DNA of 64,000 nucleotides, from assembly GCF_003752415.1 (NCBI RefSeq), contig NZ_RKHG01000001.1:2232001-2296000 (forward strand), written 5' to 3'. Position 1 is the first letter of the stretch, and each line of letters starts with the position of its first letter. The position numbers and the translations under genes were made by a program. Shown here piece after piece: positions 1 to 64,000 of the stretch. Origin of the DNA: Luteococcus japonicus (lineage in GTDB: Bacteria; Actinomycetota; Actinomycetes; Propionibacteriales; Propionibacteriaceae). Under the pieces are notes generated by a model. It was not told where the DNA came from and did no database searches. It saw only the letters and a program-made list of their open reading frames with translations.

Positions 1-1225
1 CGCGGTCCAGCACCAGGCGGATGTTGCGCACCTCATAACCCTTGATCAGCTCGTCCCACTCGATCCCGGGCTTCGTGGCAAGCTTCACCGGCAGCCGCAG
101 CAGGCGCTGGAGCAGCACGTCGGCCTCCTGGATGGCCAGCGAATTGCCGGGGCACTTGTGGCCACCATCGCCGAAGCTGACCACCTCCTTGCCCACGCGC
201 GGCGGCAGCTCGCGTCCCGGACACAGCTGGAGCGCGTCGTCGCCGGCGATGGCCGGATCGGCATTGGCATTGCGGATGTGGATGTCCACCAGGGCACCCT
301 TCGGGATGGTGCGCGTCTGGCCGTCGACGCTGACCTCCAGCGGTGCCTGCATGCGTCGGTAGAGGTGGCCGACGATGGGTTCCAGACGGAGGATCTCGAG
401 CAGCACCTCGTAGCGTCCGGCCTTGTCCGGCGCGTTGAGGTAGCGGCTGCGCAGCTCCTCGTCCTCCAACAGCCGCCAAGTGGCCATCCCGATGTACTCG
501 CGGGTGGTGACCATCCCTGCGGCGGCATAGGTCACGCACTCGATGAGGATCTCCAGGTCCGTGTAGCCCTCGTCGATGAGGTGGCTGATCACGTCGTCGG
601 AGCGCTTGGCCTTGCGCGCCTTGATGGCAGGGCGGACGTCCTTGAAGTGGAAGAGCAGCATCGGCCCCTGTCCCAGCGTGGCCATCCGGATGGAGCTGAA
701 GCGGCTGCGCAGGGTGGGCTTGTCGGAGGTGCCCTCCTGGGACGGGGGGATGGCGGGATTGGCGAAGAAGCGCTCCAGGCGGCGGCCCATGGCATCGGTG
801 TCGCTGTCGGTCAGCCCGACCACCTGGGCGGCGACCACCACGGAGTAGCGCAGAGTCAGTTGGGACAGGTCGCAGCTGCCCGAGGTCCGGAACTCGTCGA
901 CGAGCTGGTCCGCGTAGCCTTCCATCAGCTCGTGGTAGTTGGAGTCGACGGTCTTGGGGGCGAAGTAGCGGGCGATCGTGGCACGCTGCTTGCGATGGCC
1001 CTCGCCGTCGGCGTAGAGGATGGGCTTGCGCAGCCGGCCCATGTTGATGGCCTCCGCATTGAAGCCGGCCTGGGTGGTCTCGCGGCTGCGGAGCACCTCG
1101 CGGGCCACGCCCATGTCACGCACCTGCCACACACCATCCACCACGTCGACGCCGCCTTCGAGGGTCTCCCCGGGGTAGTTGGACTTGCGGGTGTTGTGGC
1201 CAATCGGGCATCCAGTCTGTGACAT
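1..1225 (-). CDS. Cytochrome P450 (3' end cut by window edge)
   Basis: Haem-thiolate monooxygenase, a cytosolic enzyme that oxidises an organic substrate with electrons from a ferredoxin partner; substrate unknown. About 408 codons are visible from the ATG at 1225 and the frame is still open at base 2, so only the extreme C-terminus is missing. Visible hallmarks are an I-helix stretch AAAGMVTTREY, the K-helix ExxR motif in LEILRLEP near residue 277, and the haem loop FGDGGHKCPGN with the ligand Cys near residue 353. The start SQTGCPIGHNTRKSN is typical of soluble actinobacterial P450s. No ferredoxin or ferredoxin reductase gene lies next to it inside the window. Family assignment is secure; subfamily and substrate are not. 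Confidence 0.93.
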   Translation of the reverse strand, partial: MSQTGCPIGHNTRKSNYPGETLEGGVDVVDGVWQVRDMGVAREVLRSRETTQAGFNAEAINMGRLRKPILYADGEGHRKQRATIARYFAPKTVDSNYHELMEGYADQLVDEFRTSGSCDLSQLTLRYSVVVAAQVVGLTDSDTDAMGRRLERFFANPAIPPSQEGTSDKPTLRSRFSSIRMATLGQGPMLLFHFKDVRPAIKARKAKRSDDVISHLIDEGYTDLEILIECVTYAAAGMVTTREYIGMATWRLLEDEELRSRYLNAPDKAGRYEVLLEILRLEPIVGHLYRRMQAPLEVSVDGQTRTIPKGALVDIHIRNANADPAIAGDDALQLCPGRELPPRVGKEVVSFGDGGHKCPGNSLAIQEADVLLQRLLRLPVKLATKPGIEWDELIKGYEVRNIRLVLDR

Positions 1226-1261
1226 CGCACCATCCCCTGGTTTCAGTGGCCGAGCTGTGGC

Positions 1262-1600
1262 TCAATCATTGCGGAGTCGGGTGCCAGTATGGGGGGCGGG
1301 GGCGAACTCTTCAGCTCCGCTCAGGTCCTGGCGAGAGTTTGCGCGCGACGACGGTGAAGGTGCACGGGTGTGCTCGACGGTGCCGCCGCCCAGGTAGGTG
1401 CCGGGATCATCCCAGGCCTGTGCCTCCCCGGTGGGGAAGTAACGGTGGGCGACGCACAGATTCGGCCCCGTCTCCTCCAACGCGTAGAGCATCGGGTGGC
1501 CGTCCTGGATGTAGAAGACACCACCCGGACGTAGCAGTTCCGCAATCTGTTGGGCCCACCGCTCCAGATCATTGAGCCAGCAGATCGCACCCGGTTCTGC
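1262..1600 (-). pseudogene. Class I SAM-dependent methyltransferase remnant
   Basis: The minus strand encodes, from about 1600 down to a stop at 1262, a recognisable middle piece of a small-molecule methyltransferase: PGAICWLNDLERWAQQ, LLRPGGVFYIQDGHPML, then HRYFPTGEAQAWDDPGTYLG and a short GGTVEHTRA. This matches the post-motif-II/III region of actinobacterial class I methyltransferases. The N-terminal SAM-binding glycine motif is absent and the sequence after HTRA (SPSSRANSRQD) no longer resembles the family, so both ends are lost. It is a gene scrap between the P450 and the DUF456 gene and is probably not functional. Confidence 0.7.
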
Positions 1601-1631
1601 TGCCTGTGACGTGGTTTTCCTGGGCAGCTCG

Positions 1632-2123
1632 TCAGAGCAGGCCGCTGATCACGCTCGCGCCGAGCACGGCGGTGGCGGTCATGGCGCACGCCAGCTCGAT
1701 CAACATGCCGGTGCCGATCGCCTTCAGGGCCGCGACGCTGGTGGAGACGGCCTGCGAGACATTGCGCACCCGGTAGAGCTCGCTGCAGAACAGGCCGAGC
1801 ACGAAACCAATCGGCAGGCCCAGCGCCGGCAGCACGAAGGCGCCCACCAGACCGCAGACCAGACCGACGATCACCGGCCACTGCGGGATCTGTCGGCTGT
1901 CGAGGTTGCGCTTGGTCAACAGCGCGGAGGATCCCATCCCGATGGCGAGCAGCACGATGGCGACCCCGAAGGCGATCCAGCCCCACGACGAGTTCCCCCA
2001 GATGGCCCAGACCAGCGCCCCCAGCCCCACGGTCAGGGAGCCCGGCAGGGCAGGGATGACGATCCCGCACAGCCCCACCAGGGCGAGCAGGGCAACGAGG
2101 ACAGCAATCAGCGCGGGGGTCAT
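1632..2123 (-). CDS. DUF456 family membrane protein
   Basis: Protein of 163 aa, almost entirely hydrophobic. It has about four to five membrane segments, with the characteristic opening LVGLCGIVIPALPGSLTVGL and a glycine-rich central part (VGLVCGLVGAFVLPALGLPIG), which is the DUF456 pattern. ATG start at 2123. Members are small integral membrane proteins of unknown function in Actinobacteria. It stands alone; the neighbour downstream is a methyltransferase scrap and the neighbour upstream is divergent. Confidence 0.8.
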   Translation of the reverse strand: MTPALIAVLVALLALVGLCGIVIPALPGSLTVGLGALVWAIWGNSSWGWIAFGVAIVLLAIGMGSSALLTKRNLDSRQIPQWPVIVGLVCGLVGAFVLPALGLPIGFVLGLFCSELYRVRNVSQAVSTSVAALKAIGTGMLIELACAMTATAVLGASVISGLL

Positions 2124-2243
2124 GCTTCAAGGGTAGGGGAGCCGGCCACGGGAATCGGCCACCAGATTCGGCCCGTCCGCCTCGCCCACGCGGGCCCCAG
2201 CCAGCCCCGCGCCAGCCCGTGGCGGGTTCTCGTGGCCCGTCCG

Positions 2244-2261
2244 GTTGATTGAGTGATCAAC
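2244..2261. promoter_or_regulatory. Short inverted repeat upstream of deacetylase gene
   Basis: GTTGAT-6-ATCAAC, arms perfect, 25 bases before the ATG at 2286 and in the divergent intergenic space. It is placed like a repressor operator, but the arms are only 6 bp and no regulator lies beside it. Confidence 0.25.
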
Positions 2262-2285
2262 AGATCTGCGTGGAATCATGGGCCC

Positions 2286-3086
2286 ATGAGCACGATCGTC
2301 TTCTTCCACGCCCACCCCGACGACGAGGCCTCCGGCACCGCGGGATCCATGGCTCGCGCCGTCCAGCAGGGAGACCGGGTGATCGTCGTCTTCGCCACGA
2401 ATGGTGACCACGGCGAGGTCCCCGACGACCTGCGCGAGGGCGAGACCATCGTCGACCGACGCCGTGCGGAGGCGCAGGCCTCCGCCGAGGTGATCGGCAC
2501 CCACCGCGTCGAATGGCTCGGTTACACCGACTCCGGCATGACCGGCTGGGAGATGAACGACGCCCCCGGCGCCTTCCATGGCGCGGACCTGGACGAGGCG
2601 GCGGCCCGGCTGGCGCGGATCCTCGACGAGGAGGAGGCCGACGTCCTGGTGGGCTACGACTGGCACGGCAACTACGGCCACCCCGATCACGTCAAGGTGC
2701 ACCCCGTCACCTACCGGGCCGCCGCCCTCGCGAGGCGTCGTCCCCGCATCCTGGAGGTCACCATCAACCGGGACCTGACCGCGCGGATGATGCAGGCCGC
2801 CCAGGACGCGGGCATGGACATGGCCTTCGACCCCGCCGGTCCCGCCGACGACGGCAACCCGATGGGCACCCCGGAGAAGGAGATCCACTGGGCCGTCGAC
2901 GTCGCGGACCAGGCCTCCACCAAGCGGCGGGCGCTGCTCTGCCACGCCAGCCAGAAGTCAGACGTGGGCATGATCACCGGTTTCCCGGAGAACGTCTTCC
3001 GCCAGATGTTCGGCATGGAGTTCTACCGCGAGCACGGCAACCCCAACGGGATGGTGACCGGCTGGCCTTTCACGCCGCTGGGCTGA
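2286..3086 (+). CDS. PIG-L family N-acetylglucosamine deacetylase-like amidase
   Basis: Zn-dependent amidohydrolase of the PIG-L/LmbE fold, 266 aa. The N-terminal metal motif HAHPDDEAS (residues about 7-15) and the second metal motif GNYGHPDHVKVH (about 126-137) are both intact. The ATG at 2286 gives the usual family start (STIVFFHAHPDDE); an in-frame ATG at 2253 would add an unconserved leader. Family members cleave N-acetyl groups from GlcNAc-containing molecules (MshB) or amides of mycothiol S-conjugates (Mca). Because a second PIG-L domain fused to MshA lies 1.7 kb away, a mycothiol-related detoxification role is possible, but this subfamily is not clearly Mca. Three 24-bp tandem repeats begin in its last codons. 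Confidence 0.8.
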   Translation: MSTIVFFHAHPDDEASGTAGSMARAVQQGDRVIVVFATNGDHGEVPDDLREGETIVDRRRAEAQASAEVIGTHRVEWLGYTDSGMTGWEMNDAPGAFHGADLDEAAARLARILDEEEADVLVGYDWHGNYGHPDHVKVHPVTYRAAALARRRPRILEVTINRDLTARMMQAAQDAGMDMAFDPAGPADDGNPMGTPEKEIHWAVDVADQASTKRRALLCHASQKSDVGMITGFPENVFRQMFGMEFYREHGNPNGMVTGWPFTPLG

Positions 3087-3144
3087 CTTCCGTTCCCGCC
3101 GCTGGACTGGCTTCCGTTCCCGCCGCTGGGCTGGCTTCCGTTCC
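3073..3144 (+). repeat. 3 x 24-bp tandem repeat over a stop codon
   Basis: Three contiguous 24-bp units (consensus CGCCGCTGG[G/A]CTG[A/G]CTTCCGTTCC) run from the last codons of the deacetylase gene through its TGA into the intergenic space. Only unit 1 carries the TGA; units 2 and 3 have TGG at the matching place. It ends directly against a GAGCCTGTCGAG repeat arm. Confidence 0.85.
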
Positions 3145-3159
3145 CCGAGCCTGTCGAGG
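3144..3159 (+). repeat. Palindromic-repeat arm CCCGAGCCTGTCGAGG
   Basis: Single 16-nt arm identical to the right arm of the element inside the mshA-mshB gene (4964-4979), including the preceding CGTTCC. It sits just past the prs stop codon (3162) between converging genes. Confidence 0.7.
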
Positions 3160-3161
3160 AC

Positions 3162-4145
3162 TCAGAACAGGCCGTCGCGGGGCGGCGGCGGAGCGTACTG
3201 CGGGTCCACGCCGCGGAAGAGCTTGCTGACGCTCTTGCCGTCGTGGGTGCGTCTGATTGCCTCGGCGAACAGGCCGGCGACGCTGCGCACCTCCAGCTGG
3301 GTCCAGTCCGGGTGGTCCTGCGGGACGGTGTTGGTGGTGACCACCTCGGTGATCATGTGGTGGCCCTGGAGGCGGTCGACGGCCTTGCCCGCGAACAGGC
3401 CGTGGGTGGTGCAGATCGACGCCTGCTGGCAGCCGAACTCCTCCAGCTTGTCCAGCAGCTCGATGATGGATCCGCCGGTGGCGACCTCGTCGTCGATCAC
3501 GATGGCCTTCTTGCCCACCACGTCGCCGACGATCGAGTCGATGACCACTTTGTCATCGGCGACGCGCTTCTTGGAGCCGACGGCCATCGGCACGCCCAGC
3601 AGGCGGGCGAAGGTGGCGGCCTCCTTGGCATTGCCGAAGTCCGGGGAGACGACCACCCAGTCGGACAGGTCCTTGCCCTGGTAGTGCTCGGCCAGGACTC
3701 CTATGGCCGTCAGCTGGTCCACCGGCATCGAGAAGAATCCCTGCACCTGCGGGGAATGGAGGCTCATGGTGAGCACGCGGGTGGCGCCGGCGGTCTTCAG
3801 CATGTCGGCCACCAGGCGGCCGCCCATGGAGATGCGGCTGGCGTCCTTCTTGTCACTGCGGGCGTAGGCGTAGTGTGGCATGACGGCGGTGATGTAGTCA
3901 GCCGAGGCGCCGCGAGCCGCGTCGATCATCAGCAGCAGCTCCATCAGGTTCTCCTGCGTCGGAGGCACCAATGGTTGGACGATGAAGACGTCGCGACGGC
4001 GGCAGTTGGCCAGCAACTGCGCCTGGATGCAGTCATTGCTGAACCGGCTGATGTCGGCTCCGCTGAGGGGAACACCGAGGTGTTCGCAGATCTCCTTCGC
4101 CAAGGACCGGTGGGCGGAGCCGGAGAAAACGACGATGTCCTTCAA
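3162..4145 (-). CDS. prs: Ribose-phosphate pyrophosphokinase (PRPP synthetase)
   Basis: Makes phosphoribosyl pyrophosphate from ribose 5-phosphate and ATP for nucleotide, histidine and tryptophan synthesis; cytosolic. The 327-aa length and two-domain layout fit: FSGSAHRSLAKEICEHLGV at the N-terminus, the tandem phosphoribosyltransferase core, a catalytic-loop segment SKKRVADD near residue 195, and a PRPP loop VIDDEVATGGSI near 215-225. The loop departs from the common class I DDxxDTxGT, with DEVATGGS instead, as in divergent second Prs copies. The start is TTG at 4145, preceded by GAGGAAGG at good spacing. It converges on the PIG-L gene. Confidence 0.9.
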   Translation of the reverse strand: MKDIVVFSGSAHRSLAKEICEHLGVPLSGADISRFSNDCIQAQLLANCRRRDVFIVQPLVPPTQENLMELLLMIDAARGASADYITAVMPHYAYARSDKKDASRISMGGRLVADMLKTAGATRVLTMSLHSPQVQGFFSMPVDQLTAIGVLAEHYQGKDLSDWVVVSPDFGNAKEAATFARLLGVPMAVGSKKRVADDKVVIDSIVGDVVGKKAIVIDDEVATGGSIIELLDKLEEFGCQQASICTTHGLFAGKAVDRLQGHHMITEVVTTNTVPQDHPDWTQLEVRSVAGLFAEAIRRTHDGKSVSKLFRGVDPQYAPPPPRDGLF

Positions 4146-4278
4146 GAGGATGCCTTCCTCGAGGCCGCGGGAGCGGCCGCTGGTGCGCGCGTGCTGTGTC
4201 AGGGGACAGACTATCGGCCGCGGAGTGGTGCCCGGGCGCTGGAAGTCAAGGATTCAAGAAATCACGTAGACTCGGGGC

Positions 4279-4680
4279 ATGGCTACGACCGTGACCCCCG
4301 CCCTCTCCCGTCTCAAGACCACCGCCCTCGTGATCATCGGCTCGGTGCTCATCCAGCTCGGTCTGGGCGTCGCACTGCTGACCAGCTACTCCAACGGGCT
4401 TGCCAAGGCCCACAGCGGTTTCGGTTACATCACACTGCTGGCGAGCATCGTGGCGGCGTTCTTCGCCTTCCAGCTGAGCAAGGCCGACTCGTCGGCGAAG
4501 GGCCTGTTCTTCCACGCTCTGAGCCTGCCGGTGCTGGCCATCATCCAGACCGGCCTGGGAGAGATGATCGGCGGCAGCAACGGCCTCAAGTGGCTGCACG
4601 TCGCGCTCGGCATCGCCTTCGTCGGTGCGGCCGTCAGCCTCTACACCCTGCTGGACAAGCGCATCCGCGGTCATCGCTGA
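4279..4680 (+). CDS. Four-helix membrane protein, unknown function
   Basis: Small 133-aa protein with four hydrophobic segments (ALVIIGSVLIQLGLGVALL; ITLLASIVAAFFAF; LFFHALSLPVLAIIQTGLG; LHVALGIAFVGAAVSLYTLL). Conserved-looking histidines in AHSGFGY, FFHAL and WLHVALG recall cytochrome b561-like or CtaA-type four-helix haem proteins, which is only an inference. The ATG at 4279 follows a purine-rich stretch. It ends just before a strong hairpin terminator shared with the converging mshA-mshB gene. Confidence 0.6.
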   Translation: MATTVTPALSRLKTTALVIIGSVLIQLGLGVALLTSYSNGLAKAHSGFGYITLLASIVAAFFAFQLSKADSSAKGLFFHALSLPVLAIIQTGLGEMIGGSNGLKWLHVALGIAFVGAAVSLYTLLDKRIRGHR

Positions 4681-4696
4681 GCCACCTCATCCTGAA

Positions 4697-4727
4697 ACGG
4701 CCCCGATCCCTGCCGGATCGGGGCCGT
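4697..4727. terminator. Bidirectional rho-independent-type hairpin
   Basis: Perfect 13-bp stem ACGGCCCCGATCC / GGATCGGGGCCGT with a 5-nt loop, between converging genes ending at 4680 and 4741. Confidence 0.8.
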
Positions 4728-4740
4728 CCTGCGTCCGGGA

Positions 4741-6831
4741 TCAGCCGCGGGCCAGGCCGACGGAGGTGACGATCTGCTCGAGCTGCCCGCCGGAATGCAC
4801 CACCTCGGTGCCATTGGGCTGGACGGTCAGCTGGGTGGCGTGGTGCCGCAGGGCTGCGGCGACGACGGGAAGCGTCTCGGGAAGGTCGAACCACTGGACC
4901 TCGACGGGCTCGGGCGTCGGGGTTTCCGAGTCCTCGTTTCCCGAGTCCACCGCAATCCCGTTCCCCGAGCCTGTCGAGGGGCTGTGGCGTATCTCGGCAA
5001 AGCGCACCCCCGCCTGACGTGCCGCTTCGCGCGCCACCTCGTGCATCCGTACATGGTCCGGGTGCCCGTAGCCGCCATTGGCGTCATAGCTGACCATCAG
5101 GTCCGGCTGCCACCGTTCGATCAGCGCGACGAGGTCTGCCGTGCACTCCTCGGGGGCGGCGAAGGTGAAGCTGCGCTCGTCGGTGGCGTCGGCGGGGCCG
5201 GCCAGCCCGGGGAGGATCCATTCCATGCCGGAATCGCGGTAGAGCCGAGTGGGCAGCCCCGCGGCACGTGCCGGAGCGGTACCCAGGAAGGCGTGCCGTT
5301 CGACGCCCAGCTCGCGCAGTGCGCCGGCCAGCTCACCGATCCGGTGCTCCTCCAGTTCCGGCGTACCGGCCAGGTGGGACAGCGGCCCCTCGACCACCTC
5401 GCCCATCTCCCCGCGGGTCGCGGTCGCCAGGTCACAGGCGATGCCACGGGAGACCAGGTGGGTGATCAGCGCGCCGGTGGACAGCGTCTCGTCGTCGGGA
5501 TGTGCGTGGCAGAACAGGACGCGTCGCACGCCGTCGAGCAGTGATGCGGTTGCGACGGGCTCTTCCGCCACCCCGCGCGTGGCGGGTCCGTTCGCGAGCA
5601 GCGCGACGTACTGCTCCTCAAGCTGCCGGGCGACGTCGTCCCAGCCGAAGGTCAGCGCCCGCTCCCGTCCTGCGCGGCCCATGGTGCACAGCCGTTCCGG
5701 ATCCTCGAGCAGTTCGGTCAGTACCCGGGTCCAGGCTTCGGCGGTGCGTTCGGCCACCAGTACGCCGGTGACGCCGTCGTCGACCACTTCGCGCAGGCCG
5801 CCGGAATCGGCGCTGACCACGGGGACGCCGGAGGCCTGCGCCTCCATCGCGATCAGCCCGAAGGTCTCGGAGAAGGACGGCACCAGCACCGCTCGCGCGC
5901 CGCGCAACAGGCGGGCCAGGTCCTCCCGGGACTGCGATCCCAGCCAGCAGGTCTGGTGCGCGATGCCCAGGTTCTGGGAGAGGTCGATCAGCTCGTCGCG
6001 GTAGCTGGCGAAGTCCTGGCTGGCCTCGCCCGCGATCACCAGGGTTGGGCGGATCTCCTCGGGAAGCCCTGCCACCGCCACCAGCGCCAGGTCAGGGGCC
6101 TTGAGTGGCTGCAGCCGGGCGGCGAAGAGCAGGTAGCCGTTGGGGTTGGGCTGCACGCACACCGACCCGAACTGGCGCGGTTCATCGGGGCTGTTCTGCT
6201 CCGGATTCCACGGACGGCAGTGCCCGTCCAGCGGATGGAAGAGCTCGGTGTCGACGCCGGGATGCACCACGACGACGCGTGATGGATCCGCGCCGCAGCG
6301 CTCGACGATCGTCGACGCCTCGTACTGGCTGACGGCGACCACCAGGTCCGACTGGCTGGCGATCAACCGCTCACCGGCATTGCGGCCGGGAGACTCGGGC
6401 GGCTCTCCCTCGCTCAACGGGTCACCGGGCAGCGCGGCCACCGAGTGGAAGCTCTGCACGTGCGGTACACCCCATTGCTGCGCGACGGGCAGTGCCGCCA
6501 CTCCGCTCATCCAGTGCTGCGAATGCACGACCTCGTAGGGTTCCAGCTGGGCCAAGGCTCGGGAGAAGCCCTCGATCCACTCCTCCTGGGCGCTCTTGGC
6601 CAGGGCTTCGGTGGGGCCGGCGGTCAGCTGTTGGACAGTGACCCCGGGGTGGATCTCCACCACGTCGGGCAGTTCGGTGTTGTCCCTGCGTGTGACCAGC
6701 TCTACGACGTGGCCGCGGTCGGCCAGCGCCTTGGCCTGGTGCACCTCGACGACATTCATGCCACCGGCATCCTTGGAGCCGGGGGAGTCGAGCGGCGAGG
6801 TGTGCAGCGAGATGAAACCGATGCGTGCCAT
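4741..6831 (-). CDS. Fused MshA glycosyltransferase - MshB deacetylase (mycothiol biosynthesis)
   Basis: Single 696-aa frame with two enzymes. Residues 1 to about 425 are a GT4 glycosyltransferase resembling MshA (SLHTSPLDSPGSKDAGGMNV at the start, VVHPGVDTELFHPL, and the donor-site region PSFSETFGLIAMEAQASGVP). MshA joins UDP-GlcNAc to inositol 3-phosphate. Residues from about 437 are a PIG-L deacetylase resembling MshB (FCHAHPDDETLSTGA, EEHRIGELAGALRELGV, YDANGGYGHPDHVRMHE), which deacetylates GlcNAc-inositol. These are consecutive-type reactions of mycothiol synthesis, with a phosphatase step between. No stop or restart codon separates the domains. An 81-nt palindromic repeat lies in frame inside the MshB part (residues about 618-644). 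ATG start at 6831. Domain identities are from motif recognition. Confidence 0.85.
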   Translation of the reverse strand: MARIGFISLHTSPLDSPGSKDAGGMNVVEVHQAKALADRGHVVELVTRRDNTELPDVVEIHPGVTVQQLTAGPTEALAKSAQEEWIEGFSRALAQLEPYEVVHSQHWMSGVAALPVAQQWGVPHVQSFHSVAALPGDPLSEGEPPESPGRNAGERLIASQSDLVVAVSQYEASTIVERCGADPSRVVVVHPGVDTELFHPLDGHCRPWNPEQNSPDEPRQFGSVCVQPNPNGYLLFAARLQPLKAPDLALVAVAGLPEEIRPTLVIAGEASQDFASYRDELIDLSQNLGIAHQTCWLGSQSREDLARLLRGARAVLVPSFSETFGLIAMEAQASGVPVVSADSGGLREVVDDGVTGVLVAERTAEAWTRVLTELLEDPERLCTMGRAGRERALTFGWDDVARQLEEQYVALLANGPATRGVAEEPVATASLLDGVRRVLFCHAHPDDETLSTGALITHLVSRGIACDLATATRGEMGEVVEGPLSHLAGTPELEEHRIGELAGALRELGVERHAFLGTAPARAAGLPTRLYRDSGMEWILPGLAGPADATDERSFTFAAPEECTADLVALIERWQPDLMVSYDANGGYGHPDHVRMHEVAREAARQAGVRFAEIRHSPSTGSGNGIAVDSGNEDSETPTPEPVEVQWFDLPETLPVVAAALRHHATQLTVQPNGTEVVHSGGQLEQIVTSVGLARG
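4899..4979. repeat. 81-nt palindromic element inserted in frame in the MshB domain
   Basis: Arms CCTCGACGGGCTCGGG (4899-4914) and CCCGAGCCTGTCGAGG (4964-4979) are inverted copies matching at 15 of 16 positions. The element is 81 nt, exactly 27 codons, and reads through as a Ser/Thr/Pro/Glu/Gly-rich segment (STGSGNGIAVDSGNEDSETP) not expected in MshB. The same arm occurs alone at 3144-3159. Confidence 0.8.
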
Positions 6832-6882
6832 GCAGGGAACCTAGCAGGCGACACCGACAAGATTCCCGTCGCCCGAGGATCC

Positions 6883-7737
6883 CTATGCCGGGGCGATGGT
6901 GACCAGGCTGATCTGGGACTGGTCGAACAGGCGCAGGGGGGCGGTCTGGCCCACTCCGGAGTCAATCCACAGCTTCGAGGTGCCCACGTCGAACAGCCCC
7001 TTGTCATAGTGCGGGAACCAGCCCTGCCCCGGCGCGATGATGCCGCCGATGCCGGGAATGCGCACCTGCCCGCCATGGGTGTGCCCGCAGATGGCCAGGT
7101 CCGCAGGGCTCTTGGCCAGGTCGGGATGGATCTCCGGGGAATGGGTCAGGACCAGCCGGTAGGCATCCTCGCGGGTGGCCGCCATGGCCTCGGTCAGGTC
7201 TCCGTGCTCGGTGTAGTAGTCGTCGGTGCCGATGACGTCGAGCTTCCCCCAGGCTCCGTCGAGGCGTTCGTGCCGGTTCAGCAGGACCGTTACCTTGTTG
7301 CCTTCCAGCATGTCCAGCACGGCGGGGTAGTGGTCGCCCCAGTGGTCGTGGTTGCCGGGGACGGCGTAGACCGGGATGCCGGTGGCGACGAGCTTGGCGA
7401 ACCAGGCGTCGACGCGGGACATGTCCGTGGTGGTGGTGTTCACGAAGTCACCGGTGACGGCGATCAGGTCCGGCTCCTGTTCCTGCGCCATCCGGATCAC
7501 GTCGTCGCGCTGCGGGGTGAAGCGCAGTGTGTGCAGGTCCGTGATCTGCAGGACCTTGAGCGGGCGGCCGGTGACCTTGGTGCTGGTGAGCTCCAGCCGC
7601 TCCAGCTTCGTGTGGGTCACCTCGTACCAGCTCATGCCGACGACGACGGCCAACAGCACCACGCCGGTCAGCAGGAGTCGCAGCAGCCATCGCCATGGAC
7701 GACGGGGACGACGGGCCGGGGACTGTGCGCTGCTCAC
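6883..7737 (-). CDS. Membrane-anchored metallophosphoesterase
   Basis: Calcineurin-like phosphoesterase, 284 aa. An Arg-rich cytoplasmic start is followed by one membrane helix (about residues 18-38), so the catalytic domain probably faces outward. Metal-binding motifs appear in order: ITDLH (about 69), GDFVN (about 96), GNHDHWGDH (about 130), THSPEIHPD (about 188) and GHTHGGQVRIPG (about 218). This arrangement matches the YkuE/YaeI type, whose members act on phospholipid or undecaprenyl-type substrates or are uncharacterised. It starts at the ATG at 7737, with the tRNA-Gly gene upstream. Substrate cannot be told from sequence. Confidence 0.85.
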   Translation of the reverse strand: MSSAQSPARRPRRPWRWLLRLLLTGVVLLAVVVGMSWYEVTHTKLERLELTSTKVTGRPLKVLQITDLHTLRFTPQRDDVIRMAQEQEPDLIAVTGDFVNTTTTDMSRVDAWFAKLVATGIPVYAVPGNHDHWGDHYPAVLDMLEGNKVTVLLNRHERLDGAWGKLDVIGTDDYYTEHGDLTEAMAATREDAYRLVLTHSPEIHPDLAKSPADLAICGHTHGGQVRIPGIGGIIAPGQGWFPHYDKGLFDVGTSKLWIDSGVGQTAPLRLFDQSQISLVTIAPA

Positions 7738-7798
7738 ATCGGCAAGAGTATGCGGCGCCCGGCAGTGGTGGATCGCCCTGAGGTCCCCGAACGCGGTG

Positions 7799-7826
7799 AA
7801 GGCCCCCGACCGTGGTCGGAGGCCTT
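7799..7826 (-). terminator. Hairpin downstream of tRNA-Gly
   Basis: GC-rich stem AAGGCCTCCGACC / GGTCGGGGGCCTT around a 2-4 nt turn, immediately 3' of the minus-strand tRNA gene. Confidence 0.6.
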
Positions 7827-7831
7827 GTGCT

Positions 7832-7905
7832 TGGAGCGGGCGCCGGGAATTGCACCAAGCTCTCCCACCAGGAAGGTGGGTGTTCTGCTACTGAACTACA
7901 CCCGC
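7832..7905 (-). tRNA. tRNA-Gly (anticodon TCC)
   Basis: The minus strand folds into a complete cloverleaf. Acceptor stem is GCGGGTG / CGCCCGC with one G-U pair, D arm GTTC-AGTAGCA-GAAC, anticodon arm CCCAC-CTTCCTG-GTGGG with TCC in the loop, a T arm with loop TGCAATT, discriminator T and an encoded CCA. The T loop has G where nearly all tRNAs have T55, and the T stem (CTTGG / CCCGG) carries a T-C mismatch and a G-U pair. The tRNA is otherwise regular and flanked by a hairpin. Confidence 0.88.
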
Positions 7906-7966
7906 AAGGCCTTCAACTCTACCGGCTGGAGGCGGACACGGCGAATCTGACGGGCCGTGGCCGCGC

Positions 7967-8460
7967 TCAGCCGGACAGCAGGGTGGCCGCGGTCTGCCCG
8001 TCGGTGACCAGCACGTCGAGGTGGTGCCCGCGCAGGGCTCCCCGGATCGCCTCCACCTTCTCGGGCCCGTAGGCGACGCCGACGACGGTGCTGATGCCGG
8101 AGAGCTGGTTCAGGGGGACGGCCATGGTCCGACGGCACATCTCCGTCTCGATGTGGTCCCCCGATCTGGTGAAGTGGTGTCCGCGCACGTGGCCCACGGC
8201 GCCGCGTGAGGCGAGCTCACGGATCATCGCCGGTGTCTGCCAGCTGTCGAAGATGGAGCCCGAGGTGGTGCCGTCGAAGGCCCCGATCCCCGTCAGGGCT
8301 CCGTCCGCGTGCCCGGCCAGCGCCAGTGCGGTGGCCACCGGGACTCGTGCCGTAGCGCCACCGCAAGGCGCTGGTCGGTGACCACGAGGGTGGCCGGCAT
8401 CAGGCGGTAGTCGCAGTCCAGGACCTCGGCCAGCCGACTGCCCCGCGCGCTGATGGGCAC
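7967..8460 (-). pseudogene. SorC/DeoR-type sugar-binding regulator, frameshifted and N-truncated
   Basis: Two frames together give the C-terminal sugar-phosphate-binding domain of a SorC-family regulator. RLMPATLVVTDQRLAVALRH lies in one frame (about 8460-8345). GAFDGTTSGSIFDSWQTP, SGISTVVGVAYGPEKVEAIR and LDVLVTDGQTAATLL lie in another (8338-7967). The frame changes near 8340. The helix-turn-helix half is missing because the sequence runs directly into an MFS transporter tail on the opposite strand at 8461. The gene is dead. It probably once regulated a sugar or polyol transport locus. Confidence 0.8.
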
Positions 8461-8607
8461 ATGATCGGCGGCGACACGGTCAAGCAGAACGTCACGACCG
8501 ACGCGGTCCGGCCGGCCTTCCGCTTCTTCGCGGGCTTCCTGGCGGTGGGAGCGGTCATCTACCTCGCGGCAAAGGAGACCCGGGGCAGGGCGCTCGAGGA
8601 CATCTGA
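8461..8607 (+). pseudogene. C-terminal tail of an MFS metabolite transporter
   Basis: Forty-eight codons ending at TGA 8605-8607 encode a last membrane helix (FRFFAGFLAVGAVIYLAA) and the sequence KETRGRALEDI, the standard C-terminal signature of sugar/metabolite:H+ symporters of the MFS. The rest of the gene is absent, replaced by the SorC remnant. It is a deletion scar of a former transporter-regulator locus. Confidence 0.8.
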
Positions 8608-8619
8608 TCCACATCGACA

Positions 8620-8655
8620 AGGAAGGCCTCGCCGCGATTGCGGCGAGGCCTTCCT
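8620..8655. terminator. Strong hairpin terminator
   Basis: Perfect 16-bp stem AGGAAGGCCTCGCCGC / GCGGCGAGGCCTTCCT with a 4-nt loop. It follows the MFS tail and lies downstream of the minus-strand subtilase. Confidence 0.8.
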
Positions 8656-8768
8656 GTCTGCGTGTGGTGGACCGCACCGTCGTCGCGCCGGTCACCCGTC
8701 CGGTGGATGGGGTAGGAGCACCCGGCCGGCCCCCCACGAACCGGACCGGGCACTCACATCTGGGGGAC

Positions 8769-10145
8769 TCAGATCGCCTTCACTGCGGCGAAGGAGTCGA
8801 GCTGGCCGAAACCGGTGCAGCTGTTGGAGCGGACGGTACCGCGGCACTCGCGTCCGATGGTGCGCACCGGCACGGCCTTCGTCGTGCGCTTGAGGGTCTT
8901 CACCAGGGTCGCATTGCTGGCCGCCGGCCGCCGCGACTTCATCAGCGCCAGGGTCCCGGCCACCTGGGGGGCGGCCTGCGAGGTTCCGCTGCGACGCTCG
9001 AAGCGGCGGCCCACCGCATCCGACAGGATCTGCTCGCCGGGTGCGGCGATGTCGGTCATGCTGCGGCCGTGGCTGGCGAACTCACTCAACCCGCCCTTCG
9101 CATTCACCGACGTGACGTGCACGACATTCCTGCTGACCGAGATGGGGTCCTGGCAGCTCTCGCCGCGCTGCCAGCTGATGTCGGCGCCGGAATTGCCCGT
9201 CGACGAGACATTGACGACGCGACGGCCCGCCGCGTAGTCGATGGCGCGGCGCACGGAGGTCATGGCCGGGGAGGCAATCTGCAGGTCTCCGCACCACAGG
9301 TCGAACATGTTCAGCGACGCATTGGTGACGGCCAGCTGCCGGGCGCCCGCCCACATGTAGGCACACACGATGTATTCGGGGTAGCTCTCGCCGATGGAGT
9401 TGACCACCTTGAGTGACGCGACGCGCACGCCGGGGGCAACGCCCGTGACTCCGTAGCCATTGCGTGCCGCGGCGATGGTGCCGGCGACGTGGGTTCCGTG
9501 GGAGTCCTTGCCGCGCCAGGCGCCTGCGGCGGTGTTCGGGCGTCCGAAGTTCGTGCAGTCGACGGAATCCGCCCGGCTGAAGTTCCTGGCCAGGTCCGGG
9601 TGGCGGTCGTCGACGCCGGTGTCGATCACGCCGACGACCACGTGGCTGGATCCCGGAGTCACGGCATGCGCCTTGGTCGCGCGGTCCACCGTCAGGTGGG
9701 ACTGCTGGCGGGCCATCGGGTCGGTCTTGCCGACGCGCGTCGCGGTGGCGGTGACGCGGCGGCCGGGTGCGGAGACGGTGACCGGCTTGCCGACGGTGAC
9801 CCGCTCGGTGGCGGAGATCCCGCGGGCGTCGCCGGCGGACAGCACGGCCCTGCTGCGCTGGGCCTTGAGACGGTTCAGGTAACCGGGGCGGGTGGAGCGC
9901 ACGACGATGACGCCGATCTGCGGCCAGCTCTGCACCACCTGGCCACCGGCCTTCACAGCGGCGGCCTGTGCGGCCTTCGTCTGGCCCGGGGTGCGAGCGT
10001 TGACCAGGTAGGAGCGGGGCGCCGATGCGGCCTCGGCCTGTCCGGTGGAACCGGGCAGGCCGAGCGCACAAGCGCTCGCCATGATCGTGGCGAGTGCGGT
10101 GGCCAGGGCCCGGAACGAACCGGCGTGGCGGAAGCTGACAGACAT
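8769..10145 (-). CDS. Secreted subtilisin-family (S8) serine protease
   Basis: Extracellular peptidase of 458 aa. A signal peptide is evident at residues 1-40 (Ala/Leu-rich core, then GQAEAASA), followed by a propeptide-like region up to about residue 110. The catalytic triad is intact: Asp in VIDTGVDDRHPDLA (about 177), His in DSHGTHVAGTIA (about 218) and Ser in RSGTSQAAPQVAG (about 387), with the oxyanion Asn in SSTGNSGA. Several cysteines (VDCTNF, WCGD, SCQDP, RECRGT, NSCTG) suggest disulphides. No C-terminal anchor is seen, so it is probably released. ATG start at 10145. It is a single gene bounded by terminators. Confidence 0.92.
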   Translation of the reverse strand: MSVSFRHAGSFRALATALATIMASACALGLPGSTGQAEAASAPRSYLVNARTPGQTKAAQAAAVKAGGQVVQSWPQIGVIVVRSTRPGYLNRLKAQRSRAVLSAGDARGISATERVTVGKPVTVSAPGRRVTATATRVGKTDPMARQQSHLTVDRATKAHAVTPGSSHVVVGVIDTGVDDRHPDLARNFSRADSVDCTNFGRPNTAAGAWRGKDSHGTHVAGTIAAARNGYGVTGVAPGVRVASLKVVNSIGESYPEYIVCAYMWAGARQLAVTNASLNMFDLWCGDLQIASPAMTSVRRAIDYAAGRRVVNVSSTGNSGADISWQRGESCQDPISVSRNVVHVTSVNAKGGLSEFASHGRSMTDIAAPGEQILSDAVGRRFERRSGTSQAAPQVAGTLALMKSRRPAASNATLVKTLKRTTKAVPVRTIGRECRGTVRSNSCTGFGQLDSFAAVKAI

Positions 10146-10270
10146 CGTGATGACCCCTTCGAAGACACCACCATCAAACCCCGGCCGGAGGGCTCTTCTC
10201 GACCAGATCCGTTGACAATTGGAGAAGGGTTCACTGAGACATCTTCAGGGTGCTGGCCGGGGGCACGGAA

Positions 10271-10301
10271 GGAGGGGGCGGCCACCCGAGCCACCCCCTC
10301 C
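10271..10301 (-). terminator. Hairpin terminator after the NO reductase gene
   Basis: Stem GGAGGGGG / CCCCCTCC with an inner GGC-rich extension, 25 bp beyond the norZ stop codon (10326). Confidence 0.6.
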
Positions 10302-10325
10302 ACAACCAGCCGCGAAGCACTCGCG

Positions 10326-12713
10326 TCAGGCCCCGATGCCCTCCTCGTCCTGCTGTGCCTCCACGCTGCCGGCCCGGTGGAGGGGCGCGTGGTCACGGTA
10401 GGAGTGACCGGTCAGCAGCCCCACCATGAACAGGCCGATGGACAACGCGCCCAGGGCGAACAGGATGTCGCCCGGGGTACGCATCCAGCGCAGCACGGTC
10501 AGCGTCGGGGTGTAGAGGAAGTCCGAGCTGCGGGCCCACCAGGTGCCCACCGAGATGCTGGCCCAGGCCTGCGCGAGGCCCAGCGGCAGCAGGCTGAGCA
10601 GGCTCATGGCCAGCAGGCCACCGTTCATTCCCCAGAAGCCCCACTTGATCCAGCGCTCATTCCATTCCCGGCCCGGCATCAGGCTGCGCACGCAGAAGAG
10701 CATCAGGCCGATGCCCAACATGCCGTAGACGCCGAACAGCGCGGTGTGGGCGTGCAGCGGCGTCAGGTTGAGGCCCTGCACGTAGAAGAGCGAGATCGGC
10801 GGGTTGATCAGGAAGCCGAAGACTCCGGCGCCCAGCATGTTCCAGAAGGAGACCGAGACGAAGAAGTAGATCGCCCACTTGTAGCCCGCCACCCACTCGC
10901 TGACCTTGAGGATCCGCAGGTTGCGGATGGCCTCGAAACCGATCAGTGCCAGCGGCACCACCTCCAGTGCGCTGAAGGCAGCGCTCAGCGCCATCACGAC
11001 GGAGTCAGAACCGGAGAAGTAGAGGTGGTGGCCGGTGCCGATGATGCCGCCGAACAGGAAGATCGTCGTCGACGAGATGGTGGCCGTCGCCGCGACGGCG
11101 GGGCGCACCAGGCGCAGCCGGCTGAACAGGAAGGCGATCACGACGGTGGCGAAGACCTCGAAGAAGCCCTCCACCCACAGGTGCACCACCCACCAGCGCC
11201 AGTACTCGGTGACCGACAGGTGGGTGTCGTGGCCCATGCCGAAGGCCGCCCCGAAGAAGGAGGCGATGGCCAGACAGCTCATCAGGAGCATCGCGACCAG
11301 CGTGCGCTGCGAACCCGACTGCAGCGGGGCCTGGTCCGTGGGTTCGACGTGTCCGGCGGCCTTGGCGCGGCCCAGGGCGGGCCACATGCCGCGGGCCATC
11401 AGGAAGAACCACAGGAAGAGCCCGATGAACAGGCCGATCTGCCAGGCCCGGGCCAGGTCCAGGTATTCCATGCCGGTGGTGCCCAGCCACCAGCTCAGCT
11501 CGGTGCCGTAGCCCAGGGAACCGCGGATGGACAGCCACTCGCCGGCCATGGATCCCAGCACCACCAGGATCAGCGCCCAGAAGAGCACATTGACGCCGAG
11601 CTTCTGCAGCCTGGGCTCGCGGCCGCCCACGGCGGGGGCGACGTAGAGGCCGGTGGCCAGCCAGGCTGTGGCGATCCACAGGATGCCCAGCTGGGTGTGC
11701 CAGGTGCGCACGACGGGGTAGGGCAGGATCCGGTCGATCGGAATGCCGTACAGGGCGCCACCCTCGACGCCATAGTGCGCGGACAGGATTCCCATGGCGA
11801 TCTGCAGCACGAACAGGCCGCCGACCACGAAGAAGTACTTCAGGGTGGCCTTCTGCGACGGGGTGGCCTGGTAGCCCAGCAGCGGGTCATTGGCCGGTGC
11901 CTCGTCGGTGACCTCGTCCTCGTCGCTCATGTTGTGGTACCAGACCATGCCGGCGATCCCGCCCAGCAGCAGGATGAAGCTGACGATGCTCCACAGCACA
12001 TTGGTGGTGGTGGGAACATTGTCCACCAGGGGCTCGTGCGGCCAGTTCGCGGTGTAGGACTCGCTGCCGTCGGGCCGGTCCGTGGAGGCCGCCCAGGCCG
12101 ACCACCAGAAGAAGGCATTCATCTTCTGCATGGCCTCGTGATCCTTCACGGCGCCCTTGGCAATGGCGTACTGCTCGTGACCGTGGGTGAAGATGTCCGC
12201 ATAGTGGGCGGAGTTGGCCTTGTAGGCCTCCGCGCGGCCCGGTGCCAGCGTGACGGTCCCGGTTCGTGCGTCGTAGGTGTTGGTGCGCATGGCCTTCTTG
12301 AGCCGCGCCTGCAGGGCTGCCTGCTTCTCAGTGTCGAGGCTGGCGTGGTCCTTGGCGCCGTCGGCCCTGGCATAGCCGTCCAGCAGGAAGGTGGACTCGC
12401 GATGCAGCCAGTCGGCCGTCCAGTCGGGGGCGACATAGGCGCCGTGGCCCCAGATGGAGCCCACCTGCTGACCGCCGATCGACTGCCAGACGCGCTGGCC
12501 GTCCATGATCTCGCCCTCGCTGATCAGCTGGGTGCCGTCGGCTGCCACCACACTGGTGGGCACCGGCGGCTTGCTGTGGTCGATGCGCATGCCCATGTAG
12601 AGCAGGACCACGAAGGATCCCAGGACGACGGTGGCCAGCGCGATCCACCACTTCTTGTCCCTGGAGGGCATGCCGGAGCGTCCTCTGTTTGCCTTGCTTT
12701 CGTTTGCTGACAC
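10326..12713 (-). CDS. norZ: Quinol-dependent nitric oxide reductase (qNOR)
   Basis: Reduces 2 NO to N2O in the cytoplasmic membrane with electrons from (mena)quinol. The 795-aa length is that of single-subunit qNOR, which fuses a NorC-like N-terminal part to the NorB haem-copper core. Visible are one N-terminal helix (WWIALATVVLGSFVVLLYMG), a long periplasmic region (VWQSIGGQQVGSIWGHGAYV), then about twelve helices with haem/Fe-B ligands in HTQLGILWIATAWLATG, HLWVEGFFEVFATV, GTGHHLYFSG and TPLHAHTALFGVYGMLG. GTG start at 12713 with AAAGGGGA upstream. The promoter region holds a perfect ACGGAATATTCCGT palindrome. Its likely role is NO detoxification, since no other denitrification genes are in view. 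Confidence 0.93.
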   Translation of the reverse strand: MSANESKANRGRSGMPSRDKKWWIALATVVLGSFVVLLYMGMRIDHSKPPVPTSVVAADGTQLISEGEIMDGQRVWQSIGGQQVGSIWGHGAYVAPDWTADWLHRESTFLLDGYARADGAKDHASLDTEKQAALQARLKKAMRTNTYDARTGTVTLAPGRAEAYKANSAHYADIFTHGHEQYAIAKGAVKDHEAMQKMNAFFWWSAWAASTDRPDGSESYTANWPHEPLVDNVPTTTNVLWSIVSFILLLGGIAGMVWYHNMSDEDEVTDEAPANDPLLGYQATPSQKATLKYFFVVGGLFVLQIAMGILSAHYGVEGGALYGIPIDRILPYPVVRTWHTQLGILWIATAWLATGLYVAPAVGGREPRLQKLGVNVLFWALILVVLGSMAGEWLSIRGSLGYGTELSWWLGTTGMEYLDLARAWQIGLFIGLFLWFFLMARGMWPALGRAKAAGHVEPTDQAPLQSGSQRTLVAMLLMSCLAIASFFGAAFGMGHDTHLSVTEYWRWWVVHLWVEGFFEVFATVVIAFLFSRLRLVRPAVAATATISSTTIFLFGGIIGTGHHLYFSGSDSVVMALSAAFSALEVVPLALIGFEAIRNLRILKVSEWVAGYKWAIYFFVSVSFWNMLGAGVFGFLINPPISLFYVQGLNLTPLHAHTALFGVYGMLGIGLMLFCVRSLMPGREWNERWIKWGFWGMNGGLLAMSLLSLLPLGLAQAWASISVGTWWARSSDFLYTPTLTVLRWMRTPGDILFALGALSIGLFMVGLLTGHSYRDHAPLHRAGSVEAQQDEEGIGA

Positions 12714-12729
12714 GGATTCCCCTTTATGT

Positions 12730-12743
12730 ACGGAATATTCCGT
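12730..12743. promoter_or_regulatory. Perfect 14-bp palindrome upstream of norZ
   Basis: ACGGAATATTCCGT, centred about 23 bp upstream of the GTG start at 12713 in an AT-rich pocket. It is placed like an operator for an NO-responsive repressor (NsrR-type is a guess). No regulator gene is adjacent. Confidence 0.5.
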
Positions 12744-12821
12744 GCTAATACTTGCACATGTGGGTCGCGTCGGTGCGCCGGGGGTCCCGGATGCCTCACC
12801 CGAACCCGTCAGGGGACGTGA

Positions 12822-12855
12822 AAGGGGCCGGCCACCATGAGGTGTCCGGCCCCTT
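12822..12855 (-). terminator. Hairpin terminator after ptsH
   Basis: Stem AAGGGGCCGGCCACC / GGTGTCCGGCCCCTT with a 4-nt loop, 20 bp beyond the ptsH stop codon (12876). Confidence 0.8.
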
Positions 12856-12875
12856 GCAAGGTCAGCTGAGTGAAC

Positions 12876-13136
12876 TCACTCGGCGTCGAGGTCCTTCTCG
12901 ATGAGGGCGGCGATGGCCTCGACGGCGGCCTCGTCGTCGCTCTCGATGGTGACCTGGGCGCCCTTCTCGGCACCGAGGGTCATGATCAGCAGCGGGGAGC
13001 TGGCGTCAACGCCCTCCTCGCCGTCAACCGAGAGGGTGATGTCCTCGTCGTACTCGCCAGCGGCCTCGGCGATGATCGCGGCGGGGCGGGCGTGCAGGCC
13101 GACGCTCGAACCGACGGTAACGGTCTTGCTTGCCAT
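12876..13136 (-). CDS. ptsH: HPr phosphocarrier protein
   Basis: Cytosolic PTS phosphocarrier of 86 aa that passes phosphate from enzyme I to the fructose EIIA domain. The active His is in VGLHARPAA (His15), and the Ser46 region (ASSPLLIMTLGAEKG) is present. ATG start at 13136 with AAGGAAGC just upstream. It is the last gene of the fruR-fruK-fruA-ptsH run, 43 bp after fruA, and ends at a hairpin. The partner ptsI is divergent, about 4.2 kb away. Confidence 0.95.
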   Translation of the reverse strand: MASKTVTVGSSVGLHARPAAIIAEAAGEYDEDITLSVDGEEGVDASSPLLIMTLGAEKGAQVTIESDDEAAVEAIAALIEKDLDAE

Positions 13137-13179
13137 GGTGCTTCCTTTCGAAGGTGAACTGGGTCAATTGTGACTGATG

Positions 13180-15246
13180 TCAGGCTGCGACGGGAGCCGG
13201 GGTCTGGATCTGGTCCTTGCGGGTGCCTTTGAGGAGGATGACCAGAAGGGCGGAAATGATCGACCCGACCAGGATCGACAGGGCGAAGGCCCAGAACTTG
13301 TCGATGGCGAAGAAGACGAAGATTCCGCCGTGCGGGGCCTTCGAAGCAGCGCCCAGGGCCATCGTCATGGCGCCGGTGACGGCACCCCCGGCCATGGTGG
13401 CGGGGATGATGCGCAGCGGGTCGGCCGCCGCGAAGGGGATCGCGCCCTCACTGATGAAGGAAGCGCCCAGCAACCAGCAGGCCGTGCCGTTCTCCTTCTC
13501 GGCCTTGGTGAACAGCTTCGGGCGCACCGCGGTGGCAATGGCCAGGGCCAGGGGCGGCACCATGCCTGCGGCCATCACGGCGGCCATGATCTTCATGGAC
13601 GCGGGGTTGGTGACGCTCAGGCCGGCCGTGGCGAAGAGGTAGGCCGCCTTGTTCACCGGACCACCGAGGTCGAAGCACATCATGAGGCCGAGGATGATGC
13701 CCAGCCCGATGATCGACGCCCCGGTCATGCCGTTGAGGCCATTGGTCATCATCCGCATCAGCACGCTGATCGGCTTGGCCAGGAAGAGCAGCAGCGAACC
13801 ACCGGCGATGAAGGAGGCGAGCAGCGGGATGATCACGACGGGCATCAGGCCGCGCAGCCAGCGGGGCACCTTCCAGCCACCGATCCAGGCGGCGACGGCA
13901 CCGGCGATCAGGCCACCGACCAGGGCGCCGAGGAAGCCGGCACCGGTGGCACCCGCGATCGCACCAGCGACGAAGCCGGGGACGATGCCGGGGCGATCGG
14001 CCATGGCGAAGGCGATGTAGCCGGCCAGGGCGGGCAGCAGGAAGCCGAAGGCCGCCTTGCCCAAGGCCATGAGGACGGCGCCGAGGTAGGTGGCCAGGGC
14101 ACTGCCACCCAGGGCGTGGGGCCCCGCCTCGGGCAGGTTGGTCAGCGAATTGCTCAGGGCCAGCGCGGGGTCGACGTCGTAGCCGCCCAACAGGAAGCCG
14201 AGCGCGATCAGCAGACCGCCGGCCGCGACGAAGGGCACCATGTAGGAGACGCCGGTCATCAGGGCCTGCTGGATCCGCTTGCCGAAGGACAATTGGCTCC
14301 TCGAGGCGCCGGCCTCGGAGGCGGCTGCCGAGGCGTCGCCCTTCACGCGGGGGGCCGACGGGTTCTTGGCGGCCGCGAGGGCCTCCTCGATCATCTTCTT
14401 CGGCTCGTTGATGGCGCGCTTGACGCCGGACTCGATCACCGGCAGTCCGGCGAAGCGCTCCCGGCCCTTGACGCCGACGTCGGTGGCGAAGATGACGGCG
14501 CTCGCGGCCTTGATCTGGTCCGCGGTGACCGGGTCGGTGGCGGTGGAGCCCTGCGGCTCGGTGATGATGTCGACGCCCATCTCCTCACCGGCGCCGGTGA
14601 GGTAGTCGGCGGCCATGTAGGTGTGCGCGATGCCGGTGGGGCAGGCGGTGATGGCGATGATGGACGGCTTGTCGCCATTCGTCGCGGCATCGTTGCCGGG
14701 GTGCATCTGCACCACATTGCCGTTGGCCGCATGGGCTCCGATGCTGGCGGCAGCGGCTGCCTCCTGGCCACTGGCGGCGGCCTCGGGGCCTTCGGGCTCC
14801 ACGACGCCACGCACCAGCTTGACGACCTCGTCGGCGGTGCGGGCCTCCCGCAGGGCCATCAGGAAGTCCTTCTTCACCAGCGCGCGGGCCAGCTTGGTGA
14901 GCAGCTTCATGTGGTCCGCGCCGCCGCTCTCGCTGGCGGCGATCAGGAAGACCAGGTCCGCGGCGCCGTCCTTGGCACCGAAGTCGACCGGGTTGTTCAG
15001 GCGGGCAAAGCCCAGCGATGCGGTGTTGACCGCGGCGCTGCGGCAGTGCGGGATGGCGAAGCCGCCGGGCATCCCGGTGGGGGACTTGCCTTCCCGCTCC
15101 AGGGCGTCGGCGGCCAGGCCCTCGGCATCCGCACGCCCGGTGGCGGCGACGACCCCGGCCAGACCGCGGATCACCTCCTCCTTTGTGGCGCCCAGGCAGG
15201 TGTCGAGTGCGACAAGTCCTGGTTCGATCAGTGATGGTGCTGACAT
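13180..15246 (-). CDS. fruA: PTS fructose permease, EIIA-EIIB-EIIC fusion
   Basis: Imports fructose with phosphorylation to fructose 1-phosphate. The protein is 688 aa from the ATG at 15246. EIIA is at residues 1-150, with phospho-His in GGFAIPHCRS near 65. EIIB is at about 195-290, with phospho-Cys in ITACPTGIAHTYMAAD near 200. EIIC follows from about 330, with roughly ten membrane helices (for example VSYMVPFVAAGGLLIALGFL). An Ala-rich linker (AAASGQEAAAAAS) joins IIA and IIB. A longer open frame reaches 15918 only because it reads through fruK on another frame. It follows fruK after 98 bp and precedes ptsH by 43 bp. Confidence 0.95.
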   Translation of the reverse strand: MSAPSLIEPGLVALDTCLGATKEEVIRGLAGVVAATGRADAEGLAADALEREGKSPTGMPGGFAIPHCRSAAVNTASLGFARLNNPVDFGAKDGAADLVFLIAASESGGADHMKLLTKLARALVKKDFLMALREARTADEVVKLVRGVVEPEGPEAAASGQEAAAAASIGAHAANGNVVQMHPGNDAATNGDKPSIIAITACPTGIAHTYMAADYLTGAGEEMGVDIITEPQGSTATDPVTADQIKAASAVIFATDVGVKGRERFAGLPVIESGVKRAINEPKKMIEEALAAAKNPSAPRVKGDASAAASEAGASRSQLSFGKRIQQALMTGVSYMVPFVAAGGLLIALGFLLGGYDVDPALALSNSLTNLPEAGPHALGGSALATYLGAVLMALGKAAFGFLLPALAGYIAFAMADRPGIVPGFVAGAIAGATGAGFLGALVGGLIAGAVAAWIGGWKVPRWLRGLMPVVIIPLLASFIAGGSLLLFLAKPISVLMRMMTNGLNGMTGASIIGLGIILGLMMCFDLGGPVNKAAYLFATAGLSVTNPASMKIMAAVMAAGMVPPLALAIATAVRPKLFTKAEKENGTACWLLGASFISEGAIPFAAADPLRIIPATMAGGAVTGAMTMALGAASKAPHGGIFVFFAIDKFWAFALSILVGSIISALLVILLKGTRKDQIQTPAPVAA

Positions 15247-15344
15247 GGGGTCAACCTTCCGGGTGGGTGTTGTGGGTGGTGCTCGTGTTCGGTGTGTTCG
15301 TGTTCTGTGCGCTCGGGTTCGGTGCGCTCTGGTCCATGGGGTGC

Positions 15345-16316
15345 TCAGGCAAGCTGGGTGACGACGACCTCGTCGGGGTGGGCCTGCTCGGGGGTGGGGA
15401 GCTGTGAGCCGGGCAGCGACGCGGCTGCGGACCCGTAGGCGACGGCGCGACGCAGCCGCTCGTCGGGGCCCAGGCCCTCGCGGTCGGCCAGCAGGTAGCC
15501 GGCCAGCGACGAGTCCCCGGCGCCCACGGTGGAGGCGACGGTGATGGCCGGTGGGATGGCGTGCCAGGCACCCTCGTCGGTGACCAGCAGTGCGCCGGAG
15601 GCGCCCAGGGTGACCAGCACGGCCTTGACGCCACGGGCCAGGAGGCTGCGGGCCGCGTCGAGGACGGGTGACCAGTTGCCGGCGGCGGCCTGTGCCTCCA
15701 GCTCGTCGCCGTCGGCCCCGCACAGCTGGCCGAGTTCCTCGGAATTGGGCTTGATGAGGTCGGGGGCGCCGCTGGGCCAGGCGGCGGCCAGGGCCTGCAG
15801 CGGGGCGTCGGAGGTATCGACGGCCACCCGCACTCCCTGCTGGTGCAGCAGGTTGACCAGGTGGACGTAGGAGTTGGCGGGGGCTCCCGGCGGCAGCGAT
15901 CCGCTCAGCGCGGCCCACTGCGCCATTCCGCCGTCGCTGCGGGCCGTGCCCAGGACGGTGTTGCGCAGGGTGACCAGCAGTTCGTCGTCCAGCCGCGGCC
16001 CCGGCTCGTTGAACTTGCTGGTGGTGCCGTCGGACTCCACCAGGGTCAGGTTGGAGCGCACCGGCTGGCCGATCGGGACATTGCGGTAGGGCACGCCCAG
16101 CTTGTCCAGGCCCTCCAGGATCGGGTCGTAGTCATCGGCGGGCAGGACCGTGATGACCTCGGCGCCGGCGAGGCTGATGGCGCGGGCGACGTTGACGCCC
16201 TTGCCGCCGGGTTCGGCCGAGGCCTGCCCGAGCCGGTTGACGCCGCCCCGGGTGACCTGGCCGTCCACCGTGGCGGTGCGGTCCAGGCTGGGGTTGGCGG
16301 TGAAGGTGATGATCAT
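15345..16316 (-). CDS. fruK: 1-phosphofructokinase
   Basis: PfkB-family sugar kinase of 323 aa that converts fructose 1-phosphate to fructose 1,6-bisphosphate. The opening MIITFTANPSLDRTATVDG, GGKGVNVARAISLAGAEV (about 37-54) and the C-terminal PfkB signature VGAGDSSLAGYLL with catalytic Asp near 266 are present. Its ATG at 16316 overlaps the fruR stop (ATGA), indicating translational coupling. The 98 bp between fruK and fruA is a T/G-rich imperfectly repeated stretch with no gene. Confidence 0.95.
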   Translation of the reverse strand: MIITFTANPSLDRTATVDGQVTRGGVNRLGQASAEPGGKGVNVARAISLAGAEVITVLPADDYDPILEGLDKLGVPYRNVPIGQPVRSNLTLVESDGTTSKFNEPGPRLDDELLVTLRNTVLGTARSDGGMAQWAALSGSLPPGAPANSYVHLVNLLHQQGVRVAVDTSDAPLQALAAAWPSGAPDLIKPNSEELGQLCGADGDELEAQAAAGNWSPVLDAARSLLARGVKAVLVTLGASGALLVTDEGAWHAIPPAITVASTVGAGDSSLAGYLLADREGLGPDERLRRAVAYGSAAASLPGSQLPTPEQAHPDEVVVTQLA

Positions 16317-17080
16317 GCGACGACGACCTCGATTCCTCGTTCTGTGCAGTTGGTTCGCTGCTCTTCGGTGACGGCATCGGTGATGAGTACGTCGATGTCG
16401 TCGAGTGTGGCAAAACTTGAGGCGGTCTCGCTGCCGAACTTGCGAGAATCCGCGAGGATCACCACCTGGCGGCCGGCGCGCACCATGACTTCCTTCACGG
16501 TGGCCTCCTCCGCGTCGGGGGTGGACAGGCCATGCAGTCCGGTGATGCCGTTGGTCCCCATGAAGGCGACGTCGACCCGCAGCCGGGCGAAGCGTTGGGC
16601 GGTCTGCCCGCCGACGCAGGCCTGGGTGATGCCCCGCACATGCCCACCGACGAGTTGCACGTCGGCGCTGGTGCGTGAGCTGAGGGTGGCCGCGATGGGC
16701 AGGGAGTTGGTGAAGATGGTCAGCCGGGTGTCGACGGGGATCAGTTGCGCGAGCCGGCTGGTGGTGGTGCCGGCGTCGAGCAGGATCGAGCCGTAGGGCT
16801 GGCTGGGCAGCAGCGCGAGCGCGGCGTGGGCGATCCGCTCCTTCTGCTCGGCTGCGCTGTTCTCCCGGTCGACGACCGCAAGGTCACCCAGGGGCAGGAA
16901 TTCCGAGGGCATGGCCCCGCCGTGAACCCGCCGCAGAATGCCCTGGCGGTCCAGCACCTCGAGGTCCCGACGGATGGTCTCCGGGGTGACGTTGAAGTGT
17001 GCTGCCGCGGTGCTGACCTGGACGCGTCCGTCACTGCGGGCGAGCTGCACGATCAAGCGGCGTCGCTCTTCGGCGTACAT
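16313..17080 (-). CDS. fruR: DeoR-family fructose operon repressor
   Basis: Transcriptional regulator of 255 aa. The N-terminal DeoR helix-turn-helix is STAAAHFNVTPETIRRDLEV (residues about 23-42) followed by GILRRVHGGAMP. The C-terminal domain binds a sugar phosphate and has the pattern ILLDAGTTTSRLAQLIP and GTNGITGLHGLSTPDAEEA. The start ATG at 17080 is fixed by AAGGAGG eight bases upstream; the longer open frame to 17371 lacks one. First gene of the fruRKA-ptsH operon; the effector is probably fructose 1-phosphate, as in relatives. Confidence 0.93.
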   Translation of the reverse strand: MYAEERRRLIVQLARSDGRVQVSTAAAHFNVTPETIRRDLEVLDRQGILRRVHGGAMPSEFLPLGDLAVVDRENSAAEQKERIAHAALALLPSQPYGSILLDAGTTTSRLAQLIPVDTRLTIFTNSLPIAATLSSRTSADVQLVGGHVRGITQACVGGQTAQRFARLRVDVAFMGTNGITGLHGLSTPDAEEATVKEVMVRAGRQVVILADSRKFGSETASSFATLDDIDVLITDAVTEEQRTNCTERGIEVVVA

Positions 17081-17129
17081 GCGTCCTCCTTGGCGCGTGA
17101 TTTCCCCTTGCGAGGAATTGTCCGGGGAG

Positions 17130-17144
17130 AAACAGACACTGTTT
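17130..17144. promoter_or_regulatory. Candidate FruR operator
   Basis: AAACAG-ACA-CTGTTT, a perfect inverted repeat 50 bp upstream of fruR in the divergent fruR-ptsI spacer. It lies in the only AT-richer part (17130-17185), where TGTTTG motifs recur. A site here could control both directions. Confidence 0.5.
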
Positions 17145-17342
17145 GATGCCCGAATTTCTGTGAACTGTACGCTTTCGTGTTTGTTTTGGGAAGGGTTGGG
17201 CCCAGGATGCGAGATCTGGGCCCCTGTCCCGCGATGGAACCGTGGTCTAGGGTTGACCCGAACCTGCGCTGGAGCAGGGTGTCGCGCATGCGTGACCCTC
17301 GGGGGAGACGCAGCCGACGGCAACGGATCGGAAGGGTTACCC

Positions 17343-19001
17343 ATGAGCAGTGCAGCCGAACTTCGAGGCACCGGCGTCGTCCCGGGCGTGGCCTACGCCC
17401 CCGCCATCTGGACCGCGCCCCGTCCCCAGCTCCCCGAGCACAGCCCGAACATCGCCGAGGAGGGCCGCGAGGCCGAGGTCGGCAAGTTCCAGGCCGCCGC
17501 CGCGGCGGTCAGCAGCCGGCTGGCCCAGCGCGCCTCGCACGCCACCGGCGTCGCCGCCAATGTGCTGGAGGCCAATGCATCCATGGCCAGCGACAAGGGC
17601 TGGCACAAGGCCATCATCAAGAAGATCAAGACCGGCATGCCCAGCCACCTCGCCGTGGCCCGCGCCACCGACGAGTTCGTCACCATGTTCGAGAAGATCG
17701 GCGGCCTGATGGCCGAGCGCACCACGGACCTCAAGGACATCCGTGACCGCGTGATCGCCGAGTTGCTCGGCAAGCCCGAGCCCGGCGTTCCCACCCCCGA
17801 GTTCCCCTCCATCCTGCTGGCCGATGACCTGGCGCCCGCCGACACCGCCGGCCTGGACCCGACGCTGGTGATCGGCCTGGTCACCGAGCTCGGTGGCCCC
17901 ACCAGCCACACGGCCATCATCAGCCGCCAGCTGGGCATCCCCTGCATCGTGGCCGTGAACGGTCTGCAGCACGTGGCGGCCGGCACCGATCTGCTGATCG
18001 ACGGCGCCGCAGGCACCCTGAAGACCGGTGTCGACGCCGCCGAGGCCGAGGCCCTCGTCAAGGCGGACTTCGAGCGTCGCGAGGCCATCCGCAGCTGGCG
18101 TGGTCCGGCCCAGCTGGCCGACGGCACCCCCGTCGACGTGCTGGCCAATGTGCAGGACGGTGCCGGCGCCGGCCGTGCCGCTGCCAGTGAGGCCGCCGGT
18201 ATCGGCCTGTTCCGCACCGAGCTGTGCTTCCTCAGCGCGGAGAACGAGCCGAGCATCGAGGAACAGGCCAAGATCTACCGCGAGGTGATCGGCGCCTTCC
18301 CCGGCAAGAAGGTCGTCGTGCGCACCCTGGACGCGGGCTCCGACAAGCCGCTGAAGTTCGCCAACTTCGATGAGGAGGAGAACCCGGCCATGGGCGTGCG
18401 CGGCGTGCGCATCGCCGAGAACCAGCCCGCCCTGCTCACCAACCAGCTGGATGCCGTCAAAGCCGCCAGCGACGGCGACCCCACCTGGGTGATGGCGCCG
18501 ATGATCGCCACCATCGAGGAGGCCAAGTCCTTCGCCGAGCTGTGCCGCGCGCGTGGCCTGAAGCCCGGTGTCATGGTGGAGGTTCCCGCCGTGGCCGTGC
18601 AGGCCGAGAAGTTCCTGGAGCACGTCGAGTTCATGAGCATCGGCACGAATGACCTCACCCAGTACACGATGGCCGCCGACCGGATGAGCCCCAAGCTGGC
18701 CAGGCTGACTGATCCGTGGCAGCCGGCCGTGCTGGCGCTGATCGGCATGACGGCGGCCGCCGGCCAGAAGATCGGCAAGCCCGTGGGCGTCTGTGGTGAG
18801 GCCGCCGCCGATCCCTTCCTCGCCTGCGTTCTGGTGGGTCTGGGCGTCACCTCGCTGAGCATGGCCGTCGCCGCCATCCCGGCCGTCGGTGCCCAGCTGG
18901 CCAAGGTTACCCCGGAGCAGTGCAAGGCGGCCGCCGAGGCCGTCCTCGGTGCCTCCGACACCGCCCAGGCCCGGGAGCTGGCCCGCGCCGCGCTCTCCTG
19001 A
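17343..19001 (+). CDS. ptsI: PTS enzyme I (PEP-protein phosphotransferase)
   Basis: Starts the PTS phosphorelay by taking phosphate from PEP onto histidine and passing it to HPr; cytosolic dimer. Length 552 aa from the ATG at 17343. The phospho-His lies in ELGGPTSHTAIISRQLGIPC (about 180-199). PEP-binding barrel motifs are GIGLFRTELCF, RTLDAGSDKPL, MGVRGVRIAEN and SIGTNDLTQYTMAADR. The active Cys is in GVCGEAAADP near 483. Divergent from fruR with a shared 262-bp control region, and followed by a strong terminator. Confidence 0.96.
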   Translation: MSSAAELRGTGVVPGVAYAPAIWTAPRPQLPEHSPNIAEEGREAEVGKFQAAAAAVSSRLAQRASHATGVAANVLEANASMASDKGWHKAIIKKIKTGMPSHLAVARATDEFVTMFEKIGGLMAERTTDLKDIRDRVIAELLGKPEPGVPTPEFPSILLADDLAPADTAGLDPTLVIGLVTELGGPTSHTAIISRQLGIPCIVAVNGLQHVAAGTDLLIDGAAGTLKTGVDAAEAEALVKADFERREAIRSWRGPAQLADGTPVDVLANVQDGAGAGRAAASEAAGIGLFRTELCFLSAENEPSIEEQAKIYREVIGAFPGKKVVVRTLDAGSDKPLKFANFDEEENPAMGVRGVRIAENQPALLTNQLDAVKAASDGDPTWVMAPMIATIEEAKSFAELCRARGLKPGVMVEVPAVAVQAEKFLEHVEFMSIGTNDLTQYTMAADRMSPKLARLTDPWQPAVLALIGMTAAAGQKIGKPVGVCGEAAADPFLACVLVGLGVTSLSMAVAAIPAVGAQLAKVTPEQCKAAAEAVLGASDTAQARELARAALS

Positions 19002-19038
19002 CAGGGAGCCTGTGCCCTGACATCGGTTGGGGTTGAGA

Positions 19039-19079
19039 ACCAGCCTGGCCATCCACATCTGTGGGTGGCCAGGCTGGTG
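19039..19079. terminator. Bidirectional hairpin terminator
   Basis: Long stem ACCAGCCTGGCC / GGCCAGGCTGGT with an inner TCCAC/GTGGG extension, 37 bp after the ptsI stop. Confidence 0.8.
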
Positions 19080-19536
19080 CTACCTCCGGAGCCCCAGACG
19101 GAAGGCGATGAGGTGGACGTCGTGGCGCGGAGACCAGTCCAGCTCCGGAGCCCGGACGAAGCCCAACGAGCGGTAGAGCCGGTGGGCCGACGTCATCCAT
19201 GACGACCCACACCTCTGCCTCACGGCTGCGGCCTTCGACATCCCTCAGGACGTCGACATAGGGGTCGTCATGGCGCAGGTCGCCGGCGTCCAGGTAGGCG
19301 CGCACCGCGATCCGCGCCACGGTGGGAAAGTCACGTGCCTCGGCGGGGCACACCGACAGCTGGACGCCGGGCAGGTGCTCTACGGGGCGAACCAGCACGA
19401 TCCGGCCGGATTCCAGGTCCAGTGGCTGGGGGCCGCGGCCGGACCGCTTGGCCTGGACCACATTGACCTGCTGGAACTCGCGCTCCTCGCGAAGATGGCG
19501 TGCGCCATTGCTGAAGGCCTCGAAGAACTCGGTCAT
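19080..19536 (-). pseudogene. DUF6191-like segment fused to a broken GNAT acetyltransferase
   Basis: From the ATG at 19536 the frame encodes a DUF6191-like segment (GARHLREEREFQQVNVVQAK, then GRGPQPLDLESGRIVLV). It runs on into an acetyltransferase start (ARDFPTVARIAVRAYLDAGD, EAEVWVVMDD). Near 19195 the reading frame changes. The true GNAT C-terminus continues in another frame as TSAHRLYRSLGFVRAPELDW to a stop at 19080. The acetyl-CoA-binding core between WVVMDD and TSAHRLYRSLGF (Q/RxxGxG/A motif) is missing, so there is an internal deletion plus a frameshift. The GNAT is inactive; whether the DUF6191 part is made is unclear. Confidence 0.65.
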
Positions 19537-19712
19537 GAGGACTCCCCGGATGGTGCTGGCCCTCACGCTAGCGCCTGGCCGGGCACGCCGGTCCCGGGGC
19601 GGTGAGGAGGGGCCGTGGGGCAGGCAGGATCCCCTGTCTGGAGCGGGTACAGTTCTCCGACGGCGCGGGGGCGCCTTGTTCCCGACGCCTGCTCAGGGGA
19701 AACAGAGGAAAA

Positions 19713-20024
19713 ATGCGCTTCACCACACCGCCCGGCGGCGTCCTGCTCGAAGGCGACCGCGTCATCAAGGGCGATGTCCGTATTGCCCGCGACGTCCACG
19801 GCGTCGTCACCATCCGCAAGGTGGAGGAGGAGCAGTCCTTCGTCGTGGCCGACGGACCTGCCGGCCCGGAACTCACCCTGGACGTGATCATGGCCCGGCT
19901 GGCCCGCCATCCCGGGCATGATGACTCGGGCCGCCCGATGCCCACCTCCCTGGCCGCCTCGTCGGTGGACGGCGACGGCTACATCGACGACGAGCCGATC
20001 CGGCTGGGCGACGAGCTCTTCTAG
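19713..20024 (+). CDS. Hypothetical protein, 103 aa
   Basis: Not a family I recognise. The first half is alternating hydrophobic/charged beta-type sequence (GGVLLEGDRVIKGDVRIARD, GVVTIRKVEEEQSFVVAD). The second half is hydrophilic with an acidic end (DGDGYIDDEPIRLGDELF). No signal peptide, membrane segment or cysteine is present. ATG at 19713 is preceded by AGAGGAA; an in-frame start at 19602 would add a basic leader unlike the rest. A strong hairpin follows, so it forms a transcription unit of its own. Confidence 0.6.
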   Translation: MRFTTPPGGVLLEGDRVIKGDVRIARDVHGVVTIRKVEEEQSFVVADGPAGPELTLDVIMARLARHPGHDDSGRPMPTSLAASSVDGDGYIDDEPIRLGDELF

Positions 20025-20047
20025 GCCCGCCACTTCAGAGACGAAAT

Positions 20048-20084
20048 GAGGGGGTCTGCTGCCGCTGTGGCAGCAGACCCCCTC
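20048..20084. terminator. Bidirectional hairpin terminator
   Basis: Perfect 16-bp stem GAGGGGGTCTGCTGCC / GGCAGCAGACCCCCTC with a 5-nt loop, between converging genes ending at 20024 and 20107. Confidence 0.85.
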
Positions 20085-20106
20085 ACTTTCTCTCTGTTTT
20101 CGCCGC

Positions 20107-20658
20107 TCAGTCCAGCGGCACCTGCTGCGGCGTGGGCTGGGCGTCGGTGTTGTCCTCCGGGACCTCCAGTTCGGTGACCGGCATCGAGGGCCGCACGATC
20201 AGCACCTCGCAGGTGGCGCGCTTGACCACGTCGGTGGCCACCGTGCCCAGCAGCCGGTCCGCGATGGACACGTCCTGGATGGCGCCGACGACGATCAGGT
20301 CCGCGCGGTGCTGCCCGGCAATCTGCAGCAGCGCCGAGCCGGGCTCGCCGTCCACCAGCAGGGCGGCCTTCACGGTCGCGCCGTGGGCCCGGGCGATCTG
20401 CACGCCCGCCTGCACGGCCTCGGTGGCGGCCTGCCGGCCGTGCACCTGCCCGAGCGTGGACGGGTCATTGCCCAAGGCGTTGACATTCTTCGCCTCGGCG
20501 CGGCGGGAAATGCTGGACCAGGCGCACACGATCACCAGCTCCGCGTCCTCGCGCGCGGCCAGCCATGCGGCACGGGCCACCGTCGGGCCGGACAGGTCCG
20601 AGCCGTCGGTGCCCACCACGATGGTGCGGTAGTCGTTCATCAACACGGTCTTGCTCAT
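20107..20658 (-). CDS. Universal stress protein (UspA family)
   Basis: Single-domain Usp, 183 aa. The start TIVVGTDGSDLSGPTVARAA and the nucleotide-loop signature VVGAIQDVSIADRLLGTVAT (a variant of G-2x-G-9x-G-S/T) place it in UspA; ATP binding is likely but the loop is not canonical. A Gln/Pro-rich tail follows. The ATG at 20658 overlaps the MFS stop codon by one base (TGATG); an alternative ATG lies at 20640. It is the third gene of an overlapping SRPBCC-MFS-Usp operon. Confidence 0.88.
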   Translation of the reverse strand: MSKTVLMNDYRTIVVGTDGSDLSGPTVARAAWLAAREDAELVIVCAWSSISRRAEAKNVNALGNDPSTLGQVHGRQAATEAVQAGVQIARAHGATVKAALLVDGEPGSALLQIAGQHRADLIVVGAIQDVSIADRLLGTVATDVVKRATCEVLIVRPSMPVTELEVPEDNTDAQPTPQQVPLD

Positions 20659-22040
20659 CAGTGGGCTCCCCTCGGAACGGCGGCGGTGACGTCATCCACA
20701 TCCTTGACGATCGGCGGCTCCTTGATGAAGAGCATCACCAGACCGGCGATGGCCAGGAAGACCGCTGCGAAGGTCAGCGCGTTGACCGGATTGTCACCCA
20801 GCAGGTGCTTGTAGACCCAGCCGAAGGTCAGGGTCTGGATCAGCATCGGGATCACGATCATCATGTTGACGATGCCCATGTAGACGCCATAACGCGTCGA
20901 CGGCACCATCCGCACGATCATGATGTAGGGCACACCCATGATCGAGGCCCATGCGACACCGAGGCCGACGATCGCAACCATCTCCAGAGTTCGGGAGTGC
21001 ATGAGCGGGAAGACCAGCAGGCTGGCGGTGGCGCACCACAGGCAGATGGCATGCACCCACTTGGCGCCCAGCTTCTTCGCCATCGCCACCAGAGCGAAGG
21101 CGACGCAGAAGGTGACGATGTTGTACGTCGCATTGACCTTGCCCGTCTGGGCCACCGCCTCCTGGTACAGGGCGGACTTGGTGTCCGTGGTGCCGTAGAG
21201 CACCTTGGCGATGGCCAGCGAGATGAACTGCCAGTAGCAGTTCATGGCGTACCACTGGAAGAAGTAGACGACCGCCAGCACCTTCATCGGGGTCGGCATG
21301 TCCACCACGGCGTCGCCGATCTCCCGCAGGAAGGCACCGGCGCCGCCGCGCTCGGCCTTCTTGGCCTTGAGTTCGGCCAGTTCGGCGTCGGAGGGGACGT
21401 TCTCCGGCGTGGAGATCACGCTGACAAGGACGGTCACCAGGGAGCAGACCGAGCCCAGCATGAAGGCGCCGAAGGCCCACTTGGGGATGCCAGCGCCGGT
21501 GCCCAGGCCGAAGATGGCCTGGAAGAGGCTGATGGACAGGTTGGCCAGGGTGATGCCGAGGCCGGTGAAGAAGCTCTGCGCCAGGAAGCCCTTGCCCAGC
21601 TGCGAGGGGGGCAGCTTGTCCGCGATGAAGGCGCGGTAGGGCTCCATGGCGGTGTTGTTGCTGGCGTCGAGCAGCCAGAGCAGCAGTGCGGCCATCCAGA
21701 CGGCCCAGACGAAGGGGAAGAGGAAGAGGCACACGGCGCAACCGATGGCACCGACCAGGAAGAAGGGGCGACGGCGACCGCGGAAGAAGCCCTTCTCCAC
21801 CCAGGTGCGGTCGCTCAGCGCGCCGATCATCGGCTGGATGAACAGGCCGGTGATCGGGCCCGCCAGGTTCAGCAGCGGCAGTTCGTCGGGGCTGGCACCG
21901 AGCATCGAGTAGATCGGGTTGATGGCCGTCTGCTGCATGCCGAAGGAGTACTGGATGCCGAAGAAACCCAGGTTCATGAGCAGGATCTGTTTCATGTTCA
22001 TCAACGGCTTGCGGCGGACCGTGGTCACATTCGAGCTCAT
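20658..22040 (-). CDS. SLC45/GPH-like MFS transporter
   Basis: Integral membrane transporter of 460 aa with twelve predicted helices. The opening NLGFFGIQYSFGMQQTAINP, the loop GALSDRTWVEKGFFRGRRRP and LLWLLDASNNTAMEPYRAFI fit the SLC45 (sucrose/maltose:H+ symporter-like) group of the MFS. A long charged central loop (DAELAELKAKKAERGG) separates the halves. The ATG at 22040 overlaps the upstream SRPBCC stop (ATGA) and the stop overlaps the Usp start, so the three genes are translationally coupled. Substrate probably an oligosaccharide, by family only. Confidence 0.85.
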   Translation of the reverse strand: MSSNVTTVRRKPLMNMKQILLMNLGFFGIQYSFGMQQTAINPIYSMLGASPDELPLLNLAGPITGLFIQPMIGALSDRTWVEKGFFRGRRRPFFLVGAIGCAVCLFLFPFVWAVWMAALLLWLLDASNNTAMEPYRAFIADKLPPSQLGKGFLAQSFFTGLGITLANLSISLFQAIFGLGTGAGIPKWAFGAFMLGSVCSLVTVLVSVISTPENVPSDAELAELKAKKAERGGAGAFLREIGDAVVDMPTPMKVLAVVYFFQWYAMNCYWQFISLAIAKVLYGTTDTKSALYQEAVAQTGKVNATYNIVTFCVAFALVAMAKKLGAKWVHAICLWCATASLLVFPLMHSRTLEMVAIVGLGVAWASIMGVPYIMIVRMVPSTRYGVYMGIVNMMIVIPMLIQTLTFGWVYKHLLGDNPVNALTFAAVFLAIAGLVMLFIKEPPIVKDVDDVTAAVPRGAH

Positions 22041-22518
22041 CGGGCGGCTCCCTCGATGGGCGTGGCATTGGCCTGCAGCCACTGGGACAGGCGCTCGAGC
22101 TCCAACTCCCAGCCCTCGGAGTGCAGCTCGGACTGTGACGGGTCATAGGGGCCCTGGATGATGCGGACCAGCGTTCCGTGCCTGCCCATCTTGGTGAACT
22201 CGACGCGCAGCTCCAGCGGCTGGTCGGGGTTGATGCCGTCGTCGCCGGTGATCCTCTGCTTGGCGACGAAGACGTCGGGGCGGAAGTACTCGGTGAACAC
22301 TGCGTCGGTGCCGACGACCTGGCCGTCGGACTCGCGCACCTTGTCGTGGTGGTGGCGGCCGCCCGGCTTGAGCTCGCTGGTCACGGTGGCCGGGTCCACG
22401 TGCCACCCCGGCGACCCGCGCCACTGGCTCATCTGGTCGGGGATGGTCCACGCGTCGAAGACCACCTCCCGCGCATAGGGAACTCTCGTTCCACCACCAG
22501 GATCATGTTTGCAGTCAT
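22037..22518 (-). pseudogene. SRPBCC/AHSA1 domain protein with N-terminal frameshift
   Basis: The main frame encodes a clear AHSA1 (Activator of Hsp90 ATPase homology) domain: ARE-VVFDAWTIPDQMSQWRG, PGGRHHHDKVRESDG, LRVEFTKMGRHGTLVRI, SEGWELELERLSQWL. The expected start, ATG at 22518 with an AG-rich site before it, encodes MTANMILVVERE in a different frame. The frames meet near 22483 in GAGTTCCCTATG, where one extra C would restore the usual F-P-Y-A-R-E. So the gene has lost one base in a C run, or the sequence has an error there. Family members bind hydrophobic ligands. First gene of the operon with the MFS transporter and Usp. Confidence 0.72.
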
Positions 22519-22649
22519 GCTCTTCTCTTTCCCCCGTGCTGTCGTTGCTGGCAAGGTCTCGGGTCACTCTGGACCGCAACACCCCTGCTTGCAGCCATAC
22601 CGGAGAACTTCTCATCGAGCCCCACGCGATTGCCTACCATTCGGAAAGA

Positions 22650-22673
22650 TCCGGACATGGTGACATGTCCGGA
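22650..22673. promoter_or_regulatory. 24-bp perfect inverted repeat (operator candidate)
   Basis: TCCGGACATG-GTGA-CATGTCCGGA, ten-base perfect arms, in the 258-bp divergent spacer between the SRPBCC operon and the GT39 gene. Position, symmetry and lack of a T-run suggest a repressor site rather than a terminator. Confidence 0.55.
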
Positions 22674-22776
22674 ATCCATACGAGGAAGGTCACAGCCACG
22701 TCCCCGGGACCACACAGCAGGCTCATAGACTCCGACGCGACGGTGGAGCAGTAGCCGAACGAAAGGCCTCTCCACC

Positions 22777-24936
22777 ATGACCTCCACCGCACTGCTCGAC
22801 GAGCGGCGGGCCGCCGACGTGGCTGCCCAGCTCGCCGCGAGCGAGGCAGGGCCCGATGCCCACCTCAGCTCGGCGGCACCCCCGGCCGAGCGCGGCCGGC
22901 TGGCTCGCTTCTTCCTGGGATCCAACACGGACCCGGCTTGGGCCCGCCCCGCACTGTGGGCGCTGCTGGCCGTCTCCGCCGTCGTCTACCTGTGGAACCT
23001 GACCGTCAGCGGCTATGCCAATGACTTCTATGCCGCCGCGGTGAAGTCCGCGACGCGGAGCTGGACCGCCTGGCTCTTCGGCTCACTGGACTCCGCGAAC
23101 GCGATCACCGTCGACAAGCCACCGGCCTCCCTGTGGGTGGTGGGTCTGAGTGCCCGCATCTTCGGCTTCAGCTCCTTCTCCCTGCTGCTGCCGCAGGCGC
23201 TGATGGGCATCGGGACGGTGGCGACGGTGGCTGCCGCGGTCCGCCGCTGGCACGGTCATGCGGCCGGTCTGGCGGCCGGTGCCCTGGTGCTGGTTACCCC
23301 GGTTGCTGCCCTGATGTTCCGCTTCGACAATCCCGACGCGATGCTCACCCTGCTGATGAGCCTGGCCGGCTACTGCGTGGTCCGGGGTATCGAGACCTCG
23401 CGTGGTCGCTCTGCCCTGACGTGGATGGTGGCTGCCGGTGCCGCGATCGGTTTCGCCTTCCTGACCAAGATGCTGCAAGGCCTGCTGGTGCTGCCCGGCT
23501 TCGTGCTGGCCTACGTCCTGGCCGCTCGCTTCAACCTGAGGACGCGCATCCTCCATCTGCTCGCGGCGCTGGTCAGCATGATCGTCTCCGCGGGCTGGTT
23601 CATCGCCCTGGTCTCGCTGTGGCCCGTCGCCAAGCGCGCCTACATCGGCGGCTCCACCAACAACACGCTGTGGGAGCTGGCGCTGGGCTACAACGGCCTG
23701 GGCCGCATCCTCGGCGGATCCGGGAATGGTGGCGGGGGTGGCCAGGGTGGCGGCTTCGGTGGCACCGCCGGCATCTTCCGGCTGTTCAACAGCCAGTTCG
23801 GCACCGAGATCAGCTGGTTCCTGCCCGCCGCGCTCATCCTGCTTTTCGCCGGCCTGGTGGCCCGCGGCCGCGCACCCCGTACCGACGAGGCGCGTGCCTC
23901 GCTGGTGGTCTGGGGCGGTTGGATGGTCTCCACCGCGTTGGTGCTGAGCTTCATGGAGGGCACCGTCCACTCCTACTACGCGATCGCCCTCACCCCGGGC
24001 CTCGCCGCGACGATCGCCGTGGCCGGACGCGAGGTCTTCCGCAAGGGGCAGCTCGACGGAGTCCTAGGCGTCGCCTGGCGCACCGTGCTCGGCCTGGCCA
24101 TCGCGGTGACCGCGGGCTGGGGCTACCACCTGCTCTCGCTCAACGCGTCGGGCTGGCACGCCTGGATCCGCTGGGCCGCGCTGGCCGGTGGCATGGCCGG
24201 GGCAATGGGCTACGTCGCCCTGGGCGTCGCCCAGAAGAACCAGACCGTGAAGAAGCTGGCCATTGCGGCGCTGGTCGTCGGCTCGCTGAGCGCGGCAGCT
24301 CCCTCGGCGGCCTGGACCGTCGGCACCGTGAACGTCCCGCACACCGGCTCCATGCCGGTCTCCGGCCCGGCCGTCGCCGGCGGAGGAATGGGCGGTATGG
24401 GTGGCGGCCAGATGGGTGGCACTTCACCCACGGGCACCGACGGCGCACAGTCCGGCACCACGGGTACGGCACCGACTGGCACCGAGCCGACCGGCACCGC
24501 GCCGACCGGCACGACCTCGGGCACCGCCTCGACAGGCTCGGCCGCCGGCAGCAGCGCGGCGGACGGCAACGGTGGCCCCGGCCAGGGGGAGTCCTCCAGC
24601 AACTCGGAACTGATCGCCTTGCTGAACAAGACCAGCTCGAAGTGGTCCGCCGCCGTGATCGGTGACCAGACCGCCGCGGGATACATCCTGAACAGCGACA
24701 CTGCCGTGATGTCCATCGGCGGCTGGAGCGGCAGCGACAACAATGTGACGCTGGAGCAGTTCAAGGCCTACGTCGCCAACGGTGACATCACCTACTTCAT
24801 CTCGGGAGGTGGCATGGGCGGCGGCCCCGTTGGCAACTCGGGCTCCGGTTCCGAGATCAGCGAATGGGTGGCGGCCAACTTCACCTCCACCACCGTCGGC
24901 GGGACCACGGTCTACGACCTGACCAAGATCGCCTGA
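22777..24936 (+). CDS. GT39-family membrane glycosyltransferase
   Basis: Protein of 719 aa resembling dolichyl-phosphate-mannose-protein mannosyltransferase/ArnT-type enzymes (YkcB-like). A soluble N-terminus of about 65 aa is followed by some eleven to twelve membrane helices. The first outer loop is NDFYAAAVKSATRSWTAWLF and DSANAITVDKPPASLWVVGL, where the catalytic Asp is expected in GT39. A second outer loop carries a Gly-rich insert near residue 315. After the last helix comes a Gly/Met and Pro-Thr-Gly repeat linker (about 535-600), then an extracytoplasmic domain of about 120 aa (SSKWSAAVIGDQTAAGYILN, VMSIGGWSGSDN). It would transfer a lipid-linked sugar outside the membrane. Acceptor unknown. 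Confidence 0.85.
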   Translation: MTSTALLDERRAADVAAQLAASEAGPDAHLSSAAPPAERGRLARFFLGSNTDPAWARPALWALLAVSAVVYLWNLTVSGYANDFYAAAVKSATRSWTAWLFGSLDSANAITVDKPPASLWVVGLSARIFGFSSFSLLLPQALMGIGTVATVAAAVRRWHGHAAGLAAGALVLVTPVAALMFRFDNPDAMLTLLMSLAGYCVVRGIETSRGRSALTWMVAAGAAIGFAFLTKMLQGLLVLPGFVLAYVLAARFNLRTRILHLLAALVSMIVSAGWFIALVSLWPVAKRAYIGGSTNNTLWELALGYNGLGRILGGSGNGGGGGQGGGFGGTAGIFRLFNSQFGTEISWFLPAALILLFAGLVARGRAPRTDEARASLVVWGGWMVSTALVLSFMEGTVHSYYAIALTPGLAATIAVAGREVFRKGQLDGVLGVAWRTVLGLAIAVTAGWGYHLLSLNASGWHAWIRWAALAGGMAGAMGYVALGVAQKNQTVKKLAIAALVVGSLSAAAPSAAWTVGTVNVPHTGSMPVSGPAVAGGGMGGMGGGQMGGTSPTGTDGAQSGTTGTAPTGTEPTGTAPTGTTSGTASTGSAAGSSAADGNGGPGQGESSSNSELIALLNKTSSKWSAAVIGDQTAAGYILNSDTAVMSIGGWSGSDNNVTLEQFKAYVANGDITYFISGGGMGGGPVGNSGSGSEISEWVAANFTSTTVGGTTVYDLTKIA

Positions 24937-24966
24937 CGCGTTCCACGTGGAACAAGCACGGGTACC

Positions 24967-24992
24967 GCCCCCGGTCTTCACCGGCCGGGGGC
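24967..24992 (+). terminator. Hairpin terminator after the GT39 gene
   Basis: Stem GCCCCCGG / CCGGGGGC around TCTTCACCGG, 30 bp after the stop codon. Confidence 0.55.
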
Positions 24993-25049
24993 CTTCGCGA
25001 TCCCGCCCGATTCACACCCGCCTTGGCATCGCGGGATCTTCCGTGCACC

Positions 25050-25253
25050 ATGGGAAACATGGCGGCACGATTCATCGAGGCGAACACCTGTCAGGACGCG
25101 TGCGGGATCATCAAGACCCGGGACCGGGTGGAGGGCGCGCCCGTCTACCGCTGTCCGGGTTGCGACTCTCGCTGGATCGAACTCAATGAGCGCACCGGCG
25201 AGAAGGACGAGGCCAAGCCCTCCGCCCTGGAGCGCTTGCTGCACCGACGCTGA
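25050..25253 (+). CDS. Small zinc-ribbon-like protein, 67 aa
   Basis: Short protein with two cysteine pairs, NTCQDACG and YRCPGCDSRW, spaced like a zinc ribbon, followed by a charged C-terminus (LNERTGEKDEAKPSALERLL). The ATG at 25050 (GNMAARFIEAN) or 25059 may be used; the open frame extends further upstream into the GT39 terminator and is not coding there. Function unknown. It sits alone between the GT39 gene and a lipoprotein gene. Confidence 0.6.
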   Translation: MGNMAARFIEANTCQDACGIIKTRDRVEGAPVYRCPGCDSRWIELNERTGEKDEAKPSALERLLHRR

Positions 25254-25316
25254 AGCCTGCTTCCCACGTGTTTGTCGGCATTCGAGCGAGAGCCGAGCTC
25301 CGCGTAGGCTCGAGGC

Positions 25317-26777
25317 ATGCGACGGCTGGGATTCGACCGGAGGACGGGCCCTGCCGTGCTCCTGGCCGCCGCCCTGCTGACTCCCGCCGGATGCAGCGCG
25401 GACCAGGAGCCGGGCACCACGCCGTCTGCCTCCGTCACATCCCCCAGCGCACCGGCGAGCACGCCAGGCCAGGAGGGCGGTCCCGCCTCCGTCGACGAAG
25501 GCGCCCAGGGCCAGGCAGAGGCTCCCACCGAGGTGCCACTTGAGTGGACCACCACGACCACCCGGCCGGCCAGTGATGTGGTCAACGTCGGGGGCCACGC
25601 CATGCTGGTGGCCAGCGTGGACAAGCACCTGGAGCTGCAGGAACTCAGCCTTGCCGACGGCCACGTGGAGTGGGCCCATCGCGTGAGTTCGTCGATGGTG
25701 GCCCCCGAGGTGGCGATGCCCGTCACTGCGGTGCTGGATCGCTATGTGGCCGTGCTCGAACCCCTCACCGGCCCCGGTCAGCGCGCCCGGATGCGCCTGC
25801 TGGACACCACCAGTCGTGGCGAGGCCGTGGCCGACACCGGCATCCATGTCTTCACCTCCTTCCCGGAGATCTGCTCCGACGATGCCTCCTCGGTGTGCGC
25901 CAATGCGATCTCCGGCGTCAAGTCCCACGAGGTACGCCTGCGCGTCGACGGGCGACAGAGCAGCCGCGCCCTGCCGGACTCCGGCGACTCCTACGAGGAC
26001 CTCGGTGTCAACGGACTGGTGCGCTTCCTGGAACCGAAGACCCGCAAGGCCACGATCGGGGTCGAACACGGCGGCAAGCTGCTGTGGCACCGTCTGGAGG
26101 TCGACGTCTTCGGCAAGCTCTCGTCCCGTGCCGGGCGCGGCTTCGACATTTCCGATGGGGTTGTCTACGGAACTGTCGGAATGTCCAGGCCCACCCGGGC
26201 CAACCCGATGCCCTCGCGTCGCCTGACCGTAGGGCTGGATGCCGACACCGGCAAGACCCTGTGGCGGATGCCCGCCGCGGACCTGGGCTGCAGTTCGCGT
26301 CGCGACGTCGTGCTGGTCTGCGAGTGGCAGGCGGGGACTGTTCGCAATGACGGTTCCGTCGAGGGCGGCCGCGTGGTGGTGAGCCGGATCGACCCGAACA
26401 CCGGCAAGCGGATCTGGCGTACCCGTCCCTTCTTCGTGGTCGGCCGTGACGCCGGTGCCCTGGGCAATACCGGCAATGACGTGGTGATCACCGAGACCAC
26501 GGGTCGATCGGTCATCGAGACCACCACCGGCGCCGTGCGGATGGCGCTGCCCCGGGACGTCGCCTGGCGTCGGGTCGGCATCCAGGTGGCCAGCAATGAC
26601 CCGCACTACAAGGGAAGCTCCCCGGTCACCACACGGCGGGGCGTCGTCAACCGCAATGAGCCGGAGACCGAGCCGGAGCGCTTCTACCAGCCGCTGCCGG
26701 ACCAGACGGGAGACACCTTCGGGGACCTGCGGCTGCTGAGTCTGGCCGGCCGCGTGATCGCGCTCAAGGTCTCATGA
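25317..26777 (+). CDS. Lipoprotein with PQQ-like beta-propeller repeats
   Basis: Secreted lipoprotein of 486 aa. A signal peptide ends in the lipobox LLTPAGC (Cys26), followed by a Ser/Pro/Thr-rich linker to about residue 75. The rest has repeated beta-strand blades with Trp-containing ends typical of PQQ-like propellers (DADTGKTLWRMPA, DPNTGKRIWRTRPF, ELSLADGHVEWAHRV). Such proteins act as outer-surface binding scaffolds; no catalytic residues are recognisable. Its stop overlaps the start of the TauE gene (ATGA), so the two are co-translated. Confidence 0.78.
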   Translation: MRRLGFDRRTGPAVLLAAALLTPAGCSADQEPGTTPSASVTSPSAPASTPGQEGGPASVDEGAQGQAEAPTEVPLEWTTTTTRPASDVVNVGGHAMLVASVDKHLELQELSLADGHVEWAHRVSSSMVAPEVAMPVTAVLDRYVAVLEPLTGPGQRARMRLLDTTSRGEAVADTGIHVFTSFPEICSDDASSVCANAISGVKSHEVRLRVDGRQSSRALPDSGDSYEDLGVNGLVRFLEPKTRKATIGVEHGGKLLWHRLEVDVFGKLSSRAGRGFDISDGVVYGTVGMSRPTRANPMPSRRLTVGLDADTGKTLWRMPAADLGCSSRRDVVLVCEWQAGTVRNDGSVEGGRVVVSRIDPNTGKRIWRTRPFFVVGRDAGALGNTGNDVVITETTGRSVIETTTGAVRMALPRDVAWRRVGIQVASNDPHYKGSSPVTTRRGVVNRNEPETEPERFYQPLPDQTGDTFGDLRLLSLAGRVIALKVS

Positions 26778-27541
26778 GCCTGTGGACCCTGCCCCTGGGA
26801 ATCCTGGTGGGCATCGTGATGGGCAGCCTGGGTGGCGGGGGCGCGATCCTCACCATCCCGCTGCTGGTCTACGTGCTGCACCAGAGCCCCCATGCCGCCA
26901 CCGAGGGTTCGCTGTTGATCATCGGCATCTCGTCCCTGATCGGCTTGTGGCCACACCACCGCACCGGCCGCGTGCGCTGGGTCGACGGTGCGCTCTTCGG
27001 GGCGCTGGGGATCGTGGGATCCATGATGGGATCTGCGGCCTCAACGCAGGTTGAGGGCGAGGTCCTGATGGCCCTGTTCAGCGTCTTGCTGCTCGTCGTC
27101 GCGTGGTTGATGTTCCGGGCGCGAGCCCGCGGCCGTTCCGGTGGTGGCGGGCAGGCGAGGCCCTTCTGGCAGCTGCTGCTGACCGCGACGGGTGTGGGGC
27201 TGCTCACCGGCTTCTTCGGGGTGGGCGGTGGCTTCGCCGTCGTCCCGGCGCTGACCCTGGTGCTCGGCTTCGCGATGAAGGAGGCAATCGCCACGTCGCT
27301 GCTGGTGATTGCCATCAACTCGGCGACGGCGCTGGCATCGCGGCTGACCATCGGGGTGGCCCTGGACTGGGGCGTGGTGGTGCCCTTCGCCGTCGGCGCG
27401 AGCCTGGGGAGTCTGGCCGGTGGGCGCGTGGCGCGGCTGGCCGACCCGCGGCAGCTGCAGTTCGCCTTCGCCTGCCTGCTGGTTCTCCTGGCGCTCTTCG
27501 TCGGAGCGCAGAACATCCCCGCCGCCCTGCACCTGCTCTGA
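26774..27541 (+). CDS. TauE/SafE-family sulfite/anion exporter-like permease
   Basis: Membrane protein of 255 aa with seven to eight helices and the two related halves of TauE/SafE: GILVGIVMGSLGGGGAILTI near the start and GLLTGFFGVGGGFAVVPAL in the middle. Family members export sulfite, sulfoacetate or other small organic anions; the substrate here is unknown. The ATG at 26774 overlaps the lipoprotein gene. Confidence 0.85.
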   Translation: MSLWTLPLGILVGIVMGSLGGGGAILTIPLLVYVLHQSPHAATEGSLLIIGISSLIGLWPHHRTGRVRWVDGALFGALGIVGSMMGSAASTQVEGEVLMALFSVLLLVVAWLMFRARARGRSGGGGQARPFWQLLLTATGVGLLTGFFGVGGGFAVVPALTLVLGFAMKEAIATSLLVIAINSATALASRLTIGVALDWGVVVPFAVGASLGSLAGGRVARLADPRQLQFAFACLLVLLALFVGAQNIPAALHLL

Positions 27542-27571
27542 GGTGCTGGCCAACGAGGATGGCGTGGGTGC

Positions 27572-27820
27572 TCAGGCGTTGAGGTTGACCATCCAGTTGA
27601 TGCCGAACTTGTCGGTCAGCTGGCCGAATTCCGCGCCCCACATCTGCTTCTCCATGGGCAGGGTGACCTGGCCTCCCTCGGCCAGGGCGGTGAAGAAGTC
27701 CCGCAGGCGCACGTCGTCGCCGGAGATGGTGACATTGTTGCCGGGCAGGTAGGGCATCTCGTCGGGGGTGTTGGAGGCCATCAGGGTGAAGCCGTCGGCG
27801 GTGGGCGGGGCTCCGTGCGC
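27572..27820 (-). pseudogene. PhnB-like VOC protein, C-terminal fragment
   Basis: From about 27820 to the stop at 27572 the minus strand encodes DGFTLMASNTPDEMPYLPGN, VRLRDFFTALAEGGQVTLPM and EFGQLTDKFGINWMVNLN, which is the second beta-alpha module of PhnB/3-demethylubiquinone-like VOC proteins. The first half (about 60-70 aa) is missing and the upstream sequence runs into the divergent HAD gene. It is a truncated gene. Confidence 0.75.
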
Positions 27821-27861
27821 TGGGGACTGGGCGCATGTGCGGCCTCGCTAGGCTTGGGGTC

Positions 27862-28515
27862 ATGCCGCTGCTCTTCGTTGACCTGGACAACACGCTCGTC
27901 GACCGCGCCAGCGCCCACCGGGCGTGGGCCGTCGGCTACCTCGCCCAACGGGGTGCGGATCCAGCGCTTGTGGAGGAGATGGTGCGCGCGGACGGCGACG
28001 GACTGCGTCCCAAGCCGGAGGCCGCGGCGGACCTCCAACGCATCCTGGGGCTCAGCGACGAGGAGACGGCCGGCATCACCAAGGTCCTGCGTCAGGGTGT
28101 GCTGGACAACCTGCGGGTGGAGCAGGAGGTGCTGGACGCACTCGGCCGGGCGACGGCCGCCGGGTGGACGCCCTTCATCGTCACCAATGGCGTGGTGCCC
28201 CAACAGGACCTCAAGATCACCAACCTGGGTCTGGATCGGCATGTCACCGGCTGGGTGGTCAGCGATGTCGTCGGGGTGCGCAAGCCGGATCCGCGCATCT
28301 TCCACCTCGCGGCCCGGCAGGCCGGCCTGCCGCTGGAGGGAGCGTGGATGGTCGGCGACGCGCATGACACGGACATCGAGGGTGCCCAGGCCGCCGGAAT
28401 CAACAGCGTCTACATTGGCCGCGGCCGGTCCTGGCCTGCCGGGCTGCCGGAGCCGACGGCCTTCGCCGACTCCTTCGCGCAGGCGGTGGACCTCATCCTC
28501 GGCTGGCGGAGCTGA
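27862..28515 (+). CDS. HAD-superfamily hydrolase
   Basis: Phosphatase-like protein of 217 aa with all four HAD motifs: FVDLDNTLVDR (motif I, nucleophile Asp near residue 7), IVTNG (motif II, about 110), the Lys of RKPDPRIF (about 145) and VGDAHDTDIEGAQAAG (motif IV, about 168). The cap region between motif I and II is helical, as in the YjjG/haloacid type. ATG at 27862 chosen because it begins right before motif I. Substrate probably a small phosphorylated metabolite. Confidence 0.88.
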   Translation: MPLLFVDLDNTLVDRASAHRAWAVGYLAQRGADPALVEEMVRADGDGLRPKPEAAADLQRILGLSDEETAGITKVLRQGVLDNLRVEQEVLDALGRATAAGWTPFIVTNGVVPQQDLKITNLGLDRHVTGWVVSDVVGVRKPDPRIFHLAARQAGLPLEGAWMVGDAHDTDIEGAQAAGINSVYIGRGRSWPAGLPEPTAFADSFAQAVDLILGWRS

Positions 28516-28531
28516 GTGCTGGCCCTCTTCG

Positions 28532-28577
28532 ACGCACCAGGCGCCCGTCACCGGATGGTGGCGGGCGCCTGGTGCGT
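28532..28577. terminator. Bidirectional hairpin terminator
   Basis: Long stem ACGCACCAGGCGCCCG / CGGGCGCCTGGTGCGT with inner CACC/GGTG pairs, between the HAD gene (+) and the microprotein gene ending at 28596 (-). Confidence 0.8.
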
Positions 28578-28595
28578 GCTAACGAAGAATGTGGC

Positions 28596-28757
28596 TCAGG
28601 CGGCAATCTTGAGCGGGCTGACAACCGGCTCGTCGGAGATGCGGCGGTCGGTGAGGACCGTGTCTGCCGTCTGGCGGGGGCTGGGTGCGTCGAGCAGCCA
28701 CAGGACGGCAGCGGCAATCCAGATGGCGATCACTGCGGTGAGGAAGAGAGGGGCCAT
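28596..28757 (-). CDS. Single-TM microprotein, copy 1 (53 aa)
   Basis: One N-terminal membrane helix (LFLTAVIAIWIAAAVLWLLD) followed by a short hydrophilic tail with DRRISDEPVV. The ATG at 28757 has AGGAGA at ideal spacing (AGGAGACGACC-ATG), which strongly supports translation. It is paralogous to the next minus-strand microprotein upstream: same length, same helix ending xLWxxD, same T-V-L/E-V-L and DEPV pattern. Function unknown. Confidence 0.7.
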   Translation of the reverse strand: MAPLFLTAVIAIWIAAAVLWLLDAPSPRQTADTVLTDRRISDEPVVSPLKIAA

Positions 28758-28895
28758 GGTCGTCTCCTGAGTGGGTTGGAGCGGTATTCCCCCGAGCACC
28801 GCGTCTCATCGTTGAGGTGCCAGCAACCATAGCGCCTCAGCAAAGCTTCAGGGAGATCTGTTCACACAAGAAATTCGTGTCGGTGTTCGGGTTGG

Positions 28896-29051
28896 TCAGG
28901 CCGCCCGGTCCCGGTACTCGTCGAGCCGGACCGGCTCGTCCTGGTGGGAGAGGACCTCGTTGATGGTCGCGCGGGTCTTGGTGTCATCGGAGAACCAGAG
29001 GAATCCGGCGACCAGCCACAGGGTCACGACGGCGATGATGAGGGCGATCAT
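28896..29051 (-). CDS. Single-TM microprotein, copy 2 (51 aa)
   Basis: Starts at the ATG at 29051, preceded by TAGGAGACCCC. It has one membrane helix (IALIIAVVTLWLVAGFLWFS) and a tail ending QDEPVRLDEYRDRAA. It aligns end to end with the 53-aa microprotein 140 bp downstream, so the pair arose by tandem duplication. Each has its own ribosome-binding site and they are separated by 138 bp, which may include a second promoter. No function can be assigned. Confidence 0.7.
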   Translation of the reverse strand: MIALIIAVVTLWLVAGFLWFSDDTKTRATINEVLSHQDEPVRLDEYRDRAA

Positions 29052-29365
29052 GGGGTCTCCTAGGAGAAGGAACTGGATGGTGCTGGTCCCGGCCCCCGCC
29101 GGTGTCGAACTTCGGAGCCCCCTGCCACGAAGGGGCGGCACAACTGCTTGCGCAGCAGACCGCCTTGTGTCAAAGGGTTTCATTCCCTGCCGGAGGAAGC
29201 AAATAAAACGGTAGAGCTGCCGCGGACCTTCAGCTTCTCAGGCGCTGGGGCACCCCTTCGGGTGTGACGGGCGAGACCCGCTGTCAGTGACGTCAGGTAG
29301 TCTCGAACTCCCATGCGCACCACCTTCCCCACCCCCGGCAGCGCACCCCGGAAGGGGCGCCGCCG
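29052..29365. other. Gene-free divergent spacer
   Basis: 314 bp between microprotein copy 2 and the helicase. It contains the microprotein ribosome-binding site and, on the plus strand, a short 18-codon frame (ATG 29313, ending in the TGA at 29367) that overlaps the helicase TTG start. No other structure was recognised. Confidence 0.5.
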
Positions 29366-31126
29366 TTGAGCACCTCCGCCTTCGAACACATCTCTCCGGC
29401 CTGGCCCGGCCGCGCCCCCTGGGGCACGGCACGCAGCCTGCGCGCCTGGCAGCAGGAGGCGCTGGACATCTACCTGCGCGACGAGCCACGGGACTTCCTG
29501 GCCGTCGCCACCCCCGGCGCCGGCAAGACGACCTTCGCCCTGCGCGTCGCCGCGGAACTGCTGCACCGGCGCATCATCACCCGGGTCCTCGTCGTGGCCC
29601 CCACCGAGCACCTCAAGGTGCAGTGGGCGGAGGCCGCCAGCAAGGTGGGCATCAACATCGACCCGGGCCTGGGCGGTTCCATGCGGGGGCGTTCCAAGGA
29701 GTTCGACGGCATCGCCGTCACCTATGCCGGCGTCGCGGCCCGTGTGCATCACTACCGGGCTCGGGTGGAGAACTTCAAGACGCTGGTCATCCTCGACGAG
29801 GTGCACCACGCCGGTGACGCCCTGAGCTGGGGAGACGCCATTCAGGAGGCCTTCCAGCCTGCCGTGCGGCGCCTGGCGCTGACCGGTACCCCCTTCCGCT
29901 CCGACGAGAGCCCCATCCCCTTCGTCACCTACGAGGAACTGCCCAGCGGCGCCAAGCAGTCCCGGGCCGACTACACCTACGGCTACGCCGAGGCCCTGCG
30001 GGACAATGTCGTGCGCCCGGTGATCTTCATGGCCTACGGCGGCCCGATGCGCTGGCGCACCAAGGCCGGCGACGAACTGGCCGCCAATCTTGGCGAGGCG
30101 CTCACCAAGGACCTCACCGCCCACGCCTGGCGCACCGCCCTGGACCCCAAGGGCGAATGGATCCAGTCCGTGCTCAAGGCCGCCGACATCAGGCTCTCGG
30201 AGGTGCGCCGCCATGTCCCCGACGCCGGGGGCCTGGTGATTGCCACCAACCAGACCCAGGCCCGCTCCTATGCCCGGATCCTGCACCAGGTGACGGGGGA
30301 GAAGCCCACCGTCGTGCTGTCCGACGAGGAGGGCGCCAGCAAGCGGATCGAGGACTTCAGTGGCTCCGAGGCGCGCTGGCTGGTGGCCGTTCGCATGGTC
30401 TCCGAGGGCGTCGACGTCCCGCGCCTGTCTGTCGGCGTCTACGCGACGGCCACCTCCACACCCCTCTTCTTCGCCCAGGCCGTCGGGCGTTTCGTGCGTA
30501 CCCGGCGACGTGGTGAAGTGGCCACCGTCTTCCTGCCCACCGTGCCGGTGATCCTGTCCCATGCCGCCCTGTTGGAGCAGCAACGCGACCACATCCTCGG
30601 TGGCCGGAAGACGGCCGACGAGGACGACCTGTTCGCCCAGGAAGACCTCCTGATGGAACAGGCCAACCAGGACGCCAAGGCCTCCGACGACCTGCTCGGC
30701 GAGTGGGAGGCCCTGGAGAGCGTCGCGCAGTTCGACCACGTGATGTTCGACTCGCAGCAGTTCGGCCTGAATGCGGAACCCAGCTCCGAGGAGGAGGCCG
30801 ACTATCTTGGCCTGCCCGGGCTGCTGGAACCCGACCAGGTGCGAGACCTGCTCAAGGAGCGCCAGCGCCGCCAGCTCAAGCGCCAGGAGCGGCAGGACAA
30901 GAAGGAGCACGTCGCCCCCGAGGTGAGTCTGCACCGGGCGCTGGAGACCAAGCGCAAGGAGTTGAACTCCCTGGTCAGCCAGTACGCCCGCTCCCGCGGC
31001 ATCCCGCACAGCCACATCCACGCCGAGTTGCGCCGCCAGGCCGGCGGCCCACCCCTGTCCCGCGCCTCCACGGACCAGGTGGACTCCCGGATCCGGCTGA
31101 TCCGCAAGTGGCACACCGGAAAGTAG
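29366..31126 (+). CDS. SF2 DEAD/DEAH-type helicase
   Basis: Superfamily 2 nucleic-acid helicase, 586 aa. Motifs: RAWQQEALDIYL (Q-like), VATPGAGKTTFALR (Walker A, about 48-60), VVAPTEHLKVQW (Ia), VILDEVHHAGDAL (DEVH Walker B, about 138), LALTGTPF (III), ARWLVAVRMVSEGVDVPRLS (V) and AQAVGRFVRTRRRGE (VI, about 382). After the RecA-like core, the C-terminal 150 aa are charged and coiled-coil-like (LLKERQRRQLKRQERQDKKE). It begins at TTG 29366. Such single-chain helicases are common and uncharacterised in Actinobacteria; no nuclease partner is adjacent. Confidence 0.85.
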   Translation: MSTSAFEHISPAWPGRAPWGTARSLRAWQQEALDIYLRDEPRDFLAVATPGAGKTTFALRVAAELLHRRIITRVLVVAPTEHLKVQWAEAASKVGINIDPGLGGSMRGRSKEFDGIAVTYAGVAARVHHYRARVENFKTLVILDEVHHAGDALSWGDAIQEAFQPAVRRLALTGTPFRSDESPIPFVTYEELPSGAKQSRADYTYGYAEALRDNVVRPVIFMAYGGPMRWRTKAGDELAANLGEALTKDLTAHAWRTALDPKGEWIQSVLKAADIRLSEVRRHVPDAGGLVIATNQTQARSYARILHQVTGEKPTVVLSDEEGASKRIEDFSGSEARWLVAVRMVSEGVDVPRLSVGVYATATSTPLFFAQAVGRFVRTRRRGEVATVFLPTVPVILSHAALLEQQRDHILGGRKTADEDDLFAQEDLLMEQANQDAKASDDLLGEWEALESVAQFDHVMFDSQQFGLNAEPSSEEEADYLGLPGLLEPDQVRDLLKERQRRQLKRQERQDKKEHVAPEVSLHRALETKRKELNSLVSQYARSRGIPHSHIHAELRRQAGGPPLSRASTDQVDSRIRLIRKWHTGK

Positions 31127-31149
31127 TCCCCGGACAACATCTGGACACC

Positions 31150-31236
31150 TGACCCATCTTCCCGATCGAGCGCTGACGGGTCTTTGACACGTTCACACTG
31201 CACTGGGGTGCGGAATTCGCTCGATCGGGAAGATGA
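31150..31236. repeat. MITE-like palindromic repeat, copy 1
   Basis: 87-bp element with perfect 18-bp terminal inverted repeats (CATCTTCCCGATCGAGCG at 31155-31172 and its complement at 31218-31235) and a 45-bp core containing TTTGACACGTTCACACTGCA. Near-identical copy at 32201-32283, half copy at 36554-36601. Similarity with copy 2 extends upstream over TCTGGACA. It lies 24 bp after the helicase stop and could also terminate that transcript. Confidence 0.85.
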
Positions 31237-31342
31237 CTCCTCGCCGAATCCGGGTTTTCCACAGGATTTGGCTTCCCGAGGACCTGTCCACAGGCATCGA
31301 ATGGTGTGAAAATTCCAAAGGCTCGACGCACATCCTGCAGTC

Positions 31343-32203
31343 ATGGAAGTTCTTCAGGCCCGTGGGGGCGTGTGCAGGACCAAGGCCCTCCGGGCGTCCG
31401 GGATGACCAAGTAGCAGATCATCTACGCCGTCGGGGCCGGGCGCCTGCGGCGGGTACGCATCGGTTGGTATGCGACGGGGGTGGCGGACGCGAAGGTGGA
31501 GCGGGCCGTGGCCGCGGGAGGGGTGCTGGGTTGTGCCTCGGCCCTCGCCTTCCATGGCGCCTGGGACGTCACCGGTGGGACAGTCCATGTCCATTGTGGT
31601 CACGACAGGACCGGCCGGATGCCCGCGGGCATGTCCCGCTGTCGGTCCCGGGGTTTCCGGGATGACAGGGTGCCGGCCCACGCCGTCGACGACATCGACG
31701 TCGCGCTGCGCTGCGCGTGGTGGTGTCTGCCGCGGGATGAGCTGGTGATGGTCTGTGACTCCTTGATGCACCAGGAGCTGGCCACCCGGGAGGAGATCCG
31801 AACTGCTCTGTGCGGCCTGCGCGGCGTGGCGGACTTCATGGAGCGTTGTGACACCGCCGAGTCCGGCACCGAGAGTCTGGTGCGGCTGAGGCTCCGGCGG
31901 CGTGGCATCGAGCTGAAGCCGCAGGTGGACATCGGGGGAGTGGGGCGGGTGGACTTCCTGGTGGGCGAGCGGCTGGTCATTGAGGTGGACAGCAAGGCAC
32001 ACCACACCGGCGAGGAGAACTACCGCAAGGATCGGGAGTGGGACCTCAAACTCGTCGCCCTGGGGTACGTCGTGGTGCGGCTCACCTATGGACAGGTGAT
32101 GTTCCACTGGCACGAGGCGGAACCCCACCTGCTCGCGATCCTGCGTCGGGGAGACCAGTGGTGGGGCTCACGGAAGGGTGCGCGCACCGGTCTGGACAAG
32201 TGA
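31343..32203 (+). pseudogene. AbiEi-antitoxin/DUF559 (Vsr-like nuclease fold) protein with an early stop
   Basis: The plus-strand frame from the ATG at 31343 opens with MEVLQARGGVCRTKALRASG, has an in-frame TAG at 31412-31414 (codon 24), and continues in the same frame as QIIYAVGAGRLRRVRIGWYA, the winged-helix start of AbiEi-like proteins. The C-terminal DUF559 domain is intact: GTESLVRLRLRRRGIELKPQ, GRVDFLVGERLVIEVDSKAH and LVALGYVVVRLTYGQV, i.e. the E-x-D-x-K nuclease core of the Vsr/endonuclease fold. Without stop-codon suppression, only an internal start (for example 31481) could yield the nuclease half. Direct copies of the palindromic repeat flank the gene and the downstream copy supplies its TGA. 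Confidence 0.75.
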
Positions 32204-32283
32204 CCCATCTTCCCGATCGAGCGCTGACGGGTCTTTGGCACGTTCAAATTGCACTGGGGTGCGGAATTCGCTCGATCGGGAAG
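32201..32283. repeat. MITE-like palindromic repeat, copy 2
   Basis: Same element and orientation as 31150-31236. Inverted ends CTTCCCGATCGAGCG (32209-32223) and CGCTCGATCGGGAAG (32269-32283), with a few substitutions in the core (TTTGGCACGTTCAAATTGCA). Confidence 0.85.
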
Positions 32284-32509
32284 GCAACGGTTGGGGGGGC
32301 ACGGTTTCGGTTGGCCCTTGACCACCTGGATCGGAGTGAGGGTGCGTTTGATCACGAGGAAGTGCGTCTGCTTGCCTGAGGCATTGCGGGTTCGCTGACC
32401 GTTGGTCGCACTCCGTAGCTCGAAGCTGGACGGATCCAGGGTGAGGACCTCGGTGAACGTGGTGTCGTCGACCGTCCCGACGTGATGGAGCAGGATGCCC
32501 CTGGGGGTG

Positions 32510-32606
32510 CGCTCACGACGGGGCCGGTGGAGGTGGAGTCACCGAAGCCACCCAGAATCACCGAGATGAAGGACCGGTTCATCGCCTTGCACATGATGTA
32601 GCTCAG
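32510..32606 (-). pseudogene. NAD(P) transhydrogenase beta-subunit (pntB) scrap
   Basis: About 30 codons encode [21 protein letters not shown], a hallmark of PntB before its NADP-binding domain. The reading frame then loses similarity ([15 protein letters not shown]). Between 32283 and 32510 another minus-strand frame encodes [19 protein letters not shown] and ends near 32345, which I do not recognise. This 400-bp stretch is gene debris between the repeat and the UvrA-like gene. Confidence 0.6.
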
Positions 32607-32608
32607 GG

Positions 32609-35275
32609 TTATGCCCCTGACGTCAGCGTCGCGGCCTCGGCGAGGGCCGCGGCGAGATACGGTGCTGAAGCGCTGTTTCTCGACGCGGCGACCTCTGCTG
32701 GCGTTCCGGACGCGACCACTGTGCCGCCGTTGTCACCGGCTCCCGGCCCGAGATCGATGACGTAGTCGGCTGCGCCGACCACTCGCATGTCGAGTTCCAC
32801 CATCACGACCGTGTTGCCCGCATCGACGAGAGTCTGAAGGTGGGTAACTAGACGGTCTGCGTCGGCACAGTGCAATCCGGAGGTCGGCTCATCGAGCACG
32901 TACAGAGTGTCGCCGCGCTGCGCTCGTTGCAGTTCGGTGGCCAGCTTCACACGCTGCGCCTCCCCACCGGAGAGCTCTGTGGCCGGCTGTCCCAAGCGCA
33001 GATAACCGAGCCCGACATCGACCAGCGAGGTGAGGGAGCGCATCACGTCGTACTCGCCGGCGAAGAACTCGTGAGCCTCTTCGACGCTCATCGCGAGGAT
33101 TTCCGCGATGTTGCGCCCTCGCCAGGTGATCTCCAGGGTGCTCGATTGGTAGCGGGTGCCATGGCAGTCGGGACACACGGTGTAGACCGAGGGCAGGAAG
33201 AGCAGCTCGACCATCACGGAGCCTTCACCCTCACAGGTCGGGCAACGGCCGCCTGCGACATTGGAGGAGAACCGACCGGGCTTGTATCCGCGTGTCCGAG
33301 CATCCGGCGTCTCGGCGAACCGGCGCCGCACATGATCGAAGAGTCCTGTGTAGGTCGCGACGTTGGAGCGGGGCGTGCGGCCGATGGGTTTCTGGTCGAT
33401 GCTCACCACACGCCGGACGGTCGTGAGATCGCCCTCGACCGACCCTCCGAGTTCATCGGACTCGTCGGTGAGGAGCAGGGCGTCGGCCTCAGCGCTTTCC
33501 TCCTCGACGCGAGGGGCGTCTCCTTGCCTGGCGCCGATGAGGGCAGGCAGGACTTGACTGACAAGGCTGGACTTCCCCGACCCTGACACGCCAGTGACAG
33601 CCGTGAGCGTTCCGAGCGGTAGCGGCACAGATACGTCCCGCAGGTTGTTGCGGGTGACGTGCTTCAGCTGCAACCAGTCGTGGGCGGCACGGGGCTGGTG
33701 CGGTGGAAGGCCGCTGCCCCCGAAGATGTATCCGCGCGTCACCGACTCGTCGACCTCCGCGAGCCCGTCCGTGGGTCCGCTGTAGATCACGCGCCCGCCG
33801 CGTTCCCCGGCTCCGGGGCCGATGTCGACCAGCCAGTCCGCGTGCCGCATGACGTCGACGGAATGCTCCACGACGAAGAGGCTGTTGCCGCGCTGCTTCA
33901 GCCCGTCGAGGATACCCAGCAGCGCGGTGACGTCGTGTGGATGGAGACCGGCGGACGGTTCGTCGAGGACGTAGACAACACCGAACAGTTCCGACGTGAG
34001 CTGCGTGGCGAGTCGAAGTCGTTGTAGCTCCCCTCCGGACAGTGTCGGCGTAGTGCGACCTAGCGAGAGGTAACCGAGTCCGAGATCGAGGATGGGGCGC
34101 AGGCGGTCCAGCAATTCTGCGCCCAGGCGGGCTGCCGCGGCGCGCTTCTCGACAGACTGATTCGGTGTGCGACGGACATCCGGCGCAGCGGAGTGCGCGG
34201 AGCCGCCAGCAGCAACGCGCTGCTCGACGGCTTCACGTCTAGTCGCGACGTCTACCACGGCGCCGGAGGTCTCGCCCTCGCGGTCAGACTCGGCGACGAC
34301 GGACTCGAGGAGCTCAGCCAATTCACGCAGTGGCAAGGCTGAGAAGTCCGCGATATCGAGTCCTTCGAACGTCACCGTCAGTGCTTCGGGTTTGAGCCGC
34401 TTCCCATGGCACACCGGGCAGACCGCCGCGCTCATGAACTGGGCTACGCGGCGCTTCATCGAGGCGCTCTTCGTGTTCGCGAAAGTGTCCAGCACGTACC
34501 GCCGCGCGCCGACGAAGGTGCCCGAGTAGCTCGGTTCGATTCCTGCTCGGATTGCCCGGCGCGCCTCGGCGAGTGTGAGTCGAGAGTGGACGGGAACGAA
34601 GGGGGTCTCGTCGGTATAGAGGATCCAGTCCCGATCCTTCTTCGGCAGATCCTTCCACGGTACGTCGACGTCGTAGCCGAGCGCGACGAGCACGTCCCGC
34701 AACTGGTGGCCGTGCCAGGCGGTGGGCCACGATGCGATGGCGCGCTCCCGGATGGTGAGTGAGGGATCGGGCACCATCCGCTCCTCGGTCACCGCGTACA
34801 CTCTGCCGATGCCGTGGCACTCGGGGCACGCGCCCTGCACGGTGTTCGCGGAGAAGTCCTCGGCGTAGAGCATCGGCTGACCGTCTGGGTATTCACCGGC
34901 TCGCGAATAGAGCATCCGAACCACACTCGACAGCGTGGTGATGCTACCTACAGAGGAGCGCGCGCTGCGCCCTCCGCGCTGCTGCTGCAAGGCGACTGCG
35001 GGCGGCATCCCGGTGATGGAGTCGACGTCGGGGACACCCGCTTGGTCGATCAGTCGCCGCGCGTACGGGGCAACTGACTCCAAGTAGCGCCGCTGCGACT
35101 CCGCGTACAACGTGCCGAAAGCCAAGGAGGACTTCCCGGATCCGGACACGCCCGTGAACACAACCATCGCGTCACGCGGAACCGTGAGGTCGACGTCCTT
35201 GAGGTTGTGTTCGCGGGCACCACGCACCCGGACATCGGGCTGGACGTGGGTGGACACTGAGGAAAGGTGATCCAT
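32609..35275 (-). CDS. UvrA2-type ABC ATPase (excinuclease subunit A-like)
   Basis: UvrA-family protein of 888 aa from the ATG at 35275, shorter than housekeeping UvrA (about 940-1000 aa). Two ABC cassettes are seen: [20 protein letters not shown] (N, about 40-60) and [20 protein letters not shown] (C). Two LSGGE signatures are [17 protein letters not shown] and [17 protein letters not shown], with Walker [14 protein letters not shown] and [10 protein letters not shown]. Zn modules are [30 protein letters not shown] and CPDCHGTRY. The class includes drug-resistance proteins such as DrrC as well as DNA-damage proteins. An insertion of about 60 aa ([20 protein letters not shown] and onward) precedes the first signature. 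It lies among IS elements and repeats, so transfer is likely. Confidence 0.85.
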
Positions 35276-35352
35276 TTCGGAACTGTACCAAGCGGGCCTC
35301 GTGGTGAGCAGGTTCATCGACCGTGGGAGGCAGGATGATGCGGCTGTTTACC

Positions 35353-36553
35353 GGCTCTTCACAGATGAGGGTGTAGGTGGGCAGTGGACCCGGGTCCGCA
35401 GACGGGCCGAGGTCCTTGGATGATGGAAGTTCCTACACTGCCTCACCAAAGACCTCGACGTGCCCCAATGTAGCTACACCGCCCCTGATCTGACGTCGTT
35501 CTGCCAGCTCGATGACCTCGGTCTGACCGTCGTCGGCCCACACCTGACCGGCGAGCGCGCCGTCCTGTTGTGCCGCCCGGTCGAGCCGGATGACTGGTGC
35601 CACCGCTGCGGCTGTCAGGGCTCACCACGCGACAGCGTGGTCTGCGAGCTCGCGCACGTGGCGTTTGGGTGGCGACCCACCATTCTGCGGGTCCGGCTGC
35701 GTCGCCACCGGTGCACCGGTTGTGGGCATGTGTGCGCCAAGACCTCATCCGCGCCGCATCGCCGCGTGCGTGCTTGTCACGCGGTGCGTTGCGGTGGGCG
35801 CTGGAAGCTCTGGTGGTCAACCACTTGTCCATGACCCGTATCGCCGCTGCACTGGACGTGGCGTGGAACACCGCCAACACCGCGGTCCTGGCCGAAGGCC
35901 AACGACTGCTCATCGACCAGCCCAGCCGACTGGACGGGTTCACCGGCTTCAAAACCACCACCACCGAAGAACTCCCCGCAGCCGCCGAAGTGATGGATCC
36001 CTTCCATGTGATCCGGCTGGCAGGTGATGCCCTGGATGTCTCCCGCAGACGCGTCCAGGTCTCGCTGCACGGGTCTCGGGGCCGCAAACACCATCCACTC
36101 CACCAGAACCGGCGGACTCTTCACGCCGGCGCCGACCTGCTGACTGACAAGCAACAAGGCCGCCTGGACGCATTGTTCGCCGATGATCGGCATGTCGAGT
36201 TCGAGGCCACCTGGGGCGTCTACCAGACCATGATCGCGGCCTACCGCACCAGAAGTCGGACCGAGGGCAAGAAGGTCATGACCCGCCTGATCGATGCGAT
36301 CGGCACGGCTGTTGCCATCAGTCTGGTCGAGGTCGCCACGTTGGGCCGGACCCTGACCAAGCGACGCGATGACGTCCTGGCGTTCTTCGACCACATCGGC
36401 TCCAGCAACGGCCCCACCGAGGCCATCCACGGCCGCCTCGAACACCTGCGCGGCACCGCCTTGGGCTTCCGCACCCTCACCCACTACATCGCCAGATCCC
36501 TCCTGGAAGCAGGCGGATTCAGACCCGATCCACACCCTGGATTGTGAAGAGCC
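35353..36553 (+). mobile_element. ISL3-family insertion sequence, internally deleted
   Basis: Ends are GGCTCTTCACAGATGAGGGTGT (left, from 35353) and the complement of ACACCCTGGATTGTGAAGAGCC (right, to 36553). About 1.2 kb remains, versus roughly 1.4-1.5 kb for intact relatives. The flanking bases (TGTTTACC left, TCTTTGAC right) are not a target duplication, so the locus has rearranged since insertion. The right end abuts the half copy of the palindromic repeat. Confidence 0.82.
35460..36547 (+). pseudogene. ISL3 transposase, frameshifted and deleted
   Basis: The zinc-finger N-terminus (DWCHRCGCQG, RRHRCTGCGHV) is in one frame from 35460. Near 35733 one base is missing (GTGTG-CGCCAA, where GTG TGG CGC CAA is expected), moving the rest to a second frame: GALRWALEALVVNHLSMTRI, DPFHVIRLAGDALDVSRRRV, HAGADLLTDKQQGRLDALF, SNGPTEAIHGRLEHLRGTAL, YIARSLLEAGGFRPDPHPGL. 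In that frame LLIDQPSRLDGFTGFKTTTT jumps directly over the region that normally holds the first DDE residue (VDEHVWRHTRRG-type), a deletion of about 60-70 codons. Non-functional. Confidence 0.85.
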
Positions 36554-36601
36554 TCTTTGACACGTTCACACTGCACTGGGGTGCGGAATTCGCTCGATCG
36601 C
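36554..36601. repeat. MITE-like palindromic repeat, right half
   Basis: TCTTTGACACGTTCACACTG through CGCTCGATCG is identical to the right half of the 31150-31236 element. The left half is missing, cut exactly at the ISL3 right end. Confidence 0.8.
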
Positions 36602-36689
36602 GACGGAGGCGGGGGGCCGGGGAACGCAAAAGTGCCCCTGTCCGGAGGGCCGGGGACACTTTCTGGGACTACCTGGACTGCGTGCAGCG

Positions 36690-36836
36690 TCAGCGCTGCT
36701 GGATCACCGGAGCTACGGGGGATGACTGCTGGGCAAGCAGTGGTTCGGCCAGAAGGGCCGCGACTGCGGCCATCGCCAGAGCCACGACGCGTACGCGAAG
36801 CCGGTGCTCTCGGCTGTGATCGGCGTCAAACTTCAT
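36690..36836 (-). CDS. Possible one-TM small protein, 48 aa
   Basis: Open frame from the ATG at 36836 with a basic start (SREHRLRVRV) and one Ala/Leu-rich helix (VVALAMAAVAALLAEPLLAQ). There is no good ribosome-binding site, and it sits in debris between two IS elements, so it may be a relic. The rest of 36602-36951 shows nothing else recognisable. Confidence 0.2.
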   Translation of the reverse strand: MKFDADHSREHRLRVRVVALAMAAVAALLAEPLLAQQSSPVAPVIQQR

Positions 36837-36946
36837 GAACTCGACAGTAGGACGAGATGGTCGAAGGCACAACCATCTGCGCACCCAGGATCTTCAGTCT
36901 TAGGACACTCTCATGTGGAATCATGTCAAACAGCCCGATGGCAAGC

Positions 36947-37978
36947 CTAGATGTTTGAGGTCATCACGTTCATGACGCGGGCTGGGGTGCGGGTGGCTGG
37001 TGGCTGGTTCCCGCAGGCGGTGTGGGTCCGATGGTAGTTGTAGTGGACGTTCCAGACCTTGATGGCTGCGCTGCGTTGGGCGTCTGAGGTGAACGGTCGG
37101 GCGTAGAGGAATTCCTCGGCCAGGATCCGGTTGTAGCGTTCGACCTTGCCGTTGTGTCGGGGGGTGTAGGCCCGGATGTACTGGTGCTTCGCGACGTGGC
37201 CGGTGATGGAGCGTTCGAAGGCGTGGGCCTTGTAGCAGGGCCCGTTGTCGGTGACCAGCCGGGTGATCCGGCCGATTCCGTGGAGCGAGAACCAGGCGCG
37301 GGCGCGGGCCCAGAACCCGATCACGGTGGTGGCTTTCTCGTCGGGCAGGGCTTCGGTGTAGGCCAGCCTGCTGAACCCGTCGATGGCCGAGTGGAAGTAG
37401 GTGTAACCCACCTTCTGGCCCTTCTTCGCGCGGTTCGCTTGGCGTGCTTGGTCGGAGTCGCGGCCGTGGATGCGCCAGCCGCCGCCGTCGGGGATCTTGC
37501 CCGCCTTCTTCACATCCATGTGGATCATGTGGCCGGGGTAGCGGGCCGTGATCTTCTGGGGTTCCCGCACGGGTTCGCCGTCGAGGTCGAGGAAGCGACG
37601 CCGGTGCAGGTTGTGGAGCCGTAGGTGGCGTTGGATCGTGGAGGTCGAGACCCGCAAGCCGTGTTTCTCGGCGAGTTCGGTGCTGATCTTGGCCGCGGAC
37701 CACTTCTTGGCCCGGCGCAGCTTCAGCGCTTCCTCGATCACGTTGTCGGGGGTTCGGGTGGGGCTGGTGTGTGGGGCGCTGGAGCCGTCCAGCAGCCCTG
37801 GGTCGCCGAGGTCGCGGTGCCGGTTGACCCATTTGGAGGCGCAGGCGCGGGAGATGCCCATCTCCTTCGCGACGTGGGCGATCGGGCGGTGCTGGCAGCG
37901 TTCCACGAGCCGGCGGCGGCCCTCCAGGGACAGGGGTGCGTTAGCGTGGGTGTTCAAGGGCAGGTCTTTCTGACTCAA
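36947..37978 (-). CDS. IS481 family transposase
   Basis: Intact 343-aa DDE transposase. The N-terminal helix-turn-helix (RRRLVERCQHRPIAHVAKEM, ISRACASKWVNRHRDLG) is followed by a second HTH/linker (STSTIQRHLRLHNLHRRRF) and the rve catalytic core: Asp in GHMIHMDVKKAGKIP (about 150), Asp in ITRLVTDNGPCYKAHAF (about 243) and Glu in YTPRHNGKVERYNRILAEEF (about 279). It starts at TTG 37978 and its stop codon lies at the element's left end. No inactivating change is visible, so the element may still be active. Confidence 0.92.
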   Translation of the reverse strand: MSQKDLPLNTHANAPLSLEGRRRLVERCQHRPIAHVAKEMGISRACASKWVNRHRDLGDPGLLDGSSAPHTSPTRTPDNVIEEALKLRRAKKWSAAKISTELAEKHGLRVSTSTIQRHLRLHNLHRRRFLDLDGEPVREPQKITARYPGHMIHMDVKKAGKIPDGGGWRIHGRDSDQARQANRAKKGQKVGYTYFHSAIDGFSRLAYTEALPDEKATTVIGFWARARAWFSLHGIGRITRLVTDNGPCYKAHAFERSITGHVAKHQYIRAYTPRHNGKVERYNRILAEEFLYARPFTSDAQRSAAIKVWNVHYNYHRTHTACGNQPPATRTPARVMNVMTSNI

Positions 37979-38068
37979 CGTGATGACGGCTTAGACACCA
38001 CTCATCCTGTCGAGAGACCTGCCCCCTTCGCATCCCCAGCCGTGTCTACAACGTCATGACCCGCAACA
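36952..38068 (-). mobile_element. IS481-family insertion sequence
   Basis: Imperfect terminal inverted repeats of about 40 bp: the left end begins TGTTTGAGGTCATCACGTTC, and the right end read inward begins TGTTGCGGGTCATGACGTTG, both continuing to GGCTGGGG. Length about 1.1 kb with one intact transposase frame, as expected for IS481. No clean target duplication is visible. Confidence 0.75.
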
Positions 38069-38384
38069 CCTGATATGGGTGTGGGTTTTGTCAAGAGGGC
38101 AGGACGAGGCGCCGCCGGGCTGGATGCCTGGCGGCGCCTCTCCTGTGTTGACCTGAAGTGGATGTGGTCAGGGGTTTCGCGTGTCTATACGACGGCGATG
38201 TCAGTCTGATATTCGCGGGTTGGTTACCGCAGGACGGTGCTTTCGGCTCGGAACGTCACGCGTGTCTAGGATCGAGCGTCGCCGCCGGTCAGGGCGGCTG
38301 CTCATAGGTGTTTCGCGGGTCGTTCCGGTCGCTGCGTCACCCCATGACCGGCCGGTCTTCAGGTCAAGTTTGTGGGCCTCGACG
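38069..38384. other. 316-bp gene-free stretch, IS481 end to IS110 transposase stop
   Basis: Contains a strong hairpin at 38106-38140 (GAGGCGCCGCC / GGCGGCGCCTC). Beyond it, 38141-38384 is non-coding and downstream of the IS110 transposase. CGCGTGTCTA occurs twice, about 75 bp apart, and GC-rich self-complementary blocks are present. It is long enough to hold the right end and bridge RNA region of an IS1111-type element. Confidence 0.45.
38106..38140. terminator. Hairpin, 11-bp perfect stem
   Basis: GAGGCGCCGCC - GGGCTGGATGCCT - GGCGGCGCCTC. No T-run; may be a terminator from the IS481 side or the host. Confidence 0.5.
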
Positions 38385-39467
38385 TCAGTCGTCGAGGACG
38401 GCGAGGGACCAGCACCACCCGGCGAGTTCGCGGGCGATCGCGGCGTTGGCGATGTTGTTGGCCTTCTTGCGGGCTTTGAACTGGTTCCAGCGATGGTTCA
38501 ACCGCCGGTTGCCCAGGTCACCGCGGGCCCGGGCAGCCGGGGACGCAAGATCCCAACGGTCACGGATCGTCTTGCCGGGAACGTAGCGGTGCTGGTGGTG
38601 CCAAGCGGCCTCGACCAGCAGCCGCCGGGCATGACCGTTGCCGGTCTTCGTGATCGGACCGAGTGAGCGTGACTGGCCGGATGAGTTCTCGGACGGGACG
38701 AGGCCGACGAAAGATCCGATGGAGTTCCCGGTGAACCGGGTCCAGTCGCCGATCTCGACCGCCAGACCGAACCCTGTCAGCGTCGAGATCCCCCGCAGAC
38801 AGCCGAGCCGGTGGATGGTGTTGGTCCAAGGACTGTCGGCAGCCATGGCGGTGATGCGCTCGTCGAGACGATCACGGCGCGCCGTGATCGTGACAACACT
38901 GTCGTAGGCCTCATCGAAGGCGGCCTGGACCAAGGGCGAGTCGAAGTGCTGGCGTTTGAGCCAGGCGTCATGCGCGTTGCTCCAGGTCTGCCCGCCCGAA
39001 TAGACGATCCCGTGACGCAGCAGCAGCTTCGACAACCGATGCCTGGCACGCATCAAGTCACTACGGCAGTCCTCGCGGGTCCTCACCAGGTCACGAGCAG
39101 CCTCGGTCAGCTCATCAGGAACCGCGACCGCAGTGAACGCGTCCAGCCGGAGCAGCATCGAGAGGTGTTCAGCGTCGATCGCATCAGTCTTCACCCTCGA
39201 TCCGGCTGGCCTCTGGAGCTTGGACGGCGCGGCGACCACCGTTCGGATGTCATTGCCCAGCAGGGTCCGGGCCAGACCGTAACCGGTCGGGCCAGCCTCA
39301 TAGATCGCCGCGGCCGGGCCGGGCAGGGCCTTGATCCAGGCCGTCACTTCCACAGGGTCGGGGCAGAGTCGGGCTTTGAAGATCTCGCCGGTCTGGACGT
39401 CCATCGCATGCGCCACCACGGAGCGGGCATGCACATCCAGACCAACACTCGTACGCTCGGTAAACAA
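38385..39467 (-). CDS. IS110/IS1111 family transposase (DEDD recombinase)
   Basis: Protein of 360 aa from TTG 39467, which has GGGAGG six bases upstream; the frame stays open to 39521. The RuvC-like DEDD domain shows Asp in VGLDVHARSVVAHAMD, Glu in AIYEAGPTGYGLARTL and the Asp pair in SRVKTDAIDAEHLSMLLRL. The C-terminal transposase_20 domain shows LRGISTLTGFGLAVEIGDW, IGSFVGLVPSENSSGQSR and LGPITKTGNGHARRLLVEAA with the conserved Ser. The transposase looks intact. IS110-type elements lack obvious inverted ends and use an RNA-guided (bridge RNA) recombination mechanism; element borders cannot be fixed by eye. Confidence 0.9.
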   Translation of the reverse strand: MFTERTSVGLDVHARSVVAHAMDVQTGEIFKARLCPDPVEVTAWIKALPGPAAAIYEAGPTGYGLARTLLGNDIRTVVAAPSKLQRPAGSRVKTDAIDAEHLSMLLRLDAFTAVAVPDELTEAARDLVRTREDCRSDLMRARHRLSKLLLRHGIVYSGGQTWSNAHDAWLKRQHFDSPLVQAAFDEAYDSVVTITARRDRLDERITAMAADSPWTNTIHRLGCLRGISTLTGFGLAVEIGDWTRFTGNSIGSFVGLVPSENSSGQSRSLGPITKTGNGHARRLLVEAAWHHQHRYVPGKTIRDRWDLASPAARARGDLGNRRLNHRWNQFKARKKANNIANAAIARELAGWCWSLAVLDD

Positions 39468-39624
39468 CCGGGGCCTCCCACGTATGTCGGAAAGGCCAGA
39501 CAGGCCCACCCTGTCCGGCAACCCACGAATCGTTGCGCGGCGAGGCCCCGGCCTGCCAGAGCTCTCACCCCTGAATCGGGGTCACCCATACCGTCTAGAT
39601 GGCAAAGTTCACAGTGAACAGAAA

Positions 39625-40422
39625 CTACCAGGCCCAGCCCATTCCGTAGCACTGCGAGGGCTTGGGATTGTGCAGGTTGAGGCAGTAGATGCCGTGGTCC
39701 AGCGCCTTGACCTCCGAGCATCCCAGCCCCTCGGCGGGCACCAGCATCGGGTCCGGCAGGGGGCCAAAACTCCACACGGAGCGGGGAAGCCGACGGCCCA
39801 GGAAGTTCAAGGTGATGCGTGCCCGCTCGGTGGGCAGGGTGAAGGTGACCCGGGCGGAGCGGCCGGGGTCCCCTTGGGCCACCCAGGAGCGCAGGCCGAA
39901 CTCGTGTTCCTCGCCAGTCTTGAGCGGGCGGTCGAAGTGGAAGCGTGTCAGGTAGAGGCTGCGGCGCTCGTCGATGTGGTGTTCGTCGCGGTGGATCCAG
40001 CCGCCGAAGAGCGGTTCGCTGTCCAGCCCGAACTCGGTCCGCTCGCTGGTGATCTTCAACCCGTACTCGGCTGCGCCATCGCGGGTCGCCCGCACCCGAC
40101 GGACCTGCACGATCTCCTCGGGAGAAGGGTGCTCTCGGAATATGTAGGCGTAGTTCGCCTCGACGGTCTCGAAGGGGTCGGAGAGCTCGAAGGCCTCGTC
40201 GACACGTGAGCGGGAAGGGAACAGGGGCTCAAGCGTGTCGGTCCACTCCGGAAAGGTGCACCGGACCTTGTTCCACAGGCGAGCCGACGGCCGCTCGCGT
40301 CCCACTTCGACATTGGCCAGGGTGGAGCGTGCAATCACATTGCCGAGGGCTTCCACCAGGTCCACCTGGCGCATCCCGGCGTCCTTGCGCAGGGTTCGCA
40401 ATGCCTCCCCGAAGCTCTCCAT
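39625..40422 (-). CDS. XRE-family transcriptional regulator with large C-terminal domain
   Basis: Protein of 265 aa from the ATG at 40422. The N-terminal helix-turn-helix spans about residues 5-60 (FGEALRTLRKDAGMRQVDLV, TLANVEVGRERPSARLWNKV). The long C-terminal part is mostly beta (LYLTRFHFDRPLKTGEEHEF, ARVTFTLPTERARITLNFLG) and ends CLNLHNPKPSQCYGMGWAW, which I do not recognise as a named effector domain. It lies directly behind IS110 and ahead of the PPi-PEPCK terminator, at the edge of the accessory region. Confidence 0.75.
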   Translation of the reverse strand: MESFGEALRTLRKDAGMRQVDLVEALGNVIARSTLANVEVGRERPSARLWNKVRCTFPEWTDTLEPLFPSRSRVDEAFELSDPFETVEANYAYIFREHPSPEEIVQVRRVRATRDGAAEYGLKITSERTEFGLDSEPLFGGWIHRDEHHIDERRSLYLTRFHFDRPLKTGEEHEFGLRSWVAQGDPGRSARVTFTLPTERARITLNFLGRRLPRSVWSFGPLPDPMLVPAEGLGCSEVKALDHGIYCLNLHNPKPSQCYGMGWAW

Positions 40423-40543
40423 TAGTCGATGGTGACAGGTTGGGATCGTCGCGTCAGATAAACACCCAACATTGGTCATCCTGGCAATTGTGCCGCCGAA
40501 TAGCATTTCACAAGGTATTTCGATCTGGGTTACAGAGCTTTCG

Positions 40544-40591
40544 GGCACGAATTTGCTCCACCCCAAGGGGTGCGGAGCAAACATTCGTGCC
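40544..40591. terminator. Long hairpin after the PPi-PEPCK gene
   Basis: GGCACGAAT-TTGCTCC-ACCCC and its complement (GGGGT-GCGGAGCAA-ACATTCGTGCC) form a near-perfect 22-bp stem with a 2-nt turn, 18 bp beyond the stop at 40609. Arm symmetry also permits a divergent operator function for the XRE gene, but terminator is more likely. Confidence 0.7.
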
Positions 40592-40608
40592 AAACCACGA
40601 CCGTATGG

Positions 40609-43600
40609 TCAGCCGAAATTCACCTGGCGGCCCAAGGTTCCGTTGAGCGACTGAAGATAGCCGGGGCTCTGAACCCGTGTCAGCTCCCCCTGGAGCGCGT
40701 CCAGCCGCTGCATCAAGGACAGGCGCTCCACGGGGTTGGCATTGCCCTGGTTCTTGACGAAGGGAGACAGGTCCGCGACGCCGTGCTTCAGCAGCGCGAT
40801 GTCGGCCGACTGCTTGGCGGCGAGCCGCTGGGCATACCACCCGGAATCCAGGATCGCCTGGCGGCCGAACAGTGCCCGGAACTCGGGGGAGTCCACGGTC
40901 CACCCCTTGGCGGAGGAGCCATTCGCCATGATCTCCAGCAGGGCCCGCAGCGGCGGGATGGCCAGCTCGATGGTGCCGTCGGTGATGTAGGTCTGGGCCA
41001 CGCGCTGGTGGGTGGTGACGATCACGTCGACACTTTCCGCGAAGATGTCCAGGTCCTGCAGCTCCGGCTTGAGCATCTCCTCGGTGAAGACCACGTCGGG
41101 GTGCAGGAAGATCCGTCCGAAGTAGGTCGTCGCGAAGTTCTGGTTCATCCGGTAACCCAGACGGCTGGCCTGGACGGTGTGGCCGTTGTGCTCGAAGTCG
41201 TCGATCCTGTCCAGGTATCCGTCGGCCACGAGCGTCGACGCCTTGCGCTCCTCGGGCCACATCCGGCTGAAGATCTCCGGGATCAACAGCGAGATGTCAT
41301 GGTCCACCCGCACCTTGGGGCCGATGGTGCCGGCCGAGGACAGCCACCCGTCGGTCTCGGTCAGGGCGAAGCTCAGCAGCGCGGCGTTCAGGTCGATCAC
41401 CGACGGCATCGCGTTGAACGGTGCCTTGGTCATGGCCCCCTCGCTGCCCGCACCCGTCGTCGAGGGCGACTTGCCGGTCATCGAGCTGATGAACTCCATG
41501 AACAGTTCCGGCAGTTCCATGTAGTGCAAGGGGTTGTAGGCACACAGTGGGGGCACGCCCGGTTCCGCGGCATTGTTGCGGCGTCCCGCCGCCACCACGT
41601 CGACGGGCATCCGGATGGCCTTGCCCAGCGGTTCCTTGCGCAGCAGGTGGGAGGCGACCTCGGCGGACGCGGTGGCCTCCGGATTCATCAGGTCCGGGCG
41701 CTTCTGCAGGTAGCGGGGATTCTTGGACCGCTTGCCCTCACCCACCTTGCGTGGCTCGGAGCTGACGGCCAGGAAGAGCGGGTGCTCGTCATCGGCACCT
41801 TCGGCGAAGCGAGTGATCCGCTCCCGCATCGGCTCGGTGAACAGGCTCATGCCGGGGGCGTCGGCCACCAGTTCCCGGGCTTCCTCGCGGGTCAGCGGGT
41901 GGAAGTTGGAGATGAACGAGTCGTCGCCCGCCATGTCCTTCTCCGTCTGCTTGTCATAGCCGCGGTGGATGGCGTCGTCGGGGCGCTGGAAGAGCAGCTG
42001 CTCGCAGTTCTTCACGTACTTGGCGCTCACCGGATCCGTGGTGTCCCCCTCCGGAGGTACGACGATCGAAGCGGTGATGTCGTCCTCCGTCTGCACCTTC
42101 GCGGCGGGCGAGAAGTCCGGGCGCAGGCTGAACAGCCGCCACGAGCCGTCGGCCTCGAAGCCGACGCGCAACATGTTGACCATGATCTTCTCGCCGTCGA
42201 GGCGCACGGAGTTGCCCTTGCGCCCATTGGTGATGCCGACGGTGAAGTGGCTGCGCCAGTCATCGCCCCATTCGGGCTTGAAGTACCGCTTGACGGTGAA
42301 GACCAGTTCGCTGATGTGCGCAGGAATGGTGCCCAGCCACTCGTTGTACGCGTCGGTGAACTCCTCGCGCGGGGTCAGCAGCTTGATCACCGAACCGAGC
42401 GAGCGTTCCGGGGAGAGAAGGGGACGCTCGTCGTGGGCCGCAGGATCCCGGAAGCGGTCCGAGTAGTCGTGCTCCAGCAGGGCCTGCACCTGGTCCATGT
42501 CCGCGTCGAAGTCCGCGGCGTAGGCACTGCCGAAGACGAAGGCGTCCAGCAGGCTCTTGCTGATCTCGCTCTTGCCGCCGCCGGAGACCGTTGCGGGCTT
42601 GTGGCACTGCGTCGAGTGCGGCGAGGTGCCGATCAGGTGCCACTGCGTGGGGTCCGCGTCGCGGGGCTTGGCGTGCACGTGGTAGCCATTGGGCGCCAGG
42701 TAGGTCTTGCCCGCCAGCAGCCGGGTGACACCTTGGGAACCATCGGGATTGGTCCAGCTCACCTGCTGGGTGCGCATGGAGTAGAAGGCCTTGCCCGGCA
42801 CGACGACCAGGTGGTCTTGCTCCAGGTCGATCGCGTGGCCCTCCGGCTGCAGCTCGAAGCGCTCCGGGTTGCGGGCCACCACGTCGGCGACGGAATAGTC
42901 GTCGGGCGTGTAGGTGTCCTGCCACTCCTGGCCCAGGTTGTAGGCGGGGAAGGCCACGGCGCCGCCGGAGTGCTCCTCCTCGGCCAGGCCGAAGAGGTTG
43001 GCGGAGTAGGAGATCTGCGTCTTGACCTCCTTCTTGCAGTAGCCGAAGTAGTTGTCAGCGATGACGGTGACGATCACGCCGCGCTCGTCGCGGGCACAGA
43101 CCTTGAAGGCCTGACCACCGTTGTAGAGCTCGTCCTCGGAGGACCAGCACATCCCGTCGCGCTTCTGGCGCTCGGTGGCCTGGTCGGCGTGCGGCAGGCC
43201 CAGGGACTTCTTGGTGACCTTGGTCAGGTGCGGCGCCAGGATGACGGCGCCGGTGGTGCCGGTCCAGCCCTCCGGGTCCAGCGAGGCGTCGTTCTCCGGG
43301 AGGTGCGGGTCCCCGGCATTGCCGAAGATGCCCTCGACGAAGTCGAGGTTGGCCACCAGGCCACCGGGCACGATGAAGCGGACCTCCATGGTGCGCTCGC
43401 GGGTGAAGCCGGGGACGGCGGGAACAACCAGGGGACGCATCAGCAGGGAGACGAAGCACCCTGCCTGCTGTTCCTGGTTGGCGGTGTAGGGAAGCTCGAG
43501 TGCCTCCTGCGGAGGCTGCAGCGCCAGTTCGACGAGGCGGCCGAAGACCTCAACCGGCACGGCCAGCTTGTCGTCCTGGATGGGCAGGCCGCCCTCTGCG

Positions 43601-44004
43601 ATGTGGAAGACGCCGGCGGTGGTGCGACGGTCATTGGCAGGGTTGTGCAGTACGCCATTGGCGAGCCGGTAGGAGCTGAGCAGTTCGGAGTGGAACTCGT
43701 CGCCGCCCTGCGGCAGGCTCAGCGCGCGAGCCATCCCCGGGGTGTCGAGCACCAGCGTGTGGTGCGGCAACTGGGGCGAGGTGCCGGAGTTGGCCAGGTA
43801 GTCGTCCAAGAATTTCTGGATGCGCAGGTCCGCGGCGCACAGCCGCTCGCCCAGGCGTCGGGAGACCTCGCGGTGGCGGGCGATGATGGGCGCGACGAGG
43901 TCCTCGTCATGCCCGGAGCCGGAGCCGGCCTGCGGGAGGCCGAGCAGTGCGAGGCGCAGGTTGATGGCCGAGGTGAGGTGTTCGGGCGTGCTGGGGGTTG
44001 CCAT
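40609..44004 (-). CDS. PPi-dependent phosphoenolpyruvate carboxykinase (probable)
   Basis: Very large protein, 1131 aa. Size and motifs match the pyrophosphate-type PEPCK reported from Propionibacterium freudenreichii and Entamoeba, which converts PEP + CO2 + Pi to oxaloacetate + PPi reversibly without nucleotides. Visible segments include HKPATVSGGGKSEISKSL (phosphate-binding type, about 470-487), MELPELFMEFISSMTGKSPS, TTGAGSEGAMTKAPFNAMPS, SRLGYRMNQNFATTYFGRIF and HPDVVFTEEMLKPELQDLD. No signal peptide or membrane segment. The start ATG 44004 is preferred over an open but unconserved 57-aa upstream extension. It is divergent from glpA. In propionic fermenters it would link PEP and oxaloacetate. 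The assignment is by recognition of the family, not by alignment. Confidence 0.75.
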   Translation of the reverse strand: MATPSTPEHLTSAINLRLALLGLPQAGSGSGHDEDLVAPIIARHREVSRRLGERLCAADLRIQKFLDDYLANSGTSPQLPHHTLVLDTPGMARALSLPQGGDEFHSELLSSYRLANGVLHNPANDRRTTAGVFHIAEGGLPIQDDKLAVPVEVFGRLVELALQPPQEALELPYTANQEQQAGCFVSLLMRPLVVPAVPGFTRERTMEVRFIVPGGLVANLDFVEGIFGNAGDPHLPENDASLDPEGWTGTTGAVILAPHLTKVTKKSLGLPHADQATERQKRDGMCWSSEDELYNGGQAFKVCARDERGVIVTVIADNYFGYCKKEVKTQISYSANLFGLAEEEHSGGAVAFPAYNLGQEWQDTYTPDDYSVADVVARNPERFELQPEGHAIDLEQDHLVVVPGKAFYSMRTQQVSWTNPDGSQGVTRLLAGKTYLAPNGYHVHAKPRDADPTQWHLIGTSPHSTQCHKPATVSGGGKSEISKSLLDAFVFGSAYAADFDADMDQVQALLEHDYSDRFRDPAAHDERPLLSPERSLGSVIKLLTPREEFTDAYNEWLGTIPAHISELVFTVKRYFKPEWGDDWRSHFTVGITNGRKGNSVRLDGEKIMVNMLRVGFEADGSWRLFSLRPDFSPAAKVQTEDDITASIVVPPEGDTTDPVSAKYVKNCEQLLFQRPDDAIHRGYDKQTEKDMAGDDSFISNFHPLTREEARELVADAPGMSLFTEPMRERITRFAEGADDEHPLFLAVSSEPRKVGEGKRSKNPRYLQKRPDLMNPEATASAEVASHLLRKEPLGKAIRMPVDVVAAGRRNNAAEPGVPPLCAYNPLHYMELPELFMEFISSMTGKSPSTTGAGSEGAMTKAPFNAMPSVIDLNAALLSFALTETDGWLSSAGTIGPKVRVDHDISLLIPEIFSRMWPEERKASTLVADGYLDRIDDFEHNGHTVQASRLGYRMNQNFATTYFGRIFLHPDVVFTEEMLKPELQDLDIFAESVDVIVTTHQRVAQTYITDGTIELAIPPLRALLEIMANGSSAKGWTVDSPEFRALFGRQAILDSGWYAQRLAAKQSADIALLKHGVADLSPFVKNQGNANPVERLSLMQRLDALQGELTRVQSPGYLQSLNGTLGRQVNFG

Positions 44005-44267
44005 GACTCCATTCAATCCGGCGGGTCTGACAATGCAAGGGGCGGGGGTCGAATCGAGATGGTCTTGACACTTTCGTCGGCCGCACCTTCCCGTCGGTGC
44101 ACGTATGCTCGCGATCGTGAACGTCCGTGCAGGGCGGGATGCACCGAGTGCACGTCGGCCTGAGATCCGCCCCACTGGTGAAATCTGTCGGACCGGTCCC
44201 TAGGCTGAAGCCCGAGGCGAGGGAGCCGGTCCAGAGCACCCCGCCCGTGGTCGACGGGAGCAACTCC

Positions 44268-46046
44268 ATGAGGACAATGCAGGCCGACGTGGTCGTGGTC
44301 GGTGGCGGTGCCACCGGCGCGGGCGTCGTGCGAGACGTGGCAATGCGCGGCTACACCGCCGTGCTCGTGGATCGTGCGGACCTCGGTCAGGGCACGACGG
44401 GCCGCTACCACGGCCTGCTGCACTCCGGCGGCCGCTATGTGGTCAGTGATCCGCACTCGGCCACCGAGTGCGCGCAGGAGAACGCGATCATCACCCGGAT
44501 CCACGCCGGCGCCGTCGAGGCCACCGGCGGCCTGTTCGTCGTCACCCCCGAGGACACCGAGGAGCACGCCGACAAGTTCGGCGCCGCTGCCCTGGCCACC
44601 GGCGTCCCGTGCGAGGAGATCAGTGTTGCCGAAGCACTGCGTCGCGAACCGCGCCTCAACCCGGGGATCAAGCGCGCCTTCGCCGTGCAGGACGGCACCG
44701 TCGACGGCTGGCAGATGGTCTGGGGCGCTGCGAAGAGCGCCATGGACCACGGCGCCAAGGTACTGCCCTACCACTCCGTCACGAAGATCACCCGCGACGG
44801 TGAGCAGGTGACCGGCGTGGTCTGCACCAACATGAAGACCAATGACGAGGTCAGGATCGACACCCGCTTCGTGATCAATGCCGGTGGCCCGTGGGCCGGG
44901 CAGATCGCCGGCATGGCGGACTGCTCGGGCGTCGACGTCGTCCCCGGCCGCGGGATCATGATCGCCATGAACCACCGCCTGGTGAACCAGGTGGTCAACC
45001 GGTGCATCCACCCCGCCGACGGCGACATCCTGGTCCCGGTGCACACCGTGTGCATCATCGGCACCACCGACGTGAAGGTGGACGATCCGGACAAGCTCGC
45101 CATCCCCCGCGACGAGGTGCAGCAGATGCTCGACTCGGGCGAGGCCCTGGTACCCGGCTTCCGACAGGCCCGCGCCGTCCACGCATGGAGTGGCGCCCGT
45201 CCGTTGGTGAAGGACTCCCGCGTCGCCCTCACCGACACCCGCCACATGAGCCGCGGCATGAGTGTCATCGACCACGAGTCCCGCGACGGCCTCAAGGGCC
45301 TGCTCACCATCAGCGGCGGCAAGCTGACCACCTATCGCCTGATGGCGAAGAACATCGTCGACGTGATGTGCGAGCAGCTCGGCGACGACCGCCCCTGCAC
45401 CACCGAGACCGAGACCGTGCCCGGCAGCGAGAGCGGCAAGAACTACCTCGTCACCCACCGGCTGGAGGAGCGCGAGAAGGACCGTCTTGACGACCAGATC
45501 ATCTGCGAGTGCGAGCTGATGAGCCGCCGCCAGCTGACGGACCTGATGGAGCAGCACCCGGATGCCACCTTCGACGACCTGCGCCGTCAGCTCCGGCTCG
45601 GCATGGGCCCCTGCCAGGGCGGCTTCTGCTCCACCCGCGCCGCCGGCATCTCCCTGGAGACCGGACATTGCGACGTCGACCGCGCCACCGAGCAGCTGCG
45701 ACTCTTCCTCAAGAACCGGTGGACCGGCCTGTGGCCCATCCTCTACGGGGACCAGGTGCGCCAGACCGCGCTGGACAACTGGATCTTCAAGGGAACCCTG
45801 GACATCGAGCACCTGCCGCTGTCGGGCAGCGGGCCGCTGATCCCAGGGGAGGGACAGAACCAGTACGCCGTCCCACACACCCAGCCGGACCCCGAGGACC
45901 AGACCGACGACGTCGGCACCGCCGAGGGATCGGCGCACGACGGGGACGAGGCCACGCCGCCCGAGTCCACGATCCCGAAGGCTGACGCCACCAACCCGAC
46001 GGCCGAGCTTGTCGAGGCCACGAACGAGAGCGAGGTCGCGAAGTGA
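44268..46046 (+). CDS. glpA: Anaerobic glycerol-3-phosphate dehydrogenase, subunit A
   Basis: FAD subunit that oxidises glycerol 3-phosphate to dihydroxyacetone phosphate and passes electrons through GlpB/GlpC to the quinone pool. Protein of 592 aa. Rossmann motif VVVVGGGATGAGVVRDVAMR at the start, GTTGRYHGLLHSGGRYVV, LTISGGKLTTYRLMAKNIV, and a BFD-like [2Fe-2S] module with cysteines in IICECELMSRRQL and GMGPCQGGFCSTRA (about 415-460). The last 50 aa form an acidic, disordered tail not usual in GlpA (PDPEDQTDDVGTAEGSAHDG), containing a GAGCTTGTCGAGG repeat arm read as AELVEA. ATG at 44268; the frame overlaps glpB by GTGA. Confidence 0.93.
   Translation: MRTMQADVVVVGGGATGAGVVRDVAMRGYTAVLVDRADLGQGTTGRYHGLLHSGGRYVVSDPHSATECAQENAIITRIHAGAVEATGGLFVVTPEDTEEHADKFGAAALATGVPCEEISVAEALRREPRLNPGIKRAFAVQDGTVDGWQMVWGAAKSAMDHGAKVLPYHSVTKITRDGEQVTGVVCTNMKTNDEVRIDTRFVINAGGPWAGQIAGMADCSGVDVVPGRGIMIAMNHRLVNQVVNRCIHPADGDILVPVHTVCIIGTTDVKVDDPDKLAIPRDEVQQMLDSGEALVPGFRQARAVHAWSGARPLVKDSRVALTDTRHMSRGMSVIDHESRDGLKGLLTISGGKLTTYRLMAKNIVDVMCEQLGDDRPCTTETETVPGSESGKNYLVTHRLEEREKDRLDDQIICECELMSRRQLTDLMEQHPDATFDDLRRQLRLGMGPCQGGFCSTRAAGISLETGHCDVDRATEQLRLFLKNRWTGLWPILYGDQVRQTALDNWIFKGTLDIEHLPLSGSGPLIPGEGQNQYAVPHTQPDPEDQTDDVGTAEGSAHDGDEATPPESTIPKADATNPTAELVEATNESEVAK
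46001..46020 (+). repeat. Repeat arm GGCCGAGCTTGTCGAGG inside glpA
   Basis: CCGACGGCCGAGCTTGTCGAGG, read in frame near the C-terminus of GlpA, recurs at 48676-48697 just after glpC. It is a variant of the GAGCCTGTCGAG family seen at 3144 and 4964. Confidence 0.6.
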
Positions 46047-47305
46047 GCGACGTCATCGTCATCGGAGCGGGCCTCGCCGGCCTGACCGCGGCCCTGCGCC
46101 TGCGCCAGCAGGGCAAGAGCGTCACCCTGCTCACCAAGGGCCTGGGTGGCCTTCAGCTGGGCCAGGGCACCATCGACATCCTCGGCTATGCCCCCGAGCG
46201 CGTGGCGAACCCCGTGCAGGCGCTGGAGGAGCACGGCCGCGAGCACCCGGAGCACCCCTACGCGAAGATCACCAGCCAGGACGTCGAGCAGGGCGTGCGC
46301 TGGCTGGTGGACACGCTGGGCACCGACCAGCTCAATGGGGACATGCACCGCAATGCCCTCTACCCGACGGCCGTCGGCGCCATGCGCCCCACGGCCCTGG
46401 TGCCCCCATCGATGGTGGCCGGCGCCTGCGAGGCGGGCAAGAAGTTCGTCATCGTCGGCATCCGCGAGCTGAAGGACTTCTACCCGCAGTTGGTCGCCGA
46501 GAACCTGGCCCGCACGGACCTGCCCGGTGGTGGCCGCGTCGAGGCGCGCTCCGAGCACATCAGTTTCCAGGCCCGCGACGGGGAGAACGATCCCAGCGGC
46601 CTGACCATGGCCCGTGCGCTGGACGACCCGGCAACCCGTCGCCGCTTCGCCGAGCTCGTGAAGCCGCTGGTGCGTGAGGGCGAGAGCGTCGGCCTGCCCG
46701 CGGTGCTTGGCGTGGATCCCGCCGCCTGGAAGGAGATCCAGGAGATCGTCGGGGCACCCGTCTTCGAGATTCCGCTGCCGCCCCCCTCTGTGCCCGGCTT
46801 CCGCCAGAACACGGCGCTGCTGGACCTGGTGAAGCAGGCACGCATCCGGTTGGTCAACGGCACCAAGGTGATCCGTGCCCGCGTGGAGGACGGCTTGGTC
46901 AAGGGCGTCACCATCAAGGGCACCGGCCACGAGCAGGAGTACACCGCCGACACCTTCGTGCTTGCCGCGGGCGGTTTTGAGTCCGGGGCGCTGACCCTGG
47001 ACAGTCACAACGAACTGCACGAGACGATCTTCGGGCTGCCGGTGCGCGGCGGGAAGATCTCGGACATGGTGCACGGCGACTACTGGGGCGGCGACCAGCC
47101 CTTGTTCAAGGCCGGCCTGGCCGTCGACGACCAGATGCGGGTCGTCGACGACGATGACACGGTCGTGTACCCCAACCTGTACGCCTGCGGCGGCAACCTG
47201 TCTGGCGCGCAGCGGTGGACCGAGAAGTCGGGCGAGGGAATTGCCCTGGGCAGCGCAATGCGAGCCGTGGACGCGATCCTGGCCGACGTGAAGGAGAAGA
47301 ACTGA
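46043..47305 (+). CDS. glpB: Anaerobic glycerol-3-phosphate dehydrogenase, subunit B
   Basis: Flavoprotein of 420 aa with an N-terminal FAD-binding motif (VIVIGAGLAGLTAALRLRQQ) and a C-terminal completion (FVLAAGGFESGALTLDSHNE, YACGGNLSGAQRWTEKSGEG). GlpB couples GlpA to the iron-sulphur subunit GlpC at the membrane. The start is GTG at 46043, overlapping the glpA stop (GTGA). Its stop shares a base with the glpC start (TGATG), so the three genes are translationally coupled. Confidence 0.93.
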   Translation: MSDVIVIGAGLAGLTAALRLRQQGKSVTLLTKGLGGLQLGQGTIDILGYAPERVANPVQALEEHGREHPEHPYAKITSQDVEQGVRWLVDTLGTDQLNGDMHRNALYPTAVGAMRPTALVPPSMVAGACEAGKKFVIVGIRELKDFYPQLVAENLARTDLPGGGRVEARSEHISFQARDGENDPSGLTMARALDDPATRRRFAELVKPLVREGESVGLPAVLGVDPAAWKEIQEIVGAPVFEIPLPPPSVPGFRQNTALLDLVKQARIRLVNGTKVIRARVEDGLVKGVTIKGTGHEQEYTADTFVLAAGGFESGALTLDSHNELHETIFGLPVRGGKISDMVHGDYWGGDQPLFKAGLAVDDQMRVVDDDDTVVYPNLYACGGNLSGAQRWTEKSGEGIALGSAMRAVDAILADVKEKN

Positions 47306-48657
47306 TGAGCGACCAGAAGCCCGTCGAGGACCTGTCCCGGCTGGCACCCGGACCCACCGATGTCCTGATCGCGCCGGTCAACCAGCGCGAGGCCGCCAAG
47401 GCCGCCATGGAGCACGCCACCGACGAGGTGGCCCGCGCCAGCCTGGACCACTGCGTCAAGTGCACCATCTGCGAGACCGTCTGCCCCGTCGCCAAGGTGA
47501 CGCCCCTGTTCAGCGGTCCCAAGTACGTCGGGCCGCAGGCGGAGCGCTTCCGCAATGGTGAGTCCGTGGACCACTCGCTGGACTACTGCTCCAGCTGCGG
47601 CATCTGCACGCTGAACTGTCCGCAGGGCGTCAAGATCGCCGAGCTGAACTCGCAGGCCCGGGCCGTCATGAAGAAGGACCACATGCCGGTCCGCGACCGG
47701 CTGATGACCCAGACCACGCTCGAGGGCATGGTGATGAGCCCGCTGGCCCCCGTCGCGAATGCGGCCCTGGGGATGAAGCCGGTGCGCACGGTGATCGAGA
47801 AGGTCGTCGGCGTCCACCGCGACGCCCCGATGCCGGAGGCACACTTCGAGACCCTGCGGATGTGGCTCAGGAAACGGCCGGCCCGCACCACGCCCGCCAC
47901 TCGCGGCCCGGTGGTCTTCTTCACCGGCTGCGCCGGCAGCTACTTCGAGGTGGAGACCAGCAAGAAGTCCATCGAGCTGCTGGAATTCCTGGGCTACGAG
48001 GTACTGGTGCCCAAGCAGGGCTGCTGCGGCCTGGCCGAGCAGTCCAACGGCCTGTTCGAGCAGGCCACCAAGCACGTGCTCAAGCTGTGCCGTCAGTTGC
48101 AGAGCGCTGGCAAGGACCTCACGATCATCAGCTCGTCGGGTTCCTGCGTCGGCATGCTGAAGCACGAGGCGCACGAGATCATGGGCGTCGACGCGGAGGA
48201 GCTGCACGACGTGGGCACCCGCTCGCGTGACATCAGCGAATTCCTGCTGGAACTGGCCGACGCCGGTGAGCTGCCGCTGGACTTCCGCCAGATGGACATC
48301 GAGATCCCGTACCACCAGCCCTGCCAGGTCAAGAGCCAGGGAATGGGCATGCCTGCGATGCACCTGCTGGAACTGATTCCCGGGGTCACGGTGCAGGAGT
48401 CCGGCCAGCCGTGCTGCGGCATCGCCGGGACCTACGGCCTCAAGAAGGAGAAGTACGAGGTTGCCCAGGCGGTGGGCAAGCCCGTCTTCGAGCACATGAA
48501 GAAGCACGACCATGGTGTGGGTGCCTGCGACACGGAGACCTGCCGTTGGCAGATCCGCAAGGGTTCCGGCGTGAACACCGTGCACCCCGTCGAGATCCTG
48601 CACTACGCCTACGGCCTGTCCGATGATCTCTTCGAGGCCAAGGTGGCCGAACGCTGA
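47305..48657 (+). CDS. glpC: Anaerobic glycerol-3-phosphate dehydrogenase, iron-sulphur subunit C
   Basis: Electron-transfer subunit of 450 aa. Two [4Fe-4S] motifs lie near the N-terminus (HCVKCTICETVCPVAKVTP about 52; YCSSCGICTLNCPQGVKIAE about 95), followed by two CCG domains (FFTGCAGSYFEV, PKQGCCGLAEQSNG, YHQPCQVKSQG, SGQPCCGIAGTYGLKKEKYE) that bind a non-cubane cluster in related proteins. It hands electrons to menaquinone at the membrane. Last gene of glpABC; a strong hairpin follows. Confidence 0.94.
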   Translation: MSDQKPVEDLSRLAPGPTDVLIAPVNQREAAKAAMEHATDEVARASLDHCVKCTICETVCPVAKVTPLFSGPKYVGPQAERFRNGESVDHSLDYCSSCGICTLNCPQGVKIAELNSQARAVMKKDHMPVRDRLMTQTTLEGMVMSPLAPVANAALGMKPVRTVIEKVVGVHRDAPMPEAHFETLRMWLRKRPARTTPATRGPVVFFTGCAGSYFEVETSKKSIELLEFLGYEVLVPKQGCCGLAEQSNGLFEQATKHVLKLCRQLQSAGKDLTIISSSGSCVGMLKHEAHEIMGVDAEELHDVGTRSRDISEFLLELADAGELPLDFRQMDIEIPYHQPCQVKSQGMGMPAMHLLELIPGVTVQESGQPCCGIAGTYGLKKEKYEVAQAVGKPVFEHMKKHDHGVGACDTETCRWQIRKGSGVNTVHPVEILHYAYGLSDDLFEAKVAER

Positions 48658-48675
48658 GGCCCATGGCCTGACATC

Positions 48676-48698
48676 CGACGGCCGAGCTTGTCGAGGTC
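48676..48698 (+). repeat. Repeat arm after glpC
   Basis: CCGACGGCCGAGCTTGTCGAGG matches 45997-46018 inside glpA. Confidence 0.6.
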
Positions 48699-48702
48699 AA
48701 CC

Positions 48703-48740
48703 AAGAGGTGCTCCTTCCCCGGTGGGGAGGAGCACCTCTT
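48703..48740 (+). terminator. Hairpin terminator after glpABC
   Basis: AAGAGGTGCTCC / GGAGCACCTCTT stem, closed through TTCCCC-GGTG-GGGA and followed by T-rich TTCC; 45 bp beyond the glpC stop. Confidence 0.8.
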
Positions 48741-49471
48741 TCCGTCCGGGGACCTTCTGGGCTGGGCGGATCGGGAGAGGGTTCCGGGCACCACGTCGCG
48801 GATCCTGGTGGCATCCTCCCGGTGATGGGTGACCAGTACCTGTACCCCGGAGCTGGCCTGGGAGGCGACACGAATGGTCATCGGCTGCCAGCCATCAGGT
48901 TGGTAGGAGACCAGGGCGATCTCGCGCGGGATGCGGGGCAGCTCCCGGGTCTGCAGCACCTGCCCTTGGGTCACCACCACACGTCCGCCGCTGTGACTAC
49001 GCCTCCTCGCGGCATTGCGTCGCCACCAGGCGAAGCCGTCGTGCTGCCGCCAGGCCAGCACGAAAGAGGCAATACCACCCAGCACCGCCAGCAGGATCCG
49101 TGGCACGGGCAGGCCGTCCTCGGCACAGGACAACAACAGGCCCATCCCGAGCCACAGCAAGCCGAAGGCCACCGCGTCCAGAACCGCGTAGCGAAGGGTG
49201 CTGAGGCGCGCCCCGGCCGAGGACAGCGCCGGCGCCAGGAGCCAGGCCATCGCCAGACAGGCCAGGGCCCAACACAGCATGAATCCGAGGATCGGCAGCC
49301 ACTCGACGTCCGGCTCACTGGCCACCCGCGGCAGCATGCAGGCCGGGAAGCCCGCGAGCATCGTGAACAGGGAAGACGAACAGGGCGAAGGGGTTGCCGA
49401 GGCGGAAGGGCATGCCGAACAGCCCAAGCAGTCGCGGGTTCGCCCACTCCCACCCATGGCCTGTCTACGGC

Positions 49472-49562
49472 GCCACGGGAATCAACCACCGGATGGTGGC
49501 CCGGCGGACCTCCACAGCGGGAGGTCGATGCCGCTGGGCAACCAGTGGTTGATTCCCGTGGC
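49472..49562. repeat. Long imperfect hairpin element (A)
   Basis: Perfect 18-bp ends GCCACGGGAATCAACCAC / GTGGTTGATTCCCGTGGC, an inner partly paired stem (CCGGATGGTGGCCCGGCGG against CCGCTGGGCAACCAGTGG) and a terminal ACCTCC-ACAGCG-GGAGGT hairpin. Intergenic, 91 bp, no coding potential. Confidence 0.75.
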
Positions 49563-49579
49563 GGTCCCTGCAGGAAATG

Positions 49580-49618
49580 CCAACGCGCCCAGCCCCACGA
49601 GGGGACTGGGCGCGTTGG
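49580..49618 (-). terminator. Hairpin terminator after the DEAD-box helicase gene
   Basis: CCAACGCGCCCAG / CTGGGCGCGTTGG with an inner CCCC/GGGG pairing, 15 bp past the stop at 49634. Confidence 0.8.
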
Positions 49619-49633
49619 TTGCGTGTGGAAGGC

Positions 49634-51208
49634 TCAGCGGCGGCCGCGACGGCCCGCACTGCTGGAGAATGCGGCGACACCACCGTTGGAGCCGGCAGAA
49701 CTGGCGCCCGCGGAGGCCCCGCGACGGGGGGTGCCGGAACGACGTCCCTCGGTGCGGCCGGCCTCGGCGGGGCGGGCCTGGCCGCCACGACGGGACTCGG
49801 GGCGGTCGGCGGAATCGCCACCACGCCCGCGGCCACCACGACGCGAACCGCTGGATTCCTGGGCGTCGCCGCCCTGCCCACGGCCTGCGCCACCGCGCCC
49901 GCGGCCACCATTGCCCCCACGACTGCGGCCACCGCCGGCGTTGCCGCCAGCGCCGTTGCCGGCAGCCTGCTGCTCGGTCTTCTGCGGGTAGGCGGCCTTC
50001 TCGGCATCGGCGGGTGACAGGAAGGTGCGCTCGCCGGGGGCCAGCTCGTCGAGCGTGGCGCGGTCGCCATTGCTGACGGTGGGGCGGATCTTGGCGGCCC
50101 GCATCAGGCCACGGACCTCGCCGCGCTGGTCGGGCGTCACCATGGTGACGACGGTTCCGGCCTTGCCGGCGCGGGCGGTACGGCCCGAGCGGTGCAGGTA
50201 GGCCTTGTGCTCGGTGGGCGGATCCGCGTGCACCACCAGTTCGACGTCGTCGACGTGGATGCCACGGGCGGCGATGTCGGTGGCGACGAGGGTGTCGACG
50301 CGGCCTGAGTGGAAGGCCTCCATGTTGCGGGTGCGGGCATTCTGCGCGAGGTTTCCGTGCAGGTCGACCGCGGGGATGCCGCGTGCCAGCAGCTGCTTGG
50401 CGAGCTTCTTGGCGCCGTGCTTGGTGCGGGTGAACAGGATGGTCTTGCCCGGCGCCGCGGCCAGGTCGGCGAGGATGCCGGCCTTGTCGTACTTGTGGAC
50501 CTCCAGCACGTGGTGGTCCATGGTGCCGACGGGGCTCTCGGCGGAATCGGCCTCGTGGGTGACGGGCTGGTGCAGGTAGCGCTTGACCAGCACGTCGATG
50601 CCATTGTCCAGGGTCGCGCTGAAGAGCATCTTCTGCGCATTGCCGGGCACCTTGTCCAGGATGCGCTTGACCATGGGGAGGAAGCCCATGTCGGCCATGT
50701 GGTCGGCCTCGTCGAGGATGCAGATCTCCACGGCGGACAGGTCGACGGCGCCCTGGCCCATCAGGTCGAGCAGGCGGCCGGGGCAGGCGATCAGCACGTC
50801 GACGCCCTTCGCGAGGGTGCGGACCTGCGGGTTCTGGCCTACTCCACCGAAGATGGTGAGGCTGCTCAGGGCGCTGGTCTTCTCCAGGGGGAGGAGGGAT
50901 TCCTCGATCTGGGTGGCCAGCTCACGGGTGGGGGCCAGGATCAGGGCCCGGGGCTTCTTGGCCATCCGACGAGAGGAGGAGGCCTCCAGCCGGGCGACGC
51001 AGGGCAGCAGGAAGGCGAAGGTCTTGCCCGAACCGGTGCGGCCGCGGCCGAGCACGTCGCGGCCGGCGAGGCTGTCGGGCAGTGTTGCGAGCTGGATCGG
51101 GGTGGGGCTGGTGATGCCCCGCGCCTCGAGGGCAGTGGCCAGGTGTCCGGGAACGCCGAGTTCGACGAAGCCGCGGGCAGACGTGGGCACAGAGGTGTTG
51201 TCAGTCAA
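49634..51208 (-). CDS. DEAD-box ATP-dependent RNA helicase with RGG-rich tail
   Basis: RNA helicase of 524 aa. Motifs: ALEARGITSPTPIQLATLPD (Q), GRGRTGSGKTFAFLLP (I), APTRELATQIE (Ia), CPGRLLDLMG (Ib), ICILDEADHMADMGF (II), MLFSATLD (III), VATDIAARGIHVDDVELVVH (V) and YLHRSGRTARAGKAG (VI). Residues 430-524 are a low-complexity Gly/Arg/Ser tail with RGG-type repeats (GGRSRGGNGGRGRGGAGRGQ), typical of RhlE/CsdA-type helicases that bind structured RNA in ribosome assembly, cold or mRNA decay. Starts at TTG 51208. Confidence 0.93.
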   Translation of the reverse strand: MTDNTSVPTSARGFVELGVPGHLATALEARGITSPTPIQLATLPDSLAGRDVLGRGRTGSGKTFAFLLPCVARLEASSSRRMAKKPRALILAPTRELATQIEESLLPLEKTSALSSLTIFGGVGQNPQVRTLAKGVDVLIACPGRLLDLMGQGAVDLSAVEICILDEADHMADMGFLPMVKRILDKVPGNAQKMLFSATLDNGIDVLVKRYLHQPVTHEADSAESPVGTMDHHVLEVHKYDKAGILADLAAAPGKTILFTRTKHGAKKLAKQLLARGIPAVDLHGNLAQNARTRNMEAFHSGRVDTLVATDIAARGIHVDDVELVVHADPPTEHKAYLHRSGRTARAGKAGTVVTMVTPDQRGEVRGLMRAAKIRPTVSNGDRATLDELAPGERTFLSPADAEKAAYPQKTEQQAAGNGAGGNAGGGRSRGGNGGRGRGGAGRGQGGDAQESSGSRRGGRGRGGDSADRPESRRGGQARPAEAGRTEGRRSGTPRRGASAGASSAGSNGGVAAFSSSAGRRGRR

Positions 51209-51249
51209 GAGATACCAATCAAATCGGTGTCTTGCACGGCGCGCTCAGC

Positions 51250-51350
51250 TTGGTCCGCCCAGGTGGGGCGGTGCGGCGCGGCCAGCGGAGCACTTCCAGG
51301 AAGTGTGGGCTCCGATCACCGAGGGTCCGCGGCAAGACTGGGCGGACCAA
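51250..51350. repeat. Long imperfect hairpin element (B)
   Basis: 13-bp perfect ends TTGGTCCGCCCAG / CTGGGCGGACCAA enclose a nested hairpin CGGAG-CACTTCC-A-GGAAGTG-TGGG-CTCCG. It lies in the 449-bp helicase-catalase spacer, architecturally like elements A and C but different in sequence. Confidence 0.7.
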
Positions 51351-51412
51351 CCTGCCCAGACTAGCTCATGGATGAGGTCTTCCCCGCATCGCGCTTTGCC
51401 AAACTCACAGGA

Positions 51413-51476
51413 GGCGCTCGGCTTCCTTCGATCCGCGTGTGTTGCAACACGAGCGGATCGAAGGAAGCCGCGCGCC
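51413..51476. repeat. TTGCAA-core hairpin upstream of the catalase gene
   Basis: GGCGCTCGGCTTCCTTCGA / TCGAAGGAAGCCGCGCGCC arms around the core TCCGCGTGTGTTGCAACACG and AGCGGAT. The central 30 nt is shared almost exactly with 53796-53859, whereas the outer arms differ but remain paired. Confidence 0.8.
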
Positions 51477-51657
51477 TTGGGGGCGGCGGCCCATGAGTGG
51501 CCCGGCGGGAGCAAGCCCGCATGGATGGTCCGCTTCAGCCCATGACGAACACCGCTCCATTGCCCCCGTCGGGGTGTGGCCCGGGTGGGATCTGCCTTGT
51601 CACAGTGATTTCGAATGTCTCGGCGCTTCGGCGTCGACAACCGGAGGAGGAATTGCA

Positions 51658-53772
51658 TTGGCCAGCAAGAGGGACCCCAAGTACCCCACACAGCCCGCCC
51701 CCACCAATGAGGTCCTGCCCAAGGACCCGATCGCGCCCGGCGGTGAGCGTCACCAGCAGGCGAAGGGCCGCGACGACGGCCTGACCACCAGCCAGGGTGG
51801 GCCGGTGGCCACCAACCAGAACCTGGCCACTGCCGGCAAGCGCGGCCCCGCACTGCTGCAGGACCACGTCTTCCGCGACAAGATCTTCCACTTCGACCAT
51901 GAGCGCATCCCGGAGCGCGTGGTGCACGCCCGCGGCAGCGGCGCCCACGGCGTCTTCGAGACCTATGAGAGCCTCGAGGACATCACCTGCGCCGACATCT
52001 TCGCCCGCGCGGGGGAGAAGACCGAGGTCTTCGTCCGCTTCTCCACCGTCGCCGGGAACAAGGGCTCCTTCGACCTGGCCCGCGACGTGCGCGGCTTCGC
52101 GGTGAAGTTCTACACCCAGGAGGGCAACTGGGACCTGGTGGGCAACAACATCCCCGTCTTCTTCATCCAGGACGCCTTCAAGTTCCCGGATCTGGTGCAC
52201 GCCGTCAAGGAGGCCCCCGACCGGGGCTTCCCGCAGGCGCAGAGCGCGCACGACAACTTCTGGGACTTCGTCAGCCTGATGCCGGAGAGCACCCACATGC
52301 TGTTGTGGGCCATGAGCGACCGCGGGATCCCGCGCTCCTTCCGCTTCATGGAGGGCTTCGGCGTCCACTCCTACAAGTTCGTCAATGCCAAGGGCGAGGC
52401 GCGTTTCGTGAAGTTCCACTGGAAGCCGCTGCAGGGCCTGCAGTCGGTGACCTGGCCGGAGGCGCTGAGCATCAACGGTGCAGACCCGGACTTCCACCGT
52501 CGTGACCTGTGGGACTCGATCCAGGCCGGGGACTTTCCGGAGTGGGAGCTGGGCGTGCAGGTCTTCGACGATGAGTTCGCCGACTCCTTCGACTTCGACG
52601 TGCTGGACCCGACCAAGCTGATCCCAGAGGAGCTGGTGCCCGTCCGCCCCATCGGCAAGATGACGCTCAACCGCACGGTCGCCAGCCACTTCGACGAGAC
52701 CGAGCAGGTGGCCTTCATGACGCAGAACATCGTGCGCGGCATCGACTTCAGCGACGACCCGCTGCTGCAGGGCCGCAACTTCAGCTACCTGGACACGCAG
52801 CTCAAGCGCTTGGGCTCCACCAACTTCACCCAGCTGCCGGTGAACTCGCCGCGCTGCCCGGTGGCCAACTTCCACCGCGACGGCCACATGCAGACCGACC
52901 TGCACACCGGCCGCGCCAGCTATGAGCCGAACTCGTGGACCGGCGACGAGCGTGGCCCGCGCGAGAGCGAGGAGCTGGGACTGCGCTTCGAGCAGCAGGA
53001 GGTCAGCGGCGCCAAGCACCAGGCGCGTGCGGAGAGCTTCGCCGACCACTACTCGCAGGCACACCAGTTCTGGATCTCGCAGACCGAGGTGGAGCAGCAG
53101 CACATCGTCGCGGCCTTCACCTTCGAGCTGAGCAAGTGCGAGGTGCCGCAGATCCGCACCCGGATGCTCGGCAACCTGCGCAATGTCGACGAGGCGCTGG
53201 CCCAGCGGGTGGCCGACGGTCTGGGCATGGAGCTCCCCGGGGCCTCCAAGCCGGCCGTGGCGCCGCGCAAGGGCCTGCCCGCCTCGGATGCCCTCAGCAT
53301 CCTGAAGAACGGGCCGAAGGACTTCAAGGGCCGAAAGCTGGGCCTGGTGGTGGGCGAGAAGACCGATGCCGATGCGCTGAAGGCCCTGGTGGATGCGGTC
53401 ATCGGTGCCGGTGGCATGGTGGACGTGATCACCCCGACGGTCGGGGGTGCCAAGCTCTCCGACGGCTCGCAGCAGCCCGGCGCCCAGTTCATCAAGGGCA
53501 CCAAGGCGGCGCTCTACGACGCCGTCGCCCTGCTGGTCACCGAGCAGGCTGCCGAGGAACTGGCCGACCTCCCGGAGGCGCGCGACTTCGTCACCGAGGC
53601 GCACGTGAACTGCAAGTTCGTCGGGTGGAACCCCGAGGCCAAGCCGCTGGCGGTGGCGTCGGGCGTCGCACCGGACAAGGGCTGGGTGGACCTGGCTGAC
53701 GCGAAGGCCGCGGTGAAGGCCTTCGGCAAGCTTCGCTTCTGGGAGCGTGACGTCACCGCTCCCGCGAAGTAG
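51658..53772 (+). CDS. katE: Large-subunit (clade II) monofunctional catalase
   Basis: Cytosolic haem catalase that dismutates hydrogen peroxide. Length 704 aa from TTG 51658, which follows GGAGGAGG; the open frame upstream to 51439 passes through a hairpin and is not coding. The catalytic His is in [18 protein letters not shown] (about 82), the Asn in [20 protein letters not shown] and [20 protein letters not shown] (about 160), and the proximal haem Tyr in [20 protein letters not shown] (about 374). The extra C-terminal flavodoxin-like domain ([40 protein letters not shown]) is characteristic of HPII/KatE. It is flanked on both sides by related TTGCAA-core hairpins. Confidence 0.94.
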
Positions 53773-53795
53773 CGGGAGAACCGGGGAGACCGAAG

Positions 53796-53859
53796 GACGC
53801 TCGGGTTCCCGCGGTCCGCGTGTGTTGCAACACGAGCGGATCGTGGGAACCCGAGCGTC
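53796..53859. repeat. TTGCAA-core hairpin downstream of the catalase gene
   Basis: GACGCTCGGGTTCCC / GGGAACCCGAGCGTC arms around TCCGCGTGTGTTGCAACACG. It starts 23 bp after the katE stop, so it can act as its terminator. Same core as 51413-51476 with different, still complementary arms. Confidence 0.8.
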
Positions 53860-53873
53860 TGTGTGTCCGGGGT

Positions 53874-53937
53874 CAGGTGAACTGGCCTCTCAGGTGAACT
53901 GGCGTCCCAGGTGAACTGGCCTCTCAGTTGAACTGCC
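53874..53937. repeat. 17-bp tandem repeat over the dioxygenase stop codon
   Basis: Three full units of CAGGTGAACTGGC[C/G]TC[T/C] plus a diverged fourth (CAGTTGAACTGCC) that is the gene's own 3' end (codons for W-Q-F-N and the TGA at 53924). Units 1-3 lie beyond the stop. Confidence 0.85.
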
Positions 53938-54721
53938 ACGAGCGCTTGCTCAGGCCGTACCAGAAGCCGTCGACGGCGGTCTGGCTGTTGGTGAGTTCCC
54001 CGGTGGCGTCGGCGGCGCCGAGTGCGACGTAGAGCGGGGCCCAGTGCTCGGTGCGGGGGTGGGCGATCTTCGCGCCGGGTGCCCGGTTCTCGAAGTCCAG
54101 GATCGCGTCGATTTCGCCCGTGGCCACGGCCTCGGCGGCCCAGTGGTCGAATTCGGCGCTCGCGGTGGGCGGCGTCGCGTCGGCGGGGGCTGACGGGTTG
54201 AACCACTGCAGGTTGTGCGTGGTGAAGCCGGAGCCGACGATCATCGTGCCCTGGTCACGCAGTTCGCCGAGCTTTCGGCCCATCTCGAAGAGCTGGCGTG
54301 CGTCCAGGGTGGGCAGGCTCATCTGCAGCACCGGGACGTCGGCCTCGGGGAAGAGCTCGACCAGCGGGACGTAGGCGCCATGGTCCAGCCCGCGATGGGG
54401 GTCGTGCTGGATGGGGTTGTCCGGCGTGGCGATCAGCTTGGCGACGTCCATCGCGAGGTCCGGTGCCAAGGGTGAGTCGTACTCGACGGTGTAGTAGTGC
54501 TGCGGAAAGCCCCAGAAGTCGTACACCAGTGGGTTCTTCTTCTCGAATCCGCTGACGGTGGTGGGGGCCTGCTCCCAGTGGGCGGAGATCATCAGGATGT
54601 TCTTCGGCCGGGTGAAGTCCTTGGACCACTCGTGCAGCTGGTCCGTCCAGGTGGCGTCATCGGCCAGCGGCGGGGCGCCGTGGCTGAGGAAGAGGATGGG
54701 CTGGCGGGTTTCGGTGGTCAT
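53924..54721 (-). CDS. 4,5-DOPA-dioxygenase-like extradiol dioxygenase (YgiD/DODA family)
   Basis: Protein of 265 aa of the LigB-type class III extradiol dioxygenase family. The metal ligands are evident: His in LFLSHGAPPLADD (about 14), His in ISAHWEQAPTT (about 47), His in HRGLDHGAYVPLVELFPEAD (about 116) and His in KIAHPRTEHWAPLYVALGAA (about 225). The bacterial proteins bind Zn or Fe and cleave catechol-type rings in vitro; the physiological substrate is unknown. ATG at 54721, 27 bp after the GntR gene on the same strand, suggesting one transcript. Confidence 0.88.
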   Translation of the reverse strand: MTTETRQPILFLSHGAPPLADDATWTDQLHEWSKDFTRPKNILMISAHWEQAPTTVSGFEKKNPLVYDFWGFPQHYYTVEYDSPLAPDLAMDVAKLIATPDNPIQHDPHRGLDHGAYVPLVELFPEADVPVLQMSLPTLDARQLFEMGRKLGELRDQGTMIVGSGFTTHNLQWFNPSAPADATPPTASAEFDHWAAEAVATGEIDAILDFENRAPGAKIAHPRTEHWAPLYVALGAADATGELTNSQTAVDGFWYGLSKRSWQFN

Positions 54722-54748
54722 GCCCCCTCAATTAAGTTGAATGATAAA

Positions 54749-55495
54749 TTATTCCCCGGTGGGATCGGTCAGGGGAAGAATCGCGTAGGCATTGCGGATG
54801 TGGGCCTCGACGCAGTCTGCCGCCGCGGGGGCGTCGCCCGCTTGGATCGCCTCGGCAATGGCCTGGTGCTCCGCGCAGAGCTGGGAGCGGAAGCCCATCC
54901 AGTCGTCCAGGGAGCGTTCGGCGCGCATGATCGGGCCACGCAGACTCTCCCGGACGGCCTGCGTCAGGTCTCCGACCAGGGTGTTGTTGCCGGCGCGGGC
55001 GATGGCGATGTGGAAACGCGAGTCGAGGCTGTTGAACTCGTCGAGGTTCTGCGTCTGCTCCATCGCCTCCAGGAGTGACTCCATCTCGTCGAGCTGCGGG
55101 CCGTCGGCGTCGGGGGAGGCCGCCAGTTGGGCGCTGCTGCGCTCCAGGGCGATGCGGGCCACCACCACCTCGTCGAGCGGGAACTGGCTGAGCGCCACCT
55201 GCAGGCGCAGCAGTCGCCCAAGGGCCTGGCTGCGGTCGCTGATCACGTGGGTTCCGGACCGGGCTCCGCTGCCCACGCGGCTGGCCAGCACGCCCTGGGC
55301 CTCCAGGGTGCGGATCGCCTCGCGGACCGCCGGGCGGCTGACCGACAGCTGCAGGGCGAGGTCTCGCTCGGCGGGCAGGCGGTCGCCGACGCTCAGGTGA
55401 CCATCGAGGATCTGGCTCTCGATGTGTTGCAGGACGGTCTCGAAGGCCCGCTGCGTGGCGGGTTCCGTCATGGGGGCCGGCTCGGACGTGCTCAT
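54749..55495 (-). CDS. lldR: GntR-family regulator (FadR/LldR type), probable lactate regulator
   Basis: Repressor of 248 aa. The N-terminal winged helix is GHLSVGDRLPAERDLALQLS and VSRPAVREAIRTLEAQGVLA; the C-terminal FCD domain binds a small carboxylate (RIALERSSAQLA, LDSRFHIAIARAGNNTLVGD, AEHQAIAEAIQAGDAPAAAD with metal-binding His/Asp positions). The start ATG 55495 is supported by GGGA upstream; the longer open frame to 55669 overlaps the operators. It is divergent from lctP-lutABC, whose control region has two sites of LldR type. The lldR symbol is by context. Confidence 0.8.
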   Translation of the reverse strand: MSTSEPAPMTEPATQRAFETVLQHIESQILDGHLSVGDRLPAERDLALQLSVSRPAVREAIRTLEAQGVLASRVGSGARSGTHVISDRSQALGRLLRLQVALSQFPLDEVVVARIALERSSAQLAASPDADGPQLDEMESLLEAMEQTQNLDEFNSLDSRFHIAIARAGNNTLVGDLTQAVRESLRGPIMRAERSLDDWMGFRSQLCAEHQAIAEAIQAGDAPAAADCVEAHIRNAYAILPLTDPTGE

Positions 55496-55616
55496 GGGTC
55501 CCAGTCTCCCACCTCGCCCTCCCTGGGTGACTGTGGGCGTACTGAATCCAGCGGGGTCAATTCCGTGCAGGAAAAGTGCCGAAATATTCCCTTCCCGAGG
55601 CGGGTGTGGGCCCTTA

Positions 55617-55627
55617 TGGTAGGACCA
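55617..55627. promoter_or_regulatory. LldR-type operator 1
   Basis: TGGTAGGACCA fits the TNGTNNNACNA consensus described for corynebacterial LldR at every fixed position. It is 40 bp before the lctP ATG. Confidence 0.65.
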
Positions 55628-55629
55628 AA

Positions 55630-55640
55630 AGGTAAGACCA
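55630..55640. promoter_or_regulatory. LldR-type operator 2
   Basis: AGGTAAGACCA, 13 bp (about one helical turn) from site 1, fits TNGTNNNACNA except for the first base. Confidence 0.5.
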
Positions 55641-55667
55641 ATAACCCTCGGACAACGGAGTCCCTCC

Positions 55668-57323
55668 ATGAACCCATTTCGCCCCGAGCTCTACCCGCTG
55701 GGCAGCATCTGGCTGTCGGTGCTCGTCGCACTGCTGCCGCTCCTGGTGATCTTCCTCGGTCTCGGCGTGCTCAAGTGGAAGGCCCACGTGGCCGGCCTCG
55801 CAGCCGTCGCCACCGCGCTGGCCACCGCCGCGCTCGGCTTCAAGATGCCCGTCGGACTGGCCGCTCTCAGCGCCACCGAGGGCTTCGTCTTCGGCCTCTT
55901 CCCCATCGTCTGGATCGTCCTGATGGCCATCTGGTTCTACCAGATCACCGTCGTCAGCGGCCGTTTCGAGGACCTGCGCGCCACCTTCAACCTGATCAGT
56001 GACGACCCCCGCGTCACCGCACTGCTGGTGGCCTTCTGCTTCGGTGGCCTGCTGGAGGCGCTGGCCGGCTTCGGCGCCCCCGTCGCCATCACCGGCGTGA
56101 TGCTGCTCGCCGTCGGCTTCCCCAAGATCAAGGCCGCCATCGCCGTCATGGTCGCCAACACCGCCCCCGTCGCCTTCGGCGCCGTCGCCATCCCGATCAT
56201 CACGGCCGGCAAGGTCTCCGGCATCCCCTACGAGGAGATCGGCGCCATCGCCGGCCGACAGACCGCCGTCCTCGCCCTGGTCGTGCCCTTCGTGCTGCTG
56301 TGGATCGTCGACGGAGTCAAGGGCCTCAAGCAGGTCTGGCCCGCGGCCCTGGCCATCGGCGGCGCCTTCGCAGCCGGCAAGTGGATCACCTCCAACTACA
56401 TCTCCGTCGAACTCACCGACGTGATCGCCTCCCTGGTCGGCATGGCCGCCGGTGTCATCCTGATGCGCTTCTGGAAGCCCAAGGGCACCGCAGAGGCCCA
56501 GGAGCGGCTGGCCGCCGAGAGCGCGGCAGAGGGTGGCAACATCGTGCTGGACCGCAGCGTCGACGACCACATCTCCGGCAACCGGATCGCCATGGCGCTG
56601 CTGCCCTACATCCTGGTGGTGGCGGTCTTCTCCATCGCCAACCTCGTCGCCCCGCTCAAGCGGGCCCTGACCAGCACCGACGTCGTCGTGAACTGGCCCG
56701 GTCTGCACGGCCACGTGCTCAATGGCGCCGGCAAGGTACACAGCTCGACGGTCTACACCTTCCAGTGGCTCTCCGGCGCCGGCACCCTGCTGCTGCTGGT
56801 CGGCATCCTGACCGCCATCATCTACAAGGTCTCCTTCGCCGACGCGCTCAAGGAGTTCACCAGCACCGCGTACAAGCTGCGCTTCACCGTGCTGACCATC
56901 GGCTCGGTCGTCGCCCTGGCCTATGTGATGAACCTGTCCGGCCAGACCACCACCATCGGCACCTGGATTGCCGGCGCGGGCTCTGCCTTCGCCTTCCTCT
57001 CCCCGGTGCTCGGCTGGATCGGCGTCGCGGTCACCGGCTCGGACACATCCGCCAATGCCCTGTTCTGCGGCCTGCAGGCCACCGTCGGTCACGAGACCGG
57101 CCTCAACCCGACCCTGCTGGCCACGGCCAACACCACCGGCGGCGTCGCCGGCAAGCTGGTCAGCCCGCAGAACATCGCCATCGTCGCCACAGCCGTCGGA
57201 CTGGTGGGCAAGGAGTCGCTGATCCTGCGAAAGACCATCGGCTACTCCCTGGGCCTGCTCGCCCTGATCTGCCTGATGGTGGGCCTGCAGTCCACCCCGA
57301 TCCTGTCCTGGATGCTCCCGTGA
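55668..57323 (+). CDS. lctP: L-lactate permease
   Basis: Lactate:H+ symporter of the LctP family, 551 aa, with twelve or more helices. Family segments: IWLSVLVALLPLLVIFLGLG at the start, GFVFGLFPIVWIVLMAIWFY, GGLLEALAGFGAPVAITGVM, VMVANTAPVAFGAVAIPIIT, GVAVTGSDTSANALFCGLQA and GGVAGKLVSPQNIAIVATAV. ATG at 55668 with GGAG upstream. First gene of the lactate operon, 41 bp before lutA, under two LldR-type sites. Confidence 0.95.
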   Translation: MNPFRPELYPLGSIWLSVLVALLPLLVIFLGLGVLKWKAHVAGLAAVATALATAALGFKMPVGLAALSATEGFVFGLFPIVWIVLMAIWFYQITVVSGRFEDLRATFNLISDDPRVTALLVAFCFGGLLEALAGFGAPVAITGVMLLAVGFPKIKAAIAVMVANTAPVAFGAVAIPIITAGKVSGIPYEEIGAIAGRQTAVLALVVPFVLLWIVDGVKGLKQVWPAALAIGGAFAAGKWITSNYISVELTDVIASLVGMAAGVILMRFWKPKGTAEAQERLAAESAAEGGNIVLDRSVDDHISGNRIAMALLPYILVVAVFSIANLVAPLKRALTSTDVVVNWPGLHGHVLNGAGKVHSSTVYTFQWLSGAGTLLLLVGILTAIIYKVSFADALKEFTSTAYKLRFTVLTIGSVVALAYVMNLSGQTTTIGTWIAGAGSAFAFLSPVLGWIGVAVTGSDTSANALFCGLQATVGHETGLNPTLLATANTTGGVAGKLVSPQNIAIVATAVGLVGKESLILRKTIGYSLGLLALICLMVGLQSTPILSWMLP

Positions 57324-57364
57324 GCACCCCCGTCCCCTCCGCCACCCATCACAAGGAGCTCCGC

Positions 57365-58144
57365 ATGAGTCCCACCCTCCCCGGACAGGGCAAGCGCGTC
57401 GCCCTGTTCGCCACCTGCATCAACGACGCGATGTTCCCCGAGACACCCAAGGCCGTCGTCACCGTGCTGGAGCGGCTGGGCTGCACCGTCGAGTTCCCCA
57501 AGGCCCAGACCTGCTGCGGCCAGATGAGCACCAACTCCGGCTACTTCGACGAGTCGGTCCCGCTGGTGCGCAACTACGTCAAGGCCTTCGAGGGTTACGA
57601 CTACATCATCGCGCCGTCCGGATCCTGCACTGGTGCGGTGCGCGAGCAGCACCCGATGCTCGCCCGTCACGCCAAGGACTCCGGCCTGGTCAAGGCCGCC
57701 GAGGACGCCGCCAGCCGCACCTACGACTTCACCGAACTGCTGGTCGACGTGCTCGGTGTCACCGACGTCGGTGCCTACTTCCCGCACCGTGTCACCTACC
57801 ACCCCACCTGCCACTCGGTGCGCGTCACCAAGGTGGGCGACAAGCCCTACCAGCTGCTCAGCAAGGTCCGTGGACTGCAGCTGGTCGAGCTGCCCGACGC
57901 CGACCGCTGCTGCGGCTTCGGCGGCACCTTCAGCCTGAAGAACCCCGACGTCAGCGTGGCCATGGCCACTGACAAGGCACGCAATGTCGCCAGCACCGGC
58001 GCCGAATACCTGGTGGCCGGCGACAACTCCTGCCTGCTGAACATCTCCGGCGTCCTCAACCGGGGCAATGCGGGCATCAAGCCGATCCACCTGGCCGAGA
58101 TCCTGGCCAGCACCGACGCCAGCCTGACGGGAGCCACACGATGA
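57365..58144 (+). CDS. lutA: L-lactate oxidation complex subunit LutA (Fe-S)
   Basis: 259 aa, two CCG cysteine domains: VALFATCINDAMFPETPKAV with FPKAQTCCGQMSTNSG, and TYHPTCHSVRVTKVGDKPY with DADRCCGFGGTFSLKNPDVS. Such domains bind an Fe-S cluster and move electrons from lactate oxidation to menaquinone. ATG at 57365 with AAGGAG eight bases upstream; an open frame further upstream lies inside lctP and is not real. It overlaps lutB by ATGA. Confidence 0.94.
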   Translation: MSPTLPGQGKRVALFATCINDAMFPETPKAVVTVLERLGCTVEFPKAQTCCGQMSTNSGYFDESVPLVRNYVKAFEGYDYIIAPSGSCTGAVREQHPMLARHAKDSGLVKAAEDAASRTYDFTELLVDVLGVTDVGAYFPHRVTYHPTCHSVRVTKVGDKPYQLLSKVRGLQLVELPDADRCCGFGGTFSLKNPDVSVAMATDKARNVASTGAEYLVAGDNSCLLNISGVLNRGNAGIKPIHLAEILASTDASLTGATR

Positions 58145-59739
58145 CCAACGAGACCGGAGAGATCCGCTCCACCCAGAGGACCCAGCTCAACCTGGTGACC
58201 AAGAACAACCATGGGACCGCCCGCCTCACCCCGGCCCCGCCGCAGGGCGAACTGGTGGACTCGCCGCTGTTCCCCGACGCGGCCAAGCGCGAGCTTGCCA
58301 ACCCGGTGCAGCGCAAGAACCTGCACCACGCGATGAGCACCATCCGCGCCAAGCGCACCCGCGTCACCGCCGAGCTGGAGAACTGGGAAGAGCTGCGCTC
58401 GGCCGGCGAGGCGATCAAGAATCGCGTCGGCCGACACCTCGACGACTACCTCGTCCAGCTGGAGGAGAACCTCACCAAGGCCGGCACCACCGTCCACTGG
58501 GCCCGCGACGCCAAGGAGGCCAACGAGATCATCGTCGGCCTGGTCAAGGGCAAGCTCGGCCCCGAGGACCTGCCCGAGGTCGTCAAGGTGAAGAGCATGG
58601 TCACCCAGGAGATCGACATGAACGAGGCCCTCGAGGCCAACGGTGTCGCCGCCTGGGAGACCGACCTGGCCGAGCTGATCGTGCAGATGGGCCACGACCG
58701 CCCGTCGCACATCCTCGTGCCGGCCATCCACCGCAACCGGTCCGAGGTGCGCGAGATCTTCCTGGAGGAGATGGGCAACTACGGCAAGGCCGCACCCGAG
58801 GACCTCGACACCGAGCCGAAGAACCTCGCCGCGGCCAGCCGTGCACACCTGCGTGAGAAGTTCATGCGCGCCCACGTCGCCATCTCGGGTGCCAACTTCG
58901 CCGTCGCCGAGACCGGCACGCTGTGCGTGGTGGAGAGCGAGGGCAATGGCCGCATGTGCCTGACCCTGGCCGACACCCTGATCAGCGTCGTGGGCATCGA
59001 GAAGATCGTCCCGACCTTCGCCGACCTCGAGGTCTTCCTGCAGCTGCTGCCGCGCAGCTCCACCGCCGAGCGGATGAACCCCTACACCTCGCTGTGGACC
59101 GGCCCGCGCGAAGGCGACGGCCCGCAGGAGATGCACGTCGTCCTGATCGACAACGGCCGCACCGACGTGCTCGCCGACGAGGTGGGCCGCGAGGCGCTGC
59201 GCTGCATCCGCTGCAGTGCCTGCATCAATGTCTGCCCGGTCTACGAGAAGGTCGGCGGCCACGCCTACGGCTCGGTCTACCCGGGCCCGATCGGCGCCGT
59301 GCTCACCCCGCAGCTGCGCAGCATGAAGAATCCGGTGGACCGCTCGCTGCCCTTCGCGTCCAGCCTGTGCGGCGCGTGCAATGACGTCTGCCCGGTGAAG
59401 ATCCCGCTGATGGAGCTGCTCATCCACGAGCGCCACAAGGCGGTTGAGGCGAAGAAGCAGCGCAAGAGCTACAACGTGCACTTCGAGCCGATCGCCATGA
59501 AGGCCACCAGCGTCATGTTCGGCAACGGCAAGCTGTGGGGCGCTGCCCTGGGTGCGGAGACCAAGGTCGGGGGCAAGGTGCTCGGCAGGTTCTTCGACCA
59601 CATCGGACCCATCCCCGGGCCGCTGAACCGCTGGACCGGCGCGCGCGACGTGCCGATGGTTCCCACGCAGAGCTTCCGCGCCTGGTGGGACGAACGTGAG
59701 AAGAACAACGGCAACAAGGCCAAGGGAGACCAGAAGTGA
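58141..59739 (+). CDS. lutB: L-lactate oxidation complex subunit LutB (Fe-S)
   Basis: 532 aa. The central LutB domain (GVAAWETDLAELIVQMGHDR, RAHVAISGANFAVAETGTLC, ESEGNGRMCLTLADTLISVV) is followed by two [4Fe-4S] motifs, RCIRCSACINVCPVYEKVGG (about 360) and CGACNDVCPVKIPLMELLIH (about 417), and a DUF3390-like C-terminal end (FFDHIGPIPGPLNRWTGARD). It probably carries the lactate-oxidising core with LutA and LutC. Start and stop overlap lutA (ATGA) and lutC (GTGA). Confidence 0.95.
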   Translation: MTNETGEIRSTQRTQLNLVTKNNHGTARLTPAPPQGELVDSPLFPDAAKRELANPVQRKNLHHAMSTIRAKRTRVTAELENWEELRSAGEAIKNRVGRHLDDYLVQLEENLTKAGTTVHWARDAKEANEIIVGLVKGKLGPEDLPEVVKVKSMVTQEIDMNEALEANGVAAWETDLAELIVQMGHDRPSHILVPAIHRNRSEVREIFLEEMGNYGKAAPEDLDTEPKNLAAASRAHLREKFMRAHVAISGANFAVAETGTLCVVESEGNGRMCLTLADTLISVVGIEKIVPTFADLEVFLQLLPRSSTAERMNPYTSLWTGPREGDGPQEMHVVLIDNGRTDVLADEVGREALRCIRCSACINVCPVYEKVGGHAYGSVYPGPIGAVLTPQLRSMKNPVDRSLPFASSLCGACNDVCPVKIPLMELLIHERHKAVEAKKQRKSYNVHFEPIAMKATSVMFGNGKLWGAALGAETKVGGKVLGRFFDHIGPIPGPLNRWTGARDVPMVPTQSFRAWWDEREKNNGNKAKGDQK

Positions 59740-60392
59740 ACGCGAAGGACGAGATCCTCCAGCGGGTGCGCAAGGCACTCGCCGACGTCAAGGAGACCGA
59801 CCCGGCCCTCGACGTCCCCGTGGCCTGGCGCTATGAGCAGCCCACCGCCATGGACGACGTGATCGGCCGTTTCGTCGAGCGCGTCGAGGACTACAAGGCC
59901 ACCGTCGTGCGCGTCGGCGGCTCCGAGGCGGAGATCGCCCAGGCCGTCGTCGACGGACTGACATCGATCGAGGCGAAGGACGCCATCCTGCCCGTCGGCC
60001 TCCCGGCCGCGTGGCGCAGCGCCGTCGAGGCGGCCGGCATCACGATCCTGTCGGACGAGCCGCAGCTGACCAATGACCAGCTCAACGCCGCCGGAGCTGT
60101 CGTCACCGCGGCACGCGTCGGGGCCGCCGAGTCCGGCACGATCATGCTCGACCACGCCGACGACCAGGGCCGTCGTGCCCTGAGCCTGGTGCCGGACGCG
60201 CACATATGCGTGGTGCGCACCGATCAGGTGGTCTCGGACATCCCCGAGGCCGTCGGACGCCTGCAGGACTCGGTCAAGCAGCAGCAGCCGATCACCTGGA
60301 TCAGCGGCCCCTCGGCCACCAGCGACATCGAATTGAGCCGCGTGGAGGGCGTGCACGGACCACGGACCCTCTACGTCGTGGTTGCCGGCTGA
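59736..60392 (+). CDS. lutC: L-lactate oxidation complex subunit LutC
   Basis: 218 aa LUD-domain protein of the LutABC complex. Recognisable segments are AKDAILPVGLPAAWRSAVEA, GAVVTAARVGAAESGTIMLD, RALSLVPDAHICVVRTDQVV, ITWISGPSATSDIELSRVEG and VHGPRTLYVVV. The last two are the phosphate-binding-like signature of LUD proteins. GTG start at 59736 overlaps the lutB stop (GTGA). Last gene of lctP-lutABC, followed by a strong terminator. Confidence 0.95.
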   Translation: MNAKDEILQRVRKALADVKETDPALDVPVAWRYEQPTAMDDVIGRFVERVEDYKATVVRVGGSEAEIAQAVVDGLTSIEAKDAILPVGLPAAWRSAVEAAGITILSDEPQLTNDQLNAAGAVVTAARVGAAESGTIMLDHADDQGRRALSLVPDAHICVVRTDQVVSDIPEAVGRLQDSVKQQQPITWISGPSATSDIELSRVEGVHGPRTLYVVVAG

Positions 60393-60409
60393 CGGCATCC
60401 AACCAACAC

Positions 60410-60446
60410 ACACGGGCCCGGTTCCTTCAAGGAACCGGGCCCGTGT
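60410..60446 (+). terminator. Hairpin terminator after lutABC
   Basis: Perfect 18-bp stem ACACGGGCCCGGTTCCTT / AAGGAACCGGGCCCGTGT with a 1-2 nt turn, 17 bp past lutC. Confidence 0.85.
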
Positions 60447-60530
60447 CATGTCTCGGTGTGAGTGAATCTCCCGATTCCACCACTGACATTGTTTGTTGTT
60501 CAATTTCCCCCGAAAAGGGATTGAAAGGCC

Positions 60531-60843
60531 GTGACCTTGGAGAAGGGCGAGGAGACCCCCCGCCCCGAAGCCCTCCGAGACCCCGGCGCCCAAGCCGTCC
60601 GAGACCCCGGCTCCCGATCTGCCCATGCTGCAGGCCGACGACGAGGCTCCGGCCAAGAATGTCCCCGCAGGCAAGGCTCCCGAGACATCCACGCCGAAGA
60701 TCGAGCAGGCTCCCCAGCGTTCCGTGAGCTCGCGGATGCTGCCCAACACGGGCAATGACCTGACCGTCGGTGGGCTGGTGGCCGGCCTCAGGCTGGTCGT
60801 CGCCGGTGCAACCACCTTGGTGATCGGCCGCAAGCGCAAGTGA
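60531..60843 (+). pseudogene. LPXTG surface protein, C-terminal sorting signal only
   Basis: The plus strand encodes a Pro-rich wall-spanning repeat (two 8-aa units PKPSETPA, from 24-bp DNA repeats at about 60557-60604). A spacer (LPMLQADDEAPAKNVPAGKA) and a complete sorting signal follow: LPNTG, a hydrophobic stretch (LTVGGLVAGLRLVVAGATTL) and the basic end GRKRK. The first part (LEKGEETP from 60531) is in another frame, so there is a frameshift near 60555. There is no signal peptide or functional domain, so the anchor has lost the rest of its surface protein. No sortase gene lies in the window. Confidence 0.72.
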
Positions 60844-60894
60844 CCTGAGCGGCATCAACGGGGCCAGGCCCCAAGATTGGCTCCGGTGCGCGGG

Positions 60895-60928
60895 AGGCCC
60901 GGTGGGAGATTCGTCTCCTGCCGGGCCT
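60895..60928 (+). terminator. Hairpin terminator
   Basis: AGGCCCGG / CCGGGCCT with inner GGGAGA/TCTCCT pairs, 52 bp past the LPXTG remnant. Confidence 0.65.
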
Positions 60929-61190
60929 TCATCGTGCCCCGGCCCTTGGCGCGGGCGCCCTCTGGGTCTCTGGGGCAGACTCACCTCAACCCCTGCTCAA
61001 GCTCTCTTCCCGATGAATCAGCGGACCAGTAAAGCTCCTAGTCGCACCGAGTGAATCGGTGCTCTCAAGCGAAATCGACGAGGATCTGGGAACTATGACG
61101 GGCGCCCCCCGAGATCACCGGTGAATTAGGAGAGTGGCCCCGCTCGTGGATAACGTCATGACGATCGTCAATCCCAGGAGGCACATCTAC
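60929..61190 (+). promoter_or_regulatory. Leader/promoter region of the BCCT gene
   Basis: 262 bp without a gene. It holds a 7-bp-stem hairpin GCACCGA-GTGAA-TCGGTGC at 61044-61062 and the strong ribosome-binding site AGGAGG nine bases before the ATG at 61191. I see no known riboswitch consensus (checked by eye for the c-di-AMP ydaO type). Confidence 0.4.
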
Positions 61191-63107
61191 ATGGCCGAGC
61201 AAGATCGACCAAAAGACCTGAATCCGCCGGGCTCTCGTCGCCGTGATCGCAAGAAACCCCGGTCCGCCGCCCGACCCGTCGGGAACAAGCAGCGTGCCGG
61301 CAGCCCGCTGTCCGCTGGGCACCCGCGAGACCTGTTGGACGTCCACGGTGGCGTCGCCCGCCTGACCGGCCAGGGCAAGGTGCTGGAGAACGCGCACCCT
61401 GCCCTCGAGCCGTCGGCCGAGGCACTCAAGCACGAACGCCCCGGTGAACTCGACAAGGTGGTCTTCGGCATCACTGCGGTGCTGTCCATTGCCTTCGTCA
61501 TCTGGGGTGCCGTGGCCCCCGCCCAGCTCAACGCGGCCTCCGGGCACGGCCTGGAATGGGTCGTCAAGAACACCGGCTGGCTCTTCGCGACGGCCGCCAC
61601 AGGTTTCGTCTTCTTCGTCCTGTGGCTGGCAATCAGCCCCTACGGCCGCATCCCGCTGGGCCGCGACGGCGAGGAACCCGAGTTCACCACCACCTCGTGG
61701 ATCGCCATGATGTTCAGCGCCGGCATGGGCATCGGTCTGATGTTCTACGGCGCCGCAGAGCCGTTGGCGCACTTCGTCACCCCGCCGCCCGGCACCGGTG
61801 AGGCCGACGTGAAGAAGGCCATGGCCACCACCCTCTTCCACTGGGGCCTGCACCCGTGGGCCATCTACGCCATCGTCGGTGTCGCCATCGCCTATGGCGT
61901 CTTCCGCAAGGGCCGCCCGCTGACCATCAGCGCCGTCTTCGAACCGCTGCTGGGCAAGCGCCAGACCTACGGCCCGGCAGGCAAGGTCATCGACATCTTC
62001 GCCATCTTCGCCACCCTCTTCGGCTCTGCCACCTCGCTGGGCCTGGGCGCGCTGCAGATCGCCGAGGGCGCCAAGATCGTCGGCTGGCTCGACGAGGCCA
62101 CCAACAAGTTCCTGGTGGTGCTGATCACCGTACTGACCATCTGCTTCATCCTGTCCGCCGTCTCCGGCGTCGGCAAGGGCATCCAGTACCTGTCGAACAT
62201 CAACATGGTGCTGGCCCTGGTGCTGGCCCTGTTCGTCTTCGTCGTCGGCCCCACCGTCTTCATCCTCAACCTCATCCCGTCCACCCTGGGTACCTATCTG
62301 CAGGACCTGATGATGATGAGCGCCCGCACCGGCGTCAGCGGCGGGGACAAGACCTCCGACTGGCTGGCCGGCTGGACCATCTTCTACTGGGCCTGGTGGG
62401 TCAGCTGGACCCCCTTCGTGGGCATGTTCATCGCCCGCATCTCCAAGGGCCGCACCATTCGCCAGTTCGTCTCCGGTGTGCTGCTGGTGCCGTCCGTGGT
62501 GAGCCTGGTCTGGTTCGCCATCTTCGGTGGCGCCGCCATCAACTCTGAGCGGATCGGCGCCAAGCTCAGCGAGGCCGGCTCCTCCGAGGCCATGCTCTTC
62601 GCCCTGCTGGACACCATGCCGTGGGCCAAGGTCACCTCCGTGCTGGTCATGGTCCTGGTGGGCATCTTCTTCGTCTCCGGCGCCGACGCCGCCTCCATCG
62701 TGATGGGCACCCTGAGCGAGAACGGCACCATCGAGCCGTCGCGGTGGAGCGTCATCTTCTGGGGCATCGCCACCGGCGCCGTCGCCGCCATCATGCTGGT
62801 CACCGGCGGTTCCGATGCGCTGGGCGGCCTGCAACAGATCATCATCGTCGCCGGTCTGCCCTTCATGGTGATCATGATCGGCATGGCCATCGCGCTGGTG
62901 AAGGACCTGGCGCGGGACCCGATGATCGTGCGTGGCCAGTACGCCAAGGCTGCGGTGGAGAAGGCCATTGTCGAGGGCGTCACGGCCCACGGGGACGACT
63001 TCCACTTCGCGGTGGAACCCACGGCTCCCGGTGAGGGTGCCGGCTCCATGGTGGACACCTCCACCATGGAGGTCGTCACCGATGAGACCGAGGACCCGCG
63101 GGTCTGA
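61191..63107 (+). CDS. BCCT-family betaine/choline/carnitine transporter
   Basis: Na+- or H+-coupled uptake of compatible solutes such as glycine betaine. 638 aa with a long basic N-terminal cytoplasmic region (RRRDRKKPRSAARPVGNKQR) of about 85 aa, twelve helices, and an acidic-tailed C-terminus. BCCT landmarks: FTTTSWIAMMFSAGMGIGLM (about 165-185, the substrate/sodium region), LFHWGLHPWAIYAIVGVAIA, TIFYWAWWVSWTPFVGMFIA (Trp-rich signature helix, about 398) and GIFFVSGADAASIVMGTLSE. ATG at 61191 selected for its AGGAGG site; an in-frame ATG at 61134 lacks one. Long N- and C-terminal extensions suggest osmotic regulation, as in BetP. Confidence 0.93.
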   Translation: MAEQDRPKDLNPPGSRRRDRKKPRSAARPVGNKQRAGSPLSAGHPRDLLDVHGGVARLTGQGKVLENAHPALEPSAEALKHERPGELDKVVFGITAVLSIAFVIWGAVAPAQLNAASGHGLEWVVKNTGWLFATAATGFVFFVLWLAISPYGRIPLGRDGEEPEFTTTSWIAMMFSAGMGIGLMFYGAAEPLAHFVTPPPGTGEADVKKAMATTLFHWGLHPWAIYAIVGVAIAYGVFRKGRPLTISAVFEPLLGKRQTYGPAGKVIDIFAIFATLFGSATSLGLGALQIAEGAKIVGWLDEATNKFLVVLITVLTICFILSAVSGVGKGIQYLSNINMVLALVLALFVFVVGPTVFILNLIPSTLGTYLQDLMMMSARTGVSGGDKTSDWLAGWTIFYWAWWVSWTPFVGMFIARISKGRTIRQFVSGVLLVPSVVSLVWFAIFGGAAINSERIGAKLSEAGSSEAMLFALLDTMPWAKVTSVLVMVLVGIFFVSGADAASIVMGTLSENGTIEPSRWSVIFWGIATGAVAAIMLVTGGSDALGGLQQIIIVAGLPFMVIMIGMAIALVKDLARDPMIVRGQYAKAAVEKAIVEGVTAHGDDFHFAVEPTAPGEGAGSMVDTSTMEVVTDETEDPRV

Positions 63108-63127
63108 CGGTCCTCGCAGCAAGCGTC

Positions 63128-63164
63128 AACGGGCCGCTCGTCCTCTCCCGATGGGCGGCCCGTT
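63128..63164 (+). terminator. Hairpin terminator after the BCCT gene
   Basis: AACGGGCCGC / GCGGCCCGTT stem, 20 bp past the stop. Confidence 0.7.
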
Positions 63165-63196
63165 TCGCGTCCTCGGGGGACTCGCGCCCCGACTCG

Positions 63197-63286
63197 CCCC
63201 GAGAATCGACCACTGCCTGCCATCCGGGTGCCCACTCCCTGCGCGGCAGCTGATCCTCGTGACGGCAGCGGGGTCGATTCTCGGGG
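63197..63286. repeat. Long imperfect hairpin element (C)
   Basis: Perfect 15-bp ends CCCCGAGAATCGACC / GGTCGATTCTCGGGG enclosing a partly paired 60-bp interior (CTGCC / GGCAG and others). It lies in the 284-bp spacer before the nitronate monooxygenase gene; same layout as element A. Confidence 0.7.
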
Positions 63287-63391
63287 GGCCTGGCGTGAGG
63301 ACCGAGACCATGACCTCCCGCGCCGGACGCAGGCATGGCAGGCTTGCCCCGAGATGGCCTCGCTGCTCACCCGAAGATTCCAGGAGGACCG

Positions 63392-64000
63392 ATGAAACTT
63401 CCGATCGCGCTGCCCCTGATGCTTGCCCCGATGGCCGGTGGCCCCACCAGCCCGGAACTGCTCGCCGCGGTGACCGCGGCGGGTGCCGGTGGCTTCCTGC
63501 CGGGTGGCTACCTCACGGCAGCCCAGTTGGAGGGTCGGTTGGGGGAGCTGTCGGACCGGATGGTGGCCGCGGGCCTGGGGGATTCGCCCCATGGCGTCAA
63601 TCTCTTCGTCCCGGGACCCACGGACAGGCGCCGCGACGAGAATGCCGTGGCCCTCTACTCACAGCGGCTCGGTGAGGGAGTGGGGAGGCCCGATTGGGGG
63701 GACCGGGACCACTACGAGGACAAGCTGCGGCTCCTGCTGGAGGTGCACCCCGTCGCCATGGTCAGCTTCACCTTCGGCTGCCCGACGGCCGAGGAGGTGA
63801 CCGCCCTGCACCGGGCGGGGAGCCGGGTCCTGGTCACCGTGACCGACGCCGAGGAGGCCCGAGCCGCGGCCGCGGTGGGGGCAGATGCCCTGGTGGCGCA
63901 GGGATTCGACGCGGGCGGCCATCGGGGCACACATGCCGTCACCAAGATCCCCAACCGTCGCGATGCCCTGGCCCTGATCCCCGAGCTGACTGGTCTGGGG
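63392..64000 (+). CDS. Nitronate monooxygenase (NPD family), 3' end cut by window edge
   Basis: FMN-dependent TIM-barrel oxygenase; the first 203 codons are visible. Family marks are PLMLAPMAGGPTSPELLAAV and TAAGAGGFLPGGYLTAAQL at the start, VNLFVPGPT, MVSFTFGCPTAEEV and GADALVAQGFDAGGHRGTH, the FMN-phosphate/catalytic-His region. The enzymes oxidise alkyl nitronates such as propionate 3-nitronate; related proteins include enoyl-ACP reductase FabK, which is less likely here. ATG at 63392 follows CAGGAGGACC. Confidence 0.9.
   Translation, partial: MKLPIALPLMLAPMAGGPTSPELLAAVTAAGAGGFLPGGYLTAAQLEGRLGELSDRMVAAGLGDSPHGVNLFVPGPTDRRRDENAVALYSQRLGEGVGRPDWGDRDHYEDKLRLLLEVHPVAMVSFTFGCPTAEEVTALHRAGSRVLVTVTDAEEARAAAAVGADALVAQGFDAGGHRGTHAVTKIPNRRDALALIPELTGLG

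Follow-up and report, generated by a model that had tools for sequence, protein, structure and literature searches.

A fused gene for a probable entry enzyme of mycothiol biosynthesis

A single gene of Luteococcus japonicus was found to encode an MshA-like GT4 glycosyltransferase and an MshB-like PIG-L deacetylase in one protein, which is quite likely the bifunctional entry enzyme of mycothiol synthesis. The fusion is predicted to join the first sugar-transferring enzyme of this pathway with its deacetylase, and probably does so. The gene lies in a stretch of 64,000 nucleotides (the window) from a closed genome of 3.45 Mb with a completeness of 99.96%. The initial annotation had described a single frame of 696 amino acids with several motifs but had named no strand; the frame is present, on the minus strand. 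It runs uninterrupted from the ATG at position 6831 to the stop at 4741 (coding 4744-6831), and its product contains the motifs SLHTSPLDSPGSKDAGGMNV (residues 8-27), HAHPDDETLSTGA, EEHRIGELAGALREL and NGGYGHPDHV. In a Pfam search, the protein showed a GT4 domain (Glycos_transf_1, 6e-36) followed by a PIG-L domain (8e-25). The features of the locus are the following:

4741-6831 (minus): fused gene, type II MshA-like GT4 and type II MshB-like PIG-L, 696 aa and stop
5596-6825 (minus): GT4 (MshA-like) half, residues 3-412
5524-5595 (minus): inter-domain linker, residues 413-436; AlphaFold confidence low at 418-428
4744-5523 (minus): PIG-L (MshB-like) half, residues 437-696; the profile covers MshB positions 1-157 only
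5491-5502 (minus): HPDD zinc/catalytic motif, residues 444-447
5053-5070 (minus): YGHPDH motif, residues 588-593; G as in MshB, against P in Mca
4906-4977 (minus): in-frame insertion, residues 619-642; predicted to be disordered, holds a copy of a dispersed repeat
2253-3086 (plus): separate type III PIG-L paralogue, outside the fusion

Profile matches and the mycothiol genes of the genome

The curated equivalog cut-offs of NCBI are 462.5 bits for MshA (TIGR03449), 224.35 bits for MshB (TIGR03445) and 277 bits for Mca (TIGR03446). The best NCBIfam match of the GT4 half is MshA, with 326.6 bits (below the cut-off), and extends over residues 3-412 and positions 1-404 of the 406 in the profile; the second-ranked GT4 family reaches 102 bits. 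The PIG-L half has its best match in MshB, with 154.3 bits over residues 439-609, which is again below the cut-off and leaves the C-terminal half of MshB unmatched in the fusion protein. The Mca profile gives this half 84.6 bits, also under its cut-off. The resemblance of the two halves to MshA and MshB, claimed in the initial annotation, is thus confirmed, as the best profiles are these two and not those of unrelated subfamilies. The designation of the gene as a fusion of MshA and MshB holds in part: the best matches and the presence of the remaining pathway genes agree with it, but both halves score under the cut-offs and belong to subfamilies of their own, and they do not represent the textbook mshA and mshB. 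The low scores are accounted for by the trees, in which each half falls into its own well-supported subfamily, termed type II. The other type II GT4s likewise score under the MshA cut-off.

The genome encodes MshC (597 bits), MshD (256 bits) and a separate Mca (453.6 bits), all over their cut-offs. Searches of the same genome for separate mshA and mshB genes, whose presence would weigh against the proposed fusion, gave no canonical copy of either over the cut-off; the next MshA-like match reaches 120 bits, and the sole stronger match to the MshB profile (182.8 bits) is Mca. With MshC, MshD and Mca present and canonical MshA and MshB missing, the pathway can be complete only through the fusion or through some unrecognised enzyme. 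For the two steps that are missing, the fusion is the strongest candidate, and in the Luteococcus genome its type II halves have apparently taken the place of the textbook enzymes. BshA and BshB of bacillithiol synthesis represent identical enzyme classes and the same order of chemistry; however, the fusion matches them far more weakly (79 bits for BshA, 39 bits for BshB2), and the genome carries the mycothiol ligase MshC.

The GT4 half

The type II GT4s form a single clade with full support. In a tree rooted on sucrose-phosphate synthase (6KIH), whose branch is long, they group with canonical MshA, and a third MshA-like group falls outside (support 100/98). As judged from this sequence tree, the type II GT4s are the sister lineage of canonical MshA. 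The GT4 half shares with MshA of C. glutamicum (PDB 3C4Q, 3C48) the GT4 fold, a full-length profile match and residues that would contact UDP and phosphate. The best PDB match of its AlphaFold model, in which both domains of the fusion are confident (mean pLDDT 83), is C. glutamicum MshA 3C4Q, with a VIA Z score of 49.9 and an rmsd of 1.8 over 381 aligned residues; this comparison took in residues 1-416. The residues N25, K78, R154, R231, K236, E316 and E324 (C. glutamicum numbering) are conserved in 109 of 109 type II GT4s. These positions belong to the donor and acceptor contacts of MshA.

The half differs from MshA in its linkage or fusion to a deacetylase and in two positions of the acceptor pocket, where Y110 and T134 of MshA are replaced by H110 and S134. 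Both substitutions occur in all type II GT4s and constitute the signature of the type; the acceptor could therefore differ. A third MshA-like GT4 clade, spread across actinobacteria (L127-L146), carries F110 and A134 in the acceptor pocket and retains K78 and R154.

The PIG-L half

The PIG-L half shares with MshB of M. tuberculosis (Rv1170; PDB 1Q74, 1Q7T) the PIG-L fold and the motifs AHPDD, YGHPDH and RDSGM, and the nearest solved structures to its model, taken from the Foldseek list, are those of MshB (1Q7T, 4EWL). All 57 type II PIG-Ls examined keep AHPDD and the Y, H, D and H of YGHPDH, and HPDD and YGHPDH are both present in the fusion protein. These residues, like those of the GT4 half, presumably have the functions of their counterparts in the MshB and MshA structures. 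Unlike MshB, the PIG-L half has a shorter C-terminal half and is fused or adjacent to a GT4. It falls outside the canonical MshB clade: the type II PIG-Ls make up a clade of their own with 100% support, separate from canonical MshB, Mca and the third PIG-L type.

The position of this clade outside MshB and Mca would also fit a GT4 half that is a true MshA and a PIG-L half that serves as an accessory deacetylase or mycothiol-conjugate amidase, with MshB activity supplied by Mca or another PIG-L. Such enzymes are at hand, as the genome has both Mca, a PIG-L relative, and the third PIG-L. The occurrence of canonical MshB was followed within a survey of 197 Propionibacteriaceae genomes, co-occurrence being counted on the 135 with at least 95% completeness. 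Canonical MshB is kept in 42 of the 90 genomes with type II. In these, the PIG-L half may be redundant, have another function or divide the role with canonical MshB. Canonical MshB is lost in the other 48, whereas among the MshC genomes without type II it is kept in 23 of 24 and lost in one (Fisher, 4.8e-6, overstated by the relatedness of the genomes). Such a pattern of loss would be expected of a type II PIG-L that is able to take over from MshB. The motif also speaks for MshB, being YGHPDH where Mca has YPHxDH, as does the linkage or fusion of the PIG-L to the GT4 in most genomes. We consider the division of labour between a true MshA and an accessory PIG-L rather unlikely, and an MshB function of the PIG-L half is preferred.

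The type III PIG-L (2253-3086, plus strand) is situated 1.65 kb from the fusion. Since genomes lacking MshC also carry its relatives, it is probably not MshB.

Proposed order of the biosynthetic steps

The product of MshA is GlcNAc-Ins-phosphate, which must be dephosphorylated by the phosphatase MshA2 before MshB can act (PMC4360819; PMC9736012). We propose that the GT4 half would transfer GlcNAc from UDP-GlcNAc to 1L-myo-inositol-1-phosphate. A separate phosphatase would then remove the phosphate from GlcNAc-Ins-phosphate, and the zinc-dependent PIG-L half would deacetylate GlcNAc-inositol to GlcN-inositol, the substrate for MshC. The fusion protein would accordingly catalyse the first and the third step, and another enzyme would act as the phosphatase in between. 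The channelling of GlcNAc-inositol between MshA and MshB, suggested in the initial annotation, is weakened by the intervening MshA2 step (PMC4360819, PMC9736012), and simple channelling is not implied by the fusion. The gain would more likely lie in fixed 1:1 production and proximity than in proven channelling. The further suggestion that fusion lends support to the function of both halves stands, since GT4 and PIG-L are linked and have apparently been fused more than once, which supports the predicted functions.

Type II could alternatively represent an entry into mycothiol synthesis with an altered acceptor, for example free inositol in place of inositol-1-phosphate, in which MshA2 is bypassed and GlcNAc-inositol is passed directly from half to half; we regard this as quite improbable. 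Type II also frames the question whether the phosphatase step between MshA and MshB is needed.

A metallophosphoesterase gene immediately upstream of the fusion (window 6883-7737) was considered as MshA2 but is not supported in this role: of 113 loci, only those of the two Luteococcus species have it beside the pair. Apart from the GT4/PIG-L pair itself, no neighbouring gene at type II loci is widely common across genera.

Co-occurrence with MshC

Presence of an MshA-type GT4 and of MshC was compared in the 135 genomes (107/1/8/19). Both occur in 107 genomes and neither in 19, with nine exceptions (Fisher, 6e-16, a value that overstates independence because the genomes are related). Most MshC carriers among the 197 genomes have a GT4 about 50-57% identical to that of the fusion. 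Canonical MshA over the cut-off is restricted to a single genus (18 genomes), in which no type II GT4 occurs.

These data bear on the reading that the product of type II is a different glycosyl-inositol or another pseudodisaccharide and that its pathway accompanies the mycothiol genes without being part of mycothiol synthesis. The clade-wide acceptor-pocket substitutions and the profile scores under the cut-offs are compatible with such a product. So are three genomes (G111, G154, G188; L273, L274) in which MshC and canonical MshB are present and an MshA-type GT4 was not detected, and one (G009; L261, L219) in which the type II GT4 and PIG-L pair occurs beside a GT4 with the canonical MshA signature. 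All other type II genomes are without canonical MshA, and a different product would leave their MshC without a source of substrate. Together with the strong co-occurrence with MshC and the retention of K78 and R154 of the phosphate pocket, this makes a different product very improbable. With type II as the entry into mycothiol synthesis, a possible source of the precursor is explained for the many Propionibacteriaceae without a textbook mshA, which could be overlooked in surveys based on the genes of M. tuberculosis or on strict cut-offs.

Linkage and fusion in related genomes

No report of an MshA-MshB fusion was found in the open papers. The survey of related genomes, proposed with the initial annotation, found the same fusion or an adjacent pair: the tree contains 95 linked type II pairs, of which 24 are fused and 71 consist of neighbouring genes on the same strand, with the GT4 gene first. 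The fusion has counterparts elsewhere, and the type II genes are as a rule linked. One surveyed genome has a type II GT4 identical to that of an Arachnia propionica locus, which identifies the surveyed family as Propionibacteriaceae; further named relatives are found in Cryobacterium, Labedella, Mycetocola and Brachybacterium. On the GT4 tree, at least seven changes between the fused and the adjacent state, in either direction, are required. The linkers of the fused proteins range from 11 to 74 residues and have no common sequence, which suggests several fusions. GT4 and PIG-L appear from these sequences to have been joined repeatedly, and the two normally adjacent genes would have become one frame in Luteococcus as in several other lineages.

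A single genome showed the exact Luteococcus fusion, and in the one other species sampled from the genus the two genes are separate and adjacent; a sequencing or assembly artefact is nonetheless hardly credible, given the closed genome, the open, in-frame linker and the recurrence of fusions in many other genomes, closed ones included. Single-frame homologues in other genomes exclude a chance frame or an assembly accident as a general explanation.

The PIG-L frame of the same-genus relative (L161, 1578-3347, minus strand, 590 aa) continues into a domain of the GH13 alpha-amylase type at a locus that contains Ns; this run-on may be a further fusion or an artefact of assembly. The insertion at residues 619-642 is missing from this relative. 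It contains a copy of a 20-base repeat with 28 exact copies in the genome and none in the reversed control. Copies of this GC-rich dispersed repeat (CCCCTCGACAGGCTCGGGGA) are located on the minus strand of the window at 4958-4981, in frame within the PIG-L half, and at 3138-3161.
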